Positions 1 through 33,293 of a DNA stretch of 33,293 nt are shown here, in pieces; position 1 is the stretch's first letter; the number at the start of each line of letters is the position of its first letter. The DNA comes from an uncultured Clostridia bacterium (GTDB lineage: Bacteria; Bacillota; Clostridia; UBA1381; CAJOGA01). Both the position numbers and the translations under genes were made by a program. The notes beneath the pieces were generated by a model, which saw only the letters and a program-made list of their open reading frames with translations, made no database searches and was not told the DNA's origin. The stretch spans positions 1 through 33,293 of the forward strand of contig CAJOGA010000009.1 of NCBI GenBank assembly GCA_905233855.1. The letters are read 5' to 3'.

Positions 1-1112
1 TTGAACACGCCCGACGGCATCGAGATAACAGCCTCAAGTCGGTTATTCTCTATAATTTCTTTTCTTATATCCTTATGCGCCTTTGACGAGCCGAAAAGCA
101 CGCCGTCAGGAACGATGCAAGCACATCTGCCGCCGACTTTGAGCATTCTTAAAAACAATGTAAGGAACAAAAGCTCCGTTTTCTTTGTTTTGCACACCTT
201 CAGAAGGTCTGCCGATACGGTGTCATAATCAAGGCTGCCCTTGAATGGCGGATTGGCAAGAATCAGGCTGTACTTTTCTTTATCCGTATTCTGGTCGGAA
301 AGGCTGTCACGGTACTCAATAAACGGATTCGTCACGCCATGCGTCATCATGTTCATCGCACCGATACGGAGCATTGTTCTGTCCATATCATAGCCGAAGA
401 ACATGTGGTTCATATAATGATCCTTCTTCTGATTGTTGAAAAAGATTTCCTCTTTTTTGTTCTCCTTCAGATACTCACCTGCCGCCACAAGAAAGCCGGA
501 CGTACCGCACGCCGGGTCGCATATGACATCGTCCGCATTAGGGTCCATCATCTCAACCATCATTCTGATAATGTGCCTCGGCGTCCTGAACTGTCCGTTA
601 AGTCCTGACTGGGCGATTTTTGAAAGCAGATATTCATAAGTGTCACCACGCACATCTGCTGTCTGTGTTTCATTCATAATCTGATATATCTCGTCAAGCG
701 AATCAACAACCTTTGAAAGCAGAAGCGGCGTGGGCAGCTTGAATATAGCGTCATCCATATATTTTGAATAAGCGCTGTTCTTGTCCCCGTGCAGGTTCTT
801 GATAAATGGGAAGACCAACTCCTGCACTACAGAATACATCTTTCCTGCAGGGTAGTCACGGAATACACTCCACTTCAGCTGCTGGCCGTCAACCATGCGA
901 TCGCCCGCCTGCACTTCGCCTGCAAATATGCTCTCGTAAGGCAGGCCGAGCATAGCCGCCTCCTTTGCACGCAGGTTGTCGGAATCGTCCAAATCCCGTA
1001 TAAACATAAGATATGTTATCTGCTCAATAACATCAAGCGGATTTACAAGTCCGCCTGCCGCAAAGATATCCCAAAGTCCGTCAATTTTATTTTTGAGTTC
1101 ACCTGTTATCAT
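1..1112 (-). CDS. hsdM: Type I restriction-modification system DNA methyltransferase (M) subunit, truncated by left window edge
   Basis: Manual reverse-strand translation from ATG at 1112: MITGELKNKIDGLWDIFAAGGLVNPLDVIEQITYLMFIRDLDD...; contains the N6-methylase motifs DPACGTSGFL and LANPPFKGSLD. The frame stays open to base 1. Confidence 0.93.
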   Translation of the reverse strand, partial: MITGELKNKIDGLWDIFAAGGLVNPLDVIEQITYLMFIRDLDDSDNLRAKEAAMLGLPYESIFAGEVQAGDRMVDGQQLKWSVFRDYPAGKMYSVVQELVFPFIKNLHGDKNSAYSKYMDDAIFKLPTPLLLSKVVDSLDEIYQIMNETQTADVRGDTYEYLLSKIAQSGLNGQFRTPRHIIRMMVEMMDPNADDVICDPACGTSGFLVAAGEYLKENKKEEIFFNNQKKDHYMNHMFFGYDMDRTMLRIGAMNMMTHGVTNPFIEYRDSLSDQNTDKEKYSLILANPPFKGSLDYDTVSADLLKVCKTKKTELLFLTLFLRMLKVGGRCACIVPDGVLFGSSKAHKDIRKEIIENNRLEAVISMPSGVF

Positions 1113-2167
1113 TTTTCTTCCCCATTCCATACATAAGATGTGTACCGGCCGCCGCCGATTTTTATAATTTCATTCTTCTTGATAAGTTCCGCCAAGGCAC
1201 GCTGAACTGTCACCTGGCTTATATCAGGGCATTTCTGCATAATCTCTGACTTGGTTATCTTGCCGAGATTGTTCTTTATAACCTCACGGACACGCTCAGG
1301 CTTAGTCAAATTGCCTGCGGTCATAAGCTCAAGCCTCGTATTGAATTCTCTGTATGCTGAAACGATTATCCCCAGCAGATACAACACGAACGGAGCATAA
1401 TCATTTGTACCCTCATGCCAGTTATATGAACTTTCCTGCAATGTCTCATAATAGGTTTCCTTGCTGTCTGAAATCAGCTTTTCTATACTGATATATTTTC
1501 CCACATCATACCCGGCTCTGTACAGCAAAAGCGATGTAAGCAATCGGCTCATTCTGCCGTTGCCGTCGTTAAACGGATGAATGCAAAGGAAATCAAGTAT
1601 AAACATCGGGATAAGCAGTAGCTCGTCCATATCAGCGTCATTCGCTGCCTCATCAAACGCTTTGCAAAGGCTCTCAACCGCCTCGGGAGTTTCCCATGCC
1701 GAAACCGGCTGAAAGCGTATCCTTTTCGTACCGTCTGACAGTTCTTCTGCAATGACATTGTCAGAGTTTTTGAAGGTTCCGCCAATAGAAGAACCGCTGA
1801 ACTTGTACAAATCACGGTGCAGCTGAAGTATTATCGAAGGACGAAGCGGTATATACTCATAATTCTCGTGTATCGTCGCAAGCACATCTCGGTACCCGGC
1901 TATCTCTTTTTCGCTCCTTGTCCTGGGCATCGTTTTATCCTGAACAAGCTTTTTCAGGCGTTCATCGGTCGTGATGATGCCTTCAATCCTGTTCGATGCC
2001 TCTGTACTCTGTATCTTTGCAATATCAACCAACCGCTCAAGAACATCGCTTTTTGCATCAATAACACTGTCATGCTTGCCCTTATATTCGTGAATGGTCG
2101 TAAGCATCGCAACTACATCAGGGGTTAATAACTTTTTATAATTATTTTTGTAATCAAATTTCCTCAT
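1109..2167 (-). CDS. Fic family protein (predicted AMPylase/adenylyltransferase) with C-terminal winged-helix region
   Basis: 352 aa; Fic core motif HPFNDGNGRMSRL; upstream SNRIEG matches the (S/T)xxxE(G/N) inhibitory helix motif; C-terminus resembles a wHTH (ITKSEIMQKCPDISQVTVQRALAELIKKNEIIKIGGGRY). Confidence 0.93.
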   Translation of the reverse strand: MRKFDYKNNYKKLLTPDVVAMLTTIHEYKGKHDSVIDAKSDVLERLVDIAKIQSTEASNRIEGIITTDERLKKLVQDKTMPRTRSEKEIAGYRDVLATIHENYEYIPLRPSIILQLHRDLYKFSGSSIGGTFKNSDNVIAEELSDGTKRIRFQPVSAWETPEAVESLCKAFDEAANDADMDELLLIPMFILDFLCIHPFNDGNGRMSRLLTSLLLYRAGYDVGKYISIEKLISDSKETYYETLQESSYNWHEGTNDYAPFVLYLLGIIVSAYREFNTRLELMTAGNLTKPERVREVIKNNLGKITKSEIMQKCPDISQVTVQRALAELIKKNEIIKIGGGRYTSYVWNGEEK

Positions 2168-2424
2168 AATAAATCCCTTTTATTTTTTATTATACTTCCA
2201 TACATTTACACCATACCACTAATTGTATCGCACGTCAAGCTTAATTTTATCATTTTTATAATATTGATTAAATTAAAGCGTTTTGTAATGATATGGAACT
2301 GCGTCTGTGTCTGAATTATTTTACTTATTTTAGGGTCAAAAGTTTCATATTTGATGACAATTATTATAACTATACTTATAATAATTGCTCAATTTCAACG
2401 AACATTCGTCCACTTATTGCACAT

Positions 2425-2462
2425 AAAAAAGACGCCGCCATTCTCAAGCAACGTCTTTGTGT
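2425..2462 (-). terminator. Possible Rho-independent terminator (minus strand) downstream of lysS
   Basis: Minus-strand reading AAAGACG-(17 nt)-CGTCTTTTTTATG: 7-bp stem followed by a T run; about 100 nt past the lysS stop. Confidence 0.4.
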
Positions 2463-2557
2463 TATGCATATTAAATTCAGCTCTTAAATTTTCAAAAGTG
2501 GTAAAAAAGTGGTAAACACAATTACCGCCACACGCAAAACCGCACTGTTAAGCCATT

Positions 2558-4036
2558 TTATTTATCAAGTGGCTTCATTGTCGGGAAGAGCAGCACGTCT
2601 CTTATAGCAGGAGAGTCAGTAAGCAGCATACACATGCGGTCGATACCGAATCCGATACCTCCTGTAGGAGGCATGCCTATTTCCAATGCACGCATAAAAT
2701 CTTCATCGGTTGTATTCGCTTCCTCGTCGCCTTGAGCAAGCTGTTCCTCCTGTGCTTTAAAGCGTTCACGCTGATCTATAGGATCGTTCAGCTCGGAATA
2801 CGCATTAGCCATCTCCCAACCGTTCATGAAAAATTCAAAGCGTTCAACATATTCAGGATTATCAGGCTTTTTCTTTGTAAGCGGAGAAATCTCAACAGGA
2901 TGATCCATAACAAATGTAGGCTGAATTAAGTGCTCTTCAACATATTTTTCAAAGAACAAATTCAAAATATCGCCCTTTTTATGACGCTCCTCATATTCTA
3001 CCTTATGTTCATCGGCTGCTTTTCGTGCTTCATCGAGAGTGTGTATACCGTTAAAGTCCACACCTGAATACTTTTTAACAGCCTCAACCATTGTTATGCG
3101 TTCAAATGGTTTGCCTAAATCCATCTCTATACCGTTATATACTATTTTTGTTGTACCAAGTACCGTCTGTGCCAGATGACGATACAGATTTTCGGTGAGC
3201 TCCATCATACCGTGATAGTCGGTATATGCCTGATACAGTTCCATCAGTGTAAATTCCGGGTTATGACGTGTATCCAGTCCTTCGTTTCTGAACACTCTGC
3301 CTATCTCATACACTCTGTCCATTCCGCCAACTATAAGACGTTTCAGATACAATTCCAGCGAAATTCTTAATTTAAAGTTTTCGTCCAAAGCGTTGAAATG
3401 AGTTTCAAACGGTCTTGCAGCCGCACCGCCTGCATTGGAAACGAGCATCGGAGTTTCAACCTCCAAAAAACCCAATCCGTTCAAATATGCACGAATTGCG
3501 GATATAATCTGCGAACGCTTAACAAAAGTGTCTTTAACGTCTGCGTTCATTATAAGGTCTATATATCTTTGACGATATCTCAGGTCGGTGTCTGTCATAC
3601 CGTGGAATTTTTCCGGCAACGGCAACAGCGATTTTGACAGCATTGTTATCTTGTCAACCTTCACAGATACCTGCCCCGTCTGAGTGCGGAACACCACTCC
3701 TTCAGCACCTACAATATCGCCTATATCGTACTTTTTAAACAAAGCGTACTCATCATCGCCAAGCAGATCCTTCTTTACAAAAAGCTGTATTTTACCTTCG
3801 TTATCCTGCATGTCGCAAAAGCCTACTTTGCCCATGCCGCGTTTTGACATCAATCTGCCCGCTACGCTTACACGTTTGCCTTCCAAATCATCAAAACCGT
3901 CAAGAATTTGTTTTGACGAATGTGTTTGTTCGTATTTTGTTATATCAAAAGGATTTTTATTCATCTGTTGCAGTTCAGCCAATTTATCACGGCGTATCTG
4001 CAATATTTCCGATAAGTTTTGTTCGTTATTTTCCAT
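2558..4036 (-). CDS. lysS: Lysine--tRNA ligase (class II)
   Basis: 492 aa with N-terminal OB-fold region (KRVSVAGRLMSKRGMGKVGFCDMQDNEGKIQLF) and class II motifs (RYRQRYIDLI, RVFRNEGLDTRHNPEFTLMELYQAY, PPTGGIGFGIDRMCMLLTD). Confidence 0.98.
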   Translation of the reverse strand: MENNEQNLSEILQIRRDKLAELQQMNKNPFDITKYEQTHSSKQILDGFDDLEGKRVSVAGRLMSKRGMGKVGFCDMQDNEGKIQLFVKKDLLGDDEYALFKKYDIGDIVGAEGVVFRTQTGQVSVKVDKITMLSKSLLPLPEKFHGMTDTDLRYRQRYIDLIMNADVKDTFVKRSQIISAIRAYLNGLGFLEVETPMLVSNAGGAAARPFETHFNALDENFKLRISLELYLKRLIVGGMDRVYEIGRVFRNEGLDTRHNPEFTLMELYQAYTDYHGMMELTENLYRHLAQTVLGTTKIVYNGIEMDLGKPFERITMVEAVKKYSGVDFNGIHTLDEARKAADEHKVEYEERHKKGDILNLFFEKYVEEHLIQPTFVMDHPVEISPLTKKKPDNPEYVERFEFFMNGWEMANAYSELNDPIDQRERFKAQEEQLAQGDEEANTTDEDFMRALEIGMPPTGGIGFGIDRMCMLLTDSPAIRDVLLFPTMKPLDK

Positions 4037-4133
4037 TATACAATTCCTCCCCGGAGTTTTTTATACACATGTCTACGAATGATAATTATACATCAAACCC
4101 TAAATTTTTACAATACATTTTTTAAAATTTAAG

Positions 4134-4173
4134 CAAAAACCGGAACACAGCGTATAACAGCACCATGTTCCGG
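4134..4173 (-). terminator. Rho-independent terminator (minus strand) after secF
   Basis: Perfect 8-bp stem CCGGAACA (4140-4147)/TGTTCCGG (4166-4173); on the minus strand it is followed by TTTTTG. Confidence 0.6.
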
Positions 4174-4199
4174 TATGTTCTATCAATCAGCTAAACCGA

Positions 4200-5090
4200 T
4201 TATCTGGATTTTTTCTGTTTCTGAGAAAGTCTTTCGGTTTCTTTCCATGCTGCCCACAACGGACTTGCAACAAATATAGATGTATAAGTACCTATGATAA
4301 CACCTATGATAAGCGGAAATGCAAAGTCTTTAACCGACGGAACACCAAGAATGTAAAGCAACACTATTGTTATGAGCGTTGTTATACTTGTGTTTATCGA
4401 ACGTGTGATAGACTGTGCTATGCTTCGGTCAACAATTGTGTTGTAGCTCTCCTTTTTGGACATTCTTACATTTTCACGTATTCTGTCAAAGATAACTATT
4501 GTATCGTTGATGGAATAACCTATGATTGTAAGGATTGCCGCAACGAAGGTTGTGTTGATAGGCACTTGGAATGTAACGTATACCGAAACCATAACAAGTA
4601 CGTTCATAAGCAATGTTACAACCGCCATAACGCCGGAACGCCATTCAAAACGTATGCTGATATATACAAGCATCAACAATGCCGCAATTAAGGCAAACAA
4701 CAAAGCTTTTTGTTGCATCTCTATACCAAAGTTAGGCGATGCCGTTGAAGTTGACAACGGTTGTTCCTCTGTAAGAGAGAACTTTTCTTTTACGGCTGCA
4801 AACACAGCATCTTTTTGTTCGTCTGTGATAGGAACTGTTTTTATCATCATCTGATTTGTGCTGACGCTTTGAACGGTAGCGTCTATACCGGTTGCGGCTT
4901 TGACAGCGTCTTTAACCGCTTCGTTAGTCATATCTGCTTTACCTTCTGTAGCGACTGTCATTTTAACACCGCCGACAAAGTCTATGTCCATGTTAAAACC
5001 GCCGTTAACGAAATAGAAAACAACGCCGATAGCTATTATGATTATAGGGAGCAAAAGAAACCAAACCTTATTCTTTGTAAAACTAAACAT
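4200..5090 (-). CDS. secF: Protein translocase subunit SecF
   Basis: 296 aa; FNMDIDFVGGVKMTV and GYSINDTIVIFDRIRENVR motifs; directly follows and overlaps secD. Confidence 0.96.
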   Translation of the reverse strand: MFSFTKNKVWFLLLPIIIIAIGVVFYFVNGGFNMDIDFVGGVKMTVATEGKADMTNEAVKDAVKAATGIDATVQSVSTNQMMIKTVPITDEQKDAVFAAVKEKFSLTEEQPLSTSTASPNFGIEMQQKALLFALIAALLMLVYISIRFEWRSGVMAVVTLLMNVLVMVSVYVTFQVPINTTFVAAILTIIGYSINDTIVIFDRIRENVRMSKKESYNTIVDRSIAQSITRSINTSITTLITIVLLYILGVPSVKDFAFPLIIGVIIGTYTSIFVASPLWAAWKETERLSQKQKKSR

Positions 5091-6375
5091 TTTTAGATTC
5101 CCCCTTAACTCCGTATAAGAAACGATTTTTTATATTCAAGTTCACAATTTGTTTTAACAAGAATCTTGTAACAAACATTGCAGTGAACAAGCTTACTACA
5201 GTACCTATTATCAAAGTGATTGCAAAGCCCTTAACCGTTCCTATGTTGGAGAAGTAAAGAACTACAGCAGCGATAAGAGTGGTTATGTTAGCATCCAATA
5301 TAGCCCACATAGCTCTGTTAAAACCGGCATCTACCGACGCACCAACCGTTTTACCGAGTCTGAGTTCGTCTTTTATACGTTCAAACACGATAACGTTGGC
5401 ATCAACCGCCATACCTATCGACAGCACAATACCCGCTATACCGGAAAGGCTTAAGTTTACTCTGAAAATACCGATTATAAACGCAACCAATGCAATATAG
5501 AAAGCAAGTGCGATACTTGATACCAAACCCGGTAATCTGTATATCAATATCATGAACAACATGATAAACAATATACCCCAGAAAGCTGCGGTGATGCTTG
5601 AAGGCAATGCCTTTTCACCAAGCTGAGGACCTATAGAGTCTTTTGTTAATATACTTAATTTAAACGGCAACTGACCGGATTTGATTTGGTTTGCAAGGTC
5701 TTTAGCCGTTGCCGGTGTGAACGAACCGGATATAACGCATGAGTCCGAATCTATTTTTTCGTTAACCATAGGCGAAGAAATCATAGTTTCGTCCATGAAT
5801 ATCGAAATGTAGTTTTTACCCTCACTTGTTCTTGCAACTGCAGCAGCTGTTGCGTCTGCAAATTTTTCAACTGCTTCCGGTGTGAATTCAACTATTACAT
5901 GAGGAATAGAGTTTGAATTTGAGGCAACAGGTCCGAATTCGTATTTCGCACTTTTTATGTCTGTTGCACCGTCAAGCAATATATTGCCGTCAGCATCTCT
6001 GAAAGTAAGCTGAGCTGTGCTTCCCAAAAGGTTTGCAGCTTCATCGGTGTCGAAAACCGACGGTATTTCAACGGTTATTTTGTTACCGTCTATGCTTATA
6101 CTGTTTTCGGTGTAACCTTTGCCGAGCAAACGTGCATTGAATATTGAACGCACAACATCCATCTGTTCCTTGGACGGCACAAGATTTTCATCTTCCGCAA
6201 CGAAAGTGATTATAGAACCACCGGCAAGGTCTATACCCTGTTTAATGCCCTGATCCTTATCAAAAACTCCGCCATAGCTGTATCCGGCTATATTTATGCC
6301 CGCAAAAGCAACAACATTCAATGCCGCTATCACAAGGACAAAAATAACAATCCAGATGATACTTTTTGTCTTCAT
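5083..6375 (-). CDS. secD: Protein translocase subunit SecD
   Basis: 430 aa; KQGIDLAGGSIITF and GMAVDANVIVFERIKDELRLGKTV motifs; overlaps secF by a few bases. Confidence 0.96.
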   Translation of the reverse strand: MKTKSIIWIVIFVLVIAALNVVAFAGINIAGYSYGGVFDKDQGIKQGIDLAGGSIITFVAEDENLVPSKEQMDVVRSIFNARLLGKGYTENSISIDGNKITVEIPSVFDTDEAANLLGSTAQLTFRDADGNILLDGATDIKSAKYEFGPVASNSNSIPHVIVEFTPEAVEKFADATAAAVARTSEGKNYISIFMDETMISSPMVNEKIDSDSCVISGSFTPATAKDLANQIKSGQLPFKLSILTKDSIGPQLGEKALPSSITAAFWGILFIMLFMILIYRLPGLVSSIALAFYIALVAFIIGIFRVNLSLSGIAGIVLSIGMAVDANVIVFERIKDELRLGKTVGASVDAGFNRAMWAILDANITTLIAAVVLYFSNIGTVKGFAITLIIGTVVSLFTAMFVTRFLLKQIVNLNIKNRFLYGVKGESKNV

Positions 6376-6620
6376 CAGTGTAAAATCCTCCCTTTAATTG
6401 TATCGGCTCCGCATTTAAAACGCTTCCCGATATTAACACACCTTACACAATTTTAAAGTATGTGTTAATATGTTATTTATGTTTTTATCAGCAGCTCTGC
6501 GTAAGGACAAATTTGTCATACTCACAAAACCGCACCGTAAAAACAAACACCTTTGTATATTATAACTGCAATAGCGTTTTTAGTCAATACAAAAATTCCC
6601 TTATTATTTTAAAAAATTCA

Positions 6621-7634
6621 TTATTTAGCCAAACTTTTTCTGTATTTTTCGCTTTCCCAGTTGTTTATAAAGTCTATGCCTGCCTGACCCATCGTGTGTA
6701 TTCCGAGACCTTTTTTCTCTATTGCATCTATAACAAATATGTATGCCAAAAGCGTTTCTTCAACAGTTTCCGCCTCCGACGCAGAAACATCGTAGCACAA
6801 TTTACCGCCTTCATATTTGATTTTTCCGTCTTTGAGGTTGCTGTTTAAGTAAACCAACTGGTCCGGATAAAGTGCAAACTCGTCAAAAACGGTTATAGGA
6901 TGCGTTTTCAGAAATTCTTCCACAAACGGTGTTTTGCTCACAAATTTATCGCCTTCCCGATCAAGTTTAAGAGCAGGAAAATCGTCTATGCCAAGATATT
7001 CTTTTATGGTGTTGTTGACGTCATAGTGCAGGGCAAGTGCCTCGTCGGCATCGTCGCTTGTTGTAACAAGACCGTGATTTTCCATAAACACAACAGACGG
7101 GAAAACGCCTGTTCCCTTCTTGCATTTTTCAATTTCTTCGTGCATTTTAAGCGTTAAGCTAAAGCCCGGATTTATGTAAGGTATCCATATCATTTCATAA
7201 GGTTTACCTGCAAGGATTTTTCTTGCAAGTGCCTCGCCGCCGTTACTGCAACAAACTATATTTGCATATACCGGATGTGTGTGTACAACGTATTTTTTCA
7301 GTATTGAATGGAATCCTGCTTCAACCGACGGACGTAATTTTTTTAGTCCTTCAATATCCAATATGTTCTGCGACACAAAAGCGGAGCTTTCCTTTTCCAA
7401 ATCAACATCACGCGATGTGTCGACAGTTTTATGATACTGTGCTATGTTTTTGTAGTCCACAACAACGTACCCGTCCGTCGGTGTAATCTGCTTTAATTTG
7501 AACCCCGACGCTTTAACGGCCATTTGACGGTCGTCCAGCTTGACCGACGTATTTCCGCCGCCGCCCTGGGTATAGTCTATCTTTGTGCCGACAGACGAAG
7601 ATATCTTTTCAAGATTTTTTAAAAGTTCATTCAT
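6621..7634 (-). CDS. Class II aldolase/adducin family protein
   Basis: 337 aa; GGGGNTSVKL N-terminus, VVHTHPVYANIV zinc-site HxH and ENHGLV motifs typical of class II aldolases; C-terminal extension resembles the aldolase part of RhaD-type bifunctional proteins. Confidence 0.8.
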   Translation of the reverse strand: MNELLKNLEKISSSVGTKIDYTQGGGGNTSVKLDDRQMAVKASGFKLKQITPTDGYVVVDYKNIAQYHKTVDTSRDVDLEKESSAFVSQNILDIEGLKKLRPSVEAGFHSILKKYVVHTHPVYANIVCCSNGGEALARKILAGKPYEMIWIPYINPGFSLTLKMHEEIEKCKKGTGVFPSVVFMENHGLVTTSDDADEALALHYDVNNTIKEYLGIDDFPALKLDREGDKFVSKTPFVEEFLKTHPITVFDEFALYPDQLVYLNSNLKDGKIKYEGGKLCYDVSASEAETVEETLLAYIFVIDAIEKKGLGIHTMGQAGIDFINNWESEKYRKSLAK

Positions 7635-7783
7635 TATAATACTGTCTCCCCTTCACAAATTATAATCTCACATCGGATTTAATTTTATTATAAATATTTG
7701 TAAATATCAATACAAAAATCAATATTTTTTGTCATGCGGTGCAAATTGTCCGGCAAAAAGATGCATAAAAATTCAAAAATGTG

Positions 7784-7812
7784 TTGATTTTATCGTGATA
7801 CAGTGTTAAAGT
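7784..7812 (+). promoter_or_regulatory. Candidate sigma-A promoter for the ABC transporter operon
   Basis: TTGATT (7784-7789), 17-nt spacer, TAAAGT (7807-7812) with TGn extended -10; located upstream of RBS AAGGAGAT and the lipoprotein start. Confidence 0.4.
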
Positions 7813-7856
7813 AATAGATACCAAATATTACACATATAAAAAGGAGATAAGAAGAA

Positions 7857-8678
7857 ATGAAAAAGACATTAGCACTTATACTCATGGCAGTAATGGTAAT
7901 AGGTTTGTTAGCAGGATGCGGCTCATCAAAAGACCCTGCGGAATATGCAAAATCTGTTGAAGGTGCAAACGTTGTTGCCGAAGCAGGTTCTGCCGGCGAT
8001 GAATTGGCAAACGAGGACGAATTTTTTGCAAAGGCAAAATTCACACCTGTTGATTCAATGGCAAAAGCATTGATGGAGGTTAAAGCAGGTACGGCTGACA
8101 TAGCTGTGGTTGACTATGTTACATCTATCGGTTCGATAGGCGAAGGCACAGACTATGCTGACCTTGAAGTTGTTGAAGGAAAAGATTTTGACCCTGAGGA
8201 ATACGGTATAGCATTCAGAAAGAACAGCGATGCCGTAAAAGCTGTTGATGCTGCAATTGCAGAGCTTGCAAAAGACGGCACATTGGAAAAAATAGCAAAA
8301 AATTATAAGCTTTCCGATTTGCTCATAAAGGACGGAAAAGCAAACGAAACAGAATTTAAAGAAGGCGACCTTGACTATATCAAAGCTAAAGGCGAAATGG
8401 TTATAGGTATAACACTGTTTGCACCGATGAACTACTATGACGACAATAAAAAGCTTATCGGTTTTGAAACCGAATTTGCAGAAGCTGTGTGTGAAAAACT
8501 TGGCGTTAAAGCAAAATTTGTTGAAATTAACTGGGATTCAAAAGAGATGGAGCTTAATTCAAAGAATATAGACTGTATCTGGAACGGCATGACAATCACA
8601 GAGGAAAGACTTGAAAACATGAGTATTTCCGTTCCTTACATGCAAAACAAACAGGTTATGGTTGTAAAATCAAAATAA
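7857..8678 (+). CDS. Amino-acid-type ABC transporter substrate-binding lipoprotein, apparently circularly permuted
   Basis: 273 aa; signal peptide plus lipobox LLAGC; contains both SBP family-3-like lobes but in reversed order: C-lobe-like VVAEAGSAGDELA...DIAVVDY...EEYGIAFRKNSD...DGTLEKIAKNY, then N-lobe-like GEMVIGITLFAPMNYYDDNKKLIGFETEFAEAVCEKLGVKAKFVE...IDCIWNGMTITEERLENMSISVPYMQNKQVMVVKSK-stop. Confidence 0.9.
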   Translation: MKKTLALILMAVMVIGLLAGCGSSKDPAEYAKSVEGANVVAEAGSAGDELANEDEFFAKAKFTPVDSMAKALMEVKAGTADIAVVDYVTSIGSIGEGTDYADLEVVEGKDFDPEEYGIAFRKNSDAVKAVDAAIAELAKDGTLEKIAKNYKLSDLLIKDGKANETEFKEGDLDYIKAKGEMVIGITLFAPMNYYDDNKKLIGFETEFAEAVCEKLGVKAKFVEINWDSKEMELNSKNIDCIWNGMTITEERLENMSISVPYMQNKQVMVVKSK

Positions 8679-8715
8679 TAACCTCAAATACAATCAGGAA
8701 AGTATGGTTTAAAAC

Positions 8716-9363
8716 ATGAACAGCAACGTTCAAACAATAATATCTTCACTTAACGACGGTTTTATTTCAAACTGTATTATATTTGTGTTGACATTGCTCA
8801 TGGCCTTGCCGCTCGGCTTGATTATTTGTTTCGGTTCCATGTCAAAATTCAAACCGTTATGCTGGGTTTCAAGAACTTTTGTATGGATAATACGCGGCAC
8901 GCCGTTGTTGCTCCAGTTATTCGTGGTAATGTATGCACCGGGGCTGTTATTCGGTATACCCATAAGCTCCCGAATGACAGCGACTCTGATTGCTTTTGTC
9001 ATAAACTATGCGGCCTATTTTTCAGAAATATTCCGCGGCGGTGTCGAGTCGATTTCAAAAGGGCAGTATGAAGCGTGTCAAGTGCTTGGTATGACAAAAA
9101 CCCAGGCGTTTTTCAAGGTAGTATTGTTCCAAGTGGTAAAACGCATTATACCTCCTATAAGCAACGAAGTTATAACCCTCGTAAAAGATACATCGCTTGC
9201 CAGGGTTATAAGCGTTACGGAAATACTTATGTGTGCGGAACGGTTCACAAAGCAAGGTTTGATTTGGCCTCTTTTCTCAACGGGAATTTATTTTCTCGTG
9301 TTTAACGGACTGCTGACAATACTCTTCGGCAGAATTGAGAAAAAATTGGATTACTTTGAGTAG
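8716..9363 (+). CDS. Amino acid ABC transporter permease (HisM/GlnP family)
   Basis: 215 aa, multi-TM, contains SKGQYEACQVLGMTKTQAFFKVVLFQVVKRIIPPISNEVITLVKDTSLARVI, matching the polar amino-acid permease EAA-loop region. Confidence 0.95.
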   Translation: MNSNVQTIISSLNDGFISNCIIFVLTLLMALPLGLIICFGSMSKFKPLCWVSRTFVWIIRGTPLLLQLFVVMYAPGLLFGIPISSRMTATLIAFVINYAAYFSEIFRGGVESISKGQYEACQVLGMTKTQAFFKVVLFQVVKRIIPPISNEVITLVKDTSLARVISVTEILMCAERFTKQGLIWPLFSTGIYFLVFNGLLTILFGRIEKKLDYFE

Positions 9364-9377
9364 AGAGGTGTATCAGA

Positions 9378-10169
9378 TTGAATATATTGGAAGTAAATAA
9401 TATACACAAAAGCTTTGGTAAGACAGAAGTGTTAAAGGGTGTGAGTTTTTCCATGGAGGAGGGCGAGGTTGTATCGCTTATAGGCTCGTCCGGCAGTGGA
9501 AAAACAACTCTCCTGCGATGCATAAACTTTTTGGAAAGAGCCGATAAAGGGCAAATTCTGCTCGACGGTGAATTGTTGTTCGACGCCGACAGCGACGGCA
9601 AGTTAAAATCTGATGAGATACGCAAAAAGCAACTGAATTTCGGTCTTGTATTCCAGGATTTTAACCTGTTTCCGCAATATAATGTCATAGACAACGTCAT
9701 GCTTGCACCAAAACTGCTGGCAAAGCAAAATCCTGCCTTTAAGCAAAACAAAAAGCAGATATACGACGCCATACTCAAAAACGCACAGGATATTCTTGCA
9801 AGAGTGGGGCTCAGTGAAAAGGCTCAAAACTATCCGTGTCAGCTTTCGGGCGGTCAGAAGCAAAGAGTTTCTATCGCAAGGGCACTGGCGTTGAAGCCGC
9901 GTGTGCTATTCTTTGACGAACCAACCTCCGCTTTAGACCCTGAACTCACAGGTGAAATCTTGAAGGTTATCCGTTCGCTTGCGGCACAAAAGGTAACAAT
10001 GGTTATCGTAACGCATGAGATAGACTTTGCCGAAGGCGTTAGCGACAAAATAGTGTTTATGGCAGATGGACGTGTGCTTGAAGAAGGTTCGCCGGAGGAC
10101 GTTATACATAATCCTAAAAACACCCGCACAAAGGCTTTCTTAAGCGGGTTAAAAGACCATACAAATTAA
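9378..10169 (+). CDS. Amino acid ABC transporter ATP-binding protein (GlnQ/HisP type)
   Basis: 263 aa; Walker A GSSGSGKTTLLRC, Q-loop FQDFNLFPQ, signature LSGGQKQRVSIARAL, Walker B VLFFDEPTSALDP; TTG start preceded by AGAGGTG. Confidence 0.96.
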   Translation: MNILEVNNIHKSFGKTEVLKGVSFSMEEGEVVSLIGSSGSGKTTLLRCINFLERADKGQILLDGELLFDADSDGKLKSDEIRKKQLNFGLVFQDFNLFPQYNVIDNVMLAPKLLAKQNPAFKQNKKQIYDAILKNAQDILARVGLSEKAQNYPCQLSGGQKQRVSIARALALKPRVLFFDEPTSALDPELTGEILKVIRSLAAQKVTMVIVTHEIDFAEGVSDKIVFMADGRVLEEGSPEDVIHNPKNTRTKAFLSGLKDHTN

Positions 10170-10184
10170 GAATTAACACATATT

Positions 10185-10240
10185 AAAAAGGGTTGCGGTA
10201 AAATGATCTGTAAAAATCATTTTGTTGCAACCCTTTTTAT
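10185..10240. terminator. Bidirectional Rho-independent terminator between convergent ABC and rnf operons
   Basis: Outer stem AAAAAGGGTTGC/GCAACCCTTTTT with a second inner stem AAAATGAT/ATCATTTT; U-tract on both strands; lies between convergent stops at 10169 and 10251. Confidence 0.8.
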
Positions 10241-10250
10241 TCTGTCTTTT

Positions 10251-11045
10251 TTAACCTATCTGATGTATTACCTTTCTCGGACATTTCTCTGCACATGCAC
10301 CGCAATTTGTGCATTTTTCGGCATCAATAACCGCAAGGTTATTTTCCAAAGCAATGGCATCGTGTTCACATGTTTTCTTGCATATTCCGCAGCCGATACA
10401 GCCTGTCGCACAATATGTCCGCACAGCCGCACCTTTGTCGTGATTATTGCACAGCACTGCCTTTGCCTCTTTCTTAGGCACCAACGCTATAACCTTTTTT
10501 GGACAGACAGCAACGCACACGCCGCATCCGACGCATTTCTCGCGGTCAACTTCAGCCACGCCGTCTTTTATTGCTATTGCATCAAAGCGGCAATGACTTA
10601 CACATGTGCCGTAACCGGCACAACCCGATATACAATCCTTCTCTCCGCCGCCCAAACGTGTTAACGCTCTGCAATCACGTATGCCGTCATATTCGTATTT
10701 ACGTGATATTTTATCGCACGTGCCGCTGCAAAGCACAACGGCAACCTTTTTAAGCGACTGTGTGCCGGCGTCTACATTCATTATTTTTGCAATTTTATCG
10801 ATTTGTTCCTTCTTTGCCACAGAACATGTGTCTATAGCAGCAGTTCCGTCAGCTATCGCCGCAGCCAACGCACTGCAGCCCGGATATCCGCATCCGCCGC
10901 AGTTGGCTCCGGGCAACAGAGCCGTTATCTCTTCAACTCTTTCATCGGTTTCTACCTTAAAAATCCCCGAAGCAAATGCCAGCAACAGACCAAACAAAAG
11001 TCCCAAACTGCCAAGCACAGCAAAACTGTATAAAATGCTATTCAT
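10251..11045 (-). CDS. rnfB: Electron transport complex subunit RnfB
   Basis: 264 aa; N-terminal CGGCGYPGC cluster motif and multiple CxxCxxCxxxC ferredoxin motifs (CVGCGVCVAVC, CIGCGICKKTC, CTNCGACAEKC). Confidence 0.96.
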   Translation of the reverse strand: MNSILYSFAVLGSLGLLFGLLLAFASGIFKVETDERVEEITALLPGANCGGCGYPGCSALAAAIADGTAAIDTCSVAKKEQIDKIAKIMNVDAGTQSLKKVAVVLCSGTCDKISRKYEYDGIRDCRALTRLGGGEKDCISGCAGYGTCVSHCRFDAIAIKDGVAEVDREKCVGCGVCVAVCPKKVIALVPKKEAKAVLCNNHDKGAAVRTYCATGCIGCGICKKTCEHDAIALENNLAVIDAEKCTNCGACAEKCPRKVIHQIG

Positions 11046-11065
11046 ATTTCAAAAACTCCTTATGC

Positions 11066-11650
11066 CTATGATATTGAAAATCCCGAAAAGCCCATAAACG
11101 CAAGTGCTATAAGTCCCGCTGTTATCAATGCAATAGGAAAGCCTCGGAAAGGAGCGGGAACTTTAGATTCGTCTATAAACTCACGCACGCCGGAGAACAA
11201 CACTATCGCAAGTGTGAAGCCTATTGCCGCAAAAAATCCGAACAGCGTTGAATACAACAGGTTATAGCCTTCCTGTGTAGCCAAAATCGCTACACCAAGC
11301 ACGGCACAGTTTGTTGTTATAAGCGGAAGATATATTCCCAACGCACTGTACAGTGCCGGACTGGTCTTTTGCAACACAAGCTCAACCAACTGCACCAATG
11401 CTGATATTACAAGTATAAAAGCTATCGTTTGCAGATACTCTATATGAAACGGAACCAGCAGATACTGCTGTACCAGATACGTAATAAACGATGCCACCGT
11501 CATTACAAAGGTTACCGCCATGCCCATACCCAAAGCGGTTTTCGTGCTTTTGGAAACACCCAAAAACGGACATATACCCAAAAATCTTACCAACACAAAG
11601 TTATTTATTAAAACAGCCCCAAGTGCTATAACAAGTATGTCTTTAAGCAT
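11066..11650 (-). CDS. rnfA: Electron transport complex subunit RnfA
   Basis: 194 aa integral membrane protein; [21 protein letters not shown] and [13 protein letters not shown] motifs; position between rnfE and rnfB. Confidence 0.96.
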
Positions 11651-12260
11651 TGTCCTTCCCCGCCTTTCTTCTGTTTCTTACCGCCGTAACGGTTGCAATC
11701 GTTATACCCAGCACAAAAAATCCGCCCGGAGGAAGTATCATTACAACCGCCGGATTTTCAGAAAGGAACGGAATCGCAAAACCGAATATTGAGCCGCTGC
11801 CCAATATCTCACGCACACAGCCCAAAATCGTCAACGCACACGTGAATCCAAGCCCCATTCCCAAACCGTCGACAGCAGAACGTCCCACGCTGTTTTTAGA
11901 GGCAAACGCCTCTGCTCTGCCGAGTATTATACAGTTTACCACTATGAGCGGAATAAACAAACCCAAAGCATTGTCCAGCACAGGTATGTACGCCTTAAGA
12001 AGCATCTGCACAAGCGTTACAAATGTTGCTATTATTACAACAAACGACGCTATTCTTATTTTTGAAGGTATAACCTTACGCAAAAGCGATATAAACACGT
12101 TCGACGCAGTAAGCACCACCGTAACGGATAATCCCATACCGATAGCGTTTATCGCCGAGGTTGTAACCGCCAATGTAGGACACATGCCCAAAAGCTGAAC
12201 AAATGTAGGGTTTTCATTTATAAGACCGTTGGTGAAATCTTTTATAACTGTTTTATTCAT
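11643..12260 (-). CDS. rnfE: Electron transport complex subunit RnfE
   Basis: Start placed at [36 protein letters not shown] (ATG at 12260) rather than the longer ORF at 12353, which runs into rnfG; RnfA/E paralog with [14 protein letters not shown]. Confidence 0.94.
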
Positions 12261-12876
12261 TTTCAGGCTCATCTCCTTCTTCTGAAATAGCTTTGACAAT
12301 CTCAAGCGATTTGTTAACTCCCTCTGCCACAGCTCTTGACGACATTGTCGCACCCGTTATCGCCTGAACTTCATTGTCGGCGGACGCAGGCCGTTTCACA
12401 ATGACAACACTGCTTTTGCCCGCAAAACGCGCCTTAAACCAATCGGTTGTTATGTTGCCGCCCAAACCCGGCGTCTCGCTGTGCGAAGGCGGAATGTCTA
12501 TTGCGGAAACGGTAAGGTCTTTGTTTATTCCTATAACAAGCGATATGCCCGGCTTGTATCCGTTAACCACAGTTGTTACGCACCAACCCACAACATTACC
12601 GTCGCCGTCTTTGGCCTCATATACATCGGTGTTCTTGCCGACATCGGAAAAAACCTCCGCATCGGGAACGACGCCATCCTCAAACATCTTTTGAAAATCT
12701 GAAGCCTCCGGCATTGTTACTTTAAGCGATTTTTCAAGAGCGGCTTTGTTGTTTTCGTCTATCTTTGTCTCTGTTATGCTGTTCGCAAAGCCAAGCACAA
12801 CCGCCGCCAACGAACATATAAGAAACAACGTTACGGATAAGGTGATTATTTCTTTTAAGTTAAATTTATCTTTCAT
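12253..12876 (-). CDS. rnfG: Electron transport complex subunit RnfG (covalent FMN-binding)
   Basis: Start placed at MKDKFNLKEI (ATG at 12876); FMN-attachment motif AITGATMSSRAV; single N-terminal TM. Confidence 0.94.
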   Translation of the reverse strand: MKDKFNLKEIITLSVTLFLICSLAAVVLGFANSITETKIDENNKAALEKSLKVTMPEASDFQKMFEDGVVPDAEVFSDVGKNTDVYEAKDGDGNVVGWCVTTVVNGYKPGISLVIGINKDLTVSAIDIPPSHSETPGLGGNITTDWFKARFAGKSSVVIVKRPASADNEVQAITGATMSSRAVAEGVNKSLEIVKAISEEGDEPENE

Positions 12877-12889
12877 AATCTCCGCTCCT

Positions 12890-13870
12890 TTACTGTTTTT
12901 GTTCGGCTTTTTTACGTGCACCGAATTTTTTTGGTATCATATATTTGTCTATAAAAGGAACGCATATGTTCATAAGCAAAACGGCGTAGGTGAAGCCTTC
13001 CGGATAACCGCCAAAACGTCTTATAAGGAAGGTCAGCAACGCACAGCCTGCCGCAAACACATATCTGCCCTTGTCGGTGGACGGGCTTGTGGTATAGTCT
13101 GTTATCATGAACACAGAACCGAACAAAACCGTACCCGTAAGCAGTGAATACAAAGTAAATTCAAGGCTGAACGGTGTCTTGCCGAAAAGATATGTTAAAG
13201 CGGCAAACACAACAAGATATGTAACCGTGGATTTATAGCTTATAACCCCGCGTATGAGCAAATACACAAAACCCACAAGTATCATAATGCCGGACACTTC
13301 ACCGATACATCCGGCTTTAATTCCCATAAATGCCTCCGTTATGCTCGGCATTATACCTTCAGCCGCAGTACCCTTTAAAATGGCAAGCGGAGTTGCGGAT
13401 GTGATAGCGTCGGGGCCTGACATAAACGGAGTTGCGTACGACGCCGTCATAGGTGCCGACCATGCCGCAACCATAAACGCTCTTGCCGCAAGAGCCGGGT
13501 TTACAAAATTACAGCCTATACCGCCAAACAGCTGTTTAACAATGACTATTGCAAACAAATCACCGATTATAACCATAAACAAAGGTATGGTAGGCGGCAA
13601 GGCAAGTGCCAGCAGCACGCCCGTAACGGCGGCACTCAAGTCGCCGGTGGTTATTTTTTGTTTGGTTATTTTCTGATAAGCCCATTCAAAAAACATAGCG
13701 GCCGCCGCAGACGTCAGTACAACCGCCAACGCACGTATACCGAACAGGAACGTGCCGACGATTACGCACGGCATAAGTGCGATAAGAACGTCCGCCATTA
13801 TGCGTGATGTTGTCTCGTTTGTTGCTATGTGAGGAGATGAAGAAACTCTGAATATTGTATTTTCCGACAT
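12890..13870 (-). CDS. rnfD: Electron transport complex subunit RnfD
   Basis: 326 aa membrane protein; FMN-attachment-type motif DAITSATPLAIL, NFVNPALAARAFM, FMITDYTTSPSTDKGR. Confidence 0.95.
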   Translation of the reverse strand: MSENTIFRVSSSPHIATNETTSRIMADVLIALMPCVIVGTFLFGIRALAVVLTSAAAAMFFEWAYQKITKQKITTGDLSAAVTGVLLALALPPTIPLFMVIIGDLFAIVIVKQLFGGIGCNFVNPALAARAFMVAAWSAPMTASYATPFMSGPDAITSATPLAILKGTAAEGIMPSITEAFMGIKAGCIGEVSGIMILVGFVYLLIRGVISYKSTVTYLVVFAALTYLFGKTPFSLEFTLYSLLTGTVLFGSVFMITDYTTSPSTDKGRYVFAAGCALLTFLIRRFGGYPEGFTYAVLLMNICVPFIDKYMIPKKFGARKKAEQKQ

Positions 13871-15204
13871 TATTTTTGACCTCCCCGTCTTTTATTTTCC
13901 GTTATTTGTGCTTTGCCCATTCTTATATACTGCAAAGGATGCTGTCTGCTCGGACAGACATATGAACATAAACCGCATTCCAGGCAGTCCATGATATTGT
14001 AACGTTCACATTCTTCGTAATTTTCCGCCAACACATTCTTCTTCAAAAACAGCGGAGCAAGACGCATAGGACATGCCGACACACATCTTGAACAACGTAT
14101 GCAGTTGCCTGTAGTATCAAAAAGCGACACATCTGTTGTAAGACACAACAGTGCCGACGTTCCTTTTACTACCGGTGTATCAAGATTGTGCTGTGCCATA
14201 CCCATCATAGGCCCGCCCATTATAATCTTTTTAGGCTCTTGTGAAAAGCCGCCGGCATTTTCTATCAACTCTTTAAACGGCACGCCGATAGGCACCGAAA
14301 CATTCTTTGGCGTAGATATGGCGTCGCCCGATATGGTAACTATTCTGCGTATAAGAGGCATACCGGTTTTAAGCTTGCGTGTTATTGCGGCACAGGTGTC
14401 TATATTTACAACTATCGCACCCACGTCTGCCGGCAATCCGCCCGACGGAACGCTGCGTTTTGTTATTGCCTTTATAAGATGCTTCTCCGAGCCTTGCGGA
14501 TACTTTGTCTTAAGCGGAACAATGTTTATCTGTTTATATTCATCTGCGTCTATATGCTTGCGGAGGGTTTCAATGGCATCCTGCTTGTTTGCCTCGATGC
14601 CAATATAACCGCTTTTCAGGCCAAGAATATACATAAGTGTTTTTAAACCGTATATTATATCGTCAGGCGTTTCAAGCATAACTCTGTGATCGGACGTCAG
14701 ATACGGCTCACACTCCGCACCGTTTACTATAACATAATCTATCTTTTTATCCGGCGGAGGAGACAGTTTTACATGGGTTGGAAATCCTGCTCCGCCCATG
14801 CCTACAATTCCGGCATCGCGTATGATTTTAATAAGCTGATCATGGGTATAATTAAAATAGTCATCCATCGGCTGTACGCTTGGGTCAACAGCGTCCTGAT
14901 GGTCGTTCTCAATCACGATCGACTGCATCTTTACGCCTGACGGATGCGGGTAAAGACCTATATCCTTAACAGTTCCCGAAACAGATGCATGGATAGGTGC
15001 GGATATAAATGCATCGCTGTCGGCTATAAGCTGACCTATCTTCACGCTGTCGCCCACACTGACAACCGGCGACAGCATAACCCCCACATGCTGTTGCAGC
15101 GGATAGTATAACAAATCACCTGCAGACATAGTCTGTATAGGGAGCTTATTTGTGTAAGCTTTGCTATCTGTAATGTGCATGCCACCTTTGAAAGTATGCA
15201 TCAT
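13870..15204 (-). CDS. rnfC: Electron transport complex subunit RnfC
   Basis: 444 aa; GMGGAGFPTHVK motif, two 4Fe-4S motifs CIRCSRCVSACP and CLECGLCSYVCP; stop/start adjacency with rnfD. Confidence 0.96.
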   Translation of the reverse strand: MMHTFKGGMHITDSKAYTNKLPIQTMSAGDLLYYPLQQHVGVMLSPVVSVGDSVKIGQLIADSDAFISAPIHASVSGTVKDIGLYPHPSGVKMQSIVIENDHQDAVDPSVQPMDDYFNYTHDQLIKIIRDAGIVGMGGAGFPTHVKLSPPPDKKIDYVIVNGAECEPYLTSDHRVMLETPDDIIYGLKTLMYILGLKSGYIGIEANKQDAIETLRKHIDADEYKQINIVPLKTKYPQGSEKHLIKAITKRSVPSGGLPADVGAIVVNIDTCAAITRKLKTGMPLIRRIVTISGDAISTPKNVSVPIGVPFKELIENAGGFSQEPKKIIMGGPMMGMAQHNLDTPVVKGTSALLCLTTDVSLFDTTGNCIRCSRCVSACPMRLAPLFLKKNVLAENYEECERYNIMDCLECGLCSYVCPSRQHPLQYIRMGKAQITENKRRGGQK

Positions 15205-15378
15205 AACATCAATCCCTTCTGAAATACTCTGTTAAATAACATTTTATGCAAGACTGCACAAATCCTATTATAACTTTTATATTATATAATAAAGACTTCA
15301 AGAAAACAATAGTTTTTCTTGAAAGCGTGCAATGTTTTAAGATGTTTACACAAAATAGAGTTGTGCGGCAAAAAAAAC

Positions 15379-15406
15379 TTGATTTTTTACTGATGTATGG
15401 TATAAT
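15379..15406 (+). promoter_or_regulatory. Candidate sigma-A promoter for the downstream lipoprotein gene
   Basis: TTGATT (15379-15384), 16-nt spacer, TGG-TATAAT (15401-15406), i.e. extended -10. Confidence 0.55.
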
Positions 15407-15522
15407 AGTCGAAGAATATTTTGTAAATGAAAATGGTATATTCACTCATGTTGAAGGAAAAATATCTTCAGCATAACGAAGGCATATCAAATAACAACTA
15501 TTAAACAGGAGGATTTTTTCAC

Positions 15523-16119
15523 ATGAAAAAAATAACCAAACTATTGATATTCACTCTTATTGCAGTAATGCTTGCAAGTTGCGGCTCATATTCCACACCG
15601 GAAAAAACCGTTGACTCACTCATTGATGACATTCAGGAATTAAACCTGACCAAAGCTCAAAAGCATGCAACAAACCCTGAAATGGTTTCTATTGCCGTTG
15701 ACATGAAAGATAAAGATTTAAACGCTTATATGACAAACATTTTGTCAGCTTTTGATTTTGTTGACGTTGAAATAACTTCCGCTACCGATACCGACGCAAT
15801 AGCAACGCTTAAAGTTTCTCAGCCTGATATGGGTAAACTCACATTGGCATCGCTTGAATATGTTATCTCCGAAGAAGGTTTTGACGCAAACAAGTTCAAC
15901 GATGAAGACGCCGATGAAGACGAAAAAGATGCAGACAGATTATCCACGCAAAAGAAAATGTATAAATTCATCAGCGACAGTATAACAAGCAAAGATTATG
16001 AAACAATTGAAGCCGAATACACCTTGCCTGTTGTTAAAAGCGGCAACAAATGGCTGATTGACTTTAATCAGAACTTTTTATCGGAAATACTCACCAAAAC
16101 CGATTTGAGTTTAGATTAA
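15523..16119 (+). CDS. Small secreted lipoprotein of unknown function (DUF4878/DUF5105-like topology)
   Basis: 198 aa; signal peptide with lipobox MLASC; RBS AGGAGG; C-terminal NTF2-like pattern (EAEYTLPVVKSGNKWLIDF). Family assignment tentative. Confidence 0.75.
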   Translation: MKKITKLLIFTLIAVMLASCGSYSTPEKTVDSLIDDIQELNLTKAQKHATNPEMVSIAVDMKDKDLNAYMTNILSAFDFVDVEITSATDTDAIATLKVSQPDMGKLTLASLEYVISEEGFDANKFNDEDADEDEKDADRLSTQKKMYKFISDSITSKDYETIEAEYTLPVVKSGNKWLIDFNQNFLSEILTKTDLSLD

Positions 16120-16140
16120 AAAATAAAATATTTGCTTTTA

Positions 16141-16180
16141 GCCGCACTGTTCGGGTGCCAATCCGGACGGTGCGGTTTCT
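16141..16180 (+). terminator. Rho-independent terminator after the lipoprotein gene
   Basis: CCGCACTGTTCGG (16142-16154)/CCGGACGGTGCGG (16163-16175), 13-bp stem with two G-U pairs, followed by TTTCTTG. Confidence 0.65.
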
Positions 16181-16241
16181 TGTATGATAGACAATAATAA
16201 CCTTTAACCGTTCGCCATATATGCATATGTAAAAATTTTTT

Positions 16242-16262
16242 ACTGTATAATAATTATACAGT
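16242..16262. promoter_or_regulatory. Perfect inverted repeat overlapping a TATAAT-like -10, candidate operator for the symporter gene
   Basis: ACTGTATAA-TAA-TTATACAGT (9-bp arms); contains TATAAT; located about 50 bp upstream of the 16314 start codon. Confidence 0.5.
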
Positions 16263-16313
16263 TCGGACAGAATAAAACCGTATGATTACATTGAAAAGGC
16301 TGGTATTACTTTT

Positions 16314-17675
16314 ATGTCAGATTTTTTTACTGCAGCTGTCGAACAGCTTAATCTGTTCCTTTGGGGACCCGTCATGATAGCTTTAATGGTTGGTGTCGGG
16401 GTGTATTTTACGCTGTTTACACGCTTTTTTCAAATTACTCACTTTAAAACCGTACTTAAAAATACCATAGGCAGTTTGTTTTCAAAAAGCAATAAAAACA
16501 AACCTGAAACAAAATCGTCAATAACTCCGTTTCAGGCTGTGTCTACCGCATTGGCAGGCACGGTCGGCACAGGAAATATAGCCGGTGTCGCAACGGCACT
16601 GACCGCAGGCGGTCCCGGTGCTATAGTGTGGATGTGCATAAGTGCGTTTTTCGGCATGATGACAAAATATGCAGAGGTTGTGTTGGCGGTTAAATACCGT
16701 AACGTAAATCAACACGGCGAATACAGCGGCGGACCTATGTATTATATAGAAAACGGATTAAAGCTTAAACCTATGGCAATAATTTTTGCATTGCTTTGCA
16801 TTATGTCCTCTTTCGGAATAGGTAACATTACTCAGTCAAACTCCATTTCCGATGTGATAAACACCGTATTTAATATTCCGCATTGGCTTTGCGGACTTCT
16901 TCTTGCTACGCTTTGCGGCGTGGTATTGATAGGCGGCGTTAACAGAATATCCAAAGTTTCGGAGATAATTGTGCCGTTCATGGCCGTGTTTTATGTGTTG
17001 GGGGCGATTGTGTTTTTGTGTATAAACGCAGGACAGATACCGTCAACCCTTAAGCTTATATTCAGCTCGGCATTTAATTTAAAATCCGCTGCAGGCGGCG
17101 TTGCCGGATACACTGTCCGTCAGGCGTTACAATACGGCGTCGCACGCGGTGTGTTCACAAATGAGGCAGGCATGGGCTCGGCACCTATCGCCCATGCTTC
17201 GGCAGACACAAACGACCCTGTAAGCCAGGGTATGTGGGGAATTTTTGAAGTGTTTTTGGACACCATAGTAATATGCACCCTTACAACATTGGTGATACTT
17301 ACCGCAAAAGGCGGCACGCTTTGGAATTCCGGTCTGGACGGAGCACAGCTTACAACAGCCGCATTTTCGTCAGTATTCGGCAGCTTCGGCGCGGTATTTA
17401 TTGCTATATCGATTCTGTTTTTTGCATTTGCCACAATTTTAGGCTGGGCGTTTTACGGGCAGAAGGCTCTTGATTATATTTCGGGAGGCAACGAAAATCT
17501 GATACTTGCATATAAAATATTTTATATACTTTTAATTTTCGCCGGAGCAATGATTAACATAAAATTCGTCTGGAGCATCGCCGATGCTTTAAACGGATTA
17601 ATGGCGATACCTAATCTTATTGCAATTTTGTTCCTGAGCGGCGTTGTGTTTAAGCTGACAAAGGAGCATAAATAA
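16314..17675 (+). CDS. AGCS family sodium:alanine/glycine symporter
   Basis: 453 aa; GTVGTGNIAGVATALTAGGPGAIVWMCISAFFGMMTKYAEVVLAVKYR and GVARGVFTNEAGMGSAPIAHA are characteristic of this family. Confidence 0.96.
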   Translation: MSDFFTAAVEQLNLFLWGPVMIALMVGVGVYFTLFTRFFQITHFKTVLKNTIGSLFSKSNKNKPETKSSITPFQAVSTALAGTVGTGNIAGVATALTAGGPGAIVWMCISAFFGMMTKYAEVVLAVKYRNVNQHGEYSGGPMYYIENGLKLKPMAIIFALLCIMSSFGIGNITQSNSISDVINTVFNIPHWLCGLLLATLCGVVLIGGVNRISKVSEIIVPFMAVFYVLGAIVFLCINAGQIPSTLKLIFSSAFNLKSAAGGVAGYTVRQALQYGVARGVFTNEAGMGSAPIAHASADTNDPVSQGMWGIFEVFLDTIVICTLTTLVILTAKGGTLWNSGLDGAQLTTAAFSSVFGSFGAVFIAISILFFAFATILGWAFYGQKALDYISGGNENLILAYKIFYILLIFAGAMINIKFVWSIADALNGLMAIPNLIAILFLSGVVFKLTKEHK

Positions 17676-17724
17676 AAAACGTTTTCCGGACGGTGTGTAT
17701 CTTACGCACAAGGGGGTAAAGGCA

Positions 17725-17753
17725 TTGACAAAATGTGCAAAACAACATATAAT
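17725..17753 (+). promoter_or_regulatory. Consensus sigma-A promoter upstream of the pyridoxal kinase gene
   Basis: Exact TTGACA (17725-17730), 17-bp spacer, exact TATAAT (17748-17753). Confidence 0.8.
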
Positions 17754-17790
17754 TTAGTAAAGTTAACCATTTAAGGAAGTGGGTATTTAT

Positions 17791-18660
17791 ATGATACAAA
17801 CAACCCCGCCCAAAGTTGCGGCGGTTCATGATTTGTCGGGCTTTGGCAGATGCTCGCTTTCTGTCATAATTCCGGTGCTGTCGTCTATGGGAGTTCAGGT
17901 TTGCCCCGTACCGACAGCTGTTTTGTCAACACACACAGGAGGATTTGAAAACTACTCATTTGTGGATCTTACCGATCACCTTACTCAATATCTCAATCAT
18001 TGGTGTGAGCTGGACATAGACTTTGACTGTTTCTACAGCGGCTTTTTCGGATCCGTTAAACAGATGGATATAATGGCAGATTATATACAACGCTTGAAAA
18101 AGAAAGGGACGCTTATAGTTATAGACCCTGTGTTTGCAGATGAAGGCGAGCTTTATTCAACCTTCACAAACGACATAATCTCTAACATGAAAAACTACAT
18201 ATCCTTTGCCGACATAATAACTCCCAACATGACTGAGGCATGTTTTTTGCTGGACGAGGAGTTTAAGCCGTGTTACAGTGCTTCCGAACTGCGTTCTATG
18301 CTGAAACGTCTGACTGACATGGGCCCCGGCATTGCCGTCATAACAAGCGTGAGTCTGGACGACGGCAACTGCGGCGTTGTTGCGTACGACAAAATGAACG
18401 ACAGATATTGGAATGTGTGGTGCGAATACATGCCGGCAGAATATCCCGGCACAGGCGATATATTCTGTTCGGTGATGATAGGTGCGTTATTGTCGGGCGA
18501 CAGCCTGCCTATGGCTTTGGACAGAGCGGTGGGATTTGTCAGCCTTGCAATAAAAACAACCTTCGGCTATACAGGTCCGCTCCGCGACGGTGTGTTTATA
18601 GAAAAAATACTGCACACCCTGTCGGAATCGCCGTCATCATTTAACTACAGCGTATTTTAA
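17791..18660 (+). CDS. Pyridoxal/pyridoxamine kinase
   Basis: 289 aa from ATG 17791 (RBS AAGGAAGTG); HDLSGFGRCSLSVIIPVLSSMGVQVCPVPTAVLSTHTG and YPGTGDIFCSVMIGALLSG typical of PdxY/PdxK-type ribokinase-fold enzymes. Confidence 0.9.
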   Translation: MIQTTPPKVAAVHDLSGFGRCSLSVIIPVLSSMGVQVCPVPTAVLSTHTGGFENYSFVDLTDHLTQYLNHWCELDIDFDCFYSGFFGSVKQMDIMADYIQRLKKKGTLIVIDPVFADEGELYSTFTNDIISNMKNYISFADIITPNMTEACFLLDEEFKPCYSASELRSMLKRLTDMGPGIAVITSVSLDDGNCGVVAYDKMNDRYWNVWCEYMPAEYPGTGDIFCSVMIGALLSGDSLPMALDRAVGFVSLAIKTTFGYTGPLRDGVFIEKILHTLSESPSSFNYSVF

Positions 18661-18707
18661 ACACATCATATTTTAATGCATCGTACTATAATTAAGGAGA
18701 AAACAAT

Positions 18708-21700
18708 ATGACAGCAGTTCTTTTCAGCTTTTCGGTATACACGTTATTATCTGTTTTGTTGTATGTGTCTATCATCAAAACGGATATAGTCAAAAAGAAA
18801 AAGCTCAACTCTTCAAAACCCACAGTATGGACTTTTTTTGCCGTGTCTCTTATAGCAAAATTGGCAATTTCGGCAATATACAAGGGCTTTGAAGCGGATA
18901 TGACATGCTTTTCGGCATGGTCGGCGTCGGTGTTTTATAACGGCATAGGCAGCTTCTACACCTCCGGCACGTTTGCCGACTATCCTCCGGGATACGTTTA
19001 CGTAATGTATCTGCTCGGCGGAATAAGAAATTTGTTCCATGTTGAGACGTTATCCTATGCAGACGTTGTAATACTTAAAGCTCCGGCTGTCATATGCGAC
19101 ATTGTAACAGGGTATCTGATATATAAATGTGCAGGCAAAAAATTCGGACAAACCGTGTCGCTTGTTATATCATTTTTATACATTTTCAACCCTGTCGCAA
19201 TAATAAATTCCTCAGTTTGGGGACAGGTAGACTCTGTATACACCCTGTTTTTGGTGTTAAGCATTATTTTCATATCCGAAGACAAACTGTTTCCGGCATA
19301 CTTAAGCTATATAATAGGTTTGCTTATAAAACCGCAGATGGCTATATTTGCCCCTGTTATAATATTTGCCACTTTAGACTATGTGCTGCTTCCAAAGTTT
19401 GAGGCAAAAAAGCTTTGGAAGATTATAGGCTGGGGCGTGTCAAGCATAGCTTTGTTTGTTGTATGCTGTCTGCCGTTCGGGCTTATGAACGTCATAAATC
19501 AGTACGTGGAAACGATGTCATCATACAACTACATTTCGGTTAACGCATATAACCTGTACGGCATATTCGGTCTGAACTGGGTTGAAACATCAAAAAAGAT
19601 TCTGTTTTTAACCTATTCACAACTCGGAACAATATTCATACTGCTTATTGTCGCCTCATCGACGTGGATATATATTAAAAACTTCAAAAATCAAAGCAAG
19701 GACAAATATTTTTATATTGCGGCATTTATCATAACCGCAATGTTTATTCTGTCTGTCAGAATGCATGAAAGATACATGTTTCCGGCAGTTGTACTGCTTG
19801 TGTTTGCTTTTATCCACCGGCCGTCGAAAAAAACGGCATTGCTGTTCCTTTTGCTGAGCTTGTGTCAGTTCCTGAATGCGGCACACGTACTCTTTTTCTA
19901 CGATCCGAGTGCCTATGACAGATTTGACACAGCCATAGTGCTTACATCGCTTTTAAGCGTCGCTTCGTTTGCGTACATGCTGTATATCACATACGTTTGC
20001 TATATAAAGGGCATACACGACACTATTGAGCCTGTAAGCATCGGTGCAAAAAAGCAAAAACCGTCAGTCAAAGCGGCAAATAAACCGTCGGACGGCAAAA
20101 ATCTGATAAACAGCTTTTTGGTTGACAAAACAAAAATGACACGCATTGACATTATTATCCTTGCGGCAATAATGCTGGCATATTCCTGTGTTGCGTTGTA
20201 TAACCTTGGCGAAAACGTTGCTCCGCAAACTTATTGGACAGGTGAACAGGGCGATACAATAGTTATGGATTTCGGCGAAAACGTCAACATAAAAAAGGTA
20301 AGAGCATTCCTCGGCACATACCACGACACCGTTCTGAACGTGGAATATTCACAGGACGGCGAAACAACAACCCAATCCGCCGACCCGATAAGCATAAACA
20401 CGGTCTTTTCATGGCAGGATGCCGACACCGACATTACAGGCCGTTACATTTACTTAACAAACGACCACTATAAAATAATGCTCAACGAACTCGTGCTGTA
20501 TGACCAAAACGGCAACACAGTAGTTCCTGTATACACGTCCGCACCCGAGCTGTTTGACGAACAGGATACTTCGCCGGAGCGTATTTCCTACAGAAACGGA
20601 ACATACTTCGACGAAATATACCACGCACGCACTGCGTTTGAACATTTAAACGGAATATATCCGTATGAAATAACTCATCCGCCGCTGGGCAAGCTGTTAA
20701 TCGGCATAGGAATAAAGTTGTTCGGCATGACGCCTTTCGGCTGGCGAATAGTAGGCACATTGTTCGGCATATTTATGCTGCCGTTTATATATCTTTTTGC
20801 AAAACGCATTTTTAAACATACATGGTTAGCAACAGCTGCATGCCTGCTGTTTGCGTTTGACTTCATGCACTTTACTCAAACGCGTATTGCAACAATAGAT
20901 GTATATGTAACATTTTTTGTAATTGCAATGTACTATTACATGTATAAATACTGGACTATGGATCTTGACAAAACTCCGTTTGTCAAAACACTCATACCTC
21001 TCGCCATGTCAGGCTTGTGTATGGGGCTCGGCATTGCAAGCAAATGGCCGGGTGTGTATGCCGGTGCCGGACTTGCGGTGCTGTTGTTCACAAAATGGGG
21101 TGTAACGCTGTATGCCAAATATAATAATGAGCAGGAACGCCGTGATTTTTTACGCTTTATGCTGAAAAGCACACTGATGTGCGTTATATTCTTTGTGGCT
21201 GTACCTGCCGTAATTTACGCATTGTCGTATATACCGTTTATAAAAGTATCGGACAGCGGTGCGTTAAAAACCATCATAGACAATCAAAAATACATGTTTG
21301 AATACCACAGTGCGTTGGAGGCAACGCATCCGTATTCGTCGTGGTGGTATCAATGGCCGACTATTGTCCGTCCTATATTCTACTATTGCGGCAATGACGG
21401 CGATTTAAAAGAAGGCATAAGTGCATTCGGCAACCCTGCTGTATGGTGGATGGGTATTTTGGCATTTGCGTATATGATATATCTTTTATTCAAAAAACGC
21501 GACAAAACGGCTTTGTTTTTAATTATAGCATACCTGGCACAGTATGTGCCGTGGATGCCTGTAAGCTACGGAAGAATAACCTTTATTTATCACTACTTCC
21601 CTTGCACGCCGTTTGTTGTGCTTATGATATGCTACAGCATATACACTATGTATAATGACGCAGACCAAAAATGGCAAAAGCGTATAGTTGCGTTGACCGT

Positions 21701-21827
21701 CGCATACGTTGCCGTTGCGGTGATACTTTTTGCAATGTTCTACCCTGTGCTTTCCGGCAAAGGCGTATCGGGCGAATATGTGGAAGGATTCCTCCGCTGG
21801 TTTGACTCATGGGTATTGGTTATATAA
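18708..21827 (+). CDS. Two-module GT-C glycosyltransferase: N-terminal Gpi18-like mannosyltransferase module, central beta-sandwich-like domain, C-terminal PMT (GT39)-like module
   Basis: 1039 aa; N-module YPPGYVYVMYLLGG, SSVWGQVDSVYTLF, MHERYMFP; central ~120 aa soluble segment (TYWTGEQGDTIVMDFGENVNIKKVRAFLG...YIYLTNDHYKIMLNELVLYD); C-module GTYFDEIYHARTAFEHLNGIYPYEITHPPLGKLLIGIG and FDFMHFTQTRIATIDVYVTFF as in protein mannosyltransferases. Confidence 0.88.
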   Translation: MTAVLFSFSVYTLLSVLLYVSIIKTDIVKKKKLNSSKPTVWTFFAVSLIAKLAISAIYKGFEADMTCFSAWSASVFYNGIGSFYTSGTFADYPPGYVYVMYLLGGIRNLFHVETLSYADVVILKAPAVICDIVTGYLIYKCAGKKFGQTVSLVISFLYIFNPVAIINSSVWGQVDSVYTLFLVLSIIFISEDKLFPAYLSYIIGLLIKPQMAIFAPVIIFATLDYVLLPKFEAKKLWKIIGWGVSSIALFVVCCLPFGLMNVINQYVETMSSYNYISVNAYNLYGIFGLNWVETSKKILFLTYSQLGTIFILLIVASSTWIYIKNFKNQSKDKYFYIAAFIITAMFILSVRMHERYMFPAVVLLVFAFIHRPSKKTALLFLLLSLCQFLNAAHVLFFYDPSAYDRFDTAIVLTSLLSVASFAYMLYITYVCYIKGIHDTIEPVSIGAKKQKPSVKAANKPSDGKNLINSFLVDKTKMTRIDIIILAAIMLAYSCVALYNLGENVAPQTYWTGEQGDTIVMDFGENVNIKKVRAFLGTYHDTVLNVEYSQDGETTTQSADPISINTVFSWQDADTDITGRYIYLTNDHYKIMLNELVLYDQNGNTVVPVYTSAPELFDEQDTSPERISYRNGTYFDEIYHARTAFEHLNGIYPYEITHPPLGKLLIGIGIKLFGMTPFGWRIVGTLFGIFMLPFIYLFAKRIFKHTWLATAACLLFAFDFMHFTQTRIATIDVYVTFFVIAMYYYMYKYWTMDLDKTPFVKTLIPLAMSGLCMGLGIASKWPGVYAGAGLAVLLFTKWGVTLYAKYNNEQERRDFLRFMLKSTLMCVIFFVAVPAVIYALSYIPFIKVSDSGALKTIIDNQKYMFEYHSALEATHPYSSWWYQWPTIVRPIFYYCGNDGDLKEGISAFGNPAVWWMGILAFAYMIYLLFKKRDKTALFLIIAYLAQYVPWMPVSYGRITFIYHYFPCTPFVVLMICYSIYTMYNDADQKWQKRIVALTVAYVAVAVILFAMFYPVLSGKGVSGEYVEGFLRWFDSWVLVI

Positions 21828-21859
21828 ACAATGAACTATTTATATGGGAGACGATTAAC

Positions 21860-22804
21860 ATGATAAAGTATTCGGTAGTAATACCTGCATACAACGAGGA
21901 GGCGGTTATAGAAACAACGTATAACCGTTTAACCGAAGTAATGAAAAAATCCGACGGCGAATATGAGCTTGTATTCATAAATGATGGCAGCCGCGACGCT
22001 ACAGCTGATATGCTCAGCCAAATTTGCGACAAAGACTCAAGCGTGCGTCTTATAAACTTTTCACGCAATTTCGGACATCAGATAGCCGTAACGGCAGGTA
22101 TGGATTACGCACAGGGACAAGCTATTGTTATAATAGATGCCGACCTTCAGGATCCGCCTGAAGTTATACTGGAAATGATAGAAAAATGGAAGGAAGGCTA
22201 TGACGTTGTATACGGCAAGCGTAAGAAGAGAAAAGGCGAAACCGTGTTTAAAAAAGCAACTGCCGCTATGTTCTACCGCATATTGGACAAGCTTACAACT
22301 GTTGAAATACCCGTTGATACCGGCGATTTCAGATTGATTGACCGTAAAGTTTGCGACGTTATGAAATCCTTGAGCGAGCAAAACAGATATGTACGCGGTC
22401 TTGTAAGCTGGGTAGGCTTTAAACAAACTCCGCTTGAATACGACCGCCACGAACGCTTTGCCGGTGAAACAAAGTATCCTCTTAAAAAGATGCTTAAATT
22501 TGCGGCAGACGGCATAACGTCGTTTTCATATAAGCCTTTGAAATTGGCAAACGTTATAGGAATAACACTTTGTGCATTAAGCGTTTTGTATCTTTTGATT
22601 GCACTTATTATAGGGCTTTGCCTGCCGGCTGTAACCATGCCTGCATGGGCGTTGGCTCTTACCATTGCCTTGTTCTTTAACGGCATAACAATGATAATGT
22701 TGGGAATAATGGGCGAATACATAGGCAGAATCTATGACGAAGTTAAAGGCCGTCCGCTATACGTGGTTAAAGAGACAAAAGGCTTTAACAGTAATGCTCA
22801 ATAG
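21860..22804 (+). CDS. Family 2 glycosyltransferase (polyprenyl-phosphate hexose synthase, Dpm1/GtrB-like) with C-terminal TM helices
   Basis: MIKYSVVIPAYNEEAVIETTYNRL, LINFSRNFGHQIAVTAGMDYAQGQAIVIIDADLQDPPEVI, DTGDFRLIDRKV; two C-terminal TM segments. Start placed at ATG 21860. Confidence 0.94.
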   Translation: MIKYSVVIPAYNEEAVIETTYNRLTEVMKKSDGEYELVFINDGSRDATADMLSQICDKDSSVRLINFSRNFGHQIAVTAGMDYAQGQAIVIIDADLQDPPEVILEMIEKWKEGYDVVYGKRKKRKGETVFKKATAAMFYRILDKLTTVEIPVDTGDFRLIDRKVCDVMKSLSEQNRYVRGLVSWVGFKQTPLEYDRHERFAGETKYPLKKMLKFAADGITSFSYKPLKLANVIGITLCALSVLYLLIALIIGLCLPAVTMPAWALALTIALFFNGITMIMLGIMGEYIGRIYDEVKGRPLYVVKETKGFNSNAQ

Positions 22805-22823
22805 AAAGGAGCGGTCTTTAAAA

Positions 22824-23258
22824 ATGAACGGCGAAAGCAAAAAAAGCTTTTTCCAATTCATACGCTTTGCCATAATAGGTGTGTTGAACACAGGTATAGA
22901 CTATGGTCTGTATACGGTTTTGGTATACCTTTTGCCTATACACTGGCTTGCGGCAAACATAATATCGTATGCATCGGCGGTGTTGTTCAGCTATTTTGCA
23001 AACAAATACTGGACATTCAAAAAGAAATCGGGTGCAAATTTTGCGGAACTGTTGCGTATGTACGGCGTTAACATAGTGTCGCTTGCAGCAAGCTCGGCAT
23101 TGATATATGTGTTGGTGAATATAATAAAAATACCGGATATAGCCGTGATTGGCGGCTTTTTGATAAAAAAAGAAATAACAGCAAAAATCTGTGTCGCACC
23201 TGTGGTTATAATAATAAACTTTATAGGCACAAAGCTTTTGGTGTTTAAACAGGATTAG
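22824..23258 (+). CDS. GtrA family membrane protein (putative polyprenyl-linked sugar flippase)
   Basis: About 144 aa, four TM; FFQFIRFAIIGVLNTGIDYGLYTVLVYLLP...NKYWTFKKK is typical of GtrA family (PF04138). Confidence 0.93.
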   Translation: MNGESKKSFFQFIRFAIIGVLNTGIDYGLYTVLVYLLPIHWLAANIISYASAVLFSYFANKYWTFKKKSGANFAELLRMYGVNIVSLAASSALIYVLVNIIKIPDIAVIGGFLIKKEITAKICVAPVVIIINFIGTKLLVFKQD

Positions 23259-23266
23259 GAAGTGGT

Positions 23267-24124
23267 TTGTTGACCGGAAGAATATTAAAGGGCATTGGCG
23301 GATTTTACTATGTCAATGTTCAAGGCAAGACAATACAGTGTAAGGCACGGGGCATCTTTAAAAAAGACGGCATAACACCCATGACAGGCGACTTGGTACG
23401 CATTAATTCCGAAGAGGAAAACACATGGATAGAAGAAATATATCCGAGAAAGAACTCTCTTGTGCGTCCTGCCGTTGCAAATATCGACTTATTGGTGGTA
23501 GTGGTTGCCGTAACTCCGTCGCCTCAGCTTGCGTTGGTGGATAAAATGCTTGTTACCGCATCGGCAAAAAACATACCTGCCTGCCTGTGCGTCAATAAGA
23601 TAGATTTGGGTAAGTGCCCTGAAATTGAAAAAATATACCAAGACGCAGGATATAAGGTTTTTGTAACTTCCGCAATTGACAATACCGGCATTAATAAGCT
23701 TTCTGAATATCTTAAAGATAAATTTACGGCGTTTGCGGGTAACAGCGGTGTGGGCAAAAGCAGCGTTTTGAACAGTATCACCGGAAAAACGCTTGAAACA
23801 GGAGGTTTAAGCCAAAAAATATCACGCGGAAAACACACCACACGTCATGTGGAGCTTATTGAGCTTGAGTGCGGCGGATATGTGTTTGATACTCCCGGCT
23901 TCAGCTCATACGAGCTCAGCGACATCAAAGCCGCAGACTTGTCGAAACACTTTCCCGAGTTTGAGTCAAGCATCGGCAAATGTAAATTTTCCGACTGTGC
24001 ACATATCAAAGAAACAGGCTGCGACGTTATAGCCCGGGTACAGAGCGGTGAAATATCCGCATCCAGACACGAACACTACTGTGATTTGTATAATCAGTTA
24101 AAGCTTATAAAAGATTGGGAATAA
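23267..24124 (+). CDS. rsgA: Ribosome small subunit-dependent GTPase RsgA
   Basis: 285 aa; circularly permuted GTPase motif order with GNSGVGKSSVLNSI, DTPGFSSYEL and C-terminal zinc-binding Cys/His cluster; TTG start. Confidence 0.97.
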   Translation: MLTGRILKGIGGFYYVNVQGKTIQCKARGIFKKDGITPMTGDLVRINSEEENTWIEEIYPRKNSLVRPAVANIDLLVVVVAVTPSPQLALVDKMLVTASAKNIPACLCVNKIDLGKCPEIEKIYQDAGYKVFVTSAIDNTGINKLSEYLKDKFTAFAGNSGVGKSSVLNSITGKTLETGGLSQKISRGKHTTRHVELIELECGGYVFDTPGFSSYELSDIKAADLSKHFPEFESSIGKCKFSDCAHIKETGCDVIARVQSGEISASRHEHYCDLYNQLKLIKDWE

Positions 24125-24141
24125 AAGGATTGGTAATATAA

Positions 24142-24816
24142 ATGATTAAGATAGCACCGTCTATACTTTCGGCAGATTTTTCAAAACTTAATGAACAAAT
24201 AGCCAAATTGTATAACGCAGGAGCACAATGGCTGCATATAGACTTTATGGACGGCGAATTTGTGCCGAATAAAACCGCCATGGACCACTTGTTCGTTCAG
24301 AGCATCAGACCTCTCACTGATATGGTCTTTGACGCACATTTGATGGCTCAGCATCCCCTTGAACATATAGAACTGTTTGCCAACGCCGGAGCAGACATCA
24401 TAAGCATACACGCAGAATGTTCGGACGATATTTCAAAATGCCTGACGCTGATTAAAAAATGCGGCAAAAAATGTGGCATTGTTATAAACCCCGAAACGCC
24501 TGTATCGGCTATAGAAGATTTGCTTAATATGGCAGACCTTGTGCTTGTTATGAGCGTAAACCCCGGTTGGGCCGGTCAAAAATACATTTGCGAGGTTGAA
24601 AGCAAGGTAAAATACATAAGGGACAAAATGGGCAAAGATTTTGACATAGAAATAGACGGCGGAATAAATGCCGACACCGTAAAACGGGCCGTTATGGCAG
24701 GAGCAAATATTGCAGTTGCCGGCGCGTCAATTTTTAAATCGGAAAGCGGCATAGAAAATGCTGTTAAGCTTCTTTTAAAAGAGGGTAATTCAATTGAAAA
24801 CGGTAATATTTCTTAA
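24142..24816 (+). CDS. rpe: Ribulose-phosphate 3-epimerase
   Basis: 224 aa; KIAPSILSADFSKL, WLHIDFMDGEFVPN, VMSVNPGWAGQKY, IDGGINADT. Confidence 0.98.
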   Translation: MIKIAPSILSADFSKLNEQIAKLYNAGAQWLHIDFMDGEFVPNKTAMDHLFVQSIRPLTDMVFDAHLMAQHPLEHIELFANAGADIISIHAECSDDISKCLTLIKKCGKKCGIVINPETPVSAIEDLLNMADLVLVMSVNPGWAGQKYICEVESKVKYIRDKMGKDFDIEIDGGINADTVKRAVMAGANIAVAGASIFKSESGIENAVKLLLKEGNSIENGNIS

Positions 24817-25420
24817 CGGCAATATAAACGATTACGATTATTGCAAGTCTGTTATACAGGCAGATGACTATATAATTTGTGCCGACGGCGGTTATAAACA
24901 CGCTGTAAAGCTGGGCGTATCGCCGGATATCGTCATAGGAGACATGGATTCGGTAAATATGTCTGTTGCCGGTCTGAATACTGTGCTGTATCCGAAAGAA
25001 AAGGACGCAACCGACGGCGAAATAGCTGTCCGGCACGCTATCGAGCATGGCAAAGGCAGCGACATTCTGATATTGGGCGGCATAGGCAGCCGTTTTGACC
25101 ACACTCTTTGCAATGCGTTATTGTTAAAAATCATATCAGATGCCGGGAAAAACGGCAAAATGTCGGACGAAAACAACGACATATACATCACCTCATCCAA
25201 AATCACTTTAAGCGGCAAGCCGGGCGATATTGTGTCTTTTATACCTGTAAGCGGCACCGCACGGGGCGTATCAGTATCCAACATGAAATACCCGCTCAGC
25301 AAGTTTGACGCTTGCCTTGGCACAAGCCGCGGTATAAGCAATGTTATGTTGACAAACGTTTGCAGCATAAGCGTCGATGACGGACTGCTGTTTATTATAA
25401 AAACATCTGACAATAAATAA
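24794..25420 (+). CDS. thiN: Thiamine diphosphokinase
   Basis: 208 aa; ICADGGYKHAVKLGVSPDIVIGDMDSV, YPKEKDATDGEIAVRHA, GGIGSRFDHTLCN; canonical neighbour of rsgA-rpe. Confidence 0.95.
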   Translation: MKTVIFLNGNINDYDYCKSVIQADDYIICADGGYKHAVKLGVSPDIVIGDMDSVNMSVAGLNTVLYPKEKDATDGEIAVRHAIEHGKGSDILILGGIGSRFDHTLCNALLLKIISDAGKNGKMSDENNDIYITSSKITLSGKPGDIVSFIPVSGTARGVSVSNMKYPLSKFDACLGTSRGISNVMLTNVCSISVDDGLLFIIKTSDNK

Positions 25421-25457
25421 AAACGACGATGGGTTATATTTCCCACCGCCGTTTTTT
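25418..25457. terminator. Bidirectional terminator between thiN and the LCP gene
   Basis: AAAACGACGATGGG/CCCACCGCCGTTTT with two A-C mismatches, A run on the left and T run on the right, between convergent stops. Confidence 0.65.
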
Positions 25458-25471
25458 TGTTAGGTTTTGCT

Positions 25472-26725
25472 TTATTCGTCTTTCTTTGAAAAATCTTCTT
25501 CTTCCTGATTTATAGGTCTGCCGGGCAGGTCATCTTTTTCGTCCGTGTCTTTTGAGCCTGATGAAGGCTTTGCAGTCTCTGTTGCCTTTGGAGATGACGT
25601 AGGCTTAGGCGATGCCGACGCCGATGTTGACGGCTTTGATGATGCCGTTGGTTTAGGCGATGCCGATGTTGACGGATTTGATGATGCCGTTGGTTTAGGC
25701 GATGCCGATGTTGACGGATTTGATGTCGATGTTGAAGTGCTTGGTTTTGCCGTAGCGGTTGATGACGACGGCTTCGGCGTCGATGAAGACCCGTTAACCG
25801 GAGCGGTTGTGATGACCGCGTTCGGATAGCCGAAAGTTTCATGTATCAACGTTTCCGTTTTAGCCTTATCGCATATGAAGTATGAAACATCGCCTATATA
25901 TCTTCCCTCACCCGGAAGTTGGTAGGTTTCCAAGCCGTCCGACGTAAAGGTTTTCAAAATTTTAGCGTATTCCACAACCTCTTTTGCACCTATATTCGTT
26001 TGCATATATTTACTCATTTCATCAAACAGGCTCGGTATTTTGGTTATTATTGCCGGCGTCATTTTCTGTTTCACCAATTCGTGCAAGAAGTCCTGCTGAA
26101 CTTTTATTCTGTCCACATCGCCGAGCGGATATCGTCTGAAACGGACAAGCTGTTCGGCTTTGTTTCCGTTTAAATGCTGCATACCCGGCTGCAGATCTAT
26201 ATACAAATTCTGCGTAGGGTCTACATAATACATTCTTTGAGGAACATTGTAATCCACACCGTCCAAAACATCTATAACGCCTCGGAAGCCTTTAAAATCA
26301 AGCTTAACATAGTAGTGTATCGGTATGCCGGTAAGCTTTTTAACCTCTTCTACAGTACCTTCCACTTTTTTAAGAGCATGTGCCGCATTTATCTTCTGAA
26401 CTCTGTTGTTTATTATAACACGTGTATCACGCGGAATGGAAAGCACACGTATTTTATTTTCCTTAAGATTATATGAGGCAAGCATTATAACGTCTGTTCG
26501 CAAGCCTTCATAATCCACGCCCACTATCAGACAGTTAACCACGCCGTCTTTAACATTCGTGTCTATACCTTCAACATTTTCGCTGCCGTTTTTAAAAGTG
26601 TCAAGCAAATCGGCAAGCTTAACAGCCCCGAACACACCGGCGCTTACAATCGCAGTTACTATCAACACTATAACAGTAAATCTTCTCCAATTTATCCTTG
26701 GCTTTTGCATAATATATATCCACAT
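25472..26725 (-). CDS. LytR-CpsA-Psr (LCP) family protein with Ser/Thr/Pro-rich repeat tail
   Basis: 417 aa; N-terminal TM; VNCLIVGVDYEGLRTDVIMLASYNLKENKIRVLSIPRDTRV and RVQKINAAHALKK, LVRFRRYPLGDVDRIKVQQDFL; C-terminal S/T/P/K-rich low-complexity tail. Start could be the internal ATG at 26710. Confidence 0.93.
   Translation of the reverse strand: MWIYIMQKPRINWRRFTVIVLIVTAIVSAGVFGAVKLADLLDTFKNGSENVEGIDTNVKDGVVNCLIVGVDYEGLRTDVIMLASYNLKENKIRVLSIPRDTRVIINNRVQKINAAHALKKVEGTVEEVKKLTGIPIHYYVKLDFKGFRGVIDVLDGVDYNVPQRMYYVDPTQNLYIDLQPGMQHLNGNKAEQLVRFRRYPLGDVDRIKVQQDFLHELVKQKMTPAIITKIPSLFDEMSKYMQTNIGAKEVVEYAKILKTFTSDGLETYQLPGEGRYIGDVSYFICDKAKTETLIHETFGYPNAVITTAPVNGSSSTPKPSSSTATAKPSTSTSTSNPSTSASPKPTASSNPSTSASPKPTASSKPSTSASASPKPTSSPKATETAKPSSGSKDTDEKDDLPGRPINQEEEDFSKKDE
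25617..25727. repeat. 42-bp tandem repeat (about 2.6 copies) encoding the LCP protein tail
   Basis: Copies at 25617-25658, 25659-25700 and partial 25701-25727 of GATGCCGATGTTGACGGATTTGATGATGCCGTTGGTTTAGGC; encodes a 14-aa unit (SPKPTASSNPSTSA register) on the minus strand. Confidence 0.9.
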
Positions 26726-26817
26726 CTTTCATAATATTCATAAAACTAACAACGCTTAAATTATACATCAATGTGTTTTAAAAATCAATATGTTTTGATG
26801 CGAACATTACATATTTA

Positions 26818-28377
26818 TCACTCAGCCGTTGTGCGGCAAGGGATTATAATTTTCTGCCCCTGCTTAACGCTACCGTCCTCCATATTATTAAATGCTGTTA
26901 TATCGCCTGCCGCAACCCGGTAATGTTTTGCTATATCCCATAGCTCGTCGCCGTTTTGAGCAAAATATACCACCATAGACGCATCAACGCCTGTGTTATT
27001 ACCCATTTCAAGCTGTGCGTCGGTTATAAGCTCTGTCTCACATTTGTCAAACACCTTTACAGGCAACGCAATTATGCATCTGAGTTCGATTTCGTTTGCC
27101 ACGCTTATGCTGTAGCTCGAATGTTCCATTTCCGCTTTTATTTCACACCTCATACCCGGCATGGCACCTTGTGCATCGAGCATATAGTTAAACGGTATTT
27201 CTTTTTTACAACTGAACACCGGACTGTTATCGCTATCGCTCAGATACAAAATATACACATCAACAACACCCTCAATCATAACTCTGTCGGTATCGGTTGT
27301 TGCGGAGGTTATGTACGGCTTGGTTATCACGTTATATACCCCCATAATAGGAGGCATGTCGGAGTCGACCGATATGATTTCTTTCAACGTCTGACGGCTC
27401 CTGCTTTCACAAACAAATTTGTCCATGCTGTATTTTTGACGCTTAAGTATTATTTCTCCTTCGGTGCAGTAGCAATCGTCAACCATGTCCAGCTCTGTGT
27501 TTTCGCTTGACTTTATATGTGCCTTGACGCACACCTCCGTCTCCAGCACACGCATGTCTCCGTCGGAATCGGCAAGCGTTTCGCATTTGAAATCGGTTAC
27601 CTCAAAATCAATATCGCAATCCATAGCTTCTGTCATGTCATCAACGTCAAATATTTCGGTGAACGGTATTTCATGCTCCATAAAGTCTATAGCACGGTTT
27701 AAATCGTCGCTTATGTACAACGTGCAAATGCTCACGGTACCCTGTGCAACAACCTTGCCTGTTACGGCTTTATATTCTGTGTCGCATATTTTAATATCGT
27801 TTTTTAAAATCTCGCTCACGCCCGATTTGCCCGACGGCACCTCAAGACTGTCTCTCAGCACAAAATCTGCCTCTGTGTCGGCTTTTATATTATACACATT
27901 CAGCTTTGACGTTTTAATCTGAATGTTTTTATCCGATTCTATGCCTGTAACCACAGGTATTTCTGCATCGGAATATACTCTTGTGTCAACGCTTACAATG
28001 GCTTTTATGTTTATCTTTCTGCTGTTTATCATGTTAGCGTCAATTTGCGACACATCACATTCCACCGTCAGGCTCATCCCCGGTTTTGCCTTGGCGTCGT
28101 TTATAAGATGCACAAAGTCAAAGCTTGACTGTATGCTTTTCACACTCTGTTCCTTGTCATCGGGAATATAGAGAATTTTAAAATCCGCCTTACCGTTAAG
28201 CGTAACCTTCCCGTCGGAAACGTCTTTGTTGGTTATTACAGCGTTGGCATCAACCTGTAATATTTTCAGGATATCCGGCTTTATGTCCGGGACTATCACA
28301 TCACCGTCTACCATAACATCGGAAAAATCCTGTATGCACACTTCGTTTAATTTTATAGGTTCTTTGATCAATTCCAT
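26818..28377 (-). CDS. DUF3794 (SPOCS)-repeat protein with C-terminal LysM domain
   Basis: 519 aa; repeated DUF3794-type segments (VPDIKPDILKILQVDANAVIT... and later copies) and terminal LysM NGDELWDIAKHYRVAAGDITAFNNMEDGSVKQGQKIIIP. Confidence 0.88.
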   Translation of the reverse strand: MELIKEPIKLNEVCIQDFSDVMVDGDVIVPDIKPDILKILQVDANAVITNKDVSDGKVTLNGKADFKILYIPDDKEQSVKSIQSSFDFVHLINDAKAKPGMSLTVECDVSQIDANMINSRKINIKAIVSVDTRVYSDAEIPVVTGIESDKNIQIKTSKLNVYNIKADTEADFVLRDSLEVPSGKSGVSEILKNDIKICDTEYKAVTGKVVAQGTVSICTLYISDDLNRAIDFMEHEIPFTEIFDVDDMTEAMDCDIDFEVTDFKCETLADSDGDMRVLETEVCVKAHIKSSENTELDMVDDCYCTEGEIILKRQKYSMDKFVCESRSRQTLKEIISVDSDMPPIMGVYNVITKPYITSATTDTDRVMIEGVVDVYILYLSDSDNSPVFSCKKEIPFNYMLDAQGAMPGMRCEIKAEMEHSSYSISVANEIELRCIIALPVKVFDKCETELITDAQLEMGNNTGVDASMVVYFAQNGDELWDIAKHYRVAAGDITAFNNMEDGSVKQGQKIIIPCRTTAE

Positions 28378-28465
28378 AAAAACTCCCCTTTTTTGTATCT
28401 CTTTTTGGTATATCTTGCTCTGATATATTTTATGATACTTAAGACAAGTTTATTACTTAATTTAT

Positions 28466-28500
28466 AAAAAGGGTTGATTCATAAGAATCAACCCCTCACA
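28466..28500 (-). terminator. Hairpin copy 1 / Rho-independent terminator on minus strand
   Basis: GGGTTGATTC-ATAA-GAATCAACCC (28471-28494); on the minus strand the hairpin is followed by TTTTTATAAATT. Confidence 0.75.
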
Positions 28501-28773
28501 GACCGTCGAAAAAGTCGTTTAACCGCAAGCAAAAAAAGGCATAATTTTTTTGCTTTGAAGAATAAATAAACTTTATTTGGCCGTGATTATAATTACACAT
28601 CTTTTTAAAAAGCCGTACCATTGCTTGCTTTTTGCCAAAACGAACTCTACCGTACCTGTGTACGCCGACGAATTCGTTTTGGCAAAATTTAACTTCCTTT
28701 TTCGCAATCATTCATTTTGTCGATAGGTTTATCGACAAAATGAGGGGTTGATTCATAAGAATCAACCCCTCAA
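28466..28773. repeat. Structured intergenic element bracketed by duplicated palindromic hairpins
   Basis: Flanking copies of GGGTTGATTCATAAGAATCAACCCCTCA at 28471-28498 and 28745-28772; internal perfect inverted repeats at 28630-28644/28673-28687 (15 bp), 28712-28725/28730-28743 (14 bp) and a 9-bp A/T-rich pair near 28529-28553. Confidence 0.75.
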
Positions 28774-28789
28774 AAAAGTTATTGTTAAA

Positions 28790-30064
28790 TTATCTTGCGG
28801 CAATATCGTCACGCTCAGGTCCTACACCGACAAAGTTTACAGGAACTCCTACCAATTCCTCTATTCTCTTAATGTAGTTTTTGGCATTCTGAGGAAGATC
28901 CTCAAACTTTTTAATGCCTTTTGTGCTCGATTTCCAACCCGGAACTTTTTCATAAACAGCTTCAACTTTGTCCAAATCTTTTGTTTCAGGCATTATTTCC
29001 AATATTTTTCCGTTTAATTTATAGTCTACACATATTTCCAGCTCATCCAATTCGTCAAGCTTATCCAACTTACACAAAACAAGCTCATCAAATCCGTTTA
29101 CCATATTTGCAAACCGGAGAACAGGAATGTCCAACCAGCCCAAACGTCTTGGTCTGCCGGTTCTTGCTCCAAATTCATCGTCTATATTTGCACCGGTGCC
29201 GCGGAGAGTGTCAAATCTTTCGTCAAACACTTCTGTAGGGAACGGTCCGTCGCCAACCTGGCTGGAAAACGCTTTTGCCACGCCTATGATTCTGTCAATG
29301 CTTCTTGCAGGTATTCCGGCACTTACGGCAGCATATGCCGCAACCGGGTTGGACGATGTAACGTAAGGATATGTACCAAGATCTATATCCTTCATTATGC
29401 CCAACTGACCTTCAAACAATATCTTTTTGTTATTTTTGAGTGCTGTCTGAATCAAAGCAAAAGCATCAACAATACGGTCTTTAAATAAATCGTACCATTC
29501 TTTGCAATATTCCATAACTTCGTCAACGGTATATGTTTTGCTGTTATAGTATTCAAGCTGACTGTTTATCTGCTCAAGCACGCTTTCAAAGTGATTACGC
29601 AGATACTCTTTGTCGGCAAGGTCGCCGAAACGGATATTTATTCTTGAAGCTTTACCTGCATAAGCCGGACCTATACCGCGTTTTGTTGTACCGATATGTG
29701 CTTTACCTGACTGTTCTTTTAAAGAATCCAAATCTCTGTGATACGGCATTAATATATGTGCCCTGCTTGATATTTTCAAGCCGTCAAGCGGTACGCCTGC
29801 CGCCGCTATCTGATCCATCTCGTTTTTAAGCTCTATCGGATTAACCACCATGCCCGTACCAACCAGACAGGTTGCCTTGCTGTTGAAAATTCCGCATGGC
29901 ACAAGATGAAGTTTAAAGGTACCGAATTCGTTAGCCACAGTGTGTCCGGCATTATCGCCGCCCTGGAAACGTATTACAAGATCCTTGTCTTTGGAGAAAT
30001 AATCTACCACTTTACCTTTGCCTTCATCGCCGCATTGTGCACCGACTATAACCGTTGTGCTCAT
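28790..30064 (-). CDS. purA: Adenylosuccinate synthase
   Basis: 424 aa; VIVGAQCGDEGKGKVVDYFSK, RFQGGDNAGHTV, GTTKRGIGPAYAGKASR, GARTGRPRRLGWLD. Confidence 0.98.
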   Translation of the reverse strand: MSTTVIVGAQCGDEGKGKVVDYFSKDKDLVIRFQGGDNAGHTVANEFGTFKLHLVPCGIFNSKATCLVGTGMVVNPIELKNEMDQIAAAGVPLDGLKISSRAHILMPYHRDLDSLKEQSGKAHIGTTKRGIGPAYAGKASRINIRFGDLADKEYLRNHFESVLEQINSQLEYYNSKTYTVDEVMEYCKEWYDLFKDRIVDAFALIQTALKNNKKILFEGQLGIMKDIDLGTYPYVTSSNPVAAYAAVSAGIPARSIDRIIGVAKAFSSQVGDGPFPTEVFDERFDTLRGTGANIDDEFGARTGRPRRLGWLDIPVLRFANMVNGFDELVLCKLDKLDELDELEICVDYKLNGKILEIMPETKDLDKVEAVYEKVPGWKSSTKGIKKFEDLPQNAKNYIKRIEELVGVPVNFVGVGPERDDIAAR

Positions 30065-30192
30065 TTAATCTCCTCCTATATATAATGAATATTATTTACA
30101 AATTCATTCCCGGACATATCATCCGTAAAAAATCACAACACATATAATAATATAATTTACCGATATTGTCAACCGTCTGTATAAAGGTTTGG

Positions 30193-31002
30193 TTATTCCG
30201 CTTTATCAAGCTTTGACATTCTGTACTTTTTTGGTGTTTTTCCCATCTCGGAAAGGAAGTTGCGGTCAAAGCTTTTTATGGAATTATACCCCACCTCGGC
30301 GGATATTTCCGATATCGGCATATTGGTGTTGGTCAATAACTCGCACGCATGGCTTATACGCATCTGATTCACATGTTCTATAAAATTGATTCCCGTCTGC
30401 TTTTTGAAAAATTTTGAAAGATACGCATAATCATATCCCAAATGCTCAGACAAGGTTATCAATGTGCACTCATTTTTGTAGTTTTCTTCAACATACGTTA
30501 TTATCTCACGCAAAAGATTGCTCTTACCCGCTCTTTTTTCTTCCGATCTGGCGGTTTTGGCATTTTTTTCTTCAAGCTTTGCCTGTTCCAAAAAAGAGCC
30601 GCATATTGAATAAACATATGATTTAATAACACAAATATTGTCCGTTGGCTCAACACGTTTTTCCGGCATTTGTTTTATGTGAAAAATACATTCTCTGAAG
30701 TTTTTACCCTCGCACAGCTCAACAAATTCAGGCACCAAACTTGCATTGAACAAGTTTATCAGAACTTCACCGTTTTTGTTGAGATATTCATGATACTGAT
30801 TTTGCAAGATAAGCATGGCGTCAGATTTTTGCAAAGAATAAAGCTTTCCGCCTGCTTTCACGTCTATACTGCCGTCTTCCACATATATAAACTCATATGC
30901 ACGGTGAAAATGAAGCGGAAAACTTTCCTGCTGCAAATATATACTTTCAAAGTTCATACCGTCTCGCAAACGGTTGTTTTCATACAATACCATATAATCC
31001 AC
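30193..31002 (-). CDS. AraC family transcriptional regulator (cupin sensor plus AraC HTH)
   Basis: 269 aa; N-terminal cupin-like LHFHRAYEFIYVEDGSIDVKAGGKLYSLQ; C-terminal double HTH LSEHLGYDYAYLSKFFKKQTGINFIEHVNQMRISHACELLTNTNMPISEISAEVGYNSIKSFDRNFLSEMGKTPKKYR. Confidence 0.95.
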   Translation of the reverse strand: MDYMVLYENNRLRDGMNFESIYLQQESFPLHFHRAYEFIYVEDGSIDVKAGGKLYSLQKSDAMLILQNQYHEYLNKNGEVLINLFNASLVPEFVELCEGKNFRECIFHIKQMPEKRVEPTDNICVIKSYVYSICGSFLEQAKLEEKNAKTARSEEKRAGKSNLLREIITYVEENYKNECTLITLSEHLGYDYAYLSKFFKKQTGINFIEHVNQMRISHACELLTNTNMPISEISAEVGYNSIKSFDRNFLSEMGKTPKKYRMSKLDKAE

Positions 31003-31048
31003 CCGATTTTAAAATCAACTTGACAAAAAAACACTAATTTTAAGTAGT

Positions 31049-31077
31049 ATTATACTATATTTGACTTGAATATGCAA
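31049..31077 (-). promoter_or_regulatory. Candidate promoter for the AraC-family gene
   Basis: Minus strand TTGCAT (31077-31072), 17-nt spacer, TATAAT (31054-31049). Confidence 0.4.
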
Positions 31078-31138
31078 TACAAATATTGATATTATTAGTG
31101 TACGGAAATTTTAAAAAAAACAGGAGGTTATCACAATT

Positions 31139-33289
31139 ATGAACAAAATGTCATGTTCTGTTGCTACTATGGGCTCGCGTTTTGATCTTATTTTCGACGT
31201 TGATAACAAAGTTGTAAAACACGGCTCGCTGGGTATGTACTTAGAAGTAGCATCGCAGTTGATTTGCGGCGTTAAAAGCGAAGCGGGCGACAGCTATATC
31301 CCGTTTTCCGATATGGAAAACAATTTTTATGCTGAATATATGTCTGCAACTCAAAACTCTGTAATATTCAAGTATATCAACAAAAATCACGGCTACAACA
31401 TGAACGTTACCTTCACAAGCCCGTTCATACCAAAGGACGAAAAGCTTGCGGTGGCACCGTTTTTCTATGTTGACATAGACCTCGAATCATCAACAAGACC
31501 GCACAATCTTGTTAAGGTTAAGAAAAATATATCGGAAGGTACTGTTGTTTTCGGTCTTAAGGGCGACGATTTAACTTTAACACCGGCAAATGACGGTTTA
31601 ACCGTTGAATACGATGTTACAACAAGCAGCCGTTTCGTTTTGGGCGACTTTGCAAGAACACTCCAGCTCAAGCTCTACAATAAAGATGTTGAAATGGAAA
31701 GCGTTCGTTGCTACGAAAAAATTATGTCGGTAGAAGGCGGCAAGCCGGATGAAAACAATTTGTTTAACGTTCCGTTCAAGTTTGACGAAAACGGCAAGGC
31801 TCATGTAAGCTTTGTATGGGCAACACACAACAGCGACGATATAACATCTATCTATCATGAACACTATAAATTGTTATACAACAAATACTTCAAGAACGTT
31901 GACGAAGTTTGTGAATACGCTATCAAAAACAAAGCTGAAATAGAAAAGAAATCCCATTTCTATGACAGTGTTATTGAAAATTCGTCTTTGTCGCAAAACT
32001 GGAAGGACTTCCTCGCCTTCACATTCCAAAGCTACAAATTAAACACATTACACGTTATAGATAAAGAAGGCAAAACCTCCTTCACTGTTTGGGAAGGCAA
32101 CTGTATGTTCGACTCTACCGTTGACGTTGAATATAACAACGGTTTGTTCTACTATACAATGTGCGACGAATATTTAGATCCAACCTTCTACGAGTGGTCG
32201 CTTACCGAAAAAGACACAGGCATCATCCGCCACGACCTGGGCAGAGGCTACAACATGGACGGTATGGAATACCCGGCTAACATGGAAATAGAAGAGGACA
32301 CCAACTTCATACTTATGCTGTTTGCATATTGCAGAATGAAGGGCGATTGGACTCAGCTTAAAAAGCACTATGCAACAATTAAAAAGCTTGCAAAATTCAT
32401 CTACGATGCCGACACAACAGGCAACGGTATCCCGAACGTCGGCACGTCAAACTCCATAGACGACTCCATTCCCGCTATACACCTTGCCAAAGAACAGACA
32501 TATCTTGCAATAAAAGCTTGCTGTGCGTTCCAGGCTGTTGCAGAAATGAGCAAGATTATGGGTGATGATGAATCTTACGCTGAAAAGCTTCTTGAAAGAG
32601 CAAAACTCATCAGCGATACAGTTAACAAAGAATTGTGGCTCGGCGACCACTACGGTGTGTGCCTTGATAAATCTCAGGACGGTTACTTCAAGTTCCTGAC
32701 AAGAGAACCTTTGTCGGGCGAAATGCAAGGCAGAAACGAATATAACATCTACGCCGAAAACGGCTTGCTCTATTTGATGATGTGCGGATTCAAACCTCAG
32801 TTTGTAAATCTTGACAGACACAAGGAAAACATCTTCAATGCAACGCAAAAATGTTCGACAGAATACGGCTGCAACCACTCCGAATGCTCCGACTCCGTCT
32901 GGATCTCGCAGAATCTTTGGAGAGACTTCAACGCCGCATATCTGGGACATGACTTTTTGGACAATGTTGATAAATACTGGGAATTCCAAAAGGTTATGAA
33001 CACAAACGGCAAGCTGAACCTGTTCATTGACACCGTTGGCGAAAACTCTTTGTGGTACTACCCACGCGGACTCACATCAATGGGCGTTTTGTATGCTATG
33101 TTAAGATTAAAAATCAACTCTATAGACAAGGTTATCGAAATTGCTCCTTTAAGAAGCAGCATCAGAATACCGTTGGTATTCTTCGCTGATTGGAAAAATC
33201 AAAAGATGCCTTGGGTTGTTGAAAACGGCGGCAGCGTTACCATAGAAAACTCCGATCTGTTGGAAGGCTACAGCATTATTTATAAATAA
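31139..33289 (+). CDS. Glycoside hydrolase, GH52-like (putative beta-xylosidase-type)
   Basis: 716 aa, no signal peptide; from memory of GH52 xylosidases, shared layout FFxNVDEVxxYA..., (V)xEGxxxxxxTxD, SxDxS...YLAxKxxxA and YYPRGLTS near the C-terminus. RBS AGGAGG at 31122-31127; divergent AraC regulator. Confidence 0.6.
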   Translation: MNKMSCSVATMGSRFDLIFDVDNKVVKHGSLGMYLEVASQLICGVKSEAGDSYIPFSDMENNFYAEYMSATQNSVIFKYINKNHGYNMNVTFTSPFIPKDEKLAVAPFFYVDIDLESSTRPHNLVKVKKNISEGTVVFGLKGDDLTLTPANDGLTVEYDVTTSSRFVLGDFARTLQLKLYNKDVEMESVRCYEKIMSVEGGKPDENNLFNVPFKFDENGKAHVSFVWATHNSDDITSIYHEHYKLLYNKYFKNVDEVCEYAIKNKAEIEKKSHFYDSVIENSSLSQNWKDFLAFTFQSYKLNTLHVIDKEGKTSFTVWEGNCMFDSTVDVEYNNGLFYYTMCDEYLDPTFYEWSLTEKDTGIIRHDLGRGYNMDGMEYPANMEIEEDTNFILMLFAYCRMKGDWTQLKKHYATIKKLAKFIYDADTTGNGIPNVGTSNSIDDSIPAIHLAKEQTYLAIKACCAFQAVAEMSKIMGDDESYAEKLLERAKLISDTVNKELWLGDHYGVCLDKSQDGYFKFLTREPLSGEMQGRNEYNIYAENGLLYLMMCGFKPQFVNLDRHKENIFNATQKCSTEYGCNHSECSDSVWISQNLWRDFNAAYLGHDFLDNVDKYWEFQKVMNTNGKLNLFIDTVGENSLWYYPRGLTSMGVLYAMLRLKINSIDKVIEIAPLRSSIRIPLVFFADWKNQKMPWVVENGGSVTIENSDLLEGYSIIYK

Positions 33290-33293
33290 TAAA

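Follow-up and report, generated by a model that had tools for sequence, protein, structure and literature searches.

Circularly permuted family-3 binding proteins in ABC importer operons of Clostridia

A permuted lipoprotein gene at the head of an importer operon

The DNA analysed here (the window) is a 33,293-nucleotide stretch from an uncultured, gut-type Clostridia bacterium. Positions 7857-8678 (+) hold one uninterrupted open reading frame encoding a lipoprotein of 273 amino acids. It opens with a lipoprotein signal peptide and lipobox (LAGC, Cys21; 7857..7919, +), recognised in the sequence. Lobe 2 (residues 29–113; 7941..8195, +), now N-terminal, was placed by PDB alignment, by the order of segment HMM matches and by the strands of an AlphaFold2 (AF2) model (E38-42 to E103-107). 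The chain then crosses hinge 2 into the C-terminal part of lobe 1 (residues 114–157, EEYGIAFRK...IAKNYKLSDLL; 8196..8327, +), which is supported by PDB alignment, segment HMM order, AF2 and the alignment of orthologues. The stretch joining the old C- and N-termini follows at about residues 158–170 (IKDGKANETEFKE; 8328..8366, +), as defined by aligning the rotated protein with collinear orthologues, and leads to the N-terminal part of lobe 1 (residues 171–273; 8367..8675, +), now C-terminal and located by a match to Pfam profile positions 9–92, PDB alignment, segment HMM and AF2. This last part stops at hinge 1 (QVMVVKSK), with the breakpoint between positions 130 and 133 of the collinear HMM. 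An Asp with a predicted role in binding the alpha-amino group sits in the AVVDY motif of lobe 2, and an Arg with a predicted role in binding the carboxylate sits in the TITEER motif of the N-terminal lobe-1 part.

The gene heads a permease–ATPase operon, as the initial annotation of the window had stated. Next come an ABC permease of the polar-amino-acid type (8716..9363, +; BPD_transp_1, Pfam 1.7e-16, with HEQRo_perm_3TM above its cut-off) and an ABC ATPase (9378..10169, +; GlnQ/TcyN-like by Pfam and NCBIfam, below equivalog cut-offs), and the three are separate genes without fusion of the substrate-binding protein (SBP) to the permease. Neither cystine nor glutamine could be assigned as the substrate, all NCBIfam equivalog scores being far below cut-off, and a search for a riboswitch or T-box that might identify the ligand found none upstream in the window or in 12 relatives.

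An Rnf-type electron transport cluster (10251-15204, -) lies directly beyond the importer operon and is read from the other strand; its RnfB was identified from NCBIfam, and the remaining genes were assigned by reading alone. Further along, positions 18708-21827 (+) encode a 1,039-aa protein O-mannosyltransferase-like protein (PMT, PMT_4TMC) and then a family-2 glycosyltransferase. Elsewhere in the same genome (L002:1099-3234, -; G000:C26), a 712-aa protein contains part of a family-3 SBP, namely the N and CT segments, and the long N-terminal part of the protein resembles, by eye only, a copper-amine-oxidase-type repeat and a HAD-like phosphatase region.

The window protein matches the Pfam profile SBP_bac_3 (PF00497) with 111 bits (gathering cut-off 26.4) in two stretches, the best of which pairs residues 188–272 with positions 9–92 of the 132 in the profile. 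Its matches in a phmmer search of the PDB likewise consist of two stretches that are out of order: for AncQR (4zv1), residues 179–271 align with chain positions 10–103 and residues 29–148 with positions 110–228. The order of the segments is L2-CT-N, and not the collinear N-L2-CT expected of SBP_bac_3. When the protein is rotated in silico a single SBP_bac_3 stretch is obtained (profile 9–129 of 132), and the rotated form is 66.4% identical over 247 residues to the collinear orthologue L009, in an alignment that skips just four residues at the cut site, and 61–65% identical to four further collinear orthologues. The protein is opened at inter-lobe hinge 1, with QVMVVKSK on one side and DPAEYAKSVEGANVV on the other, while the old C-terminal tail (YKLSDLLI) runs through a short stretch into the old N-terminal lead-in (DLDYIKAKG). 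Almost nothing was lost in the rearrangement, which is a clean circular permutation at hinge 1. Every one of the 37 columns that are invariant among the collinear orthologues is identical in the window protein. Among binding-protein families its sequence matches family-3 (type II) alone, and it is by homology a permuted SBP_bac_3 variant rather than a standard member.

The initial annotation had claimed a circular permutation, and this held: the Pfam and PDB matches are out of order and merge on rotation, and the pair of out-of-order SBP_bac_3 hits that it proposed as a check was found. Its statements that the protein stops where the inter-lobe hinge would begin (the end is hinge 1) and that the anchor is brought to the hinge (it shifts to the hinge side, onto lobe 2) held as well. 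Two details held only in part. The first block, described as the second lobe, comprises lobe 2 together with the C-terminal part of lobe 1 (approximately residues 114–157), and much of the presumed linker is the normal C-terminal tail and the normal N-terminal lead-in.

AF2 modelled the window protein with a pLDDT of 76.7 and a pTM of 0.68, using an alignment of nine permuted sequences only. The strands and helices of the family are present in the model and are cyclically shifted relative to the collinear protein L042. Structures were compared using Foldseek, which depends on sequence order. The nearest family-3 structures to the permuted model (TmArgBP and AncCDT-1) were aligned over one lobe only, its top family-3 matches were mainly lobe by lobe (84–108 columns, best E 5e-8), and full-length matches had TM-scores of about 0.5 or less with rmsd values of 5–9 Å. 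In contrast, the collinear control was aligned over at least 222 columns with E-values down to 4e-20, despite its lower model confidence. We infer, without a permutation-aware superposition, that the window protein adopts the ordinary two-lobed clam-shell. No solved structure of a permuted family-3 protein was found in the PDB, where the matches were either piecewise or spanned the GlnPQ tandem.

Conservation and selection

The same permuted order in the same operon is found in orthologues that are 70–78% (L033–L038) or 61–62% (L039–L040) identical to the window protein, all with the permease and ATPase downstream. These permuted orthologues come from separate genomes and separate hosts (goat, buffalo and roe deer). 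Collinear and permuted orthologues share this operon and are 60–66% identical overall, and the permeases of the two kinds of operon belong to the same family (about 65–75% identical). For permuted pairs with measurable dS, dN/dS is 0.05–0.11, and both lobes are constrained when analysed separately (0.03–0.13), with the caveat that dS is near saturation in several pairs. The permuted genes evolve under purifying selection. Among proteins with the order of the window protein (type A, see below), the ligand-site Arg of lobe 1 is kept in 43/43 and the ligand-site Asp of lobe 2 in 42/43, and a lipobox-like motif is found in 41 of these 43, in 29/29 proteins of a second permuted order (type B) and in 63 of 65 collinear relatives. 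The window genome has no near collinear copy (other matches are 27% identical), and so the permuted gene takes the place of the ordinary one.

It might be argued that the gene is an artefact of assembly or binning in which fragments of ordinary binding-protein genes were misjoined, and the window genome is indeed a draft of 93 contigs. Against this, orthologues from separate genomes and hosts share both the order and one precise breakpoint, type B is present in single-contig genomes (G307, G280 and G426), and the reading frame is uninterrupted with a low dN/dS. We regard an artefact as practically ruled out.

A second possibility is that the protein is a degraded or neo-functionalised remnant in which clam-shell binding has been lost. 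In support of this view, an engineered permutation at the same site carried an affinity cost of about 36-fold in one sensor construct (PMC5087393), and a single inter-lobe crossing is left. However, purifying selection acts on both lobes, the binding-site Arg and Asp are almost always kept in type A proteins, the operon is retained, and the permutation has been fixed independently and repeatedly, such that a remnant appears highly improbable. Both lobes had been described as intact in the initial annotation, and this held. Its further claim that the protein is probably functional is supported because orthologues keep the order, both lobes are constrained, the Arg and Asp are kept, and the operon is the same as that of the collinear orthologues, although function itself is inferred.

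Distribution, cut sites and independent origins

Segment order was called by assigning three segments (N, L2 and CT) by HMM in all fetched loci, which were drawn from the same order, class and, more rarely, phylum. The proteins of E. faecalis and Monoglobus (plasmid-record matches) served as negative controls and were correctly called collinear. A survey of homologues for lobe order had been proposed at the outset; besides the shared order of L033–L040, it revealed what could not have been seen from the window alone, namely that permutation is recurrent, widespread in Clostridia and found with other cut sites. Verified cases of type A (L2-CT-N, cut at hinge 1) come from at least 44 genomes or records (46 titles, two of them duplicates), and those of type B (CT-N-L2, cut ahead of the final lobe-2 strand) from 29 genomes or records. 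A third cut, inside lobe 2, is present at L161:1393-2196 (-) and L166:654-1547 (+), whose two genomes belong to a single family that is not part of the class. On an HMM built from collinear proteins, each type has tightly clustered breakpoints: type A proteins mostly end at about 128–135 and resume at about 128–142, the equivalent values for type B are 198–204 and 199–208, and those for the third type are 159 and 162. A hinge-2 cut was considered for type B and rejected, because the sequences and HMM coordinates place the cut ahead of the final lobe-2 strand.

Some permuted units are part of larger proteins. In L056–L058 and L060 (genomes G007, G040, G049 and G034), two permuted SBP units, the permease and the ATPase form one polypeptide of about 1,150 aa (e.g. 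L057:3715-7131, -; Pfam was run on L056 and L057), and in L059 the whole-importer gene is split into two overlapping frames. In L120–L123, two or three permuted SBP units are apparently fused before the permease, with the ATPase gene next; the sequences of these SBP copies differ strongly, and different ligands are possible.

In the SBP tree, built from 47 orthologues of the operon in the window, type A occupies three positions (5–95% of bootstraps: 3–3) and type B one; in the permease plus ATPase tree the numbers are four and one. A single clade for all type A proteins of the operon family was rejected (AU p 0.019), as was a single clade for types A and B together (p 0.005), whereas a clade uniting the window clade with L039/L040 was not (p 0.23). 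On the basis of the trees and AU tests we can conclude that a minimum of three permutation events occurred in this operon family. Tree counts alone do not separate gain from loss, and exact reversion to the collinear order was taken as unlikely. Permuted and collinear forms are also interleaved in a wider tree of 157 units, although its long branches leave the exact number of events uncertain. The SBPs of L037 and L038 group with the window clade but their permeases and ATPases group with collinear operons, and it is possible that the SBP gene was exchanged between operons.

The alternative to repeated permutation is a single ancient permuted lineage spread by horizontal transfer. This would be consistent with a type A breakpoint that is always the same, with the permitted monophyly of the window clade and L039/L040, and with the tree conflict in L037/L038, which suggests SBP gene exchange. 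Against it are the rejected monophyly of type A and of types A and B, the three and four separate positions of type A in the two trees, the interleaving of permuted and collinear forms in other SBP families, and the different cut sites of types B and D. We consider a single lineage unlikely.

Proposed mechanism and comparison with known systems

The permuted order and its conservation are established, as are purifying selection in both lobes, retention of the operon and repeated independent occurrence. The window protein is very likely (probability about 0.88) a functional, membrane-anchored and cleanly circularly permuted binding protein of a polar-amino-acid ABC importer, with its fold, binding and transport inferred without experiment. 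In this reading, an amino acid would be held between the lobes by the conserved lobe-1 Arg and lobe-2 Asp, and lobe closure would hand the ligand to the permease encoded next door. Topologically, the lobes of type A proteins are joined by a single chain crossing where ordinary proteins have two. All three cut types carry the lipid anchor on lobe 2; its normal site is lobe 1, which holds both termini in ordinary cluster F proteins, as stated for LAO-BP (PMC5087393). The permutation may have begun with an in-frame tandem duplication, after which the first lobe-1 piece (with the signal peptide kept) and the last lobe-2 piece would have been lost. Permuted tandems and a collinear tandem (L164) exist, in keeping with this route, but no duplication intermediate was found in the window's operon family. 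The L164 gene (1093-2640, -) encodes two near-identical collinear family-3 units in one 516-aa protein, conceivably the kind of intermediate from which a permutation could start. A bolder reading, which we offer only as a possibility, is that recurrent same-site permutation in the family-3 proteins of Clostridia was selected for re-tethering through lobe 2, altering closure or delivery to the permease, and that the single-strand hinge of type A was jointly part of the selected change. Effects on closure and docking, raised in the initial annotation, remain a suggestion without data.

Circular permutation is usually rare, old and seen between distant relatives. Here, close collinear and permuted orthologues share the same operon and have separate origins and several cuts, which allows direct tests of the number of hinge strands that a clam-shell requires, of whether the identity of the tethered lobe matters and of the way in which permutation arises. 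The system is a natural experiment on the folding, hinging and membrane attachment of such proteins. Because family scans annotate permuted proteins through partial matches, their order is easily missed.

No natural permuted family-3 protein was found in the PDB or in the literature searched; most subscription papers were outside the scope of that search, and an earlier description is therefore not excluded. The initial annotation had allowed that permuted binding proteins might already be known, and this held for one of another fold type. TpMglB-2 (Tp0684) of Treponema is a natural permuted binding protein for which a 'Type Ic / Cluster Bc' was proposed (PMC4990184). Like the window protein it is a naturally permuted, lipid-anchored ABC binding protein, and it still binds ligand (PMC4990184), but it has a Type I sugar-binding fold, a cut within the N lobe, four crossings, both termini in one lobe and only weak sequence similarity. 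The window protein fails the Type Ic / Cluster Bc criterion, having no Type I (MglB-like) fold match by sequence.

GlnH, HisJ and LAO-BP (family-3, PF00497, cluster F, PBP type II) belong to the same sequence family over both lobes and share the ligand-contacting Arg and Asp, the lipoprotein anchor and the PAAT-type permease/ATPase operon. The window protein differs from them in being permuted, in having one rather than two inter-lobe crossings and in its anchor on lobe 2. The tandem SBD1-SBD2 of GlnPQ (PDB 6h30) and the fused SBP/permease of E. faecalis contain a C-tail/lobe-1 junction between copies which resembles the permuted order, and the GlnPQ tandem is the sole PDB chain matched across this junction of the window protein. 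These are, however, collinear N-L2-CT repeats, and the GlnPQ-type SBP-permease fusion is absent from the window protein and present in some permuted relatives. A counterpart with the same topology is man-made. In the engineered cpLAO-BP of lysine FRET sensors (after Okada 2009), one inter-lobe linker was opened and the old termini were joined, and the protein still binds lysine: its Kd was 107 uM in the sensor, and a value of 3 uM is reported for the natural protein (PMC5087393). It shares its family and topology with type A, including a new terminus on each lobe, and differs in being fused to fluorescent proteins and in having a (GGS)4 linker. The natural permuted proteins may be useful as biosensor scaffolds, because engineers working on LAO-BP chose this same hinge-1 cut.
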